This document shows positions 1 to 64,000 of a stretch of 64,000 nucleotides of DNA, one piece after another. The notes beneath the pieces are model-generated. The model worked only from the letters and a program-made list of their open reading frames with translations, was not told the origin of the DNA and ran no database searches. This DNA is from Microbacterium sp. LWH3-1.2 (GTDB lineage Bacteria > Actinomycetota > Actinomycetes > Actinomycetales > Microbacteriaceae). The position numbers and the translations under genes were made by a program. Position 1 is the first letter of the stretch; each line of letters starts with the position of its first letter. The stretch lies in assembly GCF_040675855.1 (NCBI RefSeq), contig NZ_JBEGIK010000001.1, positions 3,100,001 through 3,164,000 on the forward strand, given 5' to 3'.

Positions 1-1378
1 GTGCGCCGGCCATGACGCTTCCCTGAGCGATGGCCCCGCTCGCGCTCGTGCGCTGGGGCTGCTGGAACGGACTCTCGCCCGGCCGCGAGACGGCGTAAGG
101 CGCCACCACCGACGAGATGCTCGAAAGCCCCAGACCCGACAGGAACAGTGCGGCGCACACGCCTGCGAGGGCCGGGAGCACCGCCCAACGCCCGTGCAGG
201 AGAGTCGCCACGGGGATCGCGAGGGCGAGCAGTGGGGTGCCGACCAGCAGGACGGGCACGAGCCGGCCGAGCCGGTCGGAGACACCGCGCACGCCGCTGG
301 CGATGTGCATCCAGACGGCGGTGGAGTCGTAGGCGAGGTCGTCGTGCGGCAGCCAGCCGAGGAAGAGGGCTGCGAACGGCACGGGCACGAGGGCGACGAG
401 CTCGGGCGGGACCCCCGCGATGAGGAGGGGCACCACAGTGATGACGGCCGCGAACGGGATCACGAGGCCGTTCACCACGTAGCGACGGTCACCGAACCAG
501 TAGACGAGACTGCGCGCCGCGATCGCACCCGCGGGCGTACCCGGCGCGACGCCGAACCATCCGAGCCCGCCGCGCTCACGCCCGATGCCCGGGCGCTCGG
601 TCGTGGTGAGCAGTCGCTTGACCGCCCACGCCCAGAGCGCTCCCAGCAGGACGACCGTGAGGACCGCGATGAGCGCCGACAGCCATGCGGCGCCCCCCGT
701 GACCACCATCCCGGGCAGCGCCCACGCGGCGCCGAAGGGGGTGAGGGCGAGCCAGTCCACGGCTACGAGCAGCTGAGGTGGCACGCTCCCCTGCCACTCC
801 AGCGAGGCGAGGAAGACGCCGACCGGCACCACGACGACGAGCACCACGAGCACGAACACGCCCGAGAGCTCGCGCGAGCGCCGGTCGCGCAGGAGCAGTG
901 AGGCCAGTGCCATGCACACACGCGCAAGGAGGACGCATGTCACGACCCCGAGCAGTACGCTCGCGACCCCGATGATCACCGGGACGCCGTGCGCGGCCCA
1001 CACGATCGCCGAGCAGACCGCGATCGCGAGCAGCACGAGGATCGGGACGCTCAGGAAGCCGGCGACCGCGAGCACGAGGGCGAGGCTGCCCCGCGGGAGG
1101 CCGAACAGCGCGAAGCGGCGCGGGTCCAGCGGGTCTTCTACGGAGCCGAACAGGGGCGCGAGCGCGAACCCGAGGGTCACGGCGGAGCCGCCCAGCACCG
1201 TGACGGCGAGCGCCTCCTCGGTGGAGGCGTCCTGCAGCGTCAGCAGCGCCCAGCACGCCGCCACCGTCGCGGCGGCGAGGATCACGAGCCCGGTGACCAC
1301 GCGCGCGACATGCCCCGCGTGGCCGCGGAACGTGCCGAACAGCAGAGCGAGCCTCAGTCGGAGAATGTGTGCAGCCAC
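1..1378 (-). CDS. ABC transporter permease (3' part cut by window edge)
   Basis: Reading the minus strand from a GTG at 1378 gives an open frame of 459 codons with no stop before base 1, so the C-terminus is outside the window. The protein is strongly hydrophobic, with about ten Leu/Val/Ala-rich stretches separated by short charged loops (for example one ending in RDRRSREL and one with FGDRRYVV), as in multi-spanning permeases of ABC exporters. The start lies 25 bp inside the 3' end of the upstream ATPase gene, in another frame, which implies co-transcription and translational coupling; the two should form one exporter. I infer the transporter role from the ATPase neighbour; the substrate is unknown. 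This frame is not an obvious hit by motif, so the permease call rests on topology and context. Confidence 0.8.
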   Translation of the reverse strand, partial: MAAHILRLRLALLFGTFRGHAGHVARVVTGLVILAAATVAACWALLTLQDASTEEALAVTVLGGSAVTLGFALAPLFGSVEDPLDPRRFALFGLPRGSLALVLAVAGFLSVPILVLLAIAVCSAIVWAAHGVPVIIGVASVLLGVVTCVLLARVCMALASLLLRDRRSRELSGVFVLVVLVVVVPVGVFLASLEWQGSVPPQLLVAVDWLALTPFGAAWALPGMVVTGGAAWLSALIAVLTVVLLGALWAWAVKRLLTTTERPGIGRERGGLGWFGVAPGTPAGAIAARSLVYWFGDRRYVVNGLVIPFAAVITVVPLLIAGVPPELVALVPVPFAALFLGWLPHDDLAYDSTAVWMHIASGVRGVSDRLGRLVPVLLVGTPLLALAIPVATLLHGRWAVLPALAGVCAALFLSGLGLSSISSVVAPYAVSRPGESPFQQPQRTSASGAIAQGSVMAGA

Positions 1379-2898
1379 TCGAGGCCCTCCACGTCGCTGA
1401 GCCCTCCGGCCAGTTCCACGAAGCGCTGCTCGAGCGTCAGCTCGCCGCGCACCTCGTCGACGGTGCCTTCCGCGAGCACCTGGCCGGCCACGATGACCGC
1501 GACGCGTGTGCAGACGCGCTCGACGAGGTCCATGCCGTGGCTCGAGAGGATCACCGTGCCGCCGTGAGCGACGTAGGTGGAGAGGATGTCGAGGATGATC
1601 GCACTCGAGACGGGATCGACCGCCTCGAACGGCTCGTCGAGCACGAGCAGCCGCGGCGAGTGGATGAGCGCTCCCGCGAGCATGACCTTCTTGAGCATGC
1701 CCGCGGAGTAGTCCGAGACGCTGCGGCCCAGTGCGTCCTCGAGATCGAACGCGCGCGCGAGGTCGGCGGTGCGGCTCTCGACGATCGCGGGTGGAAGCTT
1801 GCGCAGCACGCCGTAGTAGTAGAGGAGCTGACGGCCGGTGAGGCGGTCGAAGGTGCGGAGCCGATCGGGCAGGACGCCCATGAGCTTCTTGGCCGCGAGC
1901 GGCTTGGCCGCGGCATCCACTCCGCCGACATGGATGGTGCCGCGATCAGGCTCGAGCAGGCCCGCGATCATCGAGAGCGTGGTCGTCTTGCCGGCGCCGT
2001 TCGGGCCGACGAGGCCGTAGAACGTACCGGCCGGGATCGTCAGGTCGATGCCGTCGACGGCGTGGGTGCTGCCGAAGCTCTTGCTGACACCGCGGAGCAC
2101 GAGGGCGTTCCCGGATGCTGCGACCGCTGATGCGGCGCCGTCCAGCGAGACGGCGGCGGCCAGCGCCTCGGGGTCGACGGTCGTCACGGGCTCGGGCACG
2201 GCGAGGGGCGCGGGCGTCAGGTTCGCGGGCTCAGCCACGGGCGCGGACTCGACCACGGGCTCAGCATCGGCCACCGTCACGGTTTCGGCAAGAGTCGCGT
2301 GCCCGGCGTCCGCCTCGGGATCGGTGGGGCGTTCGCCGTCGACCGCGAGTGCGGGTGCGATCTCAGCCCCGGGCGCAGTCGCCGGTTCGGGCGCGATCTC
2401 GGGTCCGGGGGCGACCCCGGGTTCCGGCGCGAGCGCAGCTTCAGCATCGACCACGACGTCGCGCCCTGCCGCAGCTTCGGCCTCGGCGGCGGCGACCGCG
2501 TTCGTCGCCTCCTCGTGGACGGACTCCGCGTCTTCGACGGAGGGAGCCTCCGCAGCATCCGTCGGCGCATCATCGTGAGCTGCGGGCAGCGGCGGGCGCG
2601 GGGGCACGGCGATGCTGGCAGCGGCGCTCGCCGCGAGTTCGAGATCGCTCGGCAGAGGAGGCGGAGGCCCCGGATCCGCAACGGGAGCCGGCTCCGGCTT
2701 CGAGGCAGCCGGTGTGCGCTTCTTGCGCGGAGCGGCCCCCGCCTTCGAGCTGTCGTCGGTGCGCGGCTTGCGCGGCGGGCGGCGGGGCTTCTCGGGAGCC
2801 GGTGAGACCGTGTCTGCGAGGCGTACGACGCGCGCGCTGGAGTGACGGTCCGGCTCTTCCGGATCGATGTCATTCGGCACCGGGAGGGAGGCTGTCAC
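1354..2898 (-). CDS. ABC transporter ATP-binding protein with long disordered N-terminus
   Basis: 514 aa. The last ~250 residues are a standard ABC ATPase: Walker A GPNGAGKTTT near residue 296, signature YSAGMLKK, Walker B LLVLDEP followed by the D-loop, and a switch histidine in SSHGMDL. The first ~260 residues are unlike a normal ABC subunit (about 220-310 aa in total): a basic Lys/Arg/Pro segment, then a long Ala/Pro/Glu/Val-rich acidic stretch without predicted fold. The frame is continuous with the ATPase and has the same codon bias, so I annotate the full length, but a downstream start near residue 260 cannot be excluded. The product should power the permease encoded immediately downstream with a 25-bp overlap. 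Substrate unknown. Confidence 0.88.
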   Translation of the reverse strand: MTASLPVPNDIDPEEPDRHSSARVVRLADTVSPAPEKPRRPPRKPRTDDSSKAGAAPRKKRTPAASKPEPAPVADPGPPPPLPSDLELAASAAASIAVPPRPPLPAAHDDAPTDAAEAPSVEDAESVHEEATNAVAAAEAEAAAGRDVVVDAEAALAPEPGVAPGPEIAPEPATAPGAEIAPALAVDGERPTDPEADAGHATLAETVTVADAEPVVESAPVAEPANLTPAPLAVPEPVTTVDPEALAAAVSLDGAASAVAASGNALVLRGVSKSFGSTHAVDGIDLTIPAGTFYGLVGPNGAGKTTTLSMIAGLLEPDRGTIHVGGVDAAAKPLAAKKLMGVLPDRLRTFDRLTGRQLLYYYGVLRKLPPAIVESRTADLARAFDLEDALGRSVSDYSAGMLKKVMLAGALIHSPRLLVLDEPFEAVDPVSSAIILDILSTYVAHGGTVILSSHGMDLVERVCTRVAVIVAGQVLAEGTVDEVRGELTLEQRFVELAGGLSDVEGLEWLHTFSD

Positions 2899-3093
2899 TA
2901 CACCAACGTATCAAGCGGGCCCGACGGCGAGGCGGTTCGTCTCGCCGCGTCGCGGCATTCACGTTATGTCACAACTCTGCAACGGGAGGCGCTCATTATG
3001 CGCCTTCCCAGGCCCCGTCGCTACCATGGTCGAGGCACGAAGGGGTGTCGCGCCGGCGAACCGGCAGTGAATCACGCACTTCAGGAGCAGATT

Positions 3094-3786
3094 TTGACCC
3101 TTCAGACCGTCATCCTCGCAGCCGGAATGGGCTCGCGCCTCGGCCGCAGCCTGCCCAAGCCCCTCACGGAACTCGGCGACGGCCGCAGCATCATGCAGCA
3201 GCAGCACGACAACATCCGTGCCACCTTCGGCCGCGAAGCCAAGATCACCACGGTCGTCGGCTACCGCGCCGAGACCATCGTCGAGGCGTTTCCCGACGTC
3301 GACTACGTCTACAACGACCGTTACGACCAGACGAACACCTCCAAGAGCCTCTTGCGCGCGCTGTCGAAGACGGGGAAGGGCGGCGTCCTCTGGATGAACG
3401 GCGACGTCGTCTTCGACCCGCGCGTCCTCGGGCGCGCGATCGAGCTCATCGAGCGCGACCAGTCGTTCGTCACGGTCAACACGTCCAAGGTGAGCGACGA
3501 AGAGGTCAAGTACACCGTCACGTCCGAGGGCTACATCAACGAGCTCTCGAAGACGGTCAAGGGCGGCATCGGCGAGGCCGTGGGCATCAACTACATCTCG
3601 AGCCGCGACAAGAAGGCGTTCATGCGCCACCTGACCCGCGTCGACGATCAGGACTACTTCGAGCGCGGGCTCGAGCTCGCGATCGCCGAGGACGGTGTGC
3701 TGCTCGAGCCGCTCGACATCTCCGACCTGTATGCCGTCGAGGTGGACTTCGCCGAGGACCTGGAGCGCGCGAACCTCTTCGTCTGA
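3094..3786 (+). CDS. Sugar-phosphate/choline-phosphate nucleotidyltransferase-like protein
   Basis: 230 aa. The N-terminus VILAAGMGSRLG followed by LPKPL is the nucleotide-binding signature GxGxR...PK of the RmlA/LicC-type NTP transferase fold, and GDVVFDPR supplies the metal-binding Asp. The family joins a sugar- or alcohol-phosphate to NTP, giving an activated NDP precursor for cell-surface glycans. I chose TTG at 3094 because AGGAG sits 6-7 bases upstream and the catalytic motif begins directly after it; an in-frame GTG at 3067 and longer frames lack a comparable ribosome binding site. The gene stands alone and ends in a strong hairpin. Its substrate cannot be read from sequence; nearby CDP-glycerol-type transferases make an envelope-polymer role plausible, which is inference. 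Confidence 0.82.
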   Translation: MTLQTVILAAGMGSRLGRSLPKPLTELGDGRSIMQQQHDNIRATFGREAKITTVVGYRAETIVEAFPDVDYVYNDRYDQTNTSKSLLRALSKTGKGGVLWMNGDVVFDPRVLGRAIELIERDQSFVTVNTSKVSDEEVKYTVTSEGYINELSKTVKGGIGEAVGINYISSRDKKAFMRHLTRVDDQDYFERGLELAIAEDGVLLEPLDISDLYAVEVDFAEDLERANLFV

Positions 3787-3801
3787 TCTTCTGTCTGTGT
3801 G

Positions 3802-3835
3802 AACGTCGGCCGGGGTGTCAACCCCGGCCGACGTT
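3802..3835 (+). terminator. Intrinsic-type hairpin after the nucleotidyltransferase gene
   Basis: A perfect 15-bp inverted repeat (3802-3816 with 3821-3835) and a 4-base GTCA loop start 16 bp after the stop codon. There is no T-tract, as is common in high-GC actinobacteria. It separates the nucleotidyltransferase gene from the next plus-strand gene. Confidence 0.85.
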
Positions 3836-3861
3836 CGGCATCTGCGCATAGGATCTCTGCG

Positions 3862-4794
3862 ATGACCGACAAGGTGCACCAGATCCACTCCCTGCCCGGC
3901 GACGCGCCATGGCACGGCGGACTGCCGCCCGTAGGCTCCGACGAGCATCCGTTCACCATCCGCGCGCTCGATCGCGTGCTCGCGATCCAGCGGCCGGTCG
4001 TGCTCGCCCACCTGCGCAGCATCCGGCTGCGCCACCCGGACGCCTCCCCGGCCGATATCGTCCGCATCCTCGAACGACGCTACCTCGCGGCAGTGACCAC
4101 CGGCGGTGCCGCGGTCGGCGCGACCGCCGTCGTGCCGGGGATCGGCACCGGCGTGACGCTCGCGCTCAGCGGCGTCGAGACCGTGGCCTTCCTCGAGGCG
4201 ACGACGCTCTTCGCGCAGTCGGTCACCGAGGTGCACGGCATCCCGGTGTCGGATCCCGAGCGTGCCCGCGCGCTCGTGCTGACGCTCATGCTGGGCAAGG
4301 AAGGCGTCGACCTCGTCGCGCAGCTCGCCGGGCAGGCAGCCGGGCGCGGTCCGACTCGCTCGGGATACTGGGGCGAGCTGATCACGAAGTCGCTCCCCCG
4401 GGCGGCCGTCGGACCGCTCGTCGACCGGCTCAAGACGACCTTCATCCGCCAGTTCGCCGCGCGCGGCGGCGCATCGTGGATCGGCAAGGCGCTGCCGTTC
4501 GGCATCGGCGCGGCGATCGGCGGCGCCGGCAACAACATCCTCGGCCGCCGAGTGCTCACCGGCTCCCGACGCGCGTTCGGCAGCCCGCCGCTGATCCTGC
4601 CTCCCGAGCTCGAGCCCCGTCCCGGCGCCGACCGGCTCGAACGGCTCGCAGGACGCGGCATCCGTCGCGCCGGAGAGGCCGTGGTCGGCGGCATCACGCG
4701 CGGCGCATCGGGGGCGCGGCGAATCACCGCGCGCGTGATCCGACGCACCCCCGACGCCATCGACGCCCCGACCGAGGACGACAAGCCTTCCTGA
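3862..4794 (+). CDS. Conserved-type hypothetical protein with hydrophobic glycine-rich segments
   Basis: 310 aa from the ATG at 3862 (AGGATC about 8 bases upstream). I do not recognise a named family with certainty. The N-terminal ~70 residues are soluble and charged (IRALDRVLAIQRPVVLAHLR). Residues ~75-110 contain a Gly/Ala-rich hydrophobic stretch (AAVGATAVVPGIGTGVTLAL) and there is another near residues 205-235 (PFGIGAAIGGAGNNILG); both resemble membrane-inserting or membrane-contacting helices. The C-terminal ~60 residues are Arg-rich. No catalytic motif is visible. It lies between a terminator and the maltokinase-like gene with its own upstream regulatory region, so nothing suggests an operon partner. 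Confidence 0.7.
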   Translation: MTDKVHQIHSLPGDAPWHGGLPPVGSDEHPFTIRALDRVLAIQRPVVLAHLRSIRLRHPDASPADIVRILERRYLAAVTTGGAAVGATAVVPGIGTGVTLALSGVETVAFLEATTLFAQSVTEVHGIPVSDPERARALVLTLMLGKEGVDLVAQLAGQAAGRGPTRSGYWGELITKSLPRAAVGPLVDRLKTTFIRQFAARGGASWIGKALPFGIGAAIGGAGNNILGRRVLTGSRRAFGSPPLILPPELEPRPGADRLERLAGRGIRRAGEAVVGGITRGASGARRITARVIRRTPDAIDAPTEDDKPS

Positions 4795-4886
4795 CGCCGT
4801 CCCCCCGATGCGCGGTGGGGTGAAAATGGCGGCATGCGGCGCAGGAGTCGGGCGAGAACGAGTAGGGCATGTGGTCCCCAGGCGGC

Positions 4887-4901
4887 ATGAAAGCGCTTGC
4901 T
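4887..4901. promoter_or_regulatory. LacI-family operator candidate upstream of the maltokinase-like gene
   Basis: ATGAAAGCGCTTGCT matches the palindromic LacI/GalR-type operator core (AAAGCGCTTT with central CG) except for one mismatch in the right arm. It lies 45 bp before the ATG at 4946. A second small palindrome, CGTGTC-ctc-GACACG (4903-4917), follows directly. Sugar-responsive repression of a maltokinase-type gene fits, but no LacI gene is in the window. Confidence 0.5.
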
Positions 4902-4945
4902 GCGTGTCCTCGACACGCACACGACCGCGGGCATACGCTCACAGT

Positions 4946-6334
4946 ATGGACAGCACGTTGGCGTGCCTTGCGGCGTGGATGCCGCGGCAGCGGTGGTACG
5001 CCGCAAAAGGGCGCCCGCCCAGCCTGCGCTTGCTCTCGTGGTGGGATCTCGGCGTCGGGGCCGGTGGACCGGAGGACGCGGACGCGGGGGCGCGCATCCG
5101 CACATTCCTCGTCGCGGACGAGGGTGCGCTGCCCGCCGTGCTGTACCAGATCCCGGTCGTCGAGCGCGCCACGGAGACCGTCGACGCCGACCCCGACCAC
5201 GTCATCGGGAGTCCGGTTCCGGGGACGACTTTCATCGACGGCCCGTTCGATCCCGCCTACGCGCAGGCGCTGCTGCGCCTCATCTCCCTCGGCGGCGCCG
5301 CGCACGGTCCGCAGACGACCGCGGTCGGGCGAGCAGCACCGTCGGGGCGGGCTCCCGAGCGAGCCACCTCGCGCGTCATCAGCGGCGAGCAGTCGAATAC
5401 ATCCCTCATCTATGAGGGCGACGGCGCCCCGGTGATCTGCAAGGTGTATCGCCAGCTGCATGCGGGCCTCAACCCCGATATCGAACTGCAGGAGGCGCTG
5501 GCCGGAGCCGGATCGCCGCACGTGCCGCGCCCGATCGGCTCCATCGAAGGGACGTGGCCCGACCTCACCACCGCTCACGGCACCGTGCGCGGGTCGCTCG
5601 CCTGCGCGCAGGAGTTCCTCCCGGGCGTCGAGGACGCGTGGCGCGTCGCACTCCAGGCCGCGGCGAGGGGCGACGACTTCCGCGATGAGGCTCGGGCTCT
5701 CGGCGCCGCGACGGCGGAGGTTCATCTCGCTCTCGCCGAGTGCTTCCCGACCCGCACGGCGACCGCGGCCGATCGTGAAGCGACGGCCGCCACATGGGAG
5801 CGGCGGTTCGCGATCGCGATGGCGGAGGTTCCCGACATCGCCGGTCAGCGGGATGCCGCGGCCGAGGTGTATCGCCGCGCACTCGAGGTGCCGTGGCCGC
5901 CGCTGCAGCGGGTCCACGGCGACTTCCACCTCGGGCAGGTGCTGCACTCCCCCGACCGTGGCTGGATCATGGTCGATTTCGAGGGCGAGCCCCTGCGCCC
6001 GATGGCGGAGCGCACGCAATCCGATCTCGCGCTCCGCGATGTCGCCGGCATGCTCCGCTCGTTCGACTATGTCGCGGGTTCACTCCGCCTCGACGATCCC
6101 GACCGCTCCGCGGATGCGGTGCTCTCCTGGGCGCGCGACGCCCGTGGAGCGTTCGTGGACGGATACGCGGCGTCGGCCGGCGGGCTCGACCCCCGGCATC
6201 CGCTGCTTGCCGCGCTCGAGCTGGACAAGGCTGTGTACGAGGCGATCTACGAGGCCCGCAACCGGCCGACGTGGGTGGCGATCCCGCTTCGTGCGATCGC
6301 TCGACTCGTCGAGCGTCCTGCCCCGGTGGCCTGA
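4946..6334 (+). CDS. Maltokinase-like sugar kinase (maltokinase N-terminal cap plus APH-type kinase fold)
   Basis: 462 aa. The N-terminus (WMPRQRWYAAKGR at ~11-22) is the signature of the maltokinase N-terminal cap domain. The kinase part has the ATP-lysine in ICKVYR (K166), the catalytic loop HGDFHLGQ (H324, D326) and the metal-binding VDFEGEP (D344). Maltokinases transfer phosphate from ATP to maltose, giving maltose 1-phosphate for GlgE alpha-glucan synthesis, with maltose supplied by TreS trehalose synthase. Neither treS nor glgE is in this window, although treS-mak or glgE neighbours are common, so glucose or another hexose is a possible alternative substrate. I chose ATG 4946 because the conserved cap starts immediately after it; the longer upstream frame is non-conserved in character and would run through the operator candidate. 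Confidence 0.8.
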   Translation: MDSTLACLAAWMPRQRWYAAKGRPPSLRLLSWWDLGVGAGGPEDADAGARIRTFLVADEGALPAVLYQIPVVERATETVDADPDHVIGSPVPGTTFIDGPFDPAYAQALLRLISLGGAAHGPQTTAVGRAAPSGRAPERATSRVISGEQSNTSLIYEGDGAPVICKVYRQLHAGLNPDIELQEALAGAGSPHVPRPIGSIEGTWPDLTTAHGTVRGSLACAQEFLPGVEDAWRVALQAAARGDDFRDEARALGAATAEVHLALAECFPTRTATAADREATAATWERRFAIAMAEVPDIAGQRDAAAEVYRRALEVPWPPLQRVHGDFHLGQVLHSPDRGWIMVDFEGEPLRPMAERTQSDLALRDVAGMLRSFDYVAGSLRLDDPDRSADAVLSWARDARGAFVDGYAASAGGLDPRHPLLAALELDKAVYEAIYEARNRPTWVAIPLRAIARLVERPAPVA

Positions 6335-6364
6335 CGCCGGGCGCTGCTCTCGGAGCGGCCGGGC

Positions 6365-7645
6365 TCACCCCTCGTCGTCGAGTTCCGCTTCGTCTTCGGG
6401 CTCGTCGTCCTCGGTGTCGGCGACCGACCGGGCGTACCAGGCGTCCCAGTCGTCCATGAGGCGCTGGACGGCCCCCTGGAACCGCGCCGTCGCGGCGCCG
6501 GGGGCCGTGTCACCGAAGTAGTGCGTGACCCATTCCTCGAGCCGCGTGACCGCCTCGGGGTCTGCGAGCACACGCTCGGTGTGGCCGACGATGTCGGGGG
6601 CGTCCGCCGCGGCCAGCCACTCGCACGCCGAGAGGTAGCCGTGCGTGTCTATCGCGGCGGCGGGGTCGGCCGGGCGCGTGATCATGAGCGGCTTGTCGGC
6701 CGCGAGCCGGTCGTAGACCATCGCGGAGATGTCGACGACGGCGACGTCGGCGGCGGCGAGCTGCCAGCCGAGCTCCGGCCCGTCGTCGAAGACGTGCTGG
6801 GCCGAGGGGTCCGACGCGTTCGCGGCGGTCAGCGCCGCGATGATGCGCGTGTTCGCGGCGCCGTACTCGTGGTTCACGACGCCCGAGCGCGGGTGAGGAC
6901 GGTAGATCACCCGATGCCGACCGGTGGCCAGCAGAGCCGTGACGAGCGCCTCGCCATGTGTGACGATCGATCCGTAGTGCGCCGACGGGCGGTCTCCCTC
7001 CCACGTGGGCGCGTACAGCACCACCGTGCGATCGTCGGGGGTGTACGGCAGGGTGCCCGAGTAGTGGTCGGCCTGCGGGCGCCCGATCTCGATCGTGCGG
7101 CGCTCGATGTCGTAATCCCACAACACCCGCGAGAGTCGCTCGCGCGCGGCGTCGCCCGCGATCATCGCGTAGTCGTATGCCTTGTACTGGTTCGTGGTCA
7201 TGTACATCTTGTCGGACTCGCCGTGGTTGATGAACACGTGCCAGCGCCGGCCGTAGCGGAACATCTGGAAGTTCCGCGTGTTCTGATTCACGTACAGCAC
7301 GAGGCGGATGTCCTGCTTGGCGATGAAGCGCTCGAGATCCCGCACCGTCGGCACGAACGCCACCGGAAGGGCATTGTCCGCAAGCAGGGCCTCGGCGCCG
7401 GTGGCCGCGCGGCTCAGCACCACGACGGGCCACGTCTTGGCGAGGTCGGCGAGCGGCTTGTACCACTGCCGCATCTGGTACATGTTGACCGCGCCGTCGG
7501 CGAAGTAGACGGCGACCCGATACTGGAACGGCGGGTGCGGCGGCCGGGCCGCGAGCGTGCGCCGCACGTCGATGACGGCGGAGCGATTGCGCACCGCCTT
7601 CCGGACGAGCGCTACCGCCTTCTTTCCATCTGAGACCAGACCCAC
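6365..7645 (-). CDS. CDP-glycerol glycerophosphotransferase-family protein (divergent HGESDK type)
   Basis: 426 aa. The protein has the GT-B-like C-terminal fold of TagB/TagF enzymes, which polymerise or prime glycerol-phosphate from CDP-glycerol onto cell-wall polymers. Visible marks are NHGESDK (in place of the usual WHGTPLK), YAPTWEGDR, YRPHPRSG and VVDISAMVYD (in place of TDYSS). The differing acceptor and phosphate-binding motifs place it in another subgroup from its two neighbours. The C-terminal ~20 residues are an acidic tail (EDDEPEDEAELDDEG). There is no signal peptide or membrane helix, in keeping with action at the inner membrane face. It is divergent from the GT2 gene with only 40 bp between the starts. 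Substrate specificity is inference. Confidence 0.82.
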   Translation of the reverse strand: MGLVSDGKKAVALVRKAVRNRSAVIDVRRTLAARPPHPPFQYRVAVYFADGAVNMYQMRQWYKPLADLAKTWPVVVLSRAATGAEALLADNALPVAFVPTVRDLERFIAKQDIRLVLYVNQNTRNFQMFRYGRRWHVFINHGESDKMYMTTNQYKAYDYAMIAGDAARERLSRVLWDYDIERRTIEIGRPQADHYSGTLPYTPDDRTVVLYAPTWEGDRPSAHYGSIVTHGEALVTALLATGRHRVIYRPHPRSGVVNHEYGAANTRIIAALTAANASDPSAQHVFDDGPELGWQLAAADVAVVDISAMVYDRLAADKPLMITRPADPAAAIDTHGYLSACEWLAAADAPDIVGHTERVLADPEAVTRLEEWVTHYFGDTAPGAATARFQGAVQRLMDDWDAWYARSVADTEDDEPEDEAELDDEG

Positions 7646-7685
7646 GCATCCAGACTACCCAGGGCACCCGTGACATGATCGACGC

Positions 7686-8780
7686 GTGCATGTCGAGCAA
7701 CACGGGCGCAGGGACGCTCCGGTCCCTCCCCCCGGCGCCGGCGTGAGTTTCGTGATGCCGGTGCTCAACGAGCGCGACTACCTGCGGCGTGCCGTCGAGA
7801 CGGTACTCGGGCAGGACATCCCGGGCCCGGCCGAACTGGTACTCGCCCTCGGTCCGTCAACGGACGGCACGAACGAACTGGCCGCCGAGCTCGCCGCCGG
7901 AGACGACCGCATCGTGCTGGTCGACAACCCCGACGCCGACATCCCCATCGGGTTGAACCTCGCGATCCGCGCCGCGCGCCACGCGACCATCGTGCGCGTG
8001 GACGCGCACTCCGAGCTCGATCCGACGTATGCGCGACGCGCGGTGGCGACCCTCGATCGCGTGCGCGCGGCGAACGTGGGCGGCGTCATGCGCGCTGACG
8101 GCCGGACGCCCTTCCAGCGTGCCGTCGCCCGCGCCTACAACTCCCCCATCGGTCTCGGCGGCGGCGCGTACCACGGCGGCACGCAGGAGGGCGAGGCCGA
8201 GTCCGCCTATCTCGGCGTCATGCGCCGCGACGTGCTCGAAGAGGTGGGGCTTTTCGATGAGAGCATCCGCCGCGGCGAGGACTGGGAGTTGAACCTGCGC
8301 ATCCGCCGCGCCGGTTACCGCGTCTGGTTCGACCCGACGCTCGCCGTCACGTACTGGCCGCGCGAGAGCTGGACGCGCCTTGTGCGCCAGTTCTCCGCGA
8401 CAGGGCGGTGGCGCGGTGAGCTCGTCCGCCGGTTCGGGCGAGGGAACTCGCTCCGCTTCTTCGCCCCGCCGGCGCTCGTGCTGATGATCCTGCTCGGCAT
8501 CGTCGTCGGCGTGCTGCAGTTCTCGAGCGTGGTGCAGGGGTGGTGGTCGGTGGCGGCATCCGTCGTCTACCTCCCCGTGGTCGCGTACGCGTTCCTCATC
8601 GTCGGCGTCGCGATCGGCCCGGGCGGCGGGCGCGGCTGGCGCGACAAGCTGTGGACCGCAGCCGTTCTGCCGTCCATGCACCTGGCCTGGGGATGGGGGT
8701 TCCTCCTCGGGGTGATCGGCGGCGCCCACGACACCGTCGACACGTCGCGACTCGGGAGCCGCAACACACCTCTGCCGTGA
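7686..8780 (+). CDS. Membrane-anchored family 2 glycosyltransferase (ExoA-like)
   Basis: 364 aa from GTG 7686. A GT-A domain starts at VSFVMPVLNERDYLRRA (residues ~20-36). It continues with the nucleotide-sugar-binding region GPSTDGT, a DxH motif (VRVDAHSELD) in place of the classical DxD, and the acceptor loop with GEDWELNLR (ED catalytic pair). The sequence around GGGAYHGGTQEGEAESAYLG resembles ExoA-type succinoglycan glucosyltransferases. Two or three membrane helices near residues 260-320 anchor the C-terminus. It lies between CDP-glycerol-type transferase genes and converges on the second of these with a 21-bp gap, so it probably builds or decorates the same envelope polymer. The transferred sugar is unknown. 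Confidence 0.85.
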   Translation: MHVEQHGRRDAPVPPPGAGVSFVMPVLNERDYLRRAVETVLGQDIPGPAELVLALGPSTDGTNELAAELAAGDDRIVLVDNPDADIPIGLNLAIRAARHATIVRVDAHSELDPTYARRAVATLDRVRAANVGGVMRADGRTPFQRAVARAYNSPIGLGGGAYHGGTQEGEAESAYLGVMRRDVLEEVGLFDESIRRGEDWELNLRIRRAGYRVWFDPTLAVTYWPRESWTRLVRQFSATGRWRGELVRRFGRGNSLRFFAPPALVLMILLGIVVGVLQFSSVVQGWWSVAASVVYLPVVAYAFLIVGVAIGPGGGRGWRDKLWTAAVLPSMHLAWGWGFLLGVIGGAHDTVDTSRLGSRNTPLP

Positions 8781-8801
8781 CCACGGGTGACCGCCCTGCG
8801 C

Positions 8802-10253
8802 TCAGGCCTCGATGAAGCCCTGATCCAGGATCCGCGCCACGACCCGCTCGGCGGCATGGCCGTCGTCGCGGGCGTTGAACTTGTCGCGCCACTGCGCGTA
8901 GCGGCGCGCATACTTCTCGGTATCATCTGAGCCGAGCGCGGCCACCAGCTCCTCTTGCGTGCGCACCATGGGCCCGGGCGCGTGCGCGGCGAGATCGAAG
9001 TAGAACCCGCGCAGTTCACCGCGGTAGTGCTCCATGTCGGGCACGAGGAAGTACATCGGCTTGCCGGTCACCGAATAGTCGAACATCACGGACGAGTAGT
9101 CGGTGATGAGCGCGTCGGCCACCAGCAGCAGCAGGGACGTGTCGGGGAAGCCGGTGACATCGATCACGCGCGGCCCCTCGGCGTCGCGTCCGGGCAGCAG
9201 CGTGCGCGAGTGCCCGCGCACCAGCACCACCGCGTCGGTCGCCGCGGCGAGCGAGACCGGGTCGATGAAGTCAACGATCTGGTCGCGGTCGTCGCGCCAC
9301 GTCGGCGCGTACAGCAGCACCCGCTCGCCGGGACGGATGCCGAGGGCCTCACGCGTCGCCGCATCGTCGCCCGTGGTCAGCACGTCGTTGCGCGGATATC
9401 CCTCCACCCAGATCGGGCGCGTGAGGAACGCGTAGGCCTTGCCGAGGATGCGCGCGGCGTAAGGGTTCTGCGCCAGCAGGATGTTCCACCGCCGCGACTC
9501 GCGCACGACCGCGGCCGTGCGGCGCGGGTCGAAACCGGGCCGGTGCAGCGCGAGGCGCTTGAGGGGCGTGCCGTGCCACGTCTGCAACACGACCTGGCCC
9601 TTGCGGCGCGAGAACCGGCGGCGCAGCCAGTCGTTGACCACGAGCAGTCGTGCCGCGCCGCGGGCGCGCCACCACTCCGGGCTCCCCTCGACCACCGGGA
9701 TGGCGCCCTCGGGCACGGCGACCGACAGGTCGACGACGCTCCAGTAGCGGGTGATGCCCGGCGCCCGGCGCGCGAGCTCCCGATCGATCGCGAGCGGGTT
9801 GCAGCTGGCGTTGCGGCCGTAGAAGCTCTCGAAGAACACCGCGTTCTCGAACCCTGTCGCGGGTCGGGTCGCGTAGCGGCGTTCGAGCGCGTCCTGTCCT
9901 TCGCCCGAGTCGTAGGCGGGGTCGATCGGAGGCCCGACGCGCAGGGTCCATCCCTCCAGGCTTGCGCGCAGCGTACCGAGTTGTGTGAGCGGAAGCGCTT
10001 CGGGGGGACGGATGACACGGCCGGAGGCATCGGTGATCCGCACCTCGTACGAACCCGCGGGCAGCGGGAGCTCGGGGCCGCCCCAGCGCGCAGCGCGCAG
10101 CGGCAGCGTCGCGTTCCACGTCTTGCCGCGGCCGGTCAGGCGCGCGGCGACGCGGGCGCGAGCGCCGACGATCTCGACGGAATCGGGCCGTTGCCCCTCG
10201 CCCGAGAGTACGAGAGCCGGGCTCCCCTGCGTCGTGAAGCGCGCGTCGGTCAT
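8802..10253 (-). CDS. CDP-glycerol glycerophosphotransferase-family protein
   Basis: 483 aa. The N-terminal ~110 residues form a beta-rich accessory domain (repeated short strands, RVAARLTGRG, GSYEVRITDASG), followed by the catalytic part with TWHGTPLKRL, YPRNDVL, YAPTWRDDRD, VRGHSRT and ITDYSSVMFDY. These are the conserved motifs of TagB/TagF-type glycerophosphotransferases, with the histidines of HGTP and of the RGH motif as expected catalytic residues. ATG 10253 overlaps the stop of the upstream homologue by 4 bp (ATGA), so the two are translated as an operon. The catalytic motifs are canonical, so I expect an active polymerase or primase using CDP-glycerol or a related CDP-polyol. The whole frame can be read through into a longer antisense-looking extension, which I reject. 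Confidence 0.88.
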   Translation of the reverse strand: MTDARFTTQGSPALVLSGEGQRPDSVEIVGARARVAARLTGRGKTWNATLPLRAARWGGPELPLPAGSYEVRITDASGRVIRPPEALPLTQLGTLRASLEGWTLRVGPPIDPAYDSGEGQDALERRYATRPATGFENAVFFESFYGRNASCNPLAIDRELARRAPGITRYWSVVDLSVAVPEGAIPVVEGSPEWWRARGAARLLVVNDWLRRRFSRRKGQVVLQTWHGTPLKRLALHRPGFDPRRTAAVVRESRRWNILLAQNPYAARILGKAYAFLTRPIWVEGYPRNDVLTTGDDAATREALGIRPGERVLLYAPTWRDDRDQIVDFIDPVSLAAATDAVVLVRGHSRTLLPGRDAEGPRVIDVTGFPDTSLLLLVADALITDYSSVMFDYSVTGKPMYFLVPDMEHYRGELRGFYFDLAAHAPGPMVRTQEELVAALGSDDTEKYARRYAQWRDKFNARDDGHAAERVVARILDQGFIEA

Positions 10254-11524
10254 CCGGTTCCTTCCCTCGGGCCGTCGTGCACCGTTCCGGCCAGAATCGC
10301 ACGGTACACCCTCTCGGCGTTGCGCCCGTCCCGGAACGCGTGCACCCGCGCGTCGAGGGCGATCGCCCGTTCGACGCGGCGCGCGCGCTCGTCCGCGGAA
10401 CCGAGCACTGCGTCCAGCTGGGCCATCGCCTGGGTCCAGTCGAGGGCCCAGTCTTGGCCGGCGACGTCGGCATAGGCGCCGTAGAAGCCGCGACGCTGCG
10501 CGTACTCCTCGACGTCGGGCGCGAGGAACAGCGTGGGCAGCGGTACGAGCGAGGCGTCGAACGCCAGCGAAGAGTAGTCGGTGACCAGGGCGTCGAGGCC
10601 GGGGAGAAGAGGCGTCACATCTGCGACGAGGTCGCTGTCCAGCGAGTGCACGCGGTCGGTCGGGAACGGCGGGGCGTAATCGCCGGCGCCGAGCGGGTGC
10701 GAACGGACGAGGAGGGTGGCATCGTGGCGCCGCAGCACCTCGACGATCCGAGACCACTCCTCGTCGGTCGGCACCGCGGGGTCGATCGCGCCGTCCCGCC
10801 ACGTCGGCGCGTAGAGCACGAAGCGGCTCGACGGCGCCACGCGCGGCACGGCGAGTCCGATCGCGGCGCGCGCCTGCACCCGCCGATCCCCGGCGGTGCC
10901 GCGAGAGAGCACGTCCACGCGAGGCTCGCCGGTCACCGGCACACTCGCGTCCGGAAGCGCGAAGGCGGACTCGAGACGGCCGCGCACCAGGTGCGAGGCC
11001 GCCGGCAGCACCCGGATACGGCGCGCGGCGCCGCGGTACATCGTGCGCAGCAGCGTCCTGACGGCGCCGGCAGCGGGAGTTGCGGCGATGACGTGGGGGA
11101 CGCGCAGCGTCTCGGGCGAGTCGATCCCGATTCGCTTGAGCGGGATGCCGTGCCACAGCTGCACCACGAAGGCACCCGAAACGGCGTAGCGGTTCACGTC
11201 GCCGAAGCCGTGCGTGACGACGACCACGCGGGCTCTCGCGGTGCGCCACAGCCCCTGCAGGGAACGCTTCGGAACGGCACGGATGCCGCGGGCCGCGGCA
11301 TCCGTCGCCTCCCGCTTCGATGCCACCAGCCAGACCGGCGTGCGTCCGTCCGCCGCAGCCACCTCCCAGAGCGCGAGCGCCCCGTCGCCGATGCCGACCG
11401 CGCAGCCGATCACCCACTCGTCCCGGGAGCGGGGCACCAGGAGGGTGAGGATTCGTCCGGCGGCGTACAGCGGGATCGTCGCGAGCTTTCGGGCATTTCC
11501 CGCGCCGAACGAGAAGGACGCCAT
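10250..11524 (-). CDS. CDP-glycerol glycerophosphotransferase-family protein
   Basis: 424 aa, first gene of a two-gene operon; its TGA overlaps the next ATG by 4 bp. It lacks the beta-rich N-terminal extension of its partner and starts close to the catalytic fold (RDEWVIGCAVGIGDGA). Motifs present: QLWHGIPLKRIGID, TGEPRVDVL, YAPTWRDGA, VRSHPLG and VTDYSSLAFD. The tandem copies are diverged and differ in architecture, which suggests separate steps such as priming and polymerising rather than a recent duplication. In Gram-positives such enzymes act at the cytoplasmic face of the membrane on lipid-linked acceptors. No tagO, tagA or tagGH homologue is in the window, so the polymer itself is unidentified. 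Confidence 0.88.
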   Translation of the reverse strand: MASFSFGAGNARKLATIPLYAAGRILTLLVPRSRDEWVIGCAVGIGDGALALWEVAAADGRTPVWLVASKREATDAAARGIRAVPKRSLQGLWRTARARVVVVTHGFGDVNRYAVSGAFVVQLWHGIPLKRIGIDSPETLRVPHVIAATPAAGAVRTLLRTMYRGAARRIRVLPAASHLVRGRLESAFALPDASVPVTGEPRVDVLSRGTAGDRRVQARAAIGLAVPRVAPSSRFVLYAPTWRDGAIDPAVPTDEEWSRIVEVLRRHDATLLVRSHPLGAGDYAPPFPTDRVHSLDSDLVADVTPLLPGLDALVTDYSSLAFDASLVPLPTLFLAPDVEEYAQRRGFYGAYADVAGQDWALDWTQAMAQLDAVLGSADERARRVERAIALDARVHAFRDGRNAERVYRAILAGTVHDGPREGTG

Positions 11525-11570
11525 CCCGCGAGCCTACCTGCTGGCGGAATGGCGTCCTGTGACGTGTGGA

Positions 11571-13244
11571 CTATTGCTGGAGAGAACCCAGCGTGACCTC
11601 GACCGTCTGCGTCTTGCCGTCGCGGACGTACGTCACCTCGGCCTCGCTGCCGGCCGCCGCAGCGCGCACCTGCGCCGTGAGGTCGGTCGCGTCCGTGACC
11701 GGCACGCCGTTGAAAGCAGTGACGACATCGCCCTTCTGCAGACCGGCGGCGGCTGCCGCACCGCCATCGGTGACCGCGTCGATGTAGGCACCGGTGATGG
11801 TGGAGCCCTCGACGGATGCCGCGGCCTTCACGTTCGCACCGAGCAGACCGTGGGTCGCCTCGCCGTTCTCGATGATCTCGCCGGTGATGCGCTCGACGAT
11901 GTCGGACGGGATCGAGAAGCCGACGCCGATCGAGCCCGAGCCGTCGGGCGACGAGCCGCCCGCGGTCGCGATCGCGACGTTGATGCCGATCAGCTTGCCG
12001 TCGGAGTCGACGAGCGCACCGCCCGAGTTGCCGGGGTTGATGGCCGCGTCGGTCTGGATCACCGAGATCGAGATGCTCTCGGTGGCGGTCGACTGCTGGT
12101 CGCCCTGACCGAAGTCGAAGCGGAACGGACCCTCCTGGCTGTTCTCGTCCTGCTCGTCCTGGCTGTCGCCCGAGTCGGGCGCCGCCGACGACGCGATCGA
12201 GATCGACCGGTTGAGCGCGCTCACGATGCCCTCGGTGACGGAGTTCGCCAGGCCCAGCGGCGCGCCGACCGCGACCGTCGTGTCGCCGACGTTGAGCTTG
12301 CTCGAGTCGGCGATCTCGATCGGCGTGAGGTCCTCGGCATCCTGCAGCTTGATCACGGCGAGGTCGTAGGTCGGGTCGGTGCCTACGACCTCGGCGTCGT
12401 AGACGCGGCCGTCCGAGGTGGTCACGCGGATGGCCGCGTCACCGGTCGCGCCGTCGAGGGTCACGACGTGGGTGTTCGTGACGACATAGCCGTCCTCCTT
12501 CAGGACCACGCCGGAACCGGTGCCGGCTCCCGACGAGCCGGTGGCCTCGATCGTCACGACGCTCGGGACGACCTTGGCCGCGATCGCGGTGGTCTGGTTG
12601 ACCGAGTCGGTGTCGTTGACCGTGACGGTCGACGGCCCGGCGGCGGGCGAAGTGCTGACGGGGGCGAACCACGTGACGCCGGCGTACGCGCCACCCAGGC
12701 CCGCCGCACCGCCGACGATGGCGGCGGCGACGACGAGGCCGACGACCTTGCCCGCGCCGGAGGACTTCTTCGCCACCTTGGTGGTCGTGGCGGTCGGAGC
12801 GGCACCGGTCGAACCGGAGATCGGCAGCGTCGGCTGAGCGTCCGCGGGGTTCACTCCGAATGCGGCGCCGGGCGCGCCGGGTCCGGGCTGGCCCGCGTAG
12901 GAGTGGGGGTGGGGCGCGGGCTGACCGGCGTATCCCTGCGGACGCGCGTACGAGTGCGCCCCTGCCGGGTAGCCGGCGGGCGGCACGGGCTGAGTCGGTG
13001 CCGTCGCCTGCACGTGGGCCGCCGGAGGCACGACCGGCGCGGCAGCCGGAGGGACCGGCGGCGCTGCGGCAGCGGGCTGAGCGGGCGGGACGGGGATGGC
13101 GGCGGGCTCGACGGTCTCCGGCGCGGCCGCGGCAGCGGCCGGGGTCTCGGGCTGGGCGGGCGTCTGCGCGGCGGCCTCCGCGGCCGACTGCGAGGGGACG
13201 GCGGGGGTCTGGTCTTCCGGGCGGTCGCCCTGGGTGTCGCTCAT
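11571..13244 (-). CDS. HtrA/DegP-like membrane-anchored serine protease with C-terminal PDZ
   Basis: 558 aa from ATG 13244, which is preceded by AAGGAG at good spacing; an upstream in-frame ATG lacks this. Order: disordered Pro/Ala/Gln-rich cytoplasmic segment (1-~160, with repeats such as GYAGQPA and SYAGQPG), one membrane helix (~166-192), trypsin-like domain with catalytic H259 (NTHVV), D294 (YDLAV) and S407 (GNSGGAL), and a PDZ domain (~465-555). The layout matches mycobacterial PepD/HtrA proteins, envelope proteases that degrade or refold damaged exported proteins. An acidic insertion (SGDSQDEQDENSQEG) sits between D294 and S407. The gene is monocistronic and divergent from the aminotransferase gene with 118 bp between starts. 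Confidence 0.93.
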   Translation of the reverse strand: MSDTQGDRPEDQTPAVPSQSAAEAAAQTPAQPETPAAAAAAPETVEPAAIPVPPAQPAAAAPPVPPAAAPVVPPAAHVQATAPTQPVPPAGYPAGAHSYARPQGYAGQPAPHPHSYAGQPGPGAPGAAFGVNPADAQPTLPISGSTGAAPTATTTKVAKKSSGAGKVVGLVVAAAIVGGAAGLGGAYAGVTWFAPVSTSPAAGPSTVTVNDTDSVNQTTAIAAKVVPSVVTIEATGSSGAGTGSGVVLKEDGYVVTNTHVVTLDGATGDAAIRVTTSDGRVYDAEVVGTDPTYDLAVIKLQDAEDLTPIEIADSSKLNVGDTTVAVGAPLGLANSVTEGIVSALNRSISIASSAAPDSGDSQDEQDENSQEGPFRFDFGQGDQQSTATESISISVIQTDAAINPGNSGGALVDSDGKLIGINVAIATAGGSSPDGSGSIGVGFSIPSDIVERITGEIIENGEATHGLLGANVKAAASVEGSTITGAYIDAVTDGGAAAAAGLQKGDVVTAFNGVPVTDATDLTAQVRAAAAGSEAEVTYVRDGKTQTVEVTLGSLQQ

Positions 13245-13362
13245 GGTTGCTCCTTCTGCCAAGCACTCACCACTGTGCCCACCCATGCTGTGCGTTTCTT
13301 ATGTCGCGAATGGGACTCGCCTATGCAACGGGGATGAGCCCGCCCGGTACTACGGTGAAGCG

Positions 13363-14562
13363 ATGCGACAGATCCCCGGAGCATGGCACCGCACGGCCGC
13401 GGGCGCCGGACTCGTCGGTTCCGACGGGTCGATCCACCCCACCATTTTCGCTGAGATGTCGGCCCTCGCGGCGAGAACGGGCGCGATCAATCTCGGGCAG
13501 GGCTTCCCCGACGAGGACGGCCCCGCCGAGGTGCTGGAGGCCGCCCGCTCGGCCATCGCGAACGGCGTCAACCAGTACCCGCCGGGTCGCGGGATCCCGG
13601 ACCTGCTCGCCGCCGTCGCCGAGCACCAGGAACGGTTCTATGGCCTTCACCTGGATCCCGCGCGCCAGGTGCTGGTGACCGCCGGTGCGACCGAAGCCCT
13701 CGCCGCGGCGCTCCTCGCGCTGCTCGACGGCCCCGACGACGAGGTGGTCGTCTTCGAGCCGCACTACGACTCGTATGCGGCGGTCGTCGCACTCGCCGGC
13801 GCGCGGCTCGTGACGGTGCCGCTGCGGTGGCCGCATTTCCAGCCCGACCTGGACGAGCTTCGAGCCGCCGTGAGCGATCGCACCCGCGTCATCCTCGTGA
13901 ACGACCCGCACAACCCGACAGGTGCGGTCTTCGGCGCCGAGGTGCGGGACGAGATCGTGCGGCTCGCCGACCGCCACGACGCGGTGGTCGTGACCGACGA
14001 GGTGTACGAGCACCTCGTGTTCGACGAGCCGCACGTGCCGATCGCCACGCTTCCCGGCGCCTGGGACCGCACGCTCACGATCTCGTCGGGCGGGAAGACC
14101 TTCTCGACGACCGGCTGGAAGATCGGCTGGATCTCGGGCCCCGCGTCGCTGATCGACGCGGTGCTCGCGGTCAAGCAGTTCCTCACGTACGTCAACGGCA
14201 GCCCGTTCCAGCCTGCGATGGCGACGGGCCTGCGCCTCGGCGACGACTTCTTCCGCGGCATAGCGGGCGCGCTCCGCGCGAAGCGGGACCTGCTCGGCAC
14301 GGGCCTGCGCGCAGCCGGCTTCGACGTGTCGACGCCCGCCGGCTCGTACTTCACCGTCGTCGACGCCGCGCCGCTGGGAGCGATGGATGCTGCGGCGTTC
14401 TGTCGCGCCCTCCCCGAGCGCGCCGGTGTCGTCGCCATCCCTCTCACGGCCTTTGCGACGCCGGACCGGCGTGGCGAGTACGGCACACTCGTGCGGTTCG
14501 CGGCCTGCAAACGCGTCGAGGTGCTCGAAGACGCGGCATCCCGCCTCGCCCGCCTCGGATGA
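13363..14562 (+). CDS. Class I/II PLP-dependent aminotransferase (methionine/kynurenine aminotransferase type)
   Basis: 399 aa from ATG 13363. The fold-type I marks are INLGQGFPD near the start, NDPHNPTG (N184-G187), the PLP-binding Asp in VTDEVYEH (D212, Y215) and the Schiff-base lysine in SSGGKTFSTTGW (K245). The opening INLGQGFPDEDGP and the lysine context are typical of the YbdL/KAT-like subgroup, which transaminates methionine, glutamine or aromatic amino acids including kynurenine; I cannot decide the substrate. The gene converges on the nitrilase-family gene with a 9-bp gap. Aminotransferase and omega-amidase-like partners are functionally linked in some bacteria (glutamine transaminase with omega-amidase, Nit2), which would fit but is inference. 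Confidence 0.88.
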   Translation: MRQIPGAWHRTAAGAGLVGSDGSIHPTIFAEMSALAARTGAINLGQGFPDEDGPAEVLEAARSAIANGVNQYPPGRGIPDLLAAVAEHQERFYGLHLDPARQVLVTAGATEALAAALLALLDGPDDEVVVFEPHYDSYAAVVALAGARLVTVPLRWPHFQPDLDELRAAVSDRTRVILVNDPHNPTGAVFGAEVRDEIVRLADRHDAVVVTDEVYEHLVFDEPHVPIATLPGAWDRTLTISSGGKTFSTTGWKIGWISGPASLIDAVLAVKQFLTYVNGSPFQPAMATGLRLGDDFFRGIAGALRAKRDLLGTGLRAAGFDVSTPAGSYFTVVDAAPLGAMDAAAFCRALPERAGVVAIPLTAFATPDRRGEYGTLVRFAACKRVEVLEDAASRLARLG

Positions 14563-14571
14563 GTGCGCGGG

Positions 14572-15375
14572 TCAGCGCGGGCCCACGCCGAAGCGCCTGA
14601 GCCTCAGCGCCGGATTGACGCGGCGCACACGCTCGATCGCCCCGACGTCGAGATGGGCGACCGCGACGTCCGTCGACGTTCCGACGGCGGCGAGCTCGAC
14701 GCCCTGCGGGTCGACGACGAGCGAGTTGCCCACACCGAGGGGCGGTGGGTGATCGGCCGCGACCACGAACACGGTGTTCTCGATCGCGCGGGCATGCAGC
14801 AGCGTGCGCCAGTGGTGCTCTTTGAGCGGGCCGCGCACCCACTCTGCGGGCACGACGAAGACATCGGCGCCGGCGTCGACGAGCAGGCGCCCGACTTCCG
14901 GGAACCGCAGGTCGTAGCAGGTCATCAGACCGAACCTCAGCCCACCGAGCTCGAACGTCTGCGGCTCACCCGCTTCGCCCGGCTCGACCCAGTCCGACTC
15001 CCGTTGCCCGAAGGCGTCGTACAGGTGCAGCTTGCGGTAGTGCGCGATCAGGCCGGTCCCATCGACCGCCACCGCGGTGTTGCGCACGCGCTCGCCGTCG
15101 CTCGCGCGCTCCAGCAGCCCGGCGACGATCGTGACCTCGTGCTGCGACGCGAGGCGCGTCAGCGCCTCGACGAACGGCCCATCCAGCTCCTGCGCGTTCT
15201 CGGCGAGCGACGCGTCGAACGGGTCGACGAAGTAGCTCGAGTACTCGGGGAACACCACCACGCGTGCTCCGCGGTCTGATGCCGTGGCCACGAGCTGTGC
15301 GATGGTCTCGACGTTCACCGCGATGTCGGCCGTCGGCGCGAACTGCGCCACGCCGATGGGCAGGGTGTGATTCAT
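14572..15375 (-). CDS. Nitrilase-superfamily carbon-nitrogen hydrolase (omega-amidase/Nit2-like)
   Basis: 267 aa from ATG 15375. The Glu-Lys-Cys triad is visible: E44 (VVFPEYSSY), K115 (HYRKLHLYDAF) and C153 (LMTCYDLRFPE). Length and the motif YDLRFPE match the Nit1/Nit2 amidase branch, which cleaves small amides such as alpha-ketoglutaramate or deaminated glutathione. The ATG overlaps the stop of the upstream membrane-protein gene by 4 bp (ATGA), so the two are co-translated. It converges with the aminotransferase gene, a neighbour that could supply alpha-ketoglutaramate if that enzyme uses glutamine. Substrate is not determined. Confidence 0.87.
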   Translation of the reverse strand: MNHTLPIGVAQFAPTADIAVNVETIAQLVATASDRGARVVVFPEYSSYFVDPFDASLAENAQELDGPFVEALTRLASQHEVTIVAGLLERASDGERVRNTAVAVDGTGLIAHYRKLHLYDAFGQRESDWVEPGEAGEPQTFELGGLRFGLMTCYDLRFPEVGRLLVDAGADVFVVPAEWVRGPLKEHHWRTLLHARAIENTVFVVAADHPPPLGVGNSLVVDPQGVELAAVGTSTDVAVAHLDVGAIERVRRVNPALRLRRFGVGPR

Positions 15376-15890
15376 CGCCGTCCTCCGTTCGTCCGGCGGC
15401 GCGCGCGGAGGGTCGCGGGTATGACCAGCCACAGCGCGAAGAGAAACAGGCCGAGCGGGATGAGGGCCCACCAGAACGCCGACCCGCCGAGCACGACATC
15501 GAACACGAACGCGACGACGCCCACGAGCAGGACCGCGACGGTCCCGAGCGCGGCGACGAGGGCGAGGTGCCCGAAGCGCACGACTTCGGCCTTCGCCCGT
15601 TGCTGGAACAGCGCGCGGTGCAGTGCGACCGGCGCGAGGGCCACGATCGAGCTGAGCGCCGAAAGGACCACGAGCCCGAGGTAGAAGGCCTGCTGGGAGC
15701 CGGTCAGGTCGGCGAAGGCCGGCTGGAAAGCGAGAGCGAGCAGGAAGCCGGTGAGGATCTGCGTGCCCGTCTGCAGGACACGGACCTCCTGCAGCACCTC
15801 GCTCCAGTTGCGGTCCGCGCGTTCTTCCGGTGATTCGTCACGACCGTCGATCTGGTCGTCTCGCGGATCGGTGTCACGCTCGGTGGACAT
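15372..15890 (-). CDS. DUF6328-type small membrane protein
   Basis: 172 aa. A charged N-terminus (Asp/Glu/Arg-rich, residues 1-35) precedes four membrane helices: around residues 43-60 (LTGFLLALAFQPAF), 67-88, 106-128 and 137-157, ending in RARRRTNGGRR. The motif LQEVRVLQTGTQILTGFLL resembles the start of the DUF6328 family of actinobacteria. No enzymatic residues stand out. It is the first gene of a two-gene unit with the nitrilase-family hydrolase (4-bp ATGA overlap). Function unknown. Confidence 0.8.
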   Translation of the reverse strand: MSTERDTDPRDDQIDGRDESPEERADRNWSEVLQEVRVLQTGTQILTGFLLALAFQPAFADLTGSQQAFYLGLVVLSALSSIVALAPVALHRALFQQRAKAEVVRFGHLALVAALGTVAVLLVGVVAFVFDVVLGGSAFWWALIPLGLFLFALWLVIPATLRARRRTNGGRR

Positions 15891-15981
15891 GGTTCATCCT
15901 TGCCCGGCGCCCGCGATCGGGGCAAGCCGACCGCCCCGTGTCACGACCACCCCCAACCCCGTGCTAGGCTATTCCTTGTGC

Positions 15982-16055
15982 CGCGGGGTGGAGCAGCTCG
16001 GTAGCTCGCTGGGCTCATAACCCAGAGGTCGCAGGTTCAAATCCTGTCCCCGCAA
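15982..16055 (+). tRNA. Initiator tRNA-fMet (CAT anticodon)
   Basis: The cloverleaf folds completely: acceptor 15982-15988 with 16048-16054, D arm with GAGC/GCTC, anticodon stem CTGGG/CCCAG around loop CTCATAA, T arm GCAGG-TTCAAAT-CCTGT and discriminator A at 16055. Two initiator marks are present: an unpaired C1 x A72 at the end of the acceptor stem, and three consecutive G:C pairs at the base of the anticodon stem. CCA is not encoded. It is a single-gene unit followed by a strong terminator. Confidence 0.96.
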
Positions 16056-16060
16056 CAGAA

Positions 16061-16104
16061 AACACGGAAGAGGGCGTCCCGAACGGGTCGCCCTCTTCCG
16101 TGTT
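16061..16104 (+). terminator. Terminator of the initiator tRNA gene
   Basis: Perfect 16-bp stem (16061-16076 with 16089-16104) with a 12-base loop that itself can pair CCC with GGG. It begins 6 bases after the tRNA, and also lies 20 bp beyond the 3' end of the convergent MarR gene, so it may serve both strands. Confidence 0.9.
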
Positions 16105-16124
16105 TCCGCTGGCGCTGAACGCCG

Positions 16125-16598
16125 TCAGCCCTCCGGGTCCATCGCACCGCTGAGGTCGTCGAGGAAGCGCGCGATCACCGAGAGCTCCGACTCGTCGAAC
16201 TCCATCGCCACCGTGCGCATGGCGCGCAGCTTCTCGCCGAACACGCGGAAGAACGCGTGCCTCGCGTCCTCGGTGAGCACCACCACGCGGCCCCGCCCAT
16301 CGCTGGGGTGCGGTCGGCGCTCGACATGCCCGGACTCGACGAGCCGGTCGAGCAGCTTCGTCGTCGACGCGGTCGAGATGCGCAGGTGGTGGGCGATGTC
16401 GCGCGGGCTGACCGAGCGCCCCTGCCGCTCGCGGATGATGAGCAGCCGGAGCGCCGCGACATCCGAGGCGTTCATGTCCATGTCGCCCTTCATGCCGCTG
16501 TGCATGCGCTCCATGGCGTCGCTGAGGGCACGGATGGACGTGAGCACACGCATCACCGCATGTTCATGATCCGTCTGTGGCAGCCAGCGTTCGGACAT
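16125..16598 (-). CDS. MarR-family transcriptional regulator (CrtR-like)
   Basis: 157 aa from ATG 16598. A winged helix-turn-helix is visible at residues ~45-110 (DVAALRLLIIRERQGRSVS, then ISTASTTKLLDRLVESGHVERR, and the wing HPSDGRGRVVVLTEDAR). The gene is divergent from idi-crt, with a perfect palindrome in the shared 81-bp region. In Corynebacterium glutamicum the MarR-type CrtR sits in the same position relative to the crt operon, represses it, and responds to geranylgeranyl diphosphate. By context I infer the same role here. Autoregulation is likely because only one operator-like element serves both promoters. Confidence 0.88.
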   Translation of the reverse strand: MSERWLPQTDHEHAVMRVLTSIRALSDAMERMHSGMKGDMDMNASDVAALRLLIIRERQGRSVSPRDIAHHLRISTASTTKLLDRLVESGHVERRPHPSDGRGRVVVLTEDARHAFFRVFGEKLRAMRTVAMEFDESELSVIARFLDDLSGAMDPEG

Positions 16599-16641
16599 CG
16601 TGGACGTTCCCTCCGACCCGTTGTAGCATCGCACAAGAGGC

Positions 16642-16662
16642 ATTGCTAGTTTAGCTAGCAAT
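16642..16662. promoter_or_regulatory. 21-bp palindromic operator between the MarR gene and idi-crt
   Basis: Perfect inverted repeat: ATTGCTAG (16642-16649), 5-base centre TTTAG, CTAGCAAT (16655-16662). Size and symmetry suit a MarR dimer. It lies 44 bp before the MarR start and 18 bp before the idi start, directly upstream of the idi ribosome binding site (GAGAGGAG, 16665-16672), so bound protein would block both transcription units. Confidence 0.85.
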
Positions 16663-16679
16663 CTGAGAGGAGTGATCGG

Positions 16680-17231
16680 ATGCCCGACACCGACCACGTG
16701 GTTCTGCTCGACGATGACGGCCGCGCCATCGGCACCGCGCCGAAATCCAGCGTGCACGGCCCCGACACCGCCTTGCATCTCGCTTTCTCCTGCCACGTGC
16801 TCAACGGCGAGGGTCAGGTGCTCATCACGCGCCGTGCCCTCTCGAAGCGCACATGGCCTGGCGTGTGGACCAACTCGTTCTGCGGGCACCCCCGCCCCGC
16901 GGAGCCGGTGCTCTCGGCCGTCCGTCGTCACGCGGACTTCGAACTCGGGCTCACGTTGAGCGACCTCCGCGTCGCACTCCCGCTGTTCCGGTACCGCGCC
17001 ACCGACGCCAACGGCATCGTCGAGCACGAAGTGTGTCCCGTCTACACCGCGTATACCGACGACGAGCCCGTGCTCAACCCGCTCGAGGCCATCGACGCGC
17101 GGTGGGTCCGACCCGAGGCGCTCGCCGTCTCGCTGGAGGCGACACCGTGGGCGTTCAGCCCCTGGCTCGTGCTCCAGGCACAGCAGCTGCACCTGTTCGA
17201 GACGCCGTCGCGCGAGAGACGCGCGTCATGA
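16680..17231 (+). CDS. idi: Isopentenyl-diphosphate delta-isomerase, type I
   Basis: 183 aa. It interconverts isopentenyl and dimethylallyl diphosphate, supplying both C5 units for the carotenoid genes behind it. The Nudix-like fold has the catalytic Cys motif TNSFCGHP (around residue 65) and the catalytic Glu motif EHEVCPVY (around residue 117), both conserved in type I enzymes. ATG 16680 has a clear GAGAGGAG 7 bases upstream. It is the first gene of the crt operon; its TGA overlaps the crtE ATG (ATGA). Isomerase genes leading a crt operon are usual in this family. Confidence 0.95.
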   Translation: MPDTDHVVLLDDDGRAIGTAPKSSVHGPDTALHLAFSCHVLNGEGQVLITRRALSKRTWPGVWTNSFCGHPRPAEPVLSAVRRHADFELGLTLSDLRVALPLFRYRATDANGIVEHEVCPVYTAYTDDEPVLNPLEAIDARWVRPEALAVSLEATPWAFSPWLVLQAQQLHLFETPSRERRAS

Positions 17232-18283
17232 TCCCGGCGGCGGCCGATCCCGACCTCCGGATCGCGATCGACGGTGCGCTCACGCGCATCCGCGAGCGCG
17301 CCTCCGAGCTGGGACCGGGCTTCGGTGCGCTGGGGGACGCGATCACCCGCGCGGCGCAGGGCGGCAAGCGCCTGCGTCCGGCGTTGGTCACCGCCTCCTT
17401 CGAGGCGTTCCGCATCGACGACGCCAACGCGTCGGCCGTCCTCTCGGTCGCGGCGGCGTTCGAGCTGCTGCACACGGCGTTCGTCGTGCACGACGACGTG
17501 ATCGACCACGACACCATGCGCCGCGGCGTGCCCAACATCGGCGGCGAGTTCCGCCGGCGCGCGCAGGATGGCGGCGCCGACACCGACGGCGCCGCCCTGG
17601 TGGGAGACGCCGCGGCGATCCTGGCCGGTGACATCCTGCTCCACGAGGCCTTCCGGCTGGTCGCCATGGCCCACACCGATGACGCTACCCGGGATCGCCT
17701 CCTGACCCTCGTCGACGACGCCGTCCTCATCTCCGCGGCCGGCGAACTCGCCGACGTGGAGAACAGCGTCGCGGCGCGGCATCCGTCCCGCGTCTCCACG
17801 CTCGACACGGCGTTCAACAAGACCGCCGTGTACACGTTCCGGGCGCCGCTGCAGGCGGGCGCACTGCTCGGGGGCGCCGACGGCGACGCCCTGCGCGTGC
17901 TCGGCGAGGCCGGTGGCCGTCTCGGACTCGCCTTCCAGCTCGTCGACGACCTCATCGGGGCGTTCGGGACCGCGGCGCAGACCGGCCGGGACACCGGTCC
18001 CGATCTCCGCGAGAACAAGCGCACTCCGCTGGTCGCACTCGCCCGCGAGTCCGACGCCGCGCCACGCATCGACGAGGCGCTCGCACTCGCGCGCACCGGT
18101 CCGGTCGCGGTGCGCGAGGCGCAGCTCGTCCTGGAGCAGACCGGCGCCCGGGAGCGCCTCGTGCACCTGGTCGAGGAGACGCTGGCGGCGGTACGGGATG
18201 CCTCGCACGACCCCGCGCTCCCCGACCGTGCGGGAGCCCTTCTGCGGACCCTCGCCGACGGCATCGAAGGACGGATCCCATGA
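17228..18283 (+). CDS. crtE: Geranylgeranyl (polyprenyl) diphosphate synthase
   Basis: 351 aa. It condenses IPP with allylic diphosphates to the C20 precursor of phytoene. The first Asp-rich motif is HDDVIDHDTMRRG (D89, D90, D93) and GGKRLRP (45-51) is the diphosphate-binding loop. The second Asp-rich motif reads VDDLIGAFG (D240, D241, then G244), so the third acidic residue of the classical DDxxD is Gly, a variant I associate with actinobacterial CrtE/IdsA enzymes. A bulky residue set before the first motif (FVVHDD) should set chain length, but I cannot read the exact product. Overlaps of 4 bp with idi and crtB indicate coupled translation. Confidence 0.93.
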   Translation: MIPAAADPDLRIAIDGALTRIRERASELGPGFGALGDAITRAAQGGKRLRPALVTASFEAFRIDDANASAVLSVAAAFELLHTAFVVHDDVIDHDTMRRGVPNIGGEFRRRAQDGGADTDGAALVGDAAAILAGDILLHEAFRLVAMAHTDDATRDRLLTLVDDAVLISAAGELADVENSVAARHPSRVSTLDTAFNKTAVYTFRAPLQAGALLGGADGDALRVLGEAGGRLGLAFQLVDDLIGAFGTAAQTGRDTGPDLRENKRTPLVALARESDAAPRIDEALALARTGPVAVREAQLVLEQTGARERLVHLVEETLAAVRDASHDPALPDRAGALLRTLADGIEGRIP

Positions 18284-19161
18284 GCATCGTGCGCGCCGCG
18301 TCCCCCACAGGTCTCGCCCTGTATGACCAGGCTGCGGCGGATGCCGCGGCCACCGTGATCGCGCGCTACTCGACCTCGTTCGGGCTTGCGTGCCGGCTAC
18401 TCGGCCCGCGCCCGCGGCCGCACGTGCGGAACGTGTATGCCCTCGTGCGCATCGCGGACGAGATCGTCGACGGTCCCGCCGAGGAAGCCGGACTGTCGCC
18501 GGAGGTCGCGGGCGAGATCCTCGACGAACTCGAGAACGAGACGCTGTCGGCGATCGACCGCGGCTTCAGCTCCAACCTCGTGGTGCACGCGTTCGCGGGT
18601 ACCGCGCGCGCGTGCGGCATCGGCGAGGATCTCGTGCGCCCGTTCTTCGCGTCGATGCGCACCGACCTCGACACCCTCCGCCATGACGCCGCCTCGCACG
18701 ATGCCTACGTCTACGGGTCGGCCGAGGTCGTCGGTCTGATGTGTCTGCAGGTGTTCGTCAACGCGGGGGCTCCGCGTCCGCTCGCCCCTTCGCCTGAACT
18801 GGTCGAGGGCGCTCGTCGTCTCGGCGCCGCGTTCCAGGACGTGAACTTCCTGCGCGACCTCCGCCACGATGAAACGGTGCTCGGACGCGACTACCTCGGC
18901 CTGTCGACGGCGGACGGCGAGCGCGCGGCGGTGCTCGATCGCATCGACAGGGATCTCGCCTCCGCCGCGAGCGCGATCCCTGCGCTTCCCGCCGACTGCC
19001 GACGCGCGGTGACCGCCGCGCACGATCTCTTCGCGGAACTGGCCGTGCGCCTGCGCGCCTGCGACGGGCGCCAGGAGCGGGTGCGCGTACCCGACGCCGT
19101 GAAGGCGCGTCTCGCGGCGCGCGCGCTGCTCGGCTTCGCCCCCCGGGAGGTGCGCGCATGA
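18280..19161 (+). CDS. crtB: Phytoene synthase
   Basis: 293 aa. Head-to-head condensation of two geranylgeranyl diphosphates to phytoene via prephytoene diphosphate. The two Asp-rich, Mg-binding motifs of the squalene/phytoene synthase family are intact: RIADEIVD (57-64) and DVNFLRDLRHD (187-197). YSTSFGLACRLL at ~30-41 is the conserved substrate-pocket start. The product is peripheral-membrane in this family. Start ATG 18280 and stop 19161 overlap crtE and crtI by 4 bp each. Confidence 0.95.
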   Translation: MSIVRAASPTGLALYDQAAADAAATVIARYSTSFGLACRLLGPRPRPHVRNVYALVRIADEIVDGPAEEAGLSPEVAGEILDELENETLSAIDRGFSSNLVVHAFAGTARACGIGEDLVRPFFASMRTDLDTLRHDAASHDAYVYGSAEVVGLMCLQVFVNAGAPRPLAPSPELVEGARRLGAAFQDVNFLRDLRHDETVLGRDYLGLSTADGERAAVLDRIDRDLASAASAIPALPADCRRAVTAAHDLFAELAVRLRACDGRQERVRVPDAVKARLAARALLGFAPREVRA

Positions 19162-20723
19162 CGCTCGTCGACGGACCGCGACGCGCGGTCGTCATCGGCG
19201 GCGGCGTGGGCGGGCTCGCCGCAGCGGCGCTGCTGGCGACCGAGGGCTGGGACACGACCCTGTTCGAGGCGCGCGACGAGCTCGGCGGGCGTGCCGGGTC
19301 GTGGGAGCGCGACGGCTTCCGCTTCGACACCGGTCCCAGCTGGTACCTCATGCCCGAGGTGTTCGAGCACTTCTTCCGGCTGCTCGGAACGACCGCCGAG
19401 CGCGAGCTCGACCTCGTGCCGCTCGACCCGGCCTACCGCGTGTACTCCGATCCCGCGACAGGCCTCGGGCCCCTCGACGTGCGCTCGGGACGCACCGAGG
19501 CCGCAGCGCTGTTCGAGAGCGTCGAACCCGGCGCCGGCGACCGCCTCGACGCCTACCTCGACTCCGCCGCCGACGCGTACGACCTCGCCGTCACACGCTT
19601 CCTCTACGACACGTACGAGACCACGGCCGGCCTCAGGGACCCGGCATTGCTGCGGCGGATGCCGCGCCTCGCGCCCCTGCTGACGCGAAGCCTCGCCCGA
19701 CACGTCGAGCGACGGTTCACCGACCCGAGGCTCCGGCAGATCCTCGAGTACCCCGCAGTGTTCCTGGGGGGATCGCCGTACGGTGTGCCGAGCCTGTACC
19801 ACCTCATGAGCCACCTCGATCTCGGAGATCGGGTGCTCTACCCGCGCGGCGGGTTCCGCGAGCTCGTGGCGGCGATCGTGCGCCTGGCCGAGGCATCCGG
19901 AGTCGCGATCGCGACGGGCACGCGGGTCACTGCGATCACGACCGCCTCCGGCGCCGCGACCGGGGTCGAGCTCGCAGGCGGCCACCGCGTTCCCGCCGAC
20001 CTCGTGGTGTCGGGTGCCGACCTGCACCACACCGAGACCCGACTGCTTCCGCGCGCCGAGCAGACCTATCCCGAGGAGTGGTGGCGCTCGCGCACGCCCA
20101 GCCCCGGCGCGCTGCTCGTGATGCTCGGCGTCGAGGGCCGACTGCCGCAGCTGGCTCACCACACGCTGCTGTTCGCCCAGGAGTGGCGTGCGAACTTCAC
20201 CGACATCTTCGGCACCCCTTCGCGGATCCCGGACCCCGCATCGCTCTACATCTGCCGTCCCAGCGCCACGGACCCCAGCGTGGCGCCGCCGGAGCACGAG
20301 AATCTCTTCGTGCTCGTCCCCGTGCCCGCAGACCCCCAGCTGGGGCACGGGGGCATCGACGGCGATGGCGACCCGGCGATCGAGACCGCGGCCGACCGGG
20401 TCGTCTCCCAGATCGAGCAGTGGTGCGGCATCCCGGATCTGGCGGAGCGCGTCGTGGTGCGGCGCACCGTCGCCCCCGGCGACTTCGCCGACGATCTCGG
20501 CGCGTGGCGCGGCAACGCGCTCGGCCTCGCGCACACGCTCGGGCAGAGCGCGGTCTTCCGCCCCCGGAACACGTCGCGCAGGGTCGATGGCCTGTCGTAC
20601 GTCGGCGCCTCCACTCTGCCCGGCATCGGCCTGCCGATGTGCCTCATCTCGGCCGAGCTCGTCGTCAAACGTCTACGCGGAGATCGCTCCCCCGGTCCCC
20701 TCGCGGAACCGGCGAGGGTGTGA
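19158..20723 (+). CDS. crtI: Phytoene desaturase (lycopene-forming)
   Basis: 521 aa. FAD-dependent desaturation of phytoene to lycopene. The dinucleotide-binding motif VIGGGVGGLAAAALLATEG lies at residues ~11-29, followed by FEARDELGGRAGSW. The C-terminal carotenoid-desaturase signature is GLSYVGASTLPGIGLPMCL near residues 480-500. The presence of downstream cyclase and elongase genes implies lycopene as its end product. The ATG overlaps crtB by 4 bp, and its TGA overlaps the crtYe GTG (GTGA). Confidence 0.95.
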   Translation: MTLVDGPRRAVVIGGGVGGLAAAALLATEGWDTTLFEARDELGGRAGSWERDGFRFDTGPSWYLMPEVFEHFFRLLGTTAERELDLVPLDPAYRVYSDPATGLGPLDVRSGRTEAAALFESVEPGAGDRLDAYLDSAADAYDLAVTRFLYDTYETTAGLRDPALLRRMPRLAPLLTRSLARHVERRFTDPRLRQILEYPAVFLGGSPYGVPSLYHLMSHLDLGDRVLYPRGGFRELVAAIVRLAEASGVAIATGTRVTAITTASGAATGVELAGGHRVPADLVVSGADLHHTETRLLPRAEQTYPEEWWRSRTPSPGALLVMLGVEGRLPQLAHHTLLFAQEWRANFTDIFGTPSRIPDPASLYICRPSATDPSVAPPEHENLFVLVPVPADPQLGHGGIDGDGDPAIETAADRVVSQIEQWCGIPDLAERVVVRRTVAPGDFADDLGAWRGNALGLAHTLGQSAVFRPRNTSRRVDGLSYVGASTLPGIGLPMCLISAELVVKRLRGDRSPGPLAEPARV

Positions 20724-21079
20724 CGGTGCCAGGGATCTACCTCGCCGCGATCCTCGTCTCCACCGTGGGCGTGCTGCTGCTCGACCGGCGCTGGCGCCTC
20801 GCCGCGTGGCACGCGCCCGGACGCACGGCTCTCGCGGTCGGCATCGGCACCGCGTTCTTCCTCGCGTGGGACGCCGTCGGCATCGCCGCGGGCGTCTTCG
20901 TCAAAGGCGACAGCGCCCTGTTGCTCGGCGTGGACCTCGCCCCGCACCTCCCCCTCGAGGAGCCCGCGTTCCTGGCGTTCCTGAGCTACCTCGCGCTCGT
21001 CGCGTGGGCCGGGGCGCTGCGCCTGCGGGAACGGCGGAAGACGGATGCTGCGCCCTCGCGGGCGGAGGCGGGGCGATGA
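20720..21079 (+). CDS. crtYe: C50 carotenoid cyclase subunit, CrtYe-like
   Basis: 119 aa from GTG 20720, chosen because it gives the same 4-bp overlap (GTGA) as the other junctions; GTG 20726 is an alternative. Three membrane helices can be seen (GIYLAAILVSTVGVLLL, ALAVGIGTAFFLAWDAVGI, AFLAFLSYLALVAWAGAL) with the lycopene-cyclase-domain marks FFLAWDA and LPLEEPAF. Heterodimeric C50 cyclases need two such small proteins. Whether the rings made are epsilon (CrtYe/Yf) or gamma (CrtYg/Yh) cannot be told from sequence by eye; the symbol follows the Corynebacterium gene order. Confidence 0.85.
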   Translation: MTVPGIYLAAILVSTVGVLLLDRRWRLAAWHAPGRTALAVGIGTAFFLAWDAVGIAAGVFVKGDSALLLGVDLAPHLPLEEPAFLAFLSYLALVAWAGALRLRERRKTDAAPSRAEAGR

Positions 21080-21399
21080 CGTACATCCTCATCGTCGTGC
21101 CGTTCGTCGTGCTCACGGCGGTCGTCGTGCTGCTGACGGTGCGACGGCCCGGCTTCGGGCGCAGGATGACGGCATCCGTCATCGCCGCCGGCCTCCTCGT
21201 CGCGCTCACCGCCGTCTTCGACAACGTGATGATCGCCGCGGGGCTGTTCACCTATCCCGACGCGCTGATCTCGGGCGTGCGGATCGGGCTCGCGCCGATC
21301 GAGGACTTCGCCTACCCCGTGTGCGCGGCATTCCTCGTGCCGGCCGTGTTCACGCTGCTGGAGCCTTCACGGGCCCCTCGCAGGGAGGCGCGCTCGTGA
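21076..21399 (+). CDS. crtYf: C50 carotenoid cyclase subunit, CrtYf-like
   Basis: 107 aa. Partner of the preceding small protein: three helices (YILIVVPFVVLTAVVVLLTV, SVIAAGLLVALTAVFDNVMI, a C-terminal AFLVPAVFTLL) and the marks FDNVMIAAGLF and LAPIEDFAYP, which parallel WDAVGI and LPLEEPAF in CrtYe. The paired acidic motifs (D..E and D..ED) are the likely catalytic acids for protonation-driven cyclisation, by analogy to the family. ATG overlaps crtYe and TGA overlaps crtEb, each by 4 bp. Confidence 0.87.
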   Translation: MTYILIVVPFVVLTAVVVLLTVRRPGFGRRMTASVIAAGLLVALTAVFDNVMIAAGLFTYPDALISGVRIGLAPIEDFAYPVCAAFLVPAVFTLLEPSRAPRREARS

Positions 21400-22289
21400 C
21401 ATCCGCCCCGCCCCTGCGCGCCGGCGCCGTCGCGCGCCAGCTCCTGATCGCCTCGCGGCCGGTCAGCTGGATCAACACCGCGTACCCGTTCGCGGCGGCG
21501 TACATCCTGACCACGCGCGAGATGGACCTGACCCTCGGGATCGGCACGCTGTTCTTCCTCGTGCCCTACAACCTCGCCATGTACGGCATCAACGATGTCT
21601 TCGACTACGAGTCCGATCTGCGCAACCCGCGCAAGGGCGGCGCGCACGGGGCGGTTCTCGATCGGCGGATGCACCGGGTGACCCTGTGGGCCTCCGCGCT
21701 GCTGTGCCTGCCGTTCGTCGCCTACCTCGTCGCGGTCGGGTCCCCCGCCTCGTGGCTCGTGCTCGCCGCGAGCCTGTTCTTCGTCGTCTTCTACAGCGCG
21801 CCGCCGCTGCGGCTGAAAGAGCGCCCGTTCCTCGACTCCGCGACCAGCAGCATCCACTTCTTCTCCCCCGCGATGTATGGACTCGTGCTCGCGGGCGCGA
21901 CGTGGACGCTGCCGCTCGTGGCGCTCATCGGCGCATTCGCGCTGTGGGGCGTGGCCTCGCACGCGTTCGGGGCGGTGCAGGACGTCGTGGCCGACCGCGA
22001 CGCGGGCATCGCGTCGATCGCCACGGCGCGCGGCGCCCGCTGGACGGTCCGCTTCGCGCTCGCCTGCTACGCCGCCGCCGGCGTGGCGATGCTCGCGACG
22101 TCGTGGCCGGGGCCGATCGCGGCCGTGCTCGTACTGCCGTACCTCGTGACCGTGTGGCCCTACCGCTCGATCGCGGACGCCGATGCGGCCGCCGCGACGG
22201 CCGGCTGGCGCCGCTTCCTGTGGCTCAACCAGTTCTCGGGCTTCGCGGTCACGCTGCTGCTCATCTGGTACGCCGTCCTCACGGCCTGA
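21396..22289 (+). CDS. crtEb: Lycopene elongase (UbiA-family prenyltransferase)
   Basis: 297 aa from GTG 21396. It adds two C5 dimethylallyl units to lycopene (C40 to C50, flavuxanthin-type) before cyclisation. UbiA-family Asp motifs are NDVFDYESD (66-74) and DVVADRDAG (196-204), separated by seven to eight hydrophobic helices. The substrate DMAPP is supplied by the operon's own idi. It is the last gene of the operon and is followed by a perfect hairpin. Its presence next to crtYe/f is the reason to call the product of the cluster a C50 rather than a C40 carotenoid. Confidence 0.93.
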   Translation: MTSAPPLRAGAVARQLLIASRPVSWINTAYPFAAAYILTTREMDLTLGIGTLFFLVPYNLAMYGINDVFDYESDLRNPRKGGAHGAVLDRRMHRVTLWASALLCLPFVAYLVAVGSPASWLVLAASLFFVVFYSAPPLRLKERPFLDSATSSIHFFSPAMYGLVLAGATWTLPLVALIGAFALWGVASHAFGAVQDVVADRDAGIASIATARGARWTVRFALACYAAAGVAMLATSWPGPIAAVLVLPYLVTVWPYRSIADADAAAATAGWRRFLWLNQFSGFAVTLLLIWYAVLTA

Positions 22290-22300
22290 GCGGGAACACC

Positions 22301-22330
22301 GAGGGCCGGCCCTGAAAGGGGCCGGCCCTC
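22301..22330 (+). terminator. Terminator of the crt operon
   Basis: Perfect 12-bp stem (22301-22312 with 22319-22330), extended by a T-G pair and closed by a GAAA loop, 11 bp after the crtEb stop. It also faces the 3' end of the convergent UPF0182 gene, so it may be bidirectional. Confidence 0.9.
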
Positions 22331-22342
22331 GTGGGTGCCTGC

Positions 22343-25249
22343 TTACTGGCCGCCGAGCTCGATGAGCTTGTCGACCGCCGCGGTGAGACGCTCGTCGGCG
22401 GCTCCGTATGCCGCCCAATCGCCCGCCTCGAGGGCCGCCTGGCGGTCGAGCATCGCCTGTTGCGCCTCCTGCAGGGCGGCCTGGTACTCGTCGGTCGGCT
22501 CCGCCGGGGTGGTCGGCTCGGTCGGGGTCGGCTCCGGAGTCGGTGCGGGCGTGGCTCCCGGGGTGGGCTGTACATCGGTGTCACCTGCGTCGGCGCCGGA
22601 ATCGCCGCCGAAGAGCGTGTCGAGCGCTTCGTTCAGCGTGTCTTCGAAGGCGATGTCGTCGCCGAACGAGACCAGCACCTTCTGCAGCTTGGGCAACTTC
22701 GTTCCCGTCGACGACTGAACGAACACCGGCTGCACGTACAGCAGGCCACCGCCGACGGGGAGGGTCAGGAGGTTGCCGTTCTGCACCTCGGACTGCCCCT
22801 GTTTCAGCAGGTTGATCTGGGCGGAGATCTGCGGGTCCGAGTTGAAGGTGTTCTGCACCTGACCTGGACCGGGCACCGTCGTGTCGGCATCGATCACCAG
22901 CATGCGCAGCTTGCCGTAGTCCTCGCTCTTCACGCCGGCTTCGGCCCCGGCATTCGAGTCCACCGCGAGGTACCCCATCAGCACGTTGCGGGCATTGCCG
23001 GCCGTCGCCGCCGGGATGAACGACGTGAACATGGAGTACGTCGGCTGGTCCTGATCGGGCATCTGCATCGTCAGGTAGTACGGCGGCTGCAGGGCCGTCT
23101 CTTCCTGCGGGTCGTTCGGGGTCTGCCAGCGGTTGTCGCTGCGATAGAACGAGGCCGCGTCGTCGACGTGGTACACGCCGAGGATCGTGCGCTGCACCTT
23201 GAACAGGTCGGTCGGGTACCGCACGTGACTGATCAGGTCCGCGGACATCTCGCTGATGGGCTCGATCGTCGTCGGGTAGACCTTCTGCCATGACTGCAGC
23301 ACCGGGTCGTTCTCATCCCACGCGTAGAGCTTCACGGAGCCGTCGTACGCGTCGACGGTCGCCTTCACGGAGTTGCGGATGTAGTTGATGTCGTCGAGCG
23401 CGAACCGCGGTGCGGGGTTCGACGAATCCGAGATCGCCGAGGTCAGGCTGACCGTGGACGAGTACGGGTAATTCGCGCTCAGCGTATAGCCGTCGATGAT
23501 CCACACGATGCGGCCGTCGACCACACTCGGGTAGGCGTCATTGTCGAGCGTCAGGTAGGGCGCGACCTTCTGCACGCGATCGCGCGGGTTGCGGTCGTAG
23601 AGGATCTGCGAGTCCTCGTTCACGTAGTCCGAGAACAGGATCTGCTCGGCCTGGAACTTCAGCGCGTAGATGAGTCGATTGAAGACGCTGCCCAGGCTCG
23701 GCCCGCCGCTGCCCTCGAACGTGGTCTTGGTCTCGCCCGCGCCGTCCTCGCCCGAAGGGTAGTCGAGCTCCACCGGGTCGGCGCCGTCGGGCGCGCCCAC
23801 GATCGAGTAGGGCGGCGAGTACTCGCCGAAGTACACGCGCGGCTGGAAGTCCTCCTGGTCGGAGAGGAAGCCGGCGGCCGGGATGCCGCGCTCGAGGAAG
23901 ACGGGGTCGCCCTCGTTGGTGCGGTCGTTGCCCTTGGCGGCGACGAGCCCGTACCCGTGGGTGTAGACGACGGCGGAGTTCTGCCAGTCGGCCGCGTTGC
24001 CGAGCTCGTTGAGGTCGAGCTCACGCACCGAGACGATGGTGTCCTGCGAGACGCCGTCGATGTCGTAGCGGTCCACGTCGAGCGGGTCGGCGAACTGGTA
24101 ATAGCCGCGGTACTGCTCGAGCTGCCGCACGTTCGGCGAGATGATCGCCGGATCCATGACACGCAGCTGGGCGGTCGCGGCGGCGTCGTCGCGCAACTGA
24201 CCGGCTGTGACGTCGGTCACGGCGGTGAAGTCCTCCTGCTCGAGGCCGTCGACGCCGTAGGCCGCATGGGTCATGTCGATGTTGCGCTGGTAGTACTCCT
24301 CTTCGAGCGTCAAGCGGTTCGGCTGCACTTGGAACGTGTTGACGACCCAGGGGTAGCCCACGCCGACGACGATCGCCGACACGACCAGCAGCGCGGTCGC
24401 GATGAGCGGATAGCGCCAGCGACCGATGATCGCGGTCACGAAGAAGAGGATCGCGACGATGACCGCCGCGAACGCGAGGATCGTCTGGCCGGGGATGATC
24501 GCGTTCACACCGGTGTAGCCGGGGCCGGTGATGCGGTCGCCGGGCTCGACGAGTGTCTTGTACCGGTCGAGCCACAGGCTCGCGCCCTGCACGAGCAGAT
24601 AGAGACCCGCGATCACCGCGAGCTGGATGCGCGCCGACTTCGAGATGCGCAGCTCCCTCTGACCGATGCGCACCGACCCGTACAGGTACGACACCAGCGC
24701 CGTGACGAGAAGGCAGATCAGCAGCACCGCCGACGCGAAACCGACGAGCGAACTCCAGAACGGCATCGCGAACATGTAGAAGCCCGTGTCGAGGCCGAAC
24801 TCCGGGTCGGTCGCGTCGGTGGCGACGCCGTTGAACCACAGCCATGTGGTCTCCCACTGCGCAGAGGCGGCGAAGCCGGCGAAGAAGCCGAAGAAGATCG
24901 GGATGCCCCACATCGCCAGTCGCCGCAGCGGCTCGACGACCTCCTGGTACCGGTCGAGCTGGGAGCTCAGCCGCGCGTACACGGGGCGCAGCCGGTAGGC
25001 GAGCTGGATGGACAGCCAGACCGGCACGGCCATGCCCAGGAAGCCGACCACGAACATCACGACACGCGCGACCCACTGGGTCAGCAGCACCTCGGAGAAC
25101 CCGAGCTGGTCGTACCAGAGCCAGTCCGCGTAGAGGCTGGCGAAGATGAAGAACGCCACGACCAGCGCGGCGATGACCGCGAGGGTGATGGCGATGACGC
25201 GTCGGGTGCGAGAGGGTGTGGCCGGAGTCGGCGCGGAGGTCGTGGTCAC
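22343..25249 (-). CDS. UPF0182 family large membrane protein
   Basis: 968 aa from GTG 25249. Seven membrane helices occupy the first ~320 residues (starting VIAITLAVIAALVVAFFIF). A large, presumably extracytoplasmic domain of about 550 residues follows, with the family-typical stretch QPNRLTLEEEYYQRNIDMT. The C-terminus has a Pro/Thr-rich linker (~900-925) and an Ala/Gln/Glu-rich helical tail. Function is unknown across the family; it is widespread and highly conserved in actinobacteria. It lies next to the PDZ protease gene (91-bp gap, same strand), as I recall for Rv3193c-Rv3194c in M. tuberculosis. Confidence 0.93.
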   Translation of the reverse strand: MTTTSAPTPATPSRTRRVIAITLAVIAALVVAFFIFASLYADWLWYDQLGFSEVLLTQWVARVVMFVVGFLGMAVPVWLSIQLAYRLRPVYARLSSQLDRYQEVVEPLRRLAMWGIPIFFGFFAGFAASAQWETTWLWFNGVATDATDPEFGLDTGFYMFAMPFWSSLVGFASAVLLICLLVTALVSYLYGSVRIGQRELRISKSARIQLAVIAGLYLLVQGASLWLDRYKTLVEPGDRITGPGYTGVNAIIPGQTILAFAAVIVAILFFVTAIIGRWRYPLIATALLVVSAIVVGVGYPWVVNTFQVQPNRLTLEEEYYQRNIDMTHAAYGVDGLEQEDFTAVTDVTAGQLRDDAAATAQLRVMDPAIISPNVRQLEQYRGYYQFADPLDVDRYDIDGVSQDTIVSVRELDLNELGNAADWQNSAVVYTHGYGLVAAKGNDRTNEGDPVFLERGIPAAGFLSDQEDFQPRVYFGEYSPPYSIVGAPDGADPVELDYPSGEDGAGETKTTFEGSGGPSLGSVFNRLIYALKFQAEQILFSDYVNEDSQILYDRNPRDRVQKVAPYLTLDNDAYPSVVDGRIVWIIDGYTLSANYPYSSTVSLTSAISDSSNPAPRFALDDINYIRNSVKATVDAYDGSVKLYAWDENDPVLQSWQKVYPTTIEPISEMSADLISHVRYPTDLFKVQRTILGVYHVDDAASFYRSDNRWQTPNDPQEETALQPPYYLTMQMPDQDQPTYSMFTSFIPAATAGNARNVLMGYLAVDSNAGAEAGVKSEDYGKLRMLVIDADTTVPGPGQVQNTFNSDPQISAQINLLKQGQSEVQNGNLLTLPVGGGLLYVQPVFVQSSTGTKLPKLQKVLVSFGDDIAFEDTLNEALDTLFGGDSGADAGDTDVQPTPGATPAPTPEPTPTEPTTPAEPTDEYQAALQEAQQAMLDRQAALEAGDWAAYGAADERLTAAVDKLIELGGQ

Positions 25250-25340
25250 GTTCCCATCCTAGGCGCGCGATTCTCGGCGCCCGCCTTGTCCTCCCTGGGC
25301 GAACTCTAAGAAACTCGCAACGTTTCGGGCACGATCCTCA

Positions 25341-26468
25341 TCATTTCGCGGTGCAGGTCGGGAGCACGTCGAGATCGTCGCCCTCGCTCACCGCGTCGAG
25401 CACGGCCAGCGCGTCGTCGAGGTCCTCCACCGAGAACACGCGCAAGTCGCCGGGGATGTGCCCCACGACCTCGTCGCAGTTCGCCTCGGGCGCGAGGAAC
25501 CACTGGGCGCCGGCATCCACCGCGCCCCACATCTTCTGACGGATGCCCCCGATCGGCCCGACCTCGCCGTCCGCGGTGATCGTGCCCGTGCCGGCGATCT
25601 GCTCGCCGCCGTTGAGCTCGCCCGGGGTCAGTGTGTCGATGATCCCGAGCGCGAACATCATGCCCGCACTCGGACCACCGACATTGTTGAGCTGAATGGT
25701 GACGTCGATCGGGAAGTCGTAGTCCGTCGTGAGGTTGACGCCGAGGATCCAGCCCTTCTCGCCGTCGTCGTCGGTCGTCTCCTTCGGAGTGACCTCGACC
25801 GTCTGCTGCTCGCCGTCGCGCTCGATGAGCAGCTCGACCGGGGCCCCTTCGCCCTCGTTGATGACGGAGCGCAGGGTCGATACATCCGTGAGATCCTCGC
25901 CGTTCGCCGTGAGGATCAGATCGCCCTGCTCGAGGATCCCCTCGGCGGCGGCGCCGTCGATGACGGAGTAGACGGACAGGGTCGCGCCGACGTCGTAGCC
26001 GAGCTCTGTCAGCGCCGCGGCGGTCGCCTCGTGCTGCGAGTCCACCATCATCTGGGCGCTCTCCTCGTTGCGCTCCTTGGTGGTCTGGTCCTGGGGGAAG
26101 ATCGCGTCGATCGGCATGACGGCGCGGCTCGGGTCGAACCACGCCATGGCGAGCTCGAACCACGACGGGGTGTGCTCGCGGTTGCCCTGCACCTGCACCG
26201 TGAGGAGGTCGAGCGATCCCTCGGTCGGGTACGTCTCGGCGCCCTCGACCGAGATCAGCGGCACCTCCTCGCCGTCGGCGTTCTCGGCGGTGCCGAGCGT
26301 GTTGTAGACGGGTCCGGGGCGCTGGATGACGTACGACGTCGGCAGGAACGTGATGACGAGGAGCACCACCATGGCGACGGCGAGCGCCCACACACCCACC
26401 AGCGTGCGGCGGGACATCCGCGGCCGCGGGGCGGGCTCGATCGTCGTGTTCTCGTCGAACAGGGCCAC
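25341..26468 (-). CDS. Membrane-anchored PDZ/Lon-type (S16) protease, YlbL-like
   Basis: 375 aa from GTG 26468 (AGAGG about 7 bases upstream); a longer frame to 26591 has no comparable signal. Order: short cytoplasmic tail, one membrane helix (~22-42), a region with YVIQRPGPV, a PDZ domain (~155-230), and a Lon-like domain with the Ser-Lys dyad in GGPSAGMMFALG (S267) and IRQKMWGA (K312). The proteolytic domain is exported, pointing to periplasm-side regulated proteolysis. YlbL in Bacillus can cleave the division inhibitor YneA; a division or DNA-damage link here is inference. It is divergent from the DUF2342 gene with 146 bp between starts. Confidence 0.9.
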   Translation of the reverse strand: MALFDENTTIEPAPRPRMSRRTLVGVWALAVAMVVLLVITFLPTSYVIQRPGPVYNTLGTAENADGEEVPLISVEGAETYPTEGSLDLLTVQVQGNREHTPSWFELAMAWFDPSRAVMPIDAIFPQDQTTKERNEESAQMMVDSQHEATAAALTELGYDVGATLSVYSVIDGAAAEGILEQGDLILTANGEDLTDVSTLRSVINEGEGAPVELLIERDGEQQTVEVTPKETTDDDGEKGWILGVNLTTDYDFPIDVTIQLNNVGGPSAGMMFALGIIDTLTPGELNGGEQIAGTGTITADGEVGPIGGIRQKMWGAVDAGAQWFLAPEANCDEVVGHIPGDLRVFSVEDLDDALAVLDAVSEGDDLDVLPTCTAK

Positions 26469-26614
26469 GCGGGACCTCTTTTCCGTGCCTTGTGGGTGAT
26501 GCGCCTGGTCGTTCGCGACCGGCGTAAGGCGTAAGGGGTCCCTGCCGGGGAGTGCGACGGATGCTGCGACTAGCGTAGAACGCAACCTCATCGACCGGCT
26601 GAAAGGCGGCTGAA

Positions 26615-28060
26615 GTGGCAGACGACGTCACGGGCGGGAGCGACCCGAGCCCCGAGGACGACTTCCAGGAGCTCATCCGGCAGCTGTTCGGTGGCGCGGC
26701 AGGAGATTTCGACCCCGAGCAGCTGTCGCGGCTGTCGGGAATGAACATCGACCCCGCGATGATGCAGGCGGTGATGCGCCAGCTGCAGGGTGCGTTCGAA
26801 GGGGCCGACGAGACCGGCATCTCGTGGGACATGGCGAAGCGCCAAGCGCTGCACATCGCCAACCAGGAGGGCCTGGGTGTGACCGCGGGCCAGCGCACGG
26901 ACCTCGACCAGGCGTTCGCCCTGGCGACCCTGTGGCTGAGCGAGGCGACCACCATCGCGGAGCTGCCGGCGCCCCCGGCGACGCTCACGCGCGGCGCGTG
27001 GGTCGAGGCGACGCTGCCGGTGTGGCAGGAGCTGGCGGCTCCGGTCGCGACGAGCATCGCCGACGCCCTCACCACCGCGCTGAGCGAGCAGGCGCCCGAA
27101 GACATGCAGGGTCTTGTGCAGGGAGCCGGGCGTCTCATGCGCACGGTCGGCGGCTCTCTCTTCGCGTCGCAGCTCGGCCAGGTCGTCGGCAACCTGTCGA
27201 AGGAGGTCGTGAGCGGCGGCGACGTCGGCATCCCGCTGATGCCCGACGGTCAGGCGGCGATCCTCCCCCAGAACTTCGCGGACTTCGGCCGCGATCTCGA
27301 GGTGCCCGAGGACCAGCTCGCCCTCTACGTCGCCACCCGCGAGCTCGCCCACGCCCGCCTGTTCCGGCACGCGCGCTGGCTGCGCCTGCATGTCATCTCG
27401 CAGGTCACCGACTTCGCACGCGGCGTGCACGTCGACACCGACGCCCTCGAGGATCTCGCCACGCGCTTCGACCCGTCCGAGCCCGAGGAGCTCCGCCGCG
27501 CGATCGAGAGCGGTGCGCTGCTGCCCGCCCGCTCCGAGGCGCAGGACGCCGCCCTTGCACGGTTGGAGAATCTCCTCGCCACCGTCGAAGGCTGGGTCGA
27601 GGTCGTCACGGAGGATGCCACGTCGCGGCTCCCCTCGGCGCAACGCATCTCGGAGGCCGTGCGTCGCCGGCGTGCCGTCGGCGGTCCGGCCGAGCGCGCA
27701 CTCGGCTCGCTCGTCGGCCTCGAGATCCGCCCGCGCCGCATGCGCGAGGCCGCCGCCATGTGGAGGGCCGTGACGGCTGCGGTGGGCCCCGCCGCGCGCG
27801 ACGCGCTGTGGGACTACCCCGACCTCATGCCGAGCGCGTCCGACATCGACGATCCCGCGGGGCTCGTCGCCCGCCTCGAGGCACGCGCCCGCGGCGAGGA
27901 GCCGTTGCGCGACGAGATGGACGACGCCCTGGCGCGCCTGCTCGCCGGAGACGAGCCCGGCGGATCGGCCGCGGGCGAAGCATCCGATTCTCCTCCCGAA
28001 TCCGATGCTTCCGGCGACGAGGGCGAGCGCGGCGCGCCGGACGACCATCGGCCCGTGTAG
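26615..28060 (+). CDS. DUF2342 zincin-like hydrolase
   Basis: 481 aa from GTG 26615. This matches the actinobacterial DUF2342 family (putative zinc-dependent metalloprotease, sometimes named with coenzyme F420 biosynthesis). The likely metal motif is TRELAHARLFRHARW (around residues 243-257): HExxH is altered to RExxH, as is usual for this family, with downstream histidines available. The N-terminal FQELIRQLFGG and MNIDPAMMQAVMRQLQ are typical. The C-terminal ~60 residues are Glu/Asp/Ser/Gly-rich and probably disordered. The gene is followed after 117 bp by the cyclodehydratase-like gene on the same strand. Biochemical function not established. Confidence 0.85.
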   Translation: MADDVTGGSDPSPEDDFQELIRQLFGGAAGDFDPEQLSRLSGMNIDPAMMQAVMRQLQGAFEGADETGISWDMAKRQALHIANQEGLGVTAGQRTDLDQAFALATLWLSEATTIAELPAPPATLTRGAWVEATLPVWQELAAPVATSIADALTTALSEQAPEDMQGLVQGAGRLMRTVGGSLFASQLGQVVGNLSKEVVSGGDVGIPLMPDGQAAILPQNFADFGRDLEVPEDQLALYVATRELAHARLFRHARWLRLHVISQVTDFARGVHVDTDALEDLATRFDPSEPEELRRAIESGALLPARSEAQDAALARLENLLATVEGWVEVVTEDATSRLPSAQRISEAVRRRRAVGGPAERALGSLVGLEIRPRRMREAAAMWRAVTAAVGPAARDALWDYPDLMPSASDIDDPAGLVARLEARARGEEPLRDEMDDALARLLAGDEPGGSAAGEASDSPPESDASGDEGERGAPDDHRPV

Positions 28061-28176
28061 CGGCGGCCCGGCACCGGGTCACCGGTTCCTCCCCAGTCCG
28101 ACCGGATGCGGCGAATCGGGGTCGTGGCCTGTGGATACCGGTCGTCAGGCCCGTCCGGTGCGACAGGATCGGGCCC

Positions 28177-29043
28177 ATGCTCCGACTCGACCCCTCGTAT
28201 CCCCCCGTGTGGCGGACCGATTCGACGATCCAGTTCGGCGCTGAGCCGGTCGCCGTGCTCGACGATCCCCAGCCGTGGCAGCAGCGGCTGCTGCGCGAGC
28301 TCGAGCGCGGTCTCCCCGACGGTGCGGCGATCCCGTTCGCGCAGGCGCTGGGTGCTCCCGACGCCGCGACGGCGGCGCGGTTCCTGTCACGGATCCGCCG
28401 CGCTCTGATGACGGATGCCGCGACCCGCCGCCGCATCGTGGTCCAGTGCGCCGACGACGTGCCCGACCAGCATCGCGATGCGGTGGCCGCTGGCCTCTCC
28501 GCCGAGGGCTACGACGTCGACACCGCCCACTGCTTCGATGCGGTCGGGAGCGTCGGAACGGATGCCGCGGCCGTCGTCTTCGTCGTTCATCGCGTGGTCG
28601 TGCCCGGCGCGGTCGCCGCGCTCATGAGCGCGGACGTCGATCATGTGCCGGTCGCGCTCACCGGCTCAGGTGCAGAAGTCGGCCCGTTCGTCGAACCCGG
28701 CCGGAGCGCATGCCTCGCGTGCGTCGCGGCTCACCGCCGCGACAGCGATCCGTCGTGGCCGGCGGTCGCGGCGCAACTGCTGGGTCGCGCCGTCGAGAGC
28801 GAGCCCTCGGTGCTGTGGGAGTCGGGGATCGTCGCGGGTCGGCTCATCGCGGAGCGCGCGCTGCACCCCTCGGCCGCCCGGACCCGCTCGGTGACCCTGC
28901 GCGCCGGCTCGCTGCACCGGCACGTGCGCTCGCACCGCCCGCACGCAGAGTGCCGTTGCCGATCTCTCGCAGGAACCGCGACGGCTGCCTCTCCCGTGCG
29001 CCTCGCGCCCAGGACAGCGACAGCGTTCGCCCGGCCCGCGTGA
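28177..29043 (+). CDS. TOMM leader-binding/cyclodehydratase-like (ThiF-related) protein
   Basis: 288 aa from ATG 28177. The protein resembles the 'TOMM precursor leader peptide-binding' or bacteriocin cyclodehydratase-type proteins: an N-terminal winged-helix-like region (LDPSYPPVWRTDSTIQFG, a peptide-clamp layout), a Rossmann-like middle without the ATP-binding glycines of ThiF, and Zn-binding cysteines CLAC (C179, C182) with C259 and C261 (ECRC). No precursor peptide, YcaO or dehydrogenase gene is nearby, so a thiazole/oxazole peptide product is not supported here. It is a usual single-copy neighbour of uvrD2 in actinobacteria. Its last 200 bp run antisense to the 3' end of uvrD2. Confidence 0.75.
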   Translation: MLRLDPSYPPVWRTDSTIQFGAEPVAVLDDPQPWQQRLLRELERGLPDGAAIPFAQALGAPDAATAARFLSRIRRALMTDAATRRRIVVQCADDVPDQHRDAVAAGLSAEGYDVDTAHCFDAVGSVGTDAAAVVFVVHRVVVPGAVAALMSADVDHVPVALTGSGAEVGPFVEPGRSACLACVAAHRRDSDPSWPAVAAQLLGRAVESEPSVLWESGIVAGRLIAERALHPSAARTRSVTLRAGSLHRHVRSHRPHAECRCRSLAGTATAASPVRLAPRTATAFARPA

Positions 29044-30622
29044 TGCCGACGTACGCGAGTCGGCGCTCCTCGTCGACCTGCTCGAACGTCGTGGCGTACG
29101 AGATGGGAAGCACGCCCTCCGCGACGCCGACGAGGTGCACGTGCTCCCACTCCAGGCCCTTGGCCGCATGCAGCGTCGCGAGCGTCACGGTGCGCATCGC
29201 CGGCTCGTCGTGGGCTTTGGCCCGCGCGGTGAGCTCGTCTGCGAAGGCACGGAGAGTCGTGCCGGCGGGGGCTTCCTGCGCGAGGCGCAGGAGGGCGGCG
29301 CGGGCCTCCCAGGCGTCGCGGAGGGCACCGCCGGCCTCCGGCGGCTCGTCGGTGAGGCCCCGCGAGCGCAGGATGTCGCGAACGGTGTCGACGAAACCGC
29401 TCTCGATGGGAGCGATCGACGCCGCGCGCAGCTCCATCACCGCCTGCCGCACCTCGGGCATGTCGAAGAACCGGCGGCCGCCGAGCACCGTCGTCGCGAT
29501 GCCCGCGTCGGAGAGCGCCGCCACCAGCTCGGCCGACTGCGCGTGCGCGCGGTAGAGCACCGCGATGTGGCGTGGATCCGCGCCGTCGGCGATCTGCGCG
29601 GCGATCCGCGCGGCGACCGCGCGAGCCTCGTCCCGGTCATCCTCGAACGCGGTCACCGTCGGAACCGGCGCGGTCTCAGTCCCCGCAGTCCGGTCGGCGG
29701 CGGCCGACAGGTGCAGCGCTCCGGGGCGCCCGCGCATCAGCTCGTTCGCGACCGCCAGGATCGGGGCATCGGACCGATAATTCGTCTCGAGGCGCACGAC
29801 GCGGGCGCCCTCGTACCGCGACGGGAAGTCGAGGAGGAACGCGGCGTCGGCACCGGCGAACGAATAGATCGTCTGGCTCGCGTCGCCCACGACGCAGAGG
29901 TCGCGGCGATCCCCCAGCCACAGTTCGAGCAGCCGGTTCTGCAGGGGCGAGACGTCCTGGAACTCGTCGACGGTGAAATGGCGATACTGCTCGCGCACGG
30001 CCTTGGCCACCTGCGGCTCCGCCTCGAGCATGCCGGCGCAGGCGAGCAGCACGTCCTCGAAGTCGAGCTGCCGGCGCTCGTCCTTGAGCTTCTCGTACGC
30101 ATGCTGGAGCGCCACGACGCGGTCGACCCCCAGGCGGCCGACGCCGTTCGGGCGGGCCGCCGCATACGCGTCGACACCGAGCATCGAGACCTTCCGCCAC
30201 TCGATCTCGGAAGCGACGTCGCGCAGCGTGGCAACGTCGGGTGCGAGCCCGATGCCGTCGGCCGCGTGGGCGAGCATGCGCACCTTGTTGTCGATGATGC
30301 CCGGCGCGGTGTCGCCGGCGAGGGTCGGCCAGAAGAAGTTGAGCTGTGCGAGAGCGGCCGCGTGGAAGGTCCGGGCTGACACCCCGGCCACGCCCATCGT
30401 CCGCAGCCGGCCCCGCATCTCGCCGGCGGCCTTGGTCGTGAACGTGACCGCCATCACGCGTCCGGGCGAGTACGCTCCGGTGTCGACGCCGTGCGCGATG
30501 CGATGCGTGATGACGCGGGTCTTGCCCGTGCCGGCGCCCGCCAGCACCGCCACCGGACCCCGCAGCGCGGTCGCCGCCTCGAGCTGCTGCTCGTCCAGCC
30601 CTGCCAGCGCGCCGGCGTTCAC
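28844..30622 (-). CDS. uvrD2: UvrD/PcrA-like superfamily 1A helicase (UvrD2-type, short C-terminus)
   Basis: 592 aa from GTG 30622, overlapping the nudC stop by 4 bp (GTGA). SF1A motifs in order: Q-motif LDEQQLEAATAL, Walker A GAGTGKT (29-35), FTTKAAGEMRGR, Walker B VDEFQD, DASQTIYSFAGAD, ETNYRSD, TLHAAKGLEWEHV and VGITRAGRTL. The protein ends soon after PSRFLREIG with a 45-residue Ala/Gly/Arg tail. Mycobacterial UvrD2 (about 700 aa) continues with a tetracysteine module and HRDC domain, both absent here. It should translocate 3' to 5' on ssDNA with ATP; whether it unwinds duplexes without the tetracysteine is open. The 3' end overlaps the convergent cyclodehydratase-like gene by 200 bp. Confidence 0.9.
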   Translation of the reverse strand: MNAGALAGLDEQQLEAATALRGPVAVLAGAGTGKTRVITHRIAHGVDTGAYSPGRVMAVTFTTKAAGEMRGRLRTMGVAGVSARTFHAAALAQLNFFWPTLAGDTAPGIIDNKVRMLAHAADGIGLAPDVATLRDVASEIEWRKVSMLGVDAYAAARPNGVGRLGVDRVVALQHAYEKLKDERRQLDFEDVLLACAGMLEAEPQVAKAVREQYRHFTVDEFQDVSPLQNRLLELWLGDRRDLCVVGDASQTIYSFAGADAAFLLDFPSRYEGARVVRLETNYRSDAPILAVANELMRGRPGALHLSAAADRTAGTETAPVPTVTAFEDDRDEARAVAARIAAQIADGADPRHIAVLYRAHAQSAELVAALSDAGIATTVLGGRRFFDMPEVRQAVMELRAASIAPIESGFVDTVRDILRSRGLTDEPPEAGGALRDAWEARAALLRLAQEAPAGTTLRAFADELTARAKAHDEPAMRTVTLATLHAAKGLEWEHVHLVGVAEGVLPISYATTFEQVDEERRLAYVGITRAGRTLSLSWARGARERQPSRFLREIGNGTLRAGGASARAGAASRRAGSPSGSGRPRGAARAPR

Positions 30623-31533
30623 GCGCGCTCCGCGTGCCAGTCGGCGATGAGCCGGTGCGCGATGGACGCCTGTCCGGGGAGCACGACATCGCCGTCCCCC
30701 GCCAGGGCTCGGCCGATCTCGTCCCGCGTGAACCAGCGGATCGCCGCGATCTCCTCGCCGTCGGCGCGCGCCGCCGTATCGTCGAGGGACTCGGCGAGGA
30801 ACCCGACCATCAGCGAGCGGGGATAGGGCCATGCCTGAGATCCCCGATAGATCACGGTGGCGACTTCGACACCGGACTCCTCCGCGACCTCGCGGCGCAC
30901 GGCCGCCTCGAGCGATTCGCCGGCCTCGACGAACCCAGCGAAGCACGAGAAGCGGTCGGCGCCCCACAGGGCGTTCGAGCCGAGGAGAAGGAGGTCGGGG
31001 TCGTCGGCGCTCGTGATGGCGACGATCACGGCCGGATCGGTGCGCGGGAAATGCTGCCGCCCGCAGTTCGGGCAGCGGCGCGACCAGCCGGCGTCCCCCA
31101 GAACGGTCGGCGTGCCGCACGCCGGGCAGAACGGGGCGTCGATCAGCCAGCGCCCGAGGCTGAGTGCCTCCACGAATGCGCCGGCGTCGCGGGCCGAGAG
31201 CACGGCTCCCATCGTGCGCAGGCCCGCCCAGCCCGCGGGCGCAACGAACAGTTCCTCGTCCTGGGACGTGAACACGGCTGCGAGCAGGGCAGTCCCGTTG
31301 TCATCACGTCCGAGGAAGGCCCATTCAGCTCCGCCGGGAACATCCGACGGAGCGAGCCACAGCAGCGCATCGGGTGCGGCGAGCGGCGCGGAGTCGCCTG
31401 CGACCACCAGGGCCCGGGACTCGGCATCCGTCCTCGCCGTCTCGAGAAGATCGGGAACCAGCCGCTCATCGGCCGCGCGATCGAGTCCGGGATGCGCCAG
31501 CGGATTCAGGCTCGTGCTGTCGGGCGCCGTCAT
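30619..31533 (-). CDS. nudC: NAD(H) diphosphatase (NudC-type Nudix hydrolase)
   Basis: 304 aa from ATG 31533. It hydrolyses NADH to NMNH and AMP; NudC also removes NAD caps from RNA in Escherichia coli. Zn-ribbon cysteines C136, C139, C154 and C157 separate the N-terminal domain from the Nudix domain. The Nudix box is GFVEAGESLEAAVRREVAEE (~200-219). SQAWPYPRS (232-240) is the NADH-pyrophosphatase array SQPWPFPxS with conservative changes. Its stop overlaps the uvrD2 GTG by 4 bp, so both are translated together; the pair also neighbours UvrD2 in mycobacteria as I recall. Confidence 0.94.
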   Translation of the reverse strand: MTAPDSTSLNPLAHPGLDRAADERLVPDLLETARTDAESRALVVAGDSAPLAAPDALLWLAPSDVPGGAEWAFLGRDDNGTALLAAVFTSQDEELFVAPAGWAGLRTMGAVLSARDAGAFVEALSLGRWLIDAPFCPACGTPTVLGDAGWSRRCPNCGRQHFPRTDPAVIVAITSADDPDLLLLGSNALWGADRFSCFAGFVEAGESLEAAVRREVAEESGVEVATVIYRGSQAWPYPRSLMVGFLAESLDDTAARADGEEIAAIRWFTRDEIGRALAGDGDVVLPGQASIAHRLIADWHAERA

Positions 31534-31610
31534 CGAACATGCTCCGCTTCGTCGTTCAGGGCCGGGCGTGGCGCGGGGACGGACGAGCGCGACCGACCTA
31601 CCCTGGGCAC

Positions 31611-32963
31611 ATGGCACGCTCACCCCTCACTCTAGCCGCGTCGGTCACGTCGGCTCTCCCGCGGGTCGGCGTCGTCGGGGTCGGCGCGCTCACCGAGGGC
31701 GCCGCCGGTCGATACGACGCGGCGGTCGCCGATCTCGACGACGGGCGGCGTGTGGTCGTGCGCGTCCCTGCCGACCCGTCGTCCGCCCCGGAGCTCGCGG
31801 CGGAGGTGCGTGCGCTGCGTGCACTCACCCCGGGTGTGCGAGGCCTGCTCCCCTTCCGCGCCCCCGAGCTGCTCGGCGAGGCCGGTCTCGGCGACACACG
31901 GGTGGTCGTCGTCGACTTCCTCCCCGGATACCGCGTCGACGCCGCGCACCTGCCGCCCGGACGCGGTGCGGCCACCTCGCTCGGCGCGGCTCTCGCCGCG
32001 CTCCACTCGTTGCCGCACTCGATCGTCAAGGGCGAGGGGTTGCCCGCGCGCACCCCGCAGCAAGTGCGTGCCGATGTCACGCGCCTCATCGAGCGCGCCG
32101 TCGCGTCCCGCCGGTTGCCGGTCAGCCTGGCGGAGCGCTGGCACCGCGCGGTCGACGCCGACGACCTGTGGCGGTTCGAATCAGCCGTGGTGCTCGGCGG
32201 CGCCGGAGCCGCATCGTTCCTGTTCGAGGACCTCGACGGCATCCCGACAGTGACCGGACTGCTCGAGTGGCACGGCCTGTCGATCGGCGACCCCGCGACC
32301 GACCTGCAATGGCTCGCGTCCGCGCCCGACGCCGCCGAGGACGTCTACGCCGCCTACGTCGCCGACAGCGGACGCGCCCCCGACGCCCGGGCCCGCGAGC
32401 GCGCCCGGCTGTATGCCGAACTCGAGTTCGCGAAGTGGCTCGTGCACGGGCACGACACCGACCGCGACGACATCGTCGGTGACGCCGTCGAGCTGCTGGA
32501 GTCCTTGGCGGCGGGCGTGGCCGGTGACGACATCGTGTCGGGCGCCGCACTCGACGTCGATGGCGCCATCGCGCTCCTCGAGCGCACGCCCGGTGCCGAC
32601 GCGCCGACGATCGACACGTCGATGCAGACCGATGCGTACGACCCGGCGGAGCTGGCGCAGTGGGTCGACACCGAGGATGACGCCCGGCAGGACACGGGAC
32701 CTGTGGCCGCGCCGGAGTCCTTCGACACCCAGGAGATCTCGGCCGAGGATCTCGCCGCGTTCCGACCCGTCGACCTCGACGCTTCGGCGGTGCAGCTGCC
32801 CCGCCGGCACCCGGACGACGACCTGTCCACCGCGCCCATCGCGCTTCCCGCCGCGGCGGCACCGGGTGCCTCGAGCGAGCGCGACGACGGGGGCGGACTG
32901 GATGCCGCGGCCGAGGCGGAGCGCGCGTCGGAGGCGGCGCTGCGCCGCTGGCTCGCCGACTGA
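31611..32963 (+). CDS. Aminoglycoside/macrolide-phosphotransferase-fold protein, probable pseudokinase
   Basis: 450 aa from ATG 31611. Residues ~20-300 follow the APH fold: N-lobe strand VVVRVP, hinge DFLPGYRVD, and the C-lobe end GLSIGDPATDLQWLA. At the catalytic loop, where active enzymes have HGDxxxxN, this protein has LGGAGAASF (~195-203), so the His, the catalytic Asp and the Asn are all replaced. The metal Asp of IDW/IDF is Glu (LLEW, E219). I therefore expect no classical phosphotransfer. The C-terminal ~140 residues are acidic and probably disordered (DDARQDTGP, SERDDGGG). It is divergent from nudC and converges on adnB, inside a DNA-repair neighbourhood; its role is unknown. Confidence 0.8.
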   Translation: MARSPLTLAASVTSALPRVGVVGVGALTEGAAGRYDAAVADLDDGRRVVVRVPADPSSAPELAAEVRALRALTPGVRGLLPFRAPELLGEAGLGDTRVVVVDFLPGYRVDAAHLPPGRGAATSLGAALAALHSLPHSIVKGEGLPARTPQQVRADVTRLIERAVASRRLPVSLAERWHRAVDADDLWRFESAVVLGGAGAASFLFEDLDGIPTVTGLLEWHGLSIGDPATDLQWLASAPDAAEDVYAAYVADSGRAPDARARERARLYAELEFAKWLVHGHDTDRDDIVGDAVELLESLAAGVAGDDIVSGAALDVDGAIALLERTPGADAPTIDTSMQTDAYDPAELAQWVDTEDDARQDTGPVAAPESFDTQEISAEDLAAFRPVDLDASAVQLPRRHPDDDLSTAPIALPAAAAPGASSERDDGGGLDAAAEAERASEAALRRWLAD

Positions 32964-33011
32964 GACGGAACTGCGGTGACAAGACCTCCGTGACCGCACG
33001 GGAGCGTCTCA
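32961..33011. terminator. Candidate bidirectional terminator between the pseudokinase gene and adnB
   Basis: TGAGACG (32961-32967) pairs with CGTCTCA (33005-33011), and inside it GCGGT (32973-32977) pairs with ACCGC (32993-32997). The outer arms contain the stop codons of both convergent genes. The interrupted stem and lack of a T-tract keep confidence moderate. Confidence 0.5.
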
Positions 33012-36000
33012 GCTGCGCAGGATGACGCCCTCCGCCACATAGAAAAGGGCGACATCGATCTCGTCGAGCGGCACGCTGTGCTTGGAGTGATAGGCCTGTC
33101 GGTACAGTTCGAGCTGCAGCATCCGTTCATCCTTCTCGGCAGCGGTGCGCGGCGCGACGCCGGTCTTCCAGTCGACGATCTCGATGCGACCGCCGCGGTC
33201 CTCGCGCCGGTACACGGCGTCGAGCTTGCAGATGACGATGTGCGGCAGGCCGTCCGGGCCGATGGTGGTGAAGTCGATCTCGGTCTCGACCTCGATCGGC
33301 TGCAGCGGTGCCCACTCCGACGCGAGGAAGCGTTCGCGCAGCGCCGCGAGCGCCGCGGCGTCTTCGACCGATGCCTCGGTGCCCGGGACGTCTTCGTCCG
33401 TCTCCCACAGCGCGTCGTCGAGCGAGCCACCGAGCCCCGCGCGGCCGGAGCGCTGCTCGACCCAGGCGTGGAAGAGCGTGCCCAGGCGCGTCTGCCGGAA
33501 AGGGCGCTCAGGCATCGGCCGAGCGATGCTCGCGAGGGTGCCCTCCAGGTCGGCGACGTACTCCTTGTAGCGGGACGCGGCGATGCGGGTCGGCGCGGTG
33601 TGCACCGGGCGGGCGCGACGCGCGACGCGCTCGGCGAGCAGCAGGGCCGCCTGAGGATCGACCCCGGCCCGCGGGGCGTCGAGCGCCGCCTCGACGGTCG
33701 CGGCCGCGGTCGCGACGGCCGCCCGGCGCGCGCCCAGCGGATCGATCGGCCACGTGAGCACGCGCCGCTCCCCCTGGTACGGGTCATCGCCGGGCTCGCC
33801 GTCCGGCAGGGACACGTCGAGCGCCTCAGCGATCTCGGCGAGGAACGTGCTGCGCGTGCGGGGACGCTTGGTGCCCGACCATGTCGCGCCCGTGAGCAGG
33901 AGGTGGTCGCGGGCGCGAGTGACCGCCACGTACGCCAGGCGGCGGTCCTCTTCGAGCTGGCGAGCGCGGTTCGCCTCGACGAACGCCTCGATCGCCTCCT
34001 TGAGCTCCTGCTGAGTCGTCGCGGACTGCCAGCCGAGCGCGGGCAGCCAGGCGGAGTCGCCGCGGAACGCGTAAGGCAGAACACCGAATCCGAGCCAGGC
34101 CTTCGTGTCGCGCGGTGCACTGGGCAGCTCATCCTTGACGAGGCGCACGACGGCCACGGCGTCCCACTCCAGCCCCTTCGATCCGTGGATCGTCAAGAGC
34201 TGCACGACGTCATCCTCGGGCGGCTCGGTGCGGGGCGCGAACTCGTCCAGCTGCTCGGCATGCTCGAGCCACGCGAGCAGACTCGACAGCGACCCGGTCT
34301 CGTCGGCAGCGAGGAAGGCGTGCACTTCGTCGACGAAGGCGCGCAGCTGCGCCGACGCGATGCGCGCGGGGCCCCGAGACTCGTTCGCCGCGAGCTCGAT
34401 GTCCAGCCGCAGCTCCAGCTCGATCAGGCGCACGAGCTCCGGGATCGGCATGCCGCTCGCCTGACGGAGGCCCGCGAAGACGGATGCCGCGTCCCGCAGC
34501 CGAACGCGCGCCTCGGGCGTGAAGCCCTCCAGCCAGCCGTGGTCGGGCTTCTGCCGCAGCACGAAGTCGAGTGCATCGACGAGCGAGCCGTCATCGTCGC
34601 CGGCGCTCCCCCGGATGCGCTCGACGACCTCGGGCGCGAGAGGCTGCAGGGCGGCGTCATGACGCGCGAGGCGGCGGGACAGCGCCGCGAGCTCGCGCAG
34701 GTCGGGAAGCCCGATCGCCCACCGTGGCCCCGACAGCAGCCGGATGAGCGCCGACCCCGCGGAGGGGTCGCTGATGACCCGCAGCGCGCACACGACGTCC
34801 ACGATCTCGGGCGTCGAGAGCAGGCCGCCGAGCCCGAGTATGCGGTGCGGGATGCCGCGGCGCCCGAGAGCGTCTCCGAAGCGGACCATGTGCTTCTTGC
34901 TGCGGAAGAGGATCGCCCCGGTGGTCGTGCGACCGGCGTCGGCGCGCTCGGCGCGGACCCGCGCGAACCACTCGGCGACACGGTCGGCCTCGGTGTCGAG
35001 GTCTGCGTCGAAACCGAGCTCGACCATCCCGGCCGGCGCCCCGGGACGCGGCTGCAGCTCGCCGACCGCGACGGAAGCCGACGCGGCGAGCGGCGCGAGC
35101 ACGGCGTTCGCGGCCGTCAGCACCGAAGAGCTGTTGCGCCAGCTCGTGAGGAGGGAATACTGCGCGCACGCCGCGCCGGGCGCGAAGGCCGCCGCGAACC
35201 CGCCGAGGTTGCCGGCGCTGGCGCCGCGCCACCCATAGATCGCCTGGTGCGGATCGCCGACCGCCATCACCCCGGTGCCGGCGAAGAGGGCTGCCAGCAG
35301 GTCGGTCTGGACGACGGAGGTGTCCTGGTACTCGTCGAGCAGCACGACGCGGTAGCGGTCGCGCAGTTCCTGGGCGACCGCGCTGTGGCTTGCGACCACC
35401 TCCAGGGCGCCGGCGACCTGATCGGAGAAGTCGATGACCCCGAGCCGGATCTTCTCGGCGGCGTACTCGCGCGCGAGGTCGGCCAGCAGCGCGAGCGCGT
35501 CGACCCGGTCGGCCGCATCGGCGACGTCGGTGTAGACCGTGGTGCGCCGATTGGTCGACGGCAGCTCGCGCACGGCACCGAAGCGCTCGGGGAATGCGGC
35601 GAGCGCGTCGAAGTCGACGAGGTTGTCGACGCCGTCGCGGGCGATCCGCAGCGCCGCGTCGACGATCGTGCGCACCGCCTCGCCCCGTCGTTCGAGTCGA
35701 GGGTCGTCTGACGCGAACACGACGCGGCGCATGAGGAGCCACGCCGCGGACTCCGAGAGGACGGCGGCCTCGGCGTCCCGTCCGATCCGGAGGGCGTGCT
35801 CACGCACGATCTGGTCGGCGAAGCTGTTGTAGGTTGCGACGCTCGGCCTGTGCAGGAGCGCGTCGTCGACGGAACCCTGAGCGAGAGCGTCCACCCCCTG
35901 CGCCAGCGCGTCGAGCAGGCGGTGACGCTCGGCCGCCGCCCTCGCCCCGTCGGCGCCGGATCTCTCGAGTTCGCCGAACACGTCGAGCCGTCCCTCCTCG

Positions 36001-36356
36001 GCGAGCGCGGGCAGCCACGGCAGCACGCCGCGGCGCTCGAACTCGGCGAGTCTCGCGAGGCGCTTCTGGATGCGCTCCGCAAGCTCGCCGGCGGCCTTGC
36101 GCGTGAAAGTGAGGCCGAGCACCTCGTCGCGACGGACGATGCCGTTCGCGACCAGCCACACGACTCGGGCCGCCATCGTCTCGGTCTTTCCGCTGCCTGC
36201 GCCGGCGACGACGAGGGCAGGCCCCAAGGGCGCCTCGATGACGGCGACCTGCTCGTCGGTCGGCGGGAACTGTCCGAGTGCGGCGGCGATCACGCGCGCC
36301 GACAGGATCGGCGCCGGGGACACGGCTTGCGTGTCCAGGGGCTGCGCGATGGTCAC
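33009..36356 (-). CDS. adnB: AdnB-like helicase-nuclease subunit
   Basis: 1115 aa from GTG 36356, overlapping the adnA stop by 4 bp. N-terminal SF1 motor: TDEQVAVIEAP, Walker A GAGSGKT (52-58), GLTFTRKAAGELAERI, Walker B LLDEYQDTS, GDPHQAIYGWRGA, IHGSKGLEWDAV and AVTRARDHLLL. The C-terminal RecB-type nuclease has CKLDAVYRR and IVDWKTG (PD-(D/E)xK Asp and Lys). AdnAB is the actinobacterial counterpart of RecBCD/AddAB: a heterodimer that resects double-strand breaks. In mycobacteria the AdnB motor is the essential translocase, and here it is the subunit with fully canonical motor motifs. Confidence 0.92.
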   Translation of the reverse strand: MTIAQPLDTQAVSPAPILSARVIAAALGQFPPTDEQVAVIEAPLGPALVVAGAGSGKTETMAARVVWLVANGIVRRDEVLGLTFTRKAAGELAERIQKRLARLAEFERRGVLPWLPALAEEGRLDVFGELERSGADGARAAAERHRLLDALAQGVDALAQGSVDDALLHRPSVATYNSFADQIVREHALRIGRDAEAAVLSESAAWLLMRRVVFASDDPRLERRGEAVRTIVDAALRIARDGVDNLVDFDALAAFPERFGAVRELPSTNRRTTVYTDVADAADRVDALALLADLAREYAAEKIRLGVIDFSDQVAGALEVVASHSAVAQELRDRYRVVLLDEYQDTSVVQTDLLAALFAGTGVMAVGDPHQAIYGWRGASAGNLGGFAAAFAPGAACAQYSLLTSWRNSSSVLTAANAVLAPLAASASVAVGELQPRPGAPAGMVELGFDADLDTEADRVAEWFARVRAERADAGRTTTGAILFRSKKHMVRFGDALGRRGIPHRILGLGGLLSTPEIVDVVCALRVISDPSAGSALIRLLSGPRWAIGLPDLRELAALSRRLARHDAALQPLAPEVVERIRGSAGDDDGSLVDALDFVLRQKPDHGWLEGFTPEARVRLRDAASVFAGLRQASGMPIPELVRLIELELRLDIELAANESRGPARIASAQLRAFVDEVHAFLAADETGSLSSLLAWLEHAEQLDEFAPRTEPPEDDVVQLLTIHGSKGLEWDAVAVVRLVKDELPSAPRDTKAWLGFGVLPYAFRGDSAWLPALGWQSATTQQELKEAIEAFVEANRARQLEEDRRLAYVAVTRARDHLLLTGATWSGTKRPRTRSTFLAEIAEALDVSLPDGEPGDDPYQGERRVLTWPIDPLGARRAAVATAAATVEAALDAPRAGVDPQAALLLAERVARRARPVHTAPTRIAASRYKEYVADLEGTLASIARPMPERPFRQTRLGTLFHAWVEQRSGRAGLGGSLDDALWETDEDVPGTEASVEDAAALAALRERFLASEWAPLQPIEVETEIDFTTIGPDGLPHIVICKLDAVYRREDRGGRIEIVDWKTGVAPRTAAEKDERMLQLELYRQAYHSKHSVPLDEIDVALFYVAEGVILRS

Positions 36357-39300
36357 GAGGCGCTCACCGCGCCCACGGTGTGGATCCGGCAGAGCCCGTA
36401 GGAATGCTCGTCGCGGCAGTGCTCCTCGTACGGCGCGGTGAAGCTCACCCCGCGCATGACCGCGACCGCGGTGCGGATGCGGCCGACGAACGCATCGCGG
36501 CGCTCCTCGTCGAACGGCGGCTGCCAGGGCGTGACGTAGTCGGACCTCGTCGCGGTCGGCCGGAGCACCAAGAGCTTCGCGCCTCCGGGTGCGAAGTCCT
36601 TCGCCTCCGGGATCGCGCCCGACTCGAAGGCGAGCTGGTAGGCGGCGAGCTGCGGATTGTCGAGCACCTTGGCGTCGGTCTGCGGCTCGCGCTTGCCGGT
36701 CTTGAGATCCATGATGACGACGGTTCCCTCCGGCGTCAGCTCGACGCGATCGATGTACCCCGACAGGATGACGCGGTGCTCCCCGGCCCCCGCATCGGGG
36801 TCGAGCCCGGCGTCGGCCGCGCGCACCTCGCCCGCCGCTGCGCCGTCGTCCAGTGGGATGACGACCTCGAAGTGCGGTTCCGCCCCGATCAGCGTCCCGC
36901 CGGCGTCGTCGAACCGCCGGAGGTACAGGTGGAGGCGTCGCACCAGATCGCGTGCGCGGGTCTGCTCGGCCCGATCGCGCCACTCCGCCTCGAACGTCAG
37001 CTCGCCCCAGCGCGACGCGACCTCCCTCCACAGGGCCGCCTCATCGTGCCCGGGCGCGTGCTCGAGGGCCGCGTGGATGATCGTGCCGAGGCCGGCGGTG
37101 GTGCCGCCCGGGTCGCCGCCGAGGTCGGCGATGACCCAGTTGAGCTCGCACTCTTCCAGGGCGTGCAGGCGCGAGGGCGAGACACGGACGTCCTCTCGCG
37201 AGAGATCGCGCAGGGGTCCGCTCGATGTCGGCCCTGCGACGCCGTACCAGTCGTGGGGCGAGGCGCCGGGCACCCCGGCATCCGCCAGCAGCGCGAGCTG
37301 CTCCGCGGCGCGCACCGCCGGCGCGGCGTGGGGCGCTGACACGGGAGTCGAGCGCGGGACCGCCGTGGTGAGGGTGCGCCGGTGCCGCGCGACGAGTCCA
37401 CGGAGGGATAGCGGGTGATCGAGCTCGAAGGGTTCGGGGTCGGGCAGCAGCTCGAAGAACACGCTCGGGCCGGTGTCGTCGTCGTCCACGGCGGTGACGA
37501 TCACCTGCGCCGTCGCGCGCGACAGCGCGCGGGCGAGCAGTCGCAGCTCGTCGTGCATCGCCCCGCGGCGGCGGTCGAACGCACCGAGTGTCTCACCGTC
37601 GGCGCGGGTGGCGGCATCCGTGAGACGCCACGTGTCGAGCAGGCTGCCCCGCAGCCGGGTGTTGGGCCAGACACCGTCCTGCACGCCGGCCACGACGACG
37701 GTGTCGAACTCGAGCCCGAGGGCGCCGGCGGGCGTCATGATGCGCACGCTGTCGTCGCGCGTCGGCGCTTCGAGCCGGTCCTCGGCGACGCCGCTGTCCA
37801 GGATGGACCGTGCGAACACGCGCGGATCGGCGTCGAGCGACCGCTCGACGAAACGCTTGGCGGCCTGGAAGAGCGCCACGAGCGCGTCGAGATCGCGGTT
37901 CGCCTGCTCGGCCAGCGGACCGTTGCCGCCCGCGAGCTCACCCCACCCGCGCTCGAGTCCGCTACGGTCCCAGGCGGTCCAGAGCAGCTCGTGCGCGGTC
38001 GCCCCGCGATCGAGGTCCTCCCGCAGCACAGCGAGCGTGCGCGCCAGCGACGCCGCACGCCGGGCCTCGCGCGTGTCGAGGAGGTCGAACTCGAGCGGCT
38101 GACGCATCGCCGAGAGCACGAGGTCTCGACCGGAGCGCTCGGCGCTCTCCACGCGGCCCCCTCCTTCGGCGCGCTCGGCCTCGCTCTCGAAGACGCGTCG
38201 GAGTTCCGCATGCCGCAGCGCCGAGCGCAGCCGACGGAGCTCGATCACGTCGAGTCGTCCGTAGGTGCCGACGAGCGCCGAGGAGACCTCGTCGAACGTC
38301 CACTCGTCTCGCGAGGCGAGCTCGATGAGCCGCAGCAGGTCGGCGACCGGCCGCACGGCGCCGAGCGCGCGTCCCGGCCCGCTCGAGCGCGTCGGCACCT
38401 CACGCGCCGACAGCTCCGCCTCGAGCGCGGTGACCTGGCGCGTGTCGTGTGCGATGACGGCGCACGCGTGCCACGGCACACCCTCATGCACGTGTCGCTC
38501 CCGCAGCACGCGCGCGACAGCGTCGTACTCCTCCGCGGCCGAGCGCAGCGTCAGCACCCGGACGGAGCCGTCGACCTCCGCGCCGGCCGTCGCGCCGCGA
38601 TGGGCCACCACGCCGACCGCGCCGATGCGCTGCGTGACGCGGCCGACGAGCTCTCGCTGCCAAGCGGTACCGCGATGCACTTCGGCGAGCACGTGCACCG
38701 TGCCCAGGGACGCGGCCAGCCGGGCGAAGTTCTCGGGAGTCGCGCCGCGGAAGGAACCCGACCCGACGTCGGGGTCGCCGAAGGCGAGTACCGCCGCGCC
38801 CCGGGACCGAACGGCCTCGAGCAGCTCGACCCCGCCGAGGGTGAGCTCCTGCGCGTCGTCGACCAGGACGACGCGCGCGCCTCCGACGGCCGGGCCGGCC
38901 ACCGGAGCGGTGCGCAGCAGCCCGACGGCTTCGCGGACCAGCCCCGCGGCGTCCCGATGGGCGCCGCGCATGGCGGACCGCACCTGGAGGTACTCCCCGA
39001 AGAAGGAGGACAGCGCCACCCAGGCCGGTAGCTCGTGGCGCTCGCCCAGCTCGCGCAGACGGCGCGGGTTGATGCCGAGCGTCGTGCACTCGGCGAGGAA
39101 CGTGCGGACCTCGGTGCGGAATCCGGACGTGCCGCGGATCGCCGAGCCGAGCCAGTCCGGCCAGCGCACGGCGCCGGCCGCTTCGTCCTCGTCGTCGCCT
39201 TCGAGGAGGTCGCGCATGATCTGGTCCTCGTCCCCGCCCGTGAGAAGCTGCGGTGGATCGGCGTCTGCGGCGACGGCGTGCGCCCGCACGACCTGGAAGG

Positions 39301-39589
39301 CGTACGAGGCGACCGACCGGGCGAGCGGCCCCGTCGTCGCCACGCGCACCGCGAGTCCGAGCCGGTCGCGAAGGGCGGTGGCGGTCTGCCGTGACGGTGT
39401 CAGCACGAGCACCGAATCGGGCTCGACACCGCCCTCGATCAGGGCCGCGACCCGCGCGATCAGGGTCTCGGTCTTTCCGGAGCCCGGTGCGCCCACCACC
39501 ACGCCCGATGCGTCCGACGGCAGTGCCAGCACGGCTCGCTGCGCCGCGTCGGGGTGGTACGCCGCGGAGGCCGGCTTGTCCGAAGTCAC
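36353..39589 (-). CDS. adnA: AdnA-like helicase-nuclease subunit
   Basis: 1078 aa from GTG 39589. The motor has Walker A GAPGSGKT (33-40), and motif II reads LVDDAQELT, i.e. DDxQ with Asp where the catalytic Glu usually sits; later motifs such as VVAGVQDGVWPN and RALSRATAQVIV are recognisable but weak. The C-terminal nuclease is complete: YIDRVEL and IMDLKTGKR, plus cysteines in LEECELNW and in CRDEHSYGLC, which could ligate a metal or Fe-S cluster as in AddB-type nucleases. It is first in the adnA-adnB operon (GTGA overlap), which sets equal synthesis of the two subunits. The asymmetric motors agree with mycobacterial AdnAB, where AdnB dominates. Confidence 0.9.
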   Translation of the reverse strand: MTSDKPASAAYHPDAAQRAVLALPSDASGVVVGAPGSGKTETLIARVAALIEGGVEPDSVLVLTPSRQTATALRDRLGLAVRVATTGPLARSVASYAFQVVRAHAVAADADPPQLLTGGDEDQIMRDLLEGDDEDEAAGAVRWPDWLGSAIRGTSGFRTEVRTFLAECTTLGINPRRLRELGERHELPAWVALSSFFGEYLQVRSAMRGAHRDAAGLVREAVGLLRTAPVAGPAVGGARVVLVDDAQELTLGGVELLEAVRSRGAAVLAFGDPDVGSGSFRGATPENFARLAASLGTVHVLAEVHRGTAWQRELVGRVTQRIGAVGVVAHRGATAGAEVDGSVRVLTLRSAAEEYDAVARVLRERHVHEGVPWHACAVIAHDTRQVTALEAELSAREVPTRSSGPGRALGAVRPVADLLRLIELASRDEWTFDEVSSALVGTYGRLDVIELRRLRSALRHAELRRVFESEAERAEGGGRVESAERSGRDLVLSAMRQPLEFDLLDTREARRAASLARTLAVLREDLDRGATAHELLWTAWDRSGLERGWGELAGGNGPLAEQANRDLDALVALFQAAKRFVERSLDADPRVFARSILDSGVAEDRLEAPTRDDSVRIMTPAGALGLEFDTVVVAGVQDGVWPNTRLRGSLLDTWRLTDAATRADGETLGAFDRRRGAMHDELRLLARALSRATAQVIVTAVDDDDTGPSVFFELLPDPEPFELDHPLSLRGLVARHRRTLTTAVPRSTPVSAPHAAPAVRAAEQLALLADAGVPGASPHDWYGVAGPTSSGPLRDLSREDVRVSPSRLHALEECELNWVIADLGGDPGGTTAGLGTIIHAALEHAPGHDEAALWREVASRWGELTFEAEWRDRAEQTRARDLVRRLHLYLRRFDDAGGTLIGAEPHFEVVIPLDDGAAAGEVRAADAGLDPDAGAGEHRVILSGYIDRVELTPEGTVVIMDLKTGKREPQTDAKVLDNPQLAAYQLAFESGAIPEAKDFAPGGAKLLVLRPTATRSDYVTPWQPPFDEERRDAFVGRIRTAVAVMRGVSFTAPYEEHCRDEHSYGLCRIHTVGAVSAS

Positions 39590-39772
39590 CCTTCGACGCT
39601 AGCGCGAGGCAGCGACATCGGTCGTTCGCCCAGAGCGTTCCTGCGACGGGCGGATGCCGCGGCGCGGTGTCGTAGAGTTGCCATGCGTCCGGGGAGACCT
39701 GAGCCCTTGAGCCAGCAGGAGCCCTCAGCCATCCGGCAAGACAACTATCGCCCCGCGCAGGAGGTCAGTCAC

Positions 39773-39997
39773 GTGGAGATCCGCATCGGCATCGCGAACA
39801 CCGGCCGCGAGCTCAACTTCGAGACGAACGAGCCGGCCGCCGACGTCAAGAAGTCCGTCGCCGCCGCTCTCGACGCCGGCGCCACGCACGTGACGTTCGC
39901 CGATGCCAAGGGAAACTCGTACATCGTCCCCACCGCCGGCCTCGCCTATGTCGAGCTCGGCTCCGAAGAGTCGCGCCGCGTCGGCTTCGTCGCCTGA
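39773..39997 (+). CDS. DUF3107 small protein
   Basis: 74 aa from GTG 39773 with a near-perfect AGGAGG 8 bases upstream; the longer frame is unsupported. EIRIGIANTGRELNFETNE, then VKKSVAAAL and SYIVPTAGLAYVELGS are the pattern of DUF3107, found once per genome in most actinobacteria (the M. tuberculosis relative is Rv3208A, also called TB9.4, as I recall). It is soluble, acidic and of unknown function. It heads a two-gene plus-strand unit with the small membrane protein 14 bp downstream. Confidence 0.9.
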   Translation: MEIRIGIANTGRELNFETNEPAADVKKSVAAALDAGATHVTFADAKGNSYIVPTAGLAYVELGSEESRRVGFVA

Positions 39998-40011
39998 GCG
40001 GACCCGCACCC

Positions 40012-40302
40012 GTGCAGATCCTCATCGCGTTCATCGTCGGCGCAGTCGTGGGCATCGGCATCCACTTCCAGCTGCACCAGCGCCTGACGCGCGGTGTCGT
40101 CCTGGCGCCGATGATCGGCGCCGTGTCGGCCGGCGCGGCGTGGTCGATCCTCACTTGGCTCGGCGTGGGCATCGACACTCCGTGGCCGTGGCTCGCGGCG
40201 CTCATCGTCCCGATGGCGGTCACCTACCCGGCGATCACCCTCACCTCGCGTGCGCGAGTAGCCCACGACGCCCGCGAGAAGGCGCGCCTCGGCATCGGCT
40301 GA
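40012..40302 (+). CDS. Small three-helix membrane protein
   Basis: 96 aa from GTG 40012. Three hydrophobic segments are visible (ILIAFIVGAVVGIGIHF, VVLAPMIGAVSAGAAWSILTWLGVG, WLAALIVPMAVTYPAITL), then a charged C-terminus with HDAREKARLG. I recognise no family function. It follows DUF3107 with a 14-bp gap and is probably co-transcribed with it. It converges with the ferritin-like gene. Confidence 0.75.
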   Translation: MQILIAFIVGAVVGIGIHFQLHQRLTRGVVLAPMIGAVSAGAAWSILTWLGVGIDTPWPWLAALIVPMAVTYPAITLTSRARVAHDAREKARLGIG

Positions 40303-40365
40303 TCGCCCTCGGCCGCGCGTGCCTCGATCCCGGCCGCGACGCGCGGCCGCAGCATCCGTCCAGCG

Positions 40366-41079
40366 TCAGGCGGCCAATCCCATCGCGTCCATGCGCCGCG
40401 AGTGCGCGGCCATGAGCTCGGTGAAGACGGGCTCCACCTTCTCTTCTGCGGCCGAGCCGAGATCGGTCGGTCGCAGCGCGGCACGCGCGATGAGCAGGGT
40501 GTCGCCGACCAGGCGGCGCCCCCACAGGGCGAGCAGCGACTTCCACTCGGGGTCGCTCGCGATCGCCTGGGAGATCAGCTCGACGATCGCCTGGCGATCG
40601 TCGTCGGCCTGCAGGATCCGCGCCACGCGGTCGCCCGTCTCGCCGTAGCTGGCCGACAGAGCGAGGTAGAAGTCGTCGAGCATGCCCGCCGTGATGTGCA
40701 CCGACAGCATCGTCTCCTGCGGGCGTACGCCATGCGTCGCGGCGCGGAAGGCGTCCAGCGGCTCGCGGAACGGCCGCATGATCTCGGTGGGGTCGTCGCC
40801 GCGCTCACGGATCAGCGCGACGAGGGCCTCGTGCTTCGTGAGCGCCGCGCCGGCGGCGCGTGACACGGCTTCCTTCTCGCCGAGCTCGGGGATCGTCTGG
40901 ATCAGCTCGGTGAGCGTCTCGAAGAATCCCAGCTGCAGGTAGGCGGCCTGACCGAGGAACGTGTCGATGTCGGGAGCGAGCTCCTCGAAGTCGACGCGAT
41001 TGCCGCCGCTGAGCTCGTCGCGCGAGCGCAGCTGCAGTTTCCGCCCCGTGTCGCGACGCTGCCAGAACCACTTGACCAT
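40366..41079 (-). CDS. Ferritin-like-fold protein (MiaE-type diiron domain layout)
   Basis: 237 aa from ATG 41079. Mostly helical; segments such as AYLQLGFFETLTELIQTIPELGEKEAVSRAAGAALTK show the long amphipathic helices of a ferritin-like four-helix bundle, and KHEALVALI is where an ExxH diiron ligand motif would be expected. The actinobacterial family is annotated as ferritin-like fold-containing and compared with tRNA hydroxylase MiaE, but I cannot confirm a full set of ligands. It is divergent from the DEAD-box helicase gene with a 210-bp shared region, the same pairing I recall for Rv3210c-Rv3211. Confidence 0.78.
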   Translation of the reverse strand: MVKWFWQRRDTGRKLQLRSRDELSGGNRVDFEELAPDIDTFLGQAAYLQLGFFETLTELIQTIPELGEKEAVSRAAGAALTKHEALVALIRERGDDPTEIMRPFREPLDAFRAATHGVRPQETMLSVHITAGMLDDFYLALSASYGETGDRVARILQADDDRQAIVELISQAIASDPEWKSLLALWGRRLVGDTLLIARAALRPTDLGSAAEEKVEPVFTELMAAHSRRMDAMGLAA

Positions 41080-41248
41080 GCAGGAAAGACTACGGGGACG
41101 CCGCCGCCGTGCTCCCGCGGGAGACCTCCGGTATCGTGGATGCCGGCCCCGGCGTCGGATCGGGGCGCCCGCGCCTGTGGGAAAGAAGGGCGTGGATCGC
41201 TTTTCCGCCCGCGCGGCGGCCTTGCAGAGGCCGGACACGCGCCCGGGC

Positions 41249-41293
41249 ATGAACCCAGGCAGCATCCCACTGCCGGACAGGCACACATCGTGA
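41249..41293 (+). CDS. Possible 14-residue leader peptide overlapping the DEAD-box helicase start
   Basis: ATG 41249 opens a 14-codon frame (MNPGSIPLPDRHTS) whose TGA at 41291-41293 overlaps the helicase GTG at 41290-41292 (GTGA). Neither start has a convincing Shine-Dalgarno. The exact 4-bp overlap is the same coupling geometry used by real operons in this window, which is the only support. It may be chance. Confidence 0.3.
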   Translation: MNPGSIPLPDRHTS

Positions 41294-42822
41294 CGACCTT
41301 CGCCGAACTCGGCGTTGATCAGGACATCGTCGAGGCGCTCTCCGCCAAGGGCATCGTCGACGCGTTCCCCATCCAGGAGCAGACCATCCCCCTCGGCCTC
41401 CCCGGCCAGGACATCATCGGCCAGGCCAAGACGGGTACCGGCAAGACCTTCGGATTCGGCATCCCCGTCGTGCAGCGTCTCGGTGCCGACCCGGCACCCG
41501 GCGTCAAGGCGCTCATCGTCGTTCCCACGCGCGAGCTGTGCGTGCAGGTCTACGAAGACATGGACATGCTGACCTCGAACCGCTCGACGAGCGTCGTCGC
41601 CATCTACGGCGGCAAGGCGTACGAGGGCCAGATCGATCAGCTCAAGGCGGGCGCGCAGATCGTCGTCGGCACGCCGGGCCGCCTCATCGACCTCAACAAC
41701 CAGCGCCTGCTCGACCTGTCGAACGCGACGGAGGTCGTGCTGGACGAGGCCGACAAGATGCTCGACCTCGGATTCCTCCCCGACATCGAGAAGATCTTCT
41801 CGAAGGTGCCGGCCATCCGTCACACGCAGCTCTTCTCGGCGACCATGCCCGGTCCGATCGTCGCGCTCGCGCGCCGGTTCATGTCGAACCCGATCCACAT
41901 CCGCGCGACCGACCCCGACGAGGGCCTCACGCAGGCGAACATCAAGCACCTCGTCTATCGGGCGCACTCGCTCGACAAGGACGAGGTCATCGCCCGGATC
42001 CTCCAGGCCGAGGGCCGCGGCAAGTCCGTGATCTTCACGCGCACCAAGCGCGCCGCGCAGAAGCTCGTCGACGAGCTGAGCGACCGCGGCTTCAACGCCG
42101 GCGCCGTGCACGGCGACATGAGCCAGGAGGCGCGCGAGCGCTCGATGGCCGGGTTCAAGGCGGGCAAGAAGGACGTCCTCATCGCGACCGACGTCGCGGC
42201 GCGCGGCATCGATGTGGATGACGTCACGCACGTCATCAACCACACGATCCCCGACGACGAGAAGACGTACCTGCACCGCGCCGGCCGCACCGGCCGCGCA
42301 GGCAAGACCGGCATCGCTGTCACGTTCGTCGACTGGGAGGACCTGCACAAGTGGGCCCTCATCAACCGCGCCCTCGAGTTCGGCCAGCCCGAGCCCGTCG
42401 AGACCTACTCGTCGAGCCCGCACCTCTTCAGCGATCTCGACATCCCCGCGGGCACGAAGGGCCGCATCGTGACGGCTCCGAAGACCCAGGCCGTCCGCGT
42501 CCAGCCTGAGCGGGCGGCGGATGCTGCCGCCGAAGTCGAGTCGAACGGTGAGGCTCCGAGCCGTCGGCGTCGCCGTCGCCGGTCGGGTTCGGCCGAACGG
42601 GTCGGCTCCACGTTCCAGACCGCCGAGGCGGGTGCCGGCGGGTCGCCGGAGCACGGCGCCCCGGCGAGCACCGACGGCGACCGGTCCACCGATGGCAGCG
42701 GCACGCACGACGGCGGGGGCAAGGAGCACCATGACGGCAAGCCCGCGCCGCGGCGCCGCCGTCGCCGCCGCGGCGGCAGCGGCGGATCGACCCCCGCGGG
42801 CGGCGCGACCGTCGGCGCCTGA
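41290..42822 (+). CDS. DEAD-box RNA helicase (RhlE/CshA-like)
   Basis: 510 aa from GTG 41290, the only start just before the conserved Q-motif region (FAELGVDQDIVEAL, FPIQEQTIP). Motifs: AKTGTGKT (46-53), PTRELC, TPGRLID, DEAD (152-155), SATMP, IFTRTKRAAQ, DVAARGIDV and HRAGRTGRAG. The catalytic core ends near residue 400; the tail is a low-complexity RNA-binding extension with two Arg clusters (RRRRRRR) separated by Gly/Ser/Asp/His-rich sequence. Such helicases unwind structured RNA in ribosome assembly, decay and cold adaptation. The 210-bp region upstream is shared with the ferritin-like gene and carries the possible leader peptide. A strong hairpin follows the stop. Confidence 0.94.
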   Translation: MTTFAELGVDQDIVEALSAKGIVDAFPIQEQTIPLGLPGQDIIGQAKTGTGKTFGFGIPVVQRLGADPAPGVKALIVVPTRELCVQVYEDMDMLTSNRSTSVVAIYGGKAYEGQIDQLKAGAQIVVGTPGRLIDLNNQRLLDLSNATEVVLDEADKMLDLGFLPDIEKIFSKVPAIRHTQLFSATMPGPIVALARRFMSNPIHIRATDPDEGLTQANIKHLVYRAHSLDKDEVIARILQAEGRGKSVIFTRTKRAAQKLVDELSDRGFNAGAVHGDMSQEARERSMAGFKAGKKDVLIATDVAARGIDVDDVTHVINHTIPDDEKTYLHRAGRTGRAGKTGIAVTFVDWEDLHKWALINRALEFGQPEPVETYSSSPHLFSDLDIPAGTKGRIVTAPKTQAVRVQPERAADAAAEVESNGEAPSRRRRRRRSGSAERVGSTFQTAEAGAGGSPEHGAPASTDGDRSTDGSGTHDGGGKEHHDGKPAPRRRRRRRGGSGGSTPAGGATVGA

Positions 42823-42835
42823 ATCCGTGGTTCTC

Positions 42836-42868
42836 CTGTCGCGGCGCCGTGGTACGGCGCCGCGACAG
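42836..42868 (+). terminator. Terminator of the DEAD-box helicase gene
   Basis: Perfect 15-bp inverted repeat (42836-42850 with 42854-42868) with a 3-base loop, 13 bp after the stop codon. No T-tract. Confidence 0.9.
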
Positions 42869-42930
42869 CGCTATGGTGAGCGCATACGGCGCATCGGGCG
42901 CCGGTACCTCGCATTCACGAAAGGCACACG

Positions 42931-43362
42931 ATGCGCATCATCGAGGCCGTCACCACCGGCTATGAGTACCAGGGCTTCTGGGGCTCCTTCTGGGACATCA
43001 TCTGGTGGTTCCTCTGGATCTTCTTCTTCATGGCGTACCTGTTCGCGCTGTTCGCCGTGATCGCCGACCTGTTCCGCGACCACAAGCTCAACGGCTGGTG
43101 GAAGGCGGTCTGGATCATCTTCCTGATCTTCGTGCCGTTCCTGACGCTGCTCGTGTACCTGATCGCGCGCGGAAACGGCATGGCCAAGCGCAGCGCGAAG
43201 GAGGCCTCGGAGCTGCAGAGCGCGCAGGACGCCTACATCAAGTCCGTCGCGGGCGCCGGTGCGAGCCCCGCCGAGGAGATCGCCAAGGCGAAGGGGCTCC
43301 TCGACGCCGGGACGATCACGCAGGCCGAGTACGACGCGCTGAAGGCCAAGGCCCTGAGCTGA
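42931..43362 (+). CDS. SHOCT-domain membrane protein with PLDc_N-type helices
   Basis: 143 aa from ATG 42931 (AAAGG 8 bases upstream). Two membrane helices: WDIIWWFLWIFFFMAYLFAL and AVWIIFLIFVPFLTLLVYLI, with the FVPFLTLLVYLIARGNGM pattern of the cardiolipin-synthase N-terminal (PLDc_N) domain. The C-terminal ~30 residues (SPAEEIAKAKGLLDAGTITQAEYDALKAK) are a classic SHOCT oligomerisation domain, with a cytoplasmic helix between. There is no phospholipase domain, so catalysis is not expected. It is a single-gene unit. Confidence 0.88.
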   Translation: MRIIEAVTTGYEYQGFWGSFWDIIWWFLWIFFFMAYLFALFAVIADLFRDHKLNGWWKAVWIIFLIFVPFLTLLVYLIARGNGMAKRSAKEASELQSAQDAYIKSVAGAGASPAEEIAKAKGLLDAGTITQAEYDALKAKALS

Positions 43363-43379
43363 TCGGCAGCGCGCCGATC
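43361..43379 (+). terminator. Short hairpin after the SHOCT protein gene
   Basis: GATCGGC (43361-43367) pairs with GCCGATC (43373-43379) across a 5-base loop, overlapping the stop codon. The stem is short, so termination efficiency is doubtful. Confidence 0.45.
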
Positions 43380-43431
43380 GTCACGATCTGATCCGCGGCA
43401 TGCGCGGTCGCGGAGGCGCCCTCGTCCGCCC

Positions 43432-44295
43432 TCACGGGTAGACGGGGGCGCTTCCGTTCGCCATGGCGATGACGCGCGACACCATCTCGTCGGTCGTGGT
43501 GTTCTCGCCGGGCTGATTGGGCTTGCCCAGGCCGTGATAGTCGCTGGAGCCGGTCACGACGAGGTCGCGTTCGCGGCACAGGTCGCGCAGGGTCGTGAGC
43601 GCCGGATCGCGGTTCTCGCGATGACCCAGTTCGAAGCCGGCGAGGCCGGCGTCCAGCATCCGTTCCATCAGACGCATCGGGAGCAGGCCGGCGCGCCCTG
43701 CGGGATGCGCGATCACGGGCACTCCCCCGGCGCCCGCGACGAGGCCCACTGCGGTGACCGGGTCAGGCGCGTACAGCGCGACGTAATAGTCGCCGCGAGG
43801 GCTCAGGATGCCGGCGAACGCCTCGGCGCGATCGCGGACGAGGCCCCTCGCGACCAGCGCGTCGGCGATGTGCGGCCGCCCGACGGTCGCGCCGTCGGTG
43901 GTCTGTTCCAGGATGTCATCCCACACCAGGTCGTAGTCGCGCCCGATCCGATCCGCCATCAGACGCGCGCGATCCAGTCTCGAGGAGCGGATGCGCGCGG
44001 TCTCGGCGCGCAGCGCCGGCTCATCGGGATCGGGCAGGTACGCCAGCACGTGGACGCTGCGCCACTCGTGGCGCGCTGACAGTTCCATCCCCGGGATGAA
44101 CGTCATGCCGAGGGATGTCGCAGCCTCGGCCGCCTCGGCCCAGCCCGACGTGGTGTCGTGGTCGGTGAGGGCGGCCGTGCGAACCCCGTGCCGGTGGGCG
44201 GACGCCATCACCTCGGCGGGAGGCTGCGTGCCGTCGGAGTTCGCCGAGTGCAGGTGGAGGTCGCTCGGCCCTTCGAAACGCGGGGGTCCGGGCAT
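43432..44295 (-). CDS. PHP-domain phosphoesterase (RNase AM/YciV-like)
   Basis: 287 aa from ATG 44295. PHP metal motifs: DLHLHS (12-17), TDHDTTSG, GMELSARH, VIAHPAGRAG and the closing GSSDYHG. Length and motif set match the YciV/TrpH group, which includes 3',5'-nucleoside bisphosphate phosphatase and the 5'-end RNA exonuclease RNase AM of Escherichia coli; amplification of one activity over the other cannot be read here. It is divergent from the EEP-family gene with 83 bp between starts, so two phosphodiester- or phosphomonoester-hydrolysing enzymes share a promoter region. Cytoplasmic. Confidence 0.9.
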   Translation of the reverse strand: MPGPPRFEGPSDLHLHSANSDGTQPPAEVMASAHRHGVRTAALTDHDTTSGWAEAAEAATSLGMTFIPGMELSARHEWRSVHVLAYLPDPDEPALRAETARIRSSRLDRARLMADRIGRDYDLVWDDILEQTTDGATVGRPHIADALVARGLVRDRAEAFAGILSPRGDYYVALYAPDPVTAVGLVAGAGGVPVIAHPAGRAGLLPMRLMERMLDAGLAGFELGHRENRDPALTTLRDLCRERDLVVTGSSDYHGLGKPNQPGENTTTDEMVSRVIAMANGSAPVYP

Positions 44296-44378
44296 CCTCC
44301 GAGCGTAGCGCGGGGCGAAACCTGCCACGCCCGCGTGCGCTGACGGATCTCACAGCCTGCTCGCATAGAGTCGCCGTC

Positions 44379-45401
44379 GTGCTTCGCCTGCTCGGGATCC
44401 TCGTCACCGTGCTGTGCGCGATCGCAGCAACGGTGCTGACGTTCCCGGGTTTCTTCCGCGTCGAGCGCATCTATCCCATCGCCCAGATCGTGTCGTTCCG
44501 GGGCATCCTCGCGCTCGCGTTCGCCGCCGCGGCACTGCTGGCGCTCCTCTTCGCGGTCGCCCGGCCGATCCGCGCGTTCGCGCTCTCGCTCGCGGTCGTG
44601 GCGGGACTCGCGACCGTCGCGAATGTGGCGGTGCTGTCGACCCGTGGCGGCCTGGGCAGCGATCCGCTGCCCGTCAAGACCGACGCGTCCATCCGCGTGA
44701 TGACATGGAACACCGCCGGCCCGGCGACGCCGCCCGAGACGATCGCGAAGATCGCGGTCGCGATGGACGCCGACATCGTGGCGCTCCCCGAGACGACCAT
44801 CGAGACGGGCGAGAGCGTCGCCATCGCGATGCGCGACCTCGGTCATCGCATGTGGGCGCACCATGCGTCGGATCCGTCGACGGAATGGGATGCCGGCTCG
44901 ACCACCCTCCTGATCTCGCCAGAGCTCGGCGACTACGCCGTCATCGAGTCCTCGCTCGACGGCAGCAGCAACACCTCCACCGTGCCGAGCGCCGTCGCGA
45001 TGCCGGTCTCCGGCGAGGGGCCTACCGTCGTCGCCGTCCACGCGGTCGCGCCCCGACCGAGCTACATGCGGAGCTGGCGCGACGACCTCCAGTGGCTGGC
45101 CGATCAGTGCGGCGACGGCAACGTGATCATGGCCGGCGACTTCAACGCGACGGTGGACCACATGGCGGGTCTCGGGCTCGACGGCGCCACGCTCGGCCAT
45201 TGCACCGATGCCGCAGCCGAGACCGGCAACGGCGCCCTGGGGACCTGGTCGGCCGACATGCCGGCCATCCTCGGGGCCCCGATCGACCACGTGATGGCGA
45301 CGCGGCAGTGGCGGGCGACGGGCTCTCTCGTGCTGCGCTCGCTCGACGACTCGGGCTCCGATCACCGCCCGCTCATCGTGCAGTACGACCCCGCCGGCTG
45401 A
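44379..45401 (+). CDS. Membrane-anchored endonuclease/exonuclease/phosphatase-family protein
   Basis: 340 aa from GTG 44379. Three N-terminal membrane helices (residues ~3-23, 42-62, 66-85) place the catalytic domain outside the membrane. EEP motifs: VMTWNTAG (metal Asn), ALPETTIETG (metal Glu), MAGDFNATVDH (DxN), and the closing SGSDHRPLIV (Asp-His). Members act as Mg-dependent phosphodiesterases on nucleic acids, phospholipids or inositol phosphates; an extracytoplasmic nuclease or phosphatase scavenging role is plausible but not demonstrated. It is followed after 38 bp by the aminopeptidase gene on the same strand. Confidence 0.87.
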   Translation: MLRLLGILVTVLCAIAATVLTFPGFFRVERIYPIAQIVSFRGILALAFAAAALLALLFAVARPIRAFALSLAVVAGLATVANVAVLSTRGGLGSDPLPVKTDASIRVMTWNTAGPATPPETIAKIAVAMDADIVALPETTIETGESVAIAMRDLGHRMWAHHASDPSTEWDAGSTTLLISPELGDYAVIESSLDGSSNTSTVPSAVAMPVSGEGPTVVAVHAVAPRPSYMRSWRDDLQWLADQCGDGNVIMAGDFNATVDHMAGLGLDGATLGHCTDAAAETGNGALGTWSADMPAILGAPIDHVMATRQWRATGSLVLRSLDDSGSDHRPLIVQYDPAG

Positions 45402-45439
45402 ACTGTCCGCGCTCCCACGCCCGTGCGAGACTGGGAGGC

Positions 45440-46861
45440 ATGAGCAGCGCAGCCAGCGAGCAGTCCCCCGGCGCCACGAGCACCACCGAGACCTCGACCA
45501 GCACGAACCGCCGTCAGCCGTACGGTCAGGGCTTCCTCGACACGATCTCGACCGGCTGGGCCGAGCGCCCCGAGTCGACTCCTCCGGCGCGCCCGCAGGC
45601 GGCATTCACCGCCGCCCGTCGCGACGCCGTGTCGGCGGCGTTCCCGGGCAAGCGCCTCGTGATCCCGGCGGGCGAGCTCACGCAGCGCAGCAACGACACC
45701 GACTACCCGTTCCGCGCGCACTCCGCCTTCTCGCACCTGACCGGCTGGGCGTCCGACGCCGAGCCCGGCGCCGTGCTGGTGTTCGAGCCGCGCTCGCCCG
45801 GTGGCCACGACGTCACGCTCTACTTCCGCGAGCGCGCCGACCGCACGACGAGCGAGTTCTACTCGGATGCGTCGATCGGCGAGTTCTGGATCGGCCCGCG
45901 ACCCGCGCTGGCCGGAGTCGCGTCCGACCTCGGCCTCGCGACGGCGCATATCGACGACTTCGAAGCCGGCGACGGGGATGTCGTGCTCGACGAGGACGAC
46001 GCGCTCACGCGGTTCGTGTCGGAACTGCGCCTCGTGAAGGATGCGTACGAGATCGGCCAGATGGAGTTCGCCGTCCAGGTGACGGCCTCCGGCTTCGACG
46101 ACATCGTCGCGAACCTTCCCGCGATCGTGGAACACCCCCGCGGGGAGCGCGTGGTCGAGGGCGTGTTCCACCAGCGTGCGCGCAGCGACGGCAACGCGGT
46201 GGGCTACGACACGATCGCGGCATCCGGTCCCCACGCGTGCTACCTGCACTGGACGCGCAACGACGGCGCCGTCGTGCCGGGCGACCTGATCCTCATCGAC
46301 GCCGGGGTGGAGGTCGACAGCCTCTACACCGCCGACATCACCCGCACCCTCCCGGTGAGCGGCCGCTTCACCGACGTGCAGCGCAAGGTGTACGAGACAG
46401 TGCGCGAGGCTGCCGACGCCGCGTTCGCCGTGGCGAAGCCCGGTGTGAGGTTCCGTCAGATCCATGAGGCGGCGATGCAGGTCATCGCCACGCGCGTCGC
46501 CGAATGGGGGCTGCTGCCGGTGACCGCCGAGGAGGCGCTCGATGCCGACAAGGGCGGGCACCACCGCCGCTACATGGTGCACGGTACGAGCCACCATCTG
46601 GGGATCGACGTGCACGACTGCGCGCAGGCCCGCCGCGACATGTATTACGACGGCACCCTCGAGGCGGGAATGGTCTTCACGATCGAACCCGGCCTGTACT
46701 TCCAGATCGACGACCTCACCGTCCCCGAGGAGTACCGCGGCATCGGCGTGCGCATCGAGGACGACATCCTCATGACCGCCGACGGTCCGGTCAACCTCTC
46801 CGCCGCGATCCCCCGCACGGCCGACGAGGTCGAGGACTGGATCGCCCGCGGCGGCCGCTGA
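45440..46861 (+). CDS. Aminopeptidase P family metallopeptidase (Xaa-Pro aminopeptidase)
   Basis: 473 aa from ATG 45440 (GGGAGG is present but unusually close to the ATG). It removes N-terminal residues ahead of proline. The N-terminal AMP_N domain (~40-190, RLVIPAGELTQRSNDTDYPF) precedes a pita-bread catalytic domain. All five metal ligands are identifiable: D287 (LIDAGVE), D299 (TADITRT), H385 (GTSHHLG), E416 (TIEPGLY) and E440 (RIEDDI). The first ~35 residues are Ser/Thr-rich and unstructured. No signal peptide, so it is cytoplasmic. The gamma-glutamyltransferase gene begins 21 bp downstream, making peptide or glutathione-like turnover a shared theme by inference. Confidence 0.93.
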   Translation: MSSAASEQSPGATSTTETSTSTNRRQPYGQGFLDTISTGWAERPESTPPARPQAAFTAARRDAVSAAFPGKRLVIPAGELTQRSNDTDYPFRAHSAFSHLTGWASDAEPGAVLVFEPRSPGGHDVTLYFRERADRTTSEFYSDASIGEFWIGPRPALAGVASDLGLATAHIDDFEAGDGDVVLDEDDALTRFVSELRLVKDAYEIGQMEFAVQVTASGFDDIVANLPAIVEHPRGERVVEGVFHQRARSDGNAVGYDTIAASGPHACYLHWTRNDGAVVPGDLILIDAGVEVDSLYTADITRTLPVSGRFTDVQRKVYETVREAADAAFAVAKPGVRFRQIHEAAMQVIATRVAEWGLLPVTAEEALDADKGGHHRRYMVHGTSHHLGIDVHDCAQARRDMYYDGTLEAGMVFTIEPGLYFQIDDLTVPEEYRGIGVRIEDDILMTADGPVNLSAAIPRTADEVEDWIARGGR

Positions 46862-46882
46862 ACCTCGCATCGGCCGCTGAGC

Positions 46883-48706
46883 TTGTCGACATACACCGCC
46901 CCGTCGTCCTTCACGACGCGCCCGACGCTGACGGGCACGTTCGGCATGGCCGCGTCGACCCACTGGACCGCGACCGCGACCGCGCAGGCTGTCCTCGAGC
47001 GCGGGGGCAACGCCTTCGACGCCTCGGTCGCCGCGGCTTTCGTGCTGCACGTCGTCGAGCCCCACCTCAACGGCCCGGGCGGCGATCTCGTCGCGATCTT
47101 CCAGGAGACGGATGCCGCGTCCCCGACGGTCCTCATGGGCCAGGGCCCGGCTCCCGCCGGCGCGACGATCGAGCACTACCGGGGCGAGGGGCTCGACCTC
47201 ACCCCGGGTGCCGGCGGCCTCGCGGCCGCGGTGCCCGGCGCGGTCGACGCATGGCTCCTGCTGCTGCGCGACCACGGCACGTGGGAACTCGCCGACGTGC
47301 TCGCCTATGCCGTCGGCTACGCGCGTGACGGGCACCCGCTCGTGGCCGGGGCGGCCGCCACGATCGCGCGCGTCGCCGAGCTGTTCCGGGACGACTGGAC
47401 GACATCGGCGGACCTGTGGCTTCCCGATGGCGAGATCCCCGTCGCCGGTCGCATCGTGCACAACCCGGCATACGCGGCGGTGCTCGACTCGCTCGTGCAC
47501 GCGTCGTGCACCGTGCGCGACGACGGGCCTGTCGGCCGGGCCGCCCGCATCGACGCCGCACGGCGCGAGTGGAAGACAGGGATCGTCGCCCACGAGGCAT
47601 CCGTCTTCCTGTCGCAGCCGCACCGGCACTCCGGCGGTGGCCAGCACGCCGCCGTGATCACGGCGGAGGACTTCGCCGGCTTCGACGCGGGCTATGAACC
47701 CGCCGTCACCCGGGAGTTCCGGGGCCGCACGATCGCGAAGGCGGGTGCGTGGACGCAGGGTCCGGCATTGCTGCAGACGTTGGGCATGCTCGAGCCGCTC
47801 GCCGACGACCTGCTCGATCCCTCGCAGGAGGCCGGCGCGCACACGATCCTCGAGGCGCAGAAGCTGGCCTACGCCGATCGTGACGCGTGGTTCGGCGACG
47901 ACGTTGTCGACCTGGACGCGCTCCTGTCCGCCGATTACCTCGATGAGCGGCGGTCTCTCATCTCCGCGCAAGCCTCGGCCGAGTTCCGGCCTGGCGCGGT
48001 CCCCGGCCGCACACCCTTCCGCCCGCCGCTGCGCACGACCTACGACGCACCCGCTGTGGGCACCGGAGAACCGACGGTGGCGCACGGCGAAGCCCGCGTG
48101 GCGCCGACCGGCGAGACGAAGGGCGACACCTGTCATCTCGACGTCATCGACCGGTGGGGCAACATCGTCTCGGCGACCCCGTCGGGCGGCTGGCTGCAGT
48201 CCTCCCCGACGATTCCCGCCCTCGGGTTCTGTCTCGGCACCCGCCTGCAGATGACGTGGCTCGAGCCGGGGCATCCGTCCTCCCTGTGCGCGGGCAAGCG
48301 CCCGCGCACCACGCTCACGCCCACGCTGGTGCTCCGCGACGGGGCGCCCGAATTCGCGATCGGCTCTCCCGGCGGCGACCAGCAGGATCAGTGGCAGCTG
48401 CTCGCGCTGCTGCGCATCATCGTCGGCGGCTACGCGCCGCAGCAGGCGATCGACGCGCCCGCGCTGCATACGACCTCGATGCCCGAGTCGTTCTGGCCGC
48501 GCACCTGGACCCCCGCCGGCGCAGTCGTCGAGAACCGGCTCGGCGACGCGGTGATCGGGGGGCTCGAGCGCCGCGGTCACCGCGTCACGCGAGCGGGCGA
48601 TTGGGCACTCGGCCGGGTCTCCGCCGTCGGGCGGGATGCCGCCACCGGCGTCCTGTGGGGCGCGGCGAACCCGCGCGGGATGCAGGGGTACGCCGCCGGG
48701 CGGTAG
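46883..48706 (+). CDS. Gamma-glutamyltransferase-family Ntn hydrolase
   Basis: 607 aa from TTG 46883; the family-conserved RPTLTGTFGMAASTHW follows within 12 residues, so downstream ATG starts would cut the conserved region. Ntn-hydrolase precursors self-cleave before a Thr that becomes the N-terminal nucleophile: here TKGDTCHLDVID, with T416 in the expected place but Cys instead of the usual second Thr. Downstream SPGGDQQDQ is the conserved substrate-binding SPGG motif. NAFDASVAAAFVLHVVEPH and GPGGDLVA are standard N-terminal marks. There is no signal peptide, unlike classical periplasmic GGT, so a cytoplasmic acylase or transpeptidase role is likely. It is co-directional with the aminopeptidase P gene, 21 bp apart. 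Confidence 0.88.
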   Translation: MSTYTAPSSFTTRPTLTGTFGMAASTHWTATATAQAVLERGGNAFDASVAAAFVLHVVEPHLNGPGGDLVAIFQETDAASPTVLMGQGPAPAGATIEHYRGEGLDLTPGAGGLAAAVPGAVDAWLLLLRDHGTWELADVLAYAVGYARDGHPLVAGAAATIARVAELFRDDWTTSADLWLPDGEIPVAGRIVHNPAYAAVLDSLVHASCTVRDDGPVGRAARIDAARREWKTGIVAHEASVFLSQPHRHSGGGQHAAVITAEDFAGFDAGYEPAVTREFRGRTIAKAGAWTQGPALLQTLGMLEPLADDLLDPSQEAGAHTILEAQKLAYADRDAWFGDDVVDLDALLSADYLDERRSLISAQASAEFRPGAVPGRTPFRPPLRTTYDAPAVGTGEPTVAHGEARVAPTGETKGDTCHLDVIDRWGNIVSATPSGGWLQSSPTIPALGFCLGTRLQMTWLEPGHPSSLCAGKRPRTTLTPTLVLRDGAPEFAIGSPGGDQQDQWQLLALLRIIVGGYAPQQAIDAPALHTTSMPESFWPRTWTPAGAVVENRLGDAVIGGLERRGHRVTRAGDWALGRVSAVGRDAATGVLWGAANPRGMQGYAAGR

Positions 48707-48712
48707 CAGCGC

Positions 48713-49864
48713 TCACGCTGCCGCCACTCGCACTGCGGGCCCCACGTACCGCGCCGACGGGCGGATGATCTTCGGATCGCGAGCCTGCTCGAGGATGTGC
48801 GCCGTCCACCCGATCGTGCGCGCGACCGCGAACGTCGGCGTGAACATCGAGCGCGGGATCCCGCACTGCTCCATCACCAGCGCCGCCCAGAACTCGACGT
48901 TCGCGTGCAGCTCGCGGCCCGGCTTCGCTTCGGCCAGCAACCGCTCCGCGCTCTCCTCGAACCGCAGCGCGAGCTCGACGCGAGGCCCGCCGGTACGCCG
49001 CGCGACGCGCTTCATCAGCTCGGCACGCGGGTCGGCCGTGCGGTACACGGCGTGACCGAACCCCATGAGCCGGCGCCCGGCCGCGAGCTCGCCACGGATC
49101 CACGGCTCGATACCGTCCGCGTCGCCCACCGCATCGAGCCCGTCGAGAGCCCGCGACGGCGCCCCGCCGTGCAGGGGTCCGGCCAGCGCCCCGAGAGCGC
49201 CGACGAGGCAGGCGGCGGCATCTGCTCCCGTCGAGGCGATGACACGGGCGGTGAAGGTGGAGGCGTTGAAACCGTGGTCCATGACCGCGACGAGGTAGGC
49301 GGTCAGAGCGTTCTCGATCGCCTCGCCGGGCACGACGCCGGTGACCTGGTGCAGGTAGTTCGCGACGACTCCGCGATCATCCAGCACGGGCAGGGCGCCC
49401 TCCCCACGACCGCGCCGCCACAGCGCGCCCACAAGCACCGGTGTCGCCGCAGCCAGCGCGATCGCGTCGGCGAGACGCTCGTCCTGGTCGAGGTCGTAGA
49501 GCGGACGGATGCTGCGCCTCGCGCCGAGCAGCGGCCAGGCGGCCGCGAGCCCGGCGAGCACATCCGGCGTCGCCGACGACACCGCATCGACGACGACGTC
49601 AACGTCGGCGCTCCGCGCGGTGGTGGCATCGGCGATGCGGGCCGCGAACGCCGGGCGCGAGGCATCCGTCGCCGCCTCTCCGGTGACGAGGAGCTGCCAG
49701 GCGTCCTCGAAGCTCGCCGTCTCGGCCAGGTCGATCGCCGATCGATCCCGGTACTGGAGGAAGCCCTCTGCCCCGCGGACGTCGCTCACCGTGGTGTCGG
49801 CGACGGTCACGCCGGCGAGGCCGCGCGGCGCATCGATCGGGGCCGGGCGTGTCGTGCTGGTCAT
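48713..49864 (-). CDS. Citrate/2-methylcitrate synthase-family protein
   Basis: 383 aa from the ATG at 49864. Citrate-synthase motifs: VMDHGFNAST (H197), GPLHGGAPSRAL (H232) and FGHAVYRTADPR (H271). Where the catalytic Asp is normally found (NVDFY) it has ANVEFWAAL (E324), a substitution I associate with several actinobacterial paralogues. The family condenses acetyl-CoA or propionyl-CoA with oxaloacetate. No prpB or prpD genes are nearby, so a methylcitrate-cycle role is not supported by context. It is divergent from an HTH-fused paralogue with 111 bp between the starts; an operator-like repeat lies in that region. Confidence 0.88.
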   Translation of the reverse strand: MTSTTRPAPIDAPRGLAGVTVADTTVSDVRGAEGFLQYRDRSAIDLAETASFEDAWQLLVTGEAATDASRPAFAARIADATTARSADVDVVVDAVSSATPDVLAGLAAAWPLLGARRSIRPLYDLDQDERLADAIALAAATPVLVGALWRRGRGEGALPVLDDRGVVANYLHQVTGVVPGEAIENALTAYLVAVMDHGFNASTFTARVIASTGADAAACLVGALGALAGPLHGGAPSRALDGLDAVGDADGIEPWIRGELAAGRRLMGFGHAVYRTADPRAELMKRVARRTGGPRVELALRFEESAERLLAEAKPGRELHANVEFWAALVMEQCGIPRSMFTPTFAVARTIGWTAHILEQARDPKIIRPSARYVGPAVRVAAA

Positions 49865-49936
49865 GTCGGCTCCTTGCTCGGGGATCCAGGACGCGGCCGC
49901 GTCGGTCGGGCCTTCCCGCTACAGTCAGTGTCGTAA

Positions 49937-49971
49937 CTTGATCACGCTTTCGTCAATCTTGATCGGATCAA
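49937..49971. promoter_or_regulatory. Operator-like repeat in front of the HTH-citrate synthase gene
   Basis: CTTGATC occurs at 49937-49943 and again at 49958-49964, exactly 21 bp apart (two helical turns). The second copy is the left arm of a perfect palindrome TTGATC-G-GATCAA (49959-49971) that ends 4 bp before the GTG start. This AT-richer patch stands out from its surroundings and is the natural candidate site for the N-terminal HTH of the gene product. Confidence 0.6.
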
Positions 49972-49975
49972 TATC

Positions 49976-51175
49976 GTGAGCGATCTTCCCCGACTGACCG
50001 CGGCCGAGGCGGCCGCCCGCCTCGGCGTCAAACCCGAGTCGCTGTACGCCTACGTGTCACGAGGCCTGCTGTCGCGCGAGCGCGATGCCGCCGGCTCGTC
50101 GTTCGATCCGCTGGAGGTCGAGGCGTTCGCGCGACGACGCAGGCGCTCACCCGGAGCTGTCCCCGGTTCGCCGACCCCCGGCAGCCCGCTCATGGTGCTC
50201 GACACCCGGCTCGCTCATATCGACGACGACGAGCTGCACTATCGCGAGCGGTCGGCGGCGCAGCTGGCCCGCGACGCCTCGTTCGAGGACGTCGTGACCT
50301 GGGTGTGGGACGTCTCCACGCTCCGCGCTCCCTCACCCGCCGACGTCGCCGTCGCCCGGGGCACGATCGCGGCGCTGGGCCCGGCGGCCCGGCCGCTCGA
50401 CCGGCTTCTCGTCGCGGTGTCGGCCCTCGCAGCCACCGACCCGCTGCGCGATGATCCGGATCCGTCACAGCTTCTGCGCGCGGGCGCGCGGCTCGTGACG
50501 GGGCTGCCCGCCGCACTCGCCGTCGCCGACGAGCGTGCCAGCGTCGCGCAGACGCTGTGGCGGGCACTCGCTTCGCGCGATCTGCCCGGCGGATCCCGGC
50601 TTATCGACGCGGCGCTGGTGCTCGTCATCGACCACGACCTCGCCGCCTCGACCCTCGCCGCGCGCGTCGCCGCCTCGGCGCGCGCGTCCGGATACGCGGT
50701 CGTCACCGCCGCACTCGGCGCGTTCGATGCGCCGCTGCACGGCACCGCGAGCGGGGCGGCGGCGCACCTGCTCCGCGCCATCCGCGATGGCGACGACCCC
50801 GCGACAGCCATCGCGCGCACCGTCCGCGCCGGGCGCAGCGGCGTCCCGGGCTTCGGCCAGCCGCTGTATGCCGGCGGCGACATGCGCGCGAGGGTGCTCT
50901 TCGAGCTGCTGCGCGACGCGCCGGAGAGCGCAGGCGTGCTCGCCGCGGTGGACGCCGTCGCGGACGAGGTGGCGCGCCGCGCCGACATGCGGCCGAACCT
51001 CGACCTCGCGTTGGCCGCTCTCACCCTCTGGGCGGAGATGCCCGACGACGCCGCGTCGGTGATCTTCGCGATCGGGCGAATCGTCGGCTGGATCTCGCAC
51101 GCGGTGGACGAGTACGACGAACGCCCGATGCGCCTGCGACCGCGGGGGCGCTACGTGGGTCCTGCTCCCGAGTGA
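49976..51175 (+). CDS. Helix-turn-helix/citrate synthase fusion protein
   Basis: 399 aa from GTG 49976. Residues ~5-55 are a MerR/excisionase-type HTH (LTAAEAAARLGVKPESLYAYVSRGLLSRERDAAG), then a Pro/Arg linker, then a citrate-synthase domain (~72-395): VIDHDLAAST (H220), APLHGTASG (H255), GFGQPLYAGGD and RPNLDLALAAL (D343). The second catalytic His (GFGH in active enzymes, and in the divergent neighbour) is Gln (Q295). The combination suggests a regulator that senses a CoA thioester or citrate-like ligand rather than an efficient synthase; this is inference. It is divergent from a second family member, and its 3' end overlaps the convergent hydrolase gene by 25 bp. Confidence 0.87.
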   Translation: MSDLPRLTAAEAAARLGVKPESLYAYVSRGLLSRERDAAGSSFDPLEVEAFARRRRRSPGAVPGSPTPGSPLMVLDTRLAHIDDDELHYRERSAAQLARDASFEDVVTWVWDVSTLRAPSPADVAVARGTIAALGPAARPLDRLLVAVSALAATDPLRDDPDPSQLLRAGARLVTGLPAALAVADERASVAQTLWRALASRDLPGGSRLIDAALVLVIDHDLAASTLAARVAASARASGYAVVTAALGAFDAPLHGTASGAAAHLLRAIRDGDDPATAIARTVRAGRSGVPGFGQPLYAGGDMRARVLFELLRDAPESAGVLAAVDAVADEVARRADMRPNLDLALAALTLWAEMPDDAASVIFAIGRIVGWISHAVDEYDERPMRLRPRGRYVGPAPE

Positions 51176-51849
51176 GTCCGCCGCAGCCACTCGGCGACGC
51201 CCCGTGCGAGGTCGGCCGCGATGTCGGCCGCCGGGCGTTTGCGGCCCTTCACGTCGAACGAGTGCCCGCCGCCGTCGATCCAGGCGATGTCGGCGATCCG
51301 GCAGGACGCAACCGCCTCTTCGAGCTGCTCGTGCGGGTCGATGAACGGGTCGTTGGTCCCCTCCACGAAGAGCTGGGGCTGCGGCACGTCAGGCAGATGG
51401 GCGGTGCGGGCCTTGTCGGGCCTGCCCGGCGGGTGCAGCGGATAGCCGAGATACACGAGGCCGGCCGGATCGATGACGCCCTCGGCCGCCGCCATCGACG
51501 CCATGCGCCCGCCGTACGACTTGCCGATCGCGAACACCGGAGCGCCTACGGCGCGTTCTGCCAGTTCGGCATGCACCGCTGCCCACGTCGCGATGGCGTG
51601 CGCCGCGGGTCCCGGCATCCGTCTTCCTGCTTCCACGTACGGGAAGTTGAATCGCAGCGTGGCGACGCCCTCCTGCGCGAGCGCGTCGGCGAAGCCGGTG
51701 AGGAACGGATGCCGATACCCCGCGCCCGCGCCGTGCGCCACGGCCGCGAACGCCCATGCCGACGACGGCATGACGAGGTCAGCCGAGACCTCGACACCCT
51801 CATTCGGGAGCGGGACGGAGATCCGCGAGGAACCGCCGTCTGGGGTCAT
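51151..51849 (-). CDS. Alpha/beta hydrolase (dienelactone hydrolase/KANL3-TEX30-like)
   Basis: 232 aa from ATG 51849. The fold and catalytic triad are readable: nucleophile elbow AIGKSYGGRM (S111), acid in VEGTNDPF (D167) and GGGHSF (H196); HGAGAGYRHPFL at ~39-50 supplies the oxyanion region. The group comprises small cytoplasmic esterase- or hydrolase-like proteins of unproven substrate. Its ATG overlaps the stop of the upstream general-stress-type gene by 4 bp (ATGA), so they form a coupled pair, and its 3' end overlaps the HTH-citrate synthase gene by 25 bp in antisense. Confidence 0.88.
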   Translation of the reverse strand: MTPDGGSSRISVPLPNEGVEVSADLVMPSSAWAFAAVAHGAGAGYRHPFLTGFADALAQEGVATLRFNFPYVEAGRRMPGPAAHAIATWAAVHAELAERAVGAPVFAIGKSYGGRMASMAAAEGVIDPAGLVYLGYPLHPPGRPDKARTAHLPDVPQPQLFVEGTNDPFIDPHEQLEEAVASCRIADIAWIDGGGHSFDVKGRKRPAADIAADLARGVAEWLRRTHSGAGPT

Positions 51850-52547
51850 GCGCGCTTGCTGTCGTCGGCGCCCGAGGCGTCGGCCGCATCTTGTTCGGCG
51901 GACGAAGCCGGCTCGGCTCCTGCGGACTCGTCCGGCGTCGTCGGGGTGACGGAGCCCGCAGGGGCCTCGCCGTCGGGCCGGGGGACGACGCGCTCGCCGT
52001 ACTTGGGCGGCTCGGCGGGCTGAGCGGCGGGGCTCGGGGCGACAGGCGCCGCGGGGGCGGTCTGAACGACCGGTGCGACCGCCGCCTGCGGGCCGAGCAC
52101 CTGGCGTGCGCGGCCGACGCTGTTGTCGGTGACAGTGACCTCGTAGTGGTCCGCCACGACCTGCATCACCGAGGCGTAGTCGCGGCGGCGCCGCACGAAG
52201 GAGTAAGCAACGATGCTCAGCAGCATGCCGATCGCGATGCCGACGAAGAGGACGCCGACGAATGCCTGGATCGGCACGGACGGCGAGCCGATCACGAGGA
52301 TCGCCGAGAAGAGCAGGCCGAGGAGGAGCCCGTTCACCGCGCCGGAGCGCGCGGCAGACGCATAACCCAGGCGGCCGGTGATGCGCTCGATCGAGCGGAG
52401 TCCCTGCCCCACGATCGCGATGTCGCGCGCCGGGATGTCGGCCGCGATGAGAGACGACACCGCCTTCTGCGCCCCCTCATACGTCGGGAAGCTCGCCACG
52501 GTCGGACCGACCGCGTCGGAACTCTGCGGAGAGCGCCCTCCCATCAT
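51846..52547 (-). CDS. General-stress-protein-17M-like membrane protein
   Basis: 233 aa from ATG 52547 (GGGGAG at 6-base spacing; neighbouring ATGs at 52553 and 52544 are alternatives). The N-terminal domain (VASFPTYEGAQKAVSSLIAADIPARDIAIVG) is the GSP17M/YflT-like fold. Two membrane helices follow (AVNGLLLGLLFSAILVIG, AFVGVLFVGIAIGMLLSIVAYSF), then a short domain with ASVMQVVADHYEV and a long Pro/Ala-rich, then acidic, disordered tail. YflT-type proteins are stress-induced in Bacillus. Coupled by ATGA overlap to the alpha/beta hydrolase and divergent from the MgtE-N/CBS gene, with 46 bp between starts. Confidence 0.82.
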   Translation of the reverse strand: MMGGRSPQSSDAVGPTVASFPTYEGAQKAVSSLIAADIPARDIAIVGQGLRSIERITGRLGYASAARSGAVNGLLLGLLFSAILVIGSPSVPIQAFVGVLFVGIAIGMLLSIVAYSFVRRRRDYASVMQVVADHYEVTVTDNSVGRARQVLGPQAAVAPVVQTAPAAPVAPSPAAQPAEPPKYGERVVPRPDGEAPAGSVTPTTPDESAGAEPASSAEQDAADASGADDSKRA

Positions 52548-52593
52548 GGTCATCTCCCCATCCTCCCATGGCGCGCGGACTACGCTGGGACGT

Positions 52594-53889
52594 GTGAGCA
52601 CGCAGAGGGTTTTCGTCGCGCGCCTTTCCGGGTGCTCGGTCTTCGACCCCGCCGGCGACCGTCTCGGCAAGGTCCGCGACGTCGTCGTCATCTATCGCAA
52701 AGACGATCCGCCCCGCGTGATCGGGCTCATCGTCGAGATCCCCGGCCGACGCAACGTGTTCGTGTCGATCGGCCGCGTCACCTCCATCGCGACGGGTCAG
52801 GTCATCACGACCGGACTCATCAACGTCCGCCGCTTCCAGCAGCGCGGCGGCGAGGTGCGGGTCATGGCGGAGCTCCTCGGCCGCAAGGTGTTCTTCGCAG
52901 ACGGGTCTGGCACCGCGGTGATCGAAGACGTGGCCATCGAGCGCAACCGCCTCGGCGAATGGGATGTCGGCCAGCTCTTCCTGCGCAAGCCGAAGACGAG
53001 CGCCTCGCCCTTCGCCAAGGGGCCGACGACGTTCGCCAACTGGGACGCCGTACGCGAGCGCCAGGTGCCCGGCGAGGCGCAGTCCGCCGAGCAGCTGGTC
53101 GCGACATACTCCGAGCTGCGTCCCGCCGACCTCGCGAACACGCTGCTCGACCTCCCGGAGGAGCGACTGCTCGAGGTCGTGGAGGAGCTTCCCGACGACC
53201 GACTCGCCGACGCGCTCGAGGAGATGCCCGAAGAGGAGCAGGTCCACATCCTCGAGGCCCTGGACGACGAGCGTGCCGCCGACATCCTCGACGCCATGGA
53301 GCCCGACGACGCGGCCGACGTCCTCGGGCAGCTGCCCGAGGATCAGCGGGAGGAACTCCTCGAGCTCATGGAGCCCGAGGAGGCCGAAGACGTCCGCGCC
53401 CTCCTCAAGTACGGCCCCGACACCGCCGGCGGGCTGATGACGAGCGAGCCCATCGTGCTCTCCGCCGACGCGACCATCGCCGAGGCCCTCGCGCTCATCC
53501 GCCGTCACGAGCTGCACCCCGCGCTGGCGGCCGCCGTCTTCGTGACGCTCCCGCCGTACGAGACGCCCACGGGGCGCCTTCTCGGAACGGTGCACTTCCA
53601 GAGAATGCTGCGCTACCCGCCCCACGAGCGCCTCGGCGCGATCATCGACGACACGCTCGACCCCGTGCCGGCGACGGCTTCAGCCGCCGAGGTCGCGCGG
53701 CTGCTCGCCTCGTACAACCTCGTCTCGCTCCCCGTCGTCGATCCCGCCCATCGGCTGGTCGGCGCGGTCAGCGTCGACGACGTGCTCGACTATCTCCTTC
53801 CCGAGGACTGGAGATCGCACGATGCCGAGGAGGATGAACGCCCGGCATCCGTCCCCACCACGACCGCGAGCATTCCCAGGAGGCGCTGA
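52594..53889 (+). CDS. Soluble MgtE-N plus CBS domain protein
   Basis: 431 aa from GTG 52594. The N-terminal ~170 residues hold two PRC-barrel-like units (DPAGDRLGKVRDVVVIYRK and an analogous RKVFFADGSGTAVIEDVAIE). Residues ~170-275 are a MgtE N-terminal helical repeat domain (LPEERLLEVVEELPDDRLAD and similar acidic repeats), and ~275-410 a CBS pair (GGLMTSEPIVLSAD..., ASYNLVSLPVVDPAHRLVGAV). The MgtE transmembrane channel is missing, so this is the Mg-sensing half without transport. It starts a tight unit with DUF1003 (TGATG overlap) and mrp; in M. tuberculosis Rv1232c is, as I recall, the equivalent. Confidence 0.9.
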   Translation: MSTQRVFVARLSGCSVFDPAGDRLGKVRDVVVIYRKDDPPRVIGLIVEIPGRRNVFVSIGRVTSIATGQVITTGLINVRRFQQRGGEVRVMAELLGRKVFFADGSGTAVIEDVAIERNRLGEWDVGQLFLRKPKTSASPFAKGPTTFANWDAVRERQVPGEAQSAEQLVATYSELRPADLANTLLDLPEERLLEVVEELPDDRLADALEEMPEEEQVHILEALDDERAADILDAMEPDDAADVLGQLPEDQREELLELMEPEEAEDVRALLKYGPDTAGGLMTSEPIVLSADATIAEALALIRRHELHPALAAAVFVTLPPYETPTGRLLGTVHFQRMLRYPPHERLGAIIDDTLDPVPATASAAEVARLLASYNLVSLPVVDPAHRLVGAVSVDDVLDYLLPEDWRSHDAEEDERPASVPTTTASIPRRR

Positions 53890-54419
53890 TGGCACGCAAC
53901 ACCCGCCAGCCGTCGCTCGACGCGCCCCGCGGCCGCTCGGGCATGCTCCAGCGTTCCCCTCAGCCGTCCAGCGACCGATTCGGTCGATTCTCCGAGGCGT
54001 TCGCGCGCGCGATGGGCACGTCGGGCTTCCTGATCGGGATGACGATCTTCGTCGCCGTCTGGCTGACGTGGAACATCTTCATGCCGCCGCAGCTCCAGTT
54101 CGACCCTGCGGCGACCAACTTCACGCTGCTGACGCTGATCCTGTCGCTGCAGGCGTCCTACGCTGCGCCCCTCATCCTCTTGGCGCAGAACCGTCAGGAC
54201 GACCGCGACCGCGTGCAGATCGAGCAGGACCGGCAGCGTGCCGAGCGCAACCTCGCCGATACCGAGTACCTCGCCCGCGAGGTCGTCGCGCTGCGGATGG
54301 CCGTGAACGACTTCGCGGACCAGGTCGTCACGCGCGATGTGCTCCGCACCGAGTTGCGCACCCTCCTCGAGAAGCTCGAGAGCACGCCCGGGGCCGACGA
54401 CGGCGGCACTGCACGATGA
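53889..54419 (+). CDS. DUF1003 membrane protein
   Basis: 176 aa, ATG overlapping the previous stop (TGATG). Two membrane helices: SGFLIGMTIFVAVWLTWNIF and TLLTLILSLQASYAAPLILLAQ, the DUF1003 core with the conserved SLQASYAAPLILLAQNRQ. A charged coiled-coil-like C-terminus (QDDRDRVQIEQDRQRAERN) follows. Function unknown; the constant pairing with MgtE-N/CBS proteins suggests it is the membrane partner of the soluble magnesium sensor, which is inference. Its stop overlaps the mrp start by 4 bp. Confidence 0.92.
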   Translation: MARNTRQPSLDAPRGRSGMLQRSPQPSSDRFGRFSEAFARAMGTSGFLIGMTIFVAVWLTWNIFMPPQLQFDPAATNFTLLTLILSLQASYAAPLILLAQNRQDDRDRVQIEQDRQRAERNLADTEYLAREVVALRMAVNDFADQVVTRDVLRTELRTLLEKLESTPGADDGGTAR

Positions 54420-55567
54420 GCCCGGCCTCCGCGGACGCCGTCCGCGCCGCTGTCGGCGCCGTCCCCGACCCCGAGCTGCGCCGCCCGATCGGCGAGCTCG
54501 ACATGGTCCGCGAGATCTCGGTGGACGGCCATGTCGCACACGTGGCGATCGCGCTGACCATCGTGGGCTGTCCCGCCGCGGACCGGATCGCGGCCGACGT
54601 GCGCGCGGCCGCAGCATCCGTGTCGGGGATCACGGATGTCGCGCTCGAGGTGGGTGTCATGACGCCGGCCGAGCGGCACGCCCTCACCGAGCGGCTACGC
54701 GGCGGCCGTGCCCGCGAGATGCCGTTCGGCCCCGGCACGCTCACGCGCGTCATCGCCGTCACGAGCGGCAAGGGCGGCGTCGGCAAGTCCACGGTCACCG
54801 CGAACCTCGCCGCCGCGCTGGCCGCCCGGGGGCTCGCCGTTGGCCTCATCGATGCCGACGTGCACGGGTTCTCCATCCCCGGCCAGCTGGGGCTCGTCGC
54901 GGCCGACGGCACGGTACCGCAGCCGACGCGCGTCGACGACCTCATGCTGCCGCCGGTCGCCCACGGGGTGAAGGTGATCTCGATCGGCATGTTCCTGCGC
55001 CGCGCCGAAGGCGACGCACCGGTCGGCGCCATCGCATGGCGCGGACCGATGCTGCACCGCACGGTGCAGCAGTTCCTCACGGACGTGTACTTCGGCGATC
55101 TCGACGTGCTCCTGCTCGACATGCCCCCCGGCACGGGCGATGTGGCCATCTCGGTCGGACAGCTGCTGCCCAACGCCGAGGTGCTCGTCGTGACGACACC
55201 CCAGGCCGCCGCTGCAGACGTCGCCGTACGCAGCGGCGTCGTCGCGCGTCAGACCGGCCAGCGCGTCATCGGCGTGATCGAGAACATGGCCGCGATGATG
55301 CTTCCCGACGGCACGACGATAGACGTGTTCGGAGCCGGGGGCGGTGCCGCGGTCGCCGAGTCGCTGTCTCAGTCCGACGCCGAGGTCCCCCTGCTGGCTT
55401 CGGTCCCGCTCAGCCCGACGCTGCGCGCGGACGCGGATGCCGGCACCCCGGCGGTCATCGTGCACCCCGACGATCCCGCGGCGCGCGCCATCTCGGGCCT
55501 CGCCGAGACTCTGGCCCAGACGCCCCGCGGGCTGTCCGGGCGCGCTCTGCCGTTCCGCCCGCGCTGA
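54416..55567 (+). CDS. Mrp/ApbC-type P-loop ATPase without the CxxC motif
   Basis: 383 aa from ATG 54416 (ATGA overlap with DUF1003). The N-terminal ~90 residues are a MIP18/DUF59 domain with the family Cys in IVGCPAAD (C52). The ATPase part has the deviant Walker A SGKGGVGKST (117-126), LIDADVHGFS, LLDMPPGTGD and the Mrp mark WRGPM. Mrp proteins carry and deliver Fe-S clusters using a C-terminal CxxC; here that region reads ENMAAMMLPDGTTIDVFG with no cysteine, as I also recall for M. tuberculosis Mrp. Fe-S carrier function by the classical site is therefore doubtful. Confidence 0.92.
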   Translation: MSPASADAVRAAVGAVPDPELRRPIGELDMVREISVDGHVAHVAIALTIVGCPAADRIAADVRAAAASVSGITDVALEVGVMTPAERHALTERLRGGRAREMPFGPGTLTRVIAVTSGKGGVGKSTVTANLAAALAARGLAVGLIDADVHGFSIPGQLGLVAADGTVPQPTRVDDLMLPPVAHGVKVISIGMFLRRAEGDAPVGAIAWRGPMLHRTVQQFLTDVYFGDLDVLLLDMPPGTGDVAISVGQLLPNAEVLVVTTPQAAAADVAVRSGVVARQTGQRVIGVIENMAAMMLPDGTTIDVFGAGGGAAVAESLSQSDAEVPLLASVPLSPTLRADADAGTPAVIVHPDDPAARAISGLAETLAQTPRGLSGRALPFRPR

Positions 55568-55579
55568 CCGTGGCGCAGG

Positions 55580-55960
55580 TCAGGTCGCCTCGCTGTCGTA
55601 GGGCGTCGGGCCGTCGACGGGCACGCGGTACGGGGTCCGCACCGGCGTCGTCGGCGGCACGGGGGCAGCCTGCACCTGGGTCGCGGCGATGCTCGCGACC
55701 GGAGCATCGTCGAGCAGCGCCTCGCGGATGATGCGCCGGGGGTCGTACTGGCGAGGGTCGAGTGTGCGCCAGTCGACGTCGTCGAAATCCTCGCCCATCT
55801 CATCGCGCACGCGCGTCCGTGCGGTCGTCACCCACGCCCGTGCACGCTTGGTCAGCCCCGCGAGGGCCTCCGCATACCGGGGCAGCCGCTCGGGACCGAG
55901 GATGAGTGCCGCGACGAGTCCGATCAGCAGGAGCTTCTCGATCGTGAGGCCGAAGATCAT
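55580..55960 (-). CDS. tatB: TatB-like twin-arginine translocase subunit
   Basis: 126 aa. An N-terminal membrane helix (~5-21) ends in GPERLP (22-27), the TatA/TatB hinge motif, then an amphipathic helix (YAEALAGLTKRARAWVTTA) and an acidic, then Pro-rich tail. Length and tail favour TatB over TatA. TatB binds RR-signal substrates with TatC. It converges with mrp with 12 bp between the stops and is divergent from the O-methyltransferase gene. In M. tuberculosis sigE, rseA and htrA lie between the equivalent genes; they are missing here. Confidence 0.87.
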   Translation of the reverse strand: MIFGLTIEKLLLIGLVAALILGPERLPRYAEALAGLTKRARAWVTTARTRVRDEMGEDFDDVDWRTLDPRQYDPRRIIREALLDDAPVASIAATQVQAAPVPPTTPVRTPYRVPVDGPTPYDSEAT

Positions 55961-56032
55961 GCCTTCAGATTACCGCCGTGCCTGTGCGGTCAGCGCCGTG
56001 CGGCCGCGTAGGCTGACGAGCGGAGGATTCCG

Positions 56033-56668
56033 ATGGGAGAGCAGAACGCGAACCAGCGGTTCGTCGACGAGGCGACGAGCGAGCCGGAGCATATCGCACG
56101 TGCGCGCGCGCATGCGCTCGAGCTCGGCGCCGCCCCGGTCAGCCCCGCGATCGGAGCTCAGTGCGCGGTCATCGCCGCGGTGTCTCAGGCGCTCAACATC
56201 GTCGAGATCGGCACCGGTGCGGGCGTCTCGGGTCTATGGCTGCTGCACGGCTCCCCACGCGCGACCCTCACCACCATCGACAAGGAGCCGGAGCACCTCG
56301 GCGCCGCCCGTCAGGCCTTCGCCGAGGCCCGGATCCCCCCGGCACGCGCCCGATTCATCACCGGCCGCGCCTCGGAGGTGCTGCCGCGCATGAACGAGGC
56401 GTCCTATGACATCGTGCTCGTCGACGCCGATCCCGAGGGGGTCATCGAGTACGTCGAGCACGGTCTTCGCCTGGTCCGCGCCGGCGGGACGGTGCTGGTC
56501 CCCCGCGTGCTCTCCGGTGGCGCGGTCGCCGATCCGGTGCGCCGCGACCCGGTCACGACGTCGTACCGCTCGCTCATCCAGGAGACGCAGGCCTCCCCCG
56601 CGGTCATCGGCGCACTGTCGATCACGGGCGAGGGTCTGCTGCAGCTCACCACCGTCGCCACGTCCTGA
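56033..56668 (+). CDS. SAM-dependent O-methyltransferase (Rv1220c-like)
   Basis: 211 aa from ATG 56033. The SAM-binding motif I is VEIGTGAGVSGLWLL (57-71) and the post-motif acid and metal-binding region is DIVLVDADPEG, as in cation-dependent COMT-type methyltransferases, although the second metal ligand region is less clear. The small family member Rv1220c of M. tuberculosis sits in the same neighbourhood. Methyl acceptor unknown. Single-gene unit closed by a 34-bp palindromic terminator. Confidence 0.9.
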   Translation: MGEQNANQRFVDEATSEPEHIARARAHALELGAAPVSPAIGAQCAVIAAVSQALNIVEIGTGAGVSGLWLLHGSPRATLTTIDKEPEHLGAARQAFAEARIPPARARFITGRASEVLPRMNEASYDIVLVDADPEGVIEYVEHGLRLVRAGGTVLVPRVLSGGAVADPVRRDPVTTSYRSLIQETQASPAVIGALSITGEGLLQLTTVATS

Positions 56669-56684
56669 GGCTCGGACGAGGAAC

Positions 56685-56718
56685 GCGAACGGCCGGTCCG
56701 ATCGGACCGGCCGTTCGC
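56685..56718. terminator. Bidirectional palindromic terminator
   Basis: 16-bp perfect arms (56685-56700 and 56703-56718) around a 2-base centre, between the convergent ends of the O-methyltransferase gene (stop 56668) and the DUF3117 gene (stop 56730). Being nearly symmetrical it can serve both strands. Confidence 0.9.
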
Positions 56719-56729
56719 GCAACGAGCGA

Positions 56730-56903
56730 TTACGCGGCGTTGACGACGCCCCCCAGGACGTCGTAGAGCTCCTTGGCCTCAGCGTCGTTCACCGAGACGA
56801 CCAGACGACCGCCTCCCTCGAGCGGCACGCGCACGATGATGAGTCGACCCTCCTTCACGGCCTCCATCGGCCCGTCTCCGGTTCTCGGCTTCATGGCTGC
56901 CAT
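56730..56903 (-). CDS. DUF3117 small protein
   Basis: 57 aa, MAAMKPRTGDGPMEAVKEGR at the N-terminus, with ELYDVLGGVVNAA at the end. This is the DUF3117 family, a ~55-residue protein found almost universally in actinobacteria (Rv1211 in M. tuberculosis, as I recall), with unknown function. AAGGAG (56909-56914) is 5 bases from ATG 56903, which I prefer over the internal ATG 56894 used by some annotations. The 16-bp palindrome at its 3' end acts as terminator. Confidence 0.92.
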   Translation of the reverse strand: MAAMKPRTGDGPMEAVKEGRLIIVRVPLEGGGRLVVSVNDAEAKELYDVLGGVVNAA

Positions 56904-56994
56904 TGCGGCTCCTTTTCATCGATGGTCTGCACGTCAAGTTTATCGTGAGGGCCGACACCCCGGGCACGCCTGGGGAAAGCGGCATCCGATCCGG

Positions 56995-58218
56995 TCACGG
57001 GACCTGCCAGTTCGTGCTGCCCAGCGCATACATGTTGTAGATCCACCACCACTGGCCGACGAGGCATGCGACGAGCACGCCGATCCGCCATACGCGCGAG
57101 CGCGGAACCGCGAACGCGCCCCACAGCGGCGAGAGCGGCACCAGCAGCCGGAAGATGCTCGACTGCGGGAAGAACACGAGCAGGAGGTAGACGAGGTAGC
57201 TCGCGCTCCACAGGCGGATCTCGATGCCGAGCCGGCGCACCGGCGGCAGGGCGATCAGAGCTCCCGCGATGAGCAGCAGCCCGCCGCCCACGAGCGCGTA
57301 GCCGAGTGCGAGCGGCAGGTGCCACATCGTCTCGAACCAGTACGAAACGCCCGCGAGGAAGGGCTCGAGCGGCGTGAACGTGGCGTCACCGAGGACCCAG
57401 TTGCGCCGCCACGCCAGCTCGGTCGCAAGATACGCGTCCGGATCGCCCGTGACCCATCCCGCAATGAGCTGCCACGCGAATCCCGAGATCGCGGCGAGGA
57501 GGCCCGCGGCGATGATGTGGGCGATCTCCTGGCCTCGTAGCGGCTCGCGCCCCCGCGTGAACCAGCGCCAGATCCCGAAGAGCGCGAGGAACAGCGCGAA
57601 CGCCAGCACACCGGGGCGCGTGAACGCCATCAGCGGGATGAGCGCGTACAGCCACGCATATCGTCGGCGGGCGACGGCCAGGAGAGCGCAGAACAGCCAG
57701 AACAGGCTGAGCGCCTCGGCGTAACCGACATGGAAGAGCGCCGCCAGCGGGCCGCTGGCGAAGAACGCCACAGCCCAGAGGGTGGCCGACTCGTCCAGCC
57801 GCATCCGCAGCAGGTAGTAGAGGGCGACGGATGCCCCGTACCCGGCGACGAGCGAGACGATCAGGGCACCGATCTGCCAGAGGCCGAAGGGCGTCGACAC
57901 CGCCTGCGCGAGCCATGGATAGATGGGGAGGAACGCCCACGCGTTCTCGGCGACCTGCCCGGAGTCGGTGAGCGGCAGGCGGCTCGGGTAGCCGGATGCG
58001 GCGACGACCCAGTACCACATGCCGTCCCACGCGACGACGGTGTCGCCGAGGCGGGCATCCGCGCCCATCCGCGACGTGAGTCCGGAGAGCTCGGTGGCGG
58101 CGAAGAGGAACAGAGTGGTGACGATCCTTGCCGCGACGTAGATCGCTGCCACTCGCACGGCGGTCCGCGCGGCGGACGAACGTGCCGCCGGCGTTGACGT
58201 CAGCTGCTCGCCAGCCAC
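56995..58218 (-). CDS. Polytopic mannosyltransferase-like (GT-C) membrane protein
   Basis: 407 aa from GTG 58218. About ten hydrophobic helices cover the chain. The first periplasmic loop holds VAWDGMWYWVVAASGYP, matching the DxD/E-type acidic motif of GT-C transferases such as the GPI mannosyltransferase PIG-V relatives, which take polyprenyl-phosphate sugars as donors. AAALFHVGYAEALSLFW-type sequence in the middle is typical of the same family. It would add a sugar outside the membrane to a lipid, protein or polymer; acceptor unknown. The 5' end overlaps dapE by 19 bp on the same strand. Confidence 0.83.
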   Translation of the reverse strand: MAGEQLTSTPAARSSAARTAVRVAAIYVAARIVTTLFLFAATELSGLTSRMGADARLGDTVVAWDGMWYWVVAASGYPSRLPLTDSGQVAENAWAFLPIYPWLAQAVSTPFGLWQIGALIVSLVAGYGASVALYYLLRMRLDESATLWAVAFFASGPLAALFHVGYAEALSLFWLFCALLAVARRRYAWLYALIPLMAFTRPGVLAFALFLALFGIWRWFTRGREPLRGQEIAHIIAAGLLAAISGFAWQLIAGWVTGDPDAYLATELAWRRNWVLGDATFTPLEPFLAGVSYWFETMWHLPLALGYALVGGGLLLIAGALIALPPVRRLGIEIRLWSASYLVYLLLVFFPQSSIFRLLVPLSPLWGAFAVPRSRVWRIGVLVACLVGQWWWIYNMYALGSTNWQVP

Positions 58219-59276
58219 GCGCGCAGGCCCTGCTCGACCGCCTCGATCTGGGAGACCGGCACGCGCTCCTCGTCGTGGTGCGCCAGGTGAGGGTCGCCGG
58301 GCCCGTAGTTCACGGCCGGCACACCCAGCGCACTGAAGCGCGCGACGTCGGTCCAGCCGTACTTCGGCCGGGGCTCAGCGCCGACAGCCGCGAGGAACTC
58401 CCGGGCGAGGGATGCGTCCAGTCCGGGCCGCGCGCCGGCTGCCGCATCGACGACGTCCACCTCGAAGCCGGCGAACACGTCGCGGACGTGGCTCTCCGCC
58501 TCGACCACGTCACGGCTGGGTGCGAAGCGGTAGTTGATCTCCACCTCGCACAGGTCCGGGATCACGTTGCCGGCCACACCGCCGTTGATGCGTACCGCGT
58601 TGAGGCCCTCGCGGTAGACCAGGCCTTCCACCGCGACGTCGCGCGGGACATACGCGGCGAGGCGGTCGAGGATCGGAGCGGCCTTGTGGATCGCGTTCTC
58701 GCCGATCCATGCCCGGGCGCTGTGCGCGCGCACCCCGTGCGTGCGAACGATCGCGCGCAGATTGCCGTTGCAGCCGCCCTCGACTTCGCCGTTCGACGGC
58801 TCCCCGAGGATTGCGAAGTCGCCGGCGAACAGATCGGGGCGGGTGCGGGCGAGCCGGGTCAGGCCGTTGAGGTCCGCGTCGACCTCCTCGTGGTCGTACC
58901 ACATCCAGGTGATGTCGACGCGGGGGTCGGCGAGCTCCGCGGCGAGCTTGAGCTGCACGGCGACGCCCGCCTTCATGTCGACGGTGCCGCGGCCCCAGAT
59001 GAAGGGAACCCCATCGACGTCGACATCTTTCGTCGGCACGTTGGCGTTGATGGGGACAGTGTCGATGTGACCGGCGATGACGACGCGCTGCACCCGATTC
59101 AGGCGGGTGCGGGCGACGATCGTGTCGCCGTCGCGGTACACGTCGAGGTGATCGAGGGCAGAGATCTCGTCGAAGATCGCGTCGGCAAGAGTTTTCTCGT
59201 CGCCGGAGACGCTCGGAATGTCGCAGATGATGCGAGTGAGTTCGGCTGAGGGAAGAGTCAGATCGAGCGCCGGCAT
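58200..59276 (-). CDS. dapE: Succinyl-diaminopimelate desuccinylase
   Basis: 358 aa from ATG 59276. It removes succinate from N-succinyl-LL-diaminopimelate in lysine and peptidoglycan-precursor synthesis. M20 marks: AGHIDTVP (H70, D72), GRGTVDMK (D100), the catalytic and bridging pair DHEEVD (E130, E131) and the C-terminal YGPGDPHLAHHDEERV with the last zinc His. The lid domain lies between ~180 and 290. It is directly downstream of the rRNA operon on the same strand, separated by a 15-bp-stem terminator that leaves only 38 bp for its own promoter. Confidence 0.94.
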   Translation of the reverse strand: MPALDLTLPSAELTRIICDIPSVSGDEKTLADAIFDEISALDHLDVYRDGDTIVARTRLNRVQRVVIAGHIDTVPINANVPTKDVDVDGVPFIWGRGTVDMKAGVAVQLKLAAELADPRVDITWMWYDHEEVDADLNGLTRLARTRPDLFAGDFAILGEPSNGEVEGGCNGNLRAIVRTHGVRAHSARAWIGENAIHKAAPILDRLAAYVPRDVAVEGLVYREGLNAVRINGGVAGNVIPDLCEVEINYRFAPSRDVVEAESHVRDVFAGFEVDVVDAAAGARPGLDASLAREFLAAVGAEPRPKYGWTDVARFSALGVPAVNYGPGDPHLAHHDEERVPVSQIEAVEQGLRAWLASS

Positions 59277-59314
59277 CCCTCGAGTCTACCGAGCGCCAAA
59301 TGGGTCCGTTAACG

Positions 59315-59347
59315 CGGAATGGCCACCCCGTGGGGGTGGCCATTCCG
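59315..59347 (-). terminator. rRNA operon terminator
   Basis: Perfect 15-bp stem (59315-59329 with 59333-59347) with a 3-base loop, starting about 10 bp beyond the 5S 3' end in the direction of transcription. It separates the rRNA operon from dapE. Confidence 0.92.
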
Positions 59348-59356
59348 TGAATGGGT

Positions 59357-59475
59357 GTCCGGCGGTGTCCTACTCTCCCACAGGGTCCCCCCTGCAGTAC
59401 CATCGGCGCTGAGAGGCTTAGCTTCCGGGTTCGGAATGGGACCGGGCGTTTCCCTCTCGCTATGGCCGCCGAAAC
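59357..59475 (-). rRNA. rrf: 5S ribosomal RNA
   Basis: About 119 nt, ends approximate. Read on the minus strand it starts GTTTCGGCGGCCATAGCG and ends ACACCGCCGGAC, with the terminal helix I pairing across both, the conserved CCCATTCCGAACCCGGAAG loop and GGGAGAGTAGG. Confidence 0.95.
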
Positions 59476-59585
59476 TCTTTCGATGTTTCAGGTCTTCACA
59501 ACGTGAAAAGTCTATGTTTTGTTGTGTTCCCGACCGTACATCGGGAACCACTCAGTGGACGCGAGCACCAGAAATGTTGGTGTTA
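59476..59585 (-). other. 23S-5S spacer with pre-23S processing arm
   Basis: About 110 bp without a gene. It holds an 8-bp hairpin (59526-59533 with 59541-59548) and a 15-nt segment (59553-59567) complementary to one in the 16S-23S spacer (62799-62813). Confidence 0.8.

Positions 59586-64000
<4,415 letters not shown>

What the first reader, a model, noticed from the sequence alone, without database searches (positions are those of the whole stretch)
49865..51175. HTH-citrate synthase fusion facing a second citrate synthase, with a phased operator repeat
Seen: an excisionase/MerR-type helix-turn-helix (residues ~5-55) is fused to a citrate-synthase domain whose GFGH histidine is Gln (Q295). A divergent paralogue keeps that His but has Glu in place of the catalytic Asp. 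CTTGATC repeats at 49937 and 49958 are 21 bp apart and the second forms a perfect TTGATCGGATCAA palindrome 4 bp from the start. Known: citrate synthases bind CoA thioesters and oxaloacetate with large domain closure. Inference: the fusion is a ligand-sensing autoregulator that also controls the divergent gene, an enzyme fold used as a metabolite sensor.
Basis: partly seen in the sequence, partly recalled or inferred. Interest (0 to 1): 0.72.

Follow-up and report, generated by a model that had tools for sequence, protein, structure and literature searches.

The report
Citrate synthase-fold transcription regulator with conserved operator
A protein usually filed as a citrate synthase looks like a gene switch: it carries a DNA-binding head, and in relatives from several bacterial phyla the same short DNA motif sits beside its gene or at the head of its operon, even where the neighbouring metabolic gene differs, so an old enzyme shape seems to have become a metabolite sensor.

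Summary
The gene at 49976-51175 encodes a winged HTH joined to a complete citrate-synthase fold and faces a CitA-type citrate synthase (48713-49864, minus). The repeat is part of an operator-like array, TTGAT-n9-GTCAA-n2-TTGAT-n3-ATCAA (49938-49971). RTCAANNTTGAY lies upstream in 114 of 124 actinobacterial loci and at 20 of 22 plasmid loci, mostly Proteobacteria, even where the facing gene is a CoA transferase, homocitrate-synthase-like enzyme or 2-hydroxyacid dehydrogenase; one of the two exceptions lacks the HTH. The strict 20-mer occurs once in this genome and, in 296 genomes of the class, only in genomes with a fusion-like gene (14 of 53, against 0 of 243). Corrections: Gln295 is a clade trait (20 of 123; 102 keep His), and the facing enzyme's Glu is a CitA-family trait (116 of 116), not decay. 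Best reading: a one-component regulator, probably repressing itself and citA, with a citrate-synthase-fold sensor. DNA binding, ligand and sign of control are inferred. Ten searches of an open-licence paper library showed no description of it.

The parts
49976..51175 (+). HTH-citrate synthase fusion gene (399 aa, GTG start), proposed one-component transcription regulator
   Evidence: ORF; Pfam PF00285 168.9 bits; AlphaFold2 pLDDT 92.2; 35 HTH-citrate synthases on one side of a branch, support 100/100
49976..50143 (+). winged helix-turn-helix domain, residues 1-56 (H9-16, H20-28, wing E35-43, H45-56)
50192..51145 (+). citrate synthase domain, residues 73-390; His220, His255, Arg304, Asp343, Arg368 and Arg388 invariant in the 62 aligned members
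50858..50860 (+). codon of Gln295, the position that is His in GFGH of canonical citrate synthases
   Evidence: alignments; Q in 20, H in 102, M in 1 of 123
48713..49864 (-). divergent CitA-type citrate synthase (383 aa), proposed target gene
   Evidence: ORF; Pfam 320.2 bits; best PDB chain by sequence B. subtilis citrate synthase 2c6x, 247.6 bits
48893..48895 (-). codon of Glu324 (NVEFW) at the catalytic-Asp position
   Evidence: Glu in 116 of 116 informative divergent partners; also in the 2c6x and M. tuberculosis CitA (8giw) alignments
49952..49971 (+). core operator GTCAATCTTGATCGGATCAA (half-sites GTCAA-n2-TTGAT-n3-ATCAA)
49938..49942 (+). upstream half-site TTGAT, 21 bp in phase with the central TTGAT
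   Evidence: TTGAY at exactly this 9-nt gap in 69 of 114 actinobacterial loci
49951..49956 (-). inferred -35 box of citA (TTGACG), coinciding with the GTCAA half-site
   Evidence: read from sequence and column counts; inference, since the generic promoter scan found nothing
49927..49932 (-). inferred -10 box of citA (GACACT), 18-nt spacer
   Evidence: second A and last T of the hexamer conserved in 92 and 93 of 113 loci (columns -21 and -25); inference

Best explanation
The fusion is a one-component transcription regulator. Its MerR/Xis-like winged HTH binds the half-site array TTGAY...RTCAA-n2-TTGAY...RTCAA in the shared promoter region, probably as a dimer or pair of dimers held together by the citrate-synthase domains. 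The array abuts the fusion's own start codon and covers the likely -35 box of citA, so the default state probably represses both genes. The citrate-synthase domain keeps the His/Arg/Asp pocket and probably binds a 2-oxo acid, a tricarboxylate and/or an acyl-CoA; domain closure would change DNA binding and release (or activate) citA. Shown by computation: domain make-up, grouping in one clade, conservation of the site and its co-occurrence with the HTH protein. Inferred: binding, ligand, sign of control. My odds: binds this site 0.9, controls the adjacent gene 0.85, citrate-synthase fold is the ligand sensor 0.75, acts as a repressor 0.6.
For: GTCAANNTTGAY upstream of the fusion in 113 of 124 actinobacterial loci against 3 of 2910 control windows; with RTCAA 114. 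The third half-site, not used for anchoring, is at exactly 3 nt in 109 of 114, and at 7 nt in 14 of 20 plasmid loci, against about 1.4% for any RTCAA within 16 nt. The core lies within 190 nt upstream in 17 of 22 plasmid loci against 2 of 938 control windows, and those two, with a third in L173, lie at the head of a same-strand gene run that ends with the HTH gene (L173 and L185 annotated, L190 by analogy): 20 of 22, the last three placed after seeing them. The facing gene differs between these loci. Exceptions: Paenibacillus L176 (no HTH) and Acidovorax L174. Three actinobacterial genomes without CitA at E<=1e-90 carry the site between the fusion and an HMGL/homocitrate-synthase-like gene. 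Strict 20-mer: 15 sites in 14 of 296 genomes, all with a fusion-like match. In two cases where citA and the fusion are parted (G400, 20 kb; L064, 4.1 kb) each gene has its own site. CitA-positive genomes: 46; 45 have the fusion-like match and the 46th (G443) a fusion cut by the contig end.
Against: No binding data. In S. coelicolor MtrA binds a probe from the same intergenic region, and in S. albus RspA1 binds the promoters of the pair, so other regulators act there (PMC12323332 section 10; PMC7411085 passages). The strict 20-mer is found in only 14 of 53 fusion-like-positive genomes. Seven loci of one genus (L115, L118, L120, L122, L123, L127, L128) have a rearranged array; L091, L116 and L124 show no standard site; L162 only TTGAT-n3-GTCAA. 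The catalytic triad is intact in 102 of 123 relatives, so enzyme activity is possible in most. Control windows are mostly coding DNA, which inflates the enrichment. The 80 named loci are the best 80 of 573, mostly Streptomyces and Microbacterium. The HTH part was not checked in each of the 53 genomes.
Confidence: 0.8

Rival explanations
1. The fusion is mainly an enzyme (citrate or related synthase) that also represses its own gene: a trigger enzyme whose turnover sets its DNA-binding state.
For: The equivalents of His264, His305 and Asp362 are all kept in 102 of 123 relatives, Asp in 123 of 123; pocket Arg/His invariant in 62 aligned members; full fold.
Against: In this window the GFGH His is Gln; replacing an oxaloacetate-binding His, probably the same one (mapping recalled), abolished complementation by Caulobacter CitA (PMC7083601, section 9). 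The conserved Asn of the DHxxN motif is Ala in 122 of 123. The genome has three other citrate-synthase genes.
Confidence: 0.25
2. The conserved site belongs to another global regulator (MtrA, GlnR, RspA1) and the HTH-citrate synthase merely lies beside it.
For: MtrA binds a probe with the predicted site TTGACTTAACTGTCCA between SCO5831 and SCO5832, and both genes are higher without MtrA at late times; RspA1 binds the pair's promoters in S. albus.
Against: The strict 20-mer is absent from all 243 genomes of the class sample without a fusion-like match; the core occurs beside HTH-citrate synthases in Proteobacteria and Deinococcus with other facing genes; the reported MtrA site resembles the stretch TTGATTCGACTGTCCA that lies upstream of the core in Streptomyces loci such as L085, not the core.
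Confidence: 0.06
3. MerR-like activator: the protein stays bound and turns on citA or its own gene when the ligand closes the domain.
For: HTH fold closest to BldC, SoxR and other MerR-type domains.
Against: No coiled-coil helix after the HTH: residues 57-71 are disordered in the model; the array abuts the start codon and covers the inferred citA -35 box, which fits occlusion better.
Confidence: 0.25
4. Fusion and CitA form a hetero-oligomer, with the fusion acting as a regulatory subunit of CitA as well as, or instead of, a DNA-binding protein.
For: Frequent pairing (115 of 124 loci within 400 nt; co-occurrence); citrate synthases are dimers (recalled).
Against: Does not explain the conserved site or the loci whose partner is a CoA transferase or homocitrate-synthase-like enzyme; the two proteins are in separate deep clades.
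Confidence: 0.08

Closest known systems
S. coelicolor SCO5831 (citA3) / SCO5832 (citA4) and S. albus slnwt_1427/1428
   Same: Most Streptomyces loci found here have the same divergent pair. The papers report divergent citrate synthase genes sharing an intergenic region, and slnwt_1428 as distinctive from traditional citrate synthases. That SCO5831 is the HTH member is recalled and was not sequence-tested.
   Different: Described as (putative) citrate synthases or citrate synthase-like; the passages read mention no HTH, operator or regulatory role of the protein itself (PMC12323332 passages and section 10; PMC9739823, PMC8981147, PMC7324645, PMC7411085 passages).
Bacillus subtilis citA with its divergent LysR regulator CitR (recalled)
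   Same: The proposed target is a CitA-type citrate synthase with Glu at the Asp position (2c6x), with a divergent regulator gene.
   Different: CitR is a LysR protein (recalled); here the regulator is itself built on a citrate synthase.
MerR/BldC/excisionase winged-HTH proteins
   Same: HTH fold; sub-threshold TIGR01764 excise matches in three of five relatives and HTH_BldC in one.
   Different: No coiled coil after the HTH; the effector domain is a citrate synthase.
Caulobacter CitA moonlighting citrate synthase and its paralogues CitB/CitC
   Same: A citrate synthase with a regulatory role independent of catalysis (PMC7083601: abstract, passages, section 9).
   Different: A find for 'helix-turn-helix' and 'DNA binding' in that paper gave none. 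Consecutive locus tags CitB (complements) and CitC (does not) may be a pair of the present kind; not tested here.
MocR/GabR (aminotransferase fold) and other one-component regulators with enzyme-derived sensors (recalled)
   Same: HTH joined to a complete metabolic enzyme fold used as sensor.
   Different: Different enzyme fold, ligand class and operator.

Membership tests
citrate synthase (enzyme), for the fusion | citrate-synthase fold and Pfam PF00285 | tested here: met
citrate synthase (enzyme), for the fusion | catalytic His-His-Asp triad | tested here: not met
   second His is Gln295 in this window; kept in 102 of 123 relatives
citrate synthase (enzyme), for the fusion | NCBIfam citrate synthase cut-offs | tested here: not met
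   best 138.2 bits, cut-off 421.3; the five relatives tested were also below all listed cut-offs
citrate synthase (enzyme), for the fusion | synthase activity | not testable with these tools
   needs enzyme assay
one-component DNA-binding regulator | N-terminal DNA-binding domain joined to an effector domain | tested here: met
   winged HTH in the model, pLDDT 93-94 in residues 11-50; HTH_17 in 60 of 62 at E<=0.01; this protein alone is below Pfam cut-offs
one-component DNA-binding regulator | conserved operator beside own and target gene | tested here: met
   exceptions listed under evidence against
one-component DNA-binding regulator | sequence-specific DNA binding changed by a ligand | not testable with these tools
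   needs EMSA or footprint
MerR family | MerR-type winged HTH | tested here: inconclusive
MerR family | coiled-coil dimerisation helix after the HTH | tested here: not met
   residues 57-71 have pLDDT under 50 and no helix in the model
CitA-type citrate synthase, for the divergent protein | closest to B. subtilis CitA / M. tuberculosis CitA with Glu at the Asp position | tested here: met
   247.6 bits to 2c6x, 222.3 to 8giw; NVEF in both alignments
CitA-type citrate synthase, for the divergent protein | NCBIfam NF009005 cut-off | tested here: not met
   329.9 bits, cut-off 332: just below

The most novel reading that the evidence does not exclude
HTH-citrate synthases are an undescribed, cross-phylum family of transcription factors in which a whole citrate synthase serves as coincidence detector: the pocket closes on a 2-oxo acid together with an acyl-CoA (or on the condensation product), closure moves the HTHs on the array TTGAY-RTCAA-n2-TTGAY-RTCAA, and the genes controlled make or use such acids (CitA, homocitrate-synthase-like enzymes, CoA transferases, 2-hydroxyacid dehydrogenases). 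In members that keep the catalytic triad, slow turnover of the ligand would reset the switch; the Gln295 clade would have lost this and become a pure sensor.
Probability: 0.4. Interest if true: 0.9.

Novelty: new variant of a known kind. Interest (0 to 1): 0.78.

Why it matters
Many predicted proteins of this family carry names such as citrate synthase (2958 and 7951 proteins matched in two capped searches, not all of them shown to have the HTH) and may be counted as enzymes in annotations and metabolic models. If the reading is right, many are transcription factors of organic-acid and acyl-CoA metabolism with a predictable operator, which makes their targets readable from sequence and offers ready-made sensors for 2-oxo acids or CoA thioesters. 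It also gives a clear case of a central-metabolism enzyme turned into a gene switch, in some lineages facing a citrate synthase that it would control.

Tried and rejected
Rejected: decay of the divergent enzyme (Glu invariant in 116 of 116 and present in solved CitA proteins). Rejected: Gln295 as the mark of the regulator (20 of 123). Rejected: recent local duplication of citA (35 HTH-citrate synthases and 21 CitA-type proteins on separate branches, 100/100 and 100/98). Led nowhere: the generic promoter/terminator scan (0 found); a regulon scan with up to 3 mismatches in the own genome and 12 fusion-bearing genomes, in which I did not annotate the sites with 2-3 mismatches and recognised no second target; a paper search for D375E citrate synthase (no paper); paper searches for the family (no description seen in listings, open-licence library only) and for M. 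tuberculosis CitA. Not tested: whether Caulobacter CitC is an HTH-citrate synthase; identity of SCO5831 by sequence. The VIA and Foldseek lists for the whole model show only citrate synthases, as one domain fills them.

Sampling limits and dropped rows: one search kept the best 80 of 573 loci; of 39 plasmid records 22 were opened; four of 128 loci were dropped as duplicates (L103, L017, L018, L019); one fusion (L045, broken early) and one CitA (L047) were uninformative; the base counts used the 113 loci selected by the core itself; the tree used 59 chosen rows, leaving out plasmid loci L175, L177, L185, L188 and L190, and its kept columns include the HTH; the list of 53 fusion-like genomes was copied by me from the listing (239 bits or more), some of them matching only the citrate-synthase part.

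Full report

Catalytic residues. Numbering by E. coli citrate synthase is recalled; the columns are from my alignments. In 123 informative fusions the equivalents of His229, His264, Arg314, Asp362 and the arginine of the RP motif are present in 123; His305 is His in 102, Gln in 20 (mostly the window's own family) and Met in 1; the Asn of DHxxN is Ala in 122. In Caulobacter CitA, changing an oxaloacetate-binding His that is probably the same one removed complementation (PMC7083601, section 9), so this particular protein is probably a poor enzyme or none. The divergent partner has Glu at the Asp362 position in 116 of 116. The same Glu is in B. subtilis 2c6x and M. tuberculosis CitA 8giw, and M. 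tuberculosis citA overexpression is reported to raise acetate flux into the TCA cycle (PMC3101192, passages). It is a subfamily mark.

The operator in Actinobacteria. In 115 of 124 loci a divergent CitA gene lies within 400 nt of the fusion start (per-locus gaps). GTCAANNTTGAY lies upstream of the fusion in 113 of 124 loci, against 3 of 2910 control windows of the same loci; the longer GTCAANNTTGATNNNATCAA in 99 of 124 against 1 of 2910. Counting RTCAANNTTGAY, 114 loci have it. With adjacent CitA: 108 with and 7 without the GTCAA core; without adjacent CitA: 5 with and 4 without. The 7 are one genus whose array is rearranged (TTGAT then GTCAA; sequences). Of the nine without an adjacent CitA: in L039 none was found in the short DNA held; L064 and L111 are parted pairs; L105 has a CitA elsewhere in the genome without the site; L112 has a fragmented CitA; L062 has the ATCAA variant; L091, L116 and L124 show no standard site.

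Genome-wide specificity. The strict 20-mer occurs once in the own genome. In 296 genomes of the class it occurs 15 times in 14 genomes; all 14 are among the 53 genomes with a fusion-like match (239 bits or more), none among the other 243. The converse is weaker: 39 of the 53 lack the strict form; in loci read from such genomes (L113, L114, L126) the last gap differs. Of the 14 sites outside the window's genome, 13 lie upstream of a fusion gene; the fourteenth (G400) lies upstream of a citA copy 20 kb from the fusion, which itself has a site. In L064 several ORFs lie between citA and the fusion, and each of the two genes has its own site, differing in sequence. The G400 case may be a recent rearrangement, since a sequence like the start of citA is still visible beside the fusion (by eye). 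CitA and the fusion go together: 45 genomes have both, 8 the fusion only, 1 (G443) CitA only, and G443 has a fusion cut by the contig end together with the site. Of the 8, three (G284, G344, G205) have another facing gene and the site, G453 a fragmented citA and the site, G216 and G308 no site, G312 a partial array, and G326 ends at a contig edge.

The operator beyond CitA. A plasmid search found 39 records with relatives; I opened 22, of which two are Actinomycetota, two Deinococcota, one Bacillota and the rest Pseudomonadota. The core lies within 190 nt upstream in 17 of 22 against 2 of 938 control windows; those two are sites at the head of the gene run that ends with the HTH gene in L185 and L190, as also in L173. 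That makes 20 of 22. The exceptions are Paenibacillus L176, which has no HTH, and Acidovorax L174, in which the columns of His264 and Asp362 are changed. The facing gene is annotated as citrate synthase (L169, L180, L188, L189), CoA transferase (L170, L171, L186), pyruvate carboxyltransferase (L172, L183), 2-hydroxyacid dehydrogenase operon (L178, L182), a GudP transporter followed by a 2-hydroxyacid dehydrogenase (L181) or a ring-hydroxylating dioxygenase (L174, no site); in L173 and L185 the gene runs with others on the same strand; seven loci had no annotation. In the plasmid loci the last half-site is mostly at 7 nt (14 of 20) instead of 3. A site that follows the HTH protein and not the neighbouring gene is what a regulator's own operator should do.

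Origin. The 35 HTH-citrate synthases chosen, from three phyla, lie on one side of a branch (100/100); the 19 actinobacterial CitA proteins group with the two Agrobacterium facing enzymes (100/98). A single fusion event is not contradicted; the fusion is not a young copy of its neighbour.

How it probably works (inference). In the window the array ends 4 nt before the GTG, so bound protein should block the fusion's own expression. Read leftwards, the GTCAA half-site is a TTGACG -35-like box with GACACT 18 nt on; the matching columns are conserved, but the generic scan found no promoter. Bound protein should then also cover the citA promoter. The ligand is most likely a 2-oxo acid, tricarboxylate or acyl-CoA, judged from the pocket kept and from the genes faced. 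In S. coelicolor citA3 and citA4 are higher at late times when MtrA is absent (PMC12323332, section 10), so the region integrates other signals.

Known or new. I saw no paper on such a regulator in ten searches of an open-licence library (listings, plus passages or sections of seven papers); subscription journals are mostly missing. No NCBIfam model reached its cut-off for the six members tested. HTH plus enzyme fold is a known kind (MocR and others, recalled), so I call it a new variant of a known kind, with an unusually well-marked operator.

Noticed in passing
L064 1876-5986 (Streptomyces fuscichromogenes): A sugar-isomerase-like ORF, a Gfo/Idh-like oxidoreductase ORF and a ROK-like regulator ORF (names by eye from sequence) lie between citA and the fusion, yet both keep their own operator.
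   Followed up: partly
G298 C7:85698-86747 (L158) and G400 C53:769844-770875 (L157): Extra citA copies matching only from residue 33-39 on, without the operator in the stretches read, and both preceded by similar GATTCGACCCC-type sequence, as if carried by a mobile element.
   Followed up: no
L046 upstream of the fusion (Streptomyces MAG): Two operator-like copies in tandem upstream of one fusion gene.
   Followed up: no
L174 4956-6257 (Acidovorax carolinensis plasmid): HTH-citrate synthase with changed His264- and Asp362-equivalents and no standard operator, facing a ring-hydroxylating dioxygenase gene; other inverted repeats are present upstream.
   Followed up: no
L045 5241 onward (Microlunatus speluncae): The fusion gene is broken by an early in-frame stop in this record.
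   Followed up: no
   Followed up: partly
Caulobacter crescentus citB/citC (PMC7083601): Consecutive locus tags; CitB complements E. coli gltA and CitC does not: possibly the same kind of pair.
   Followed up: no
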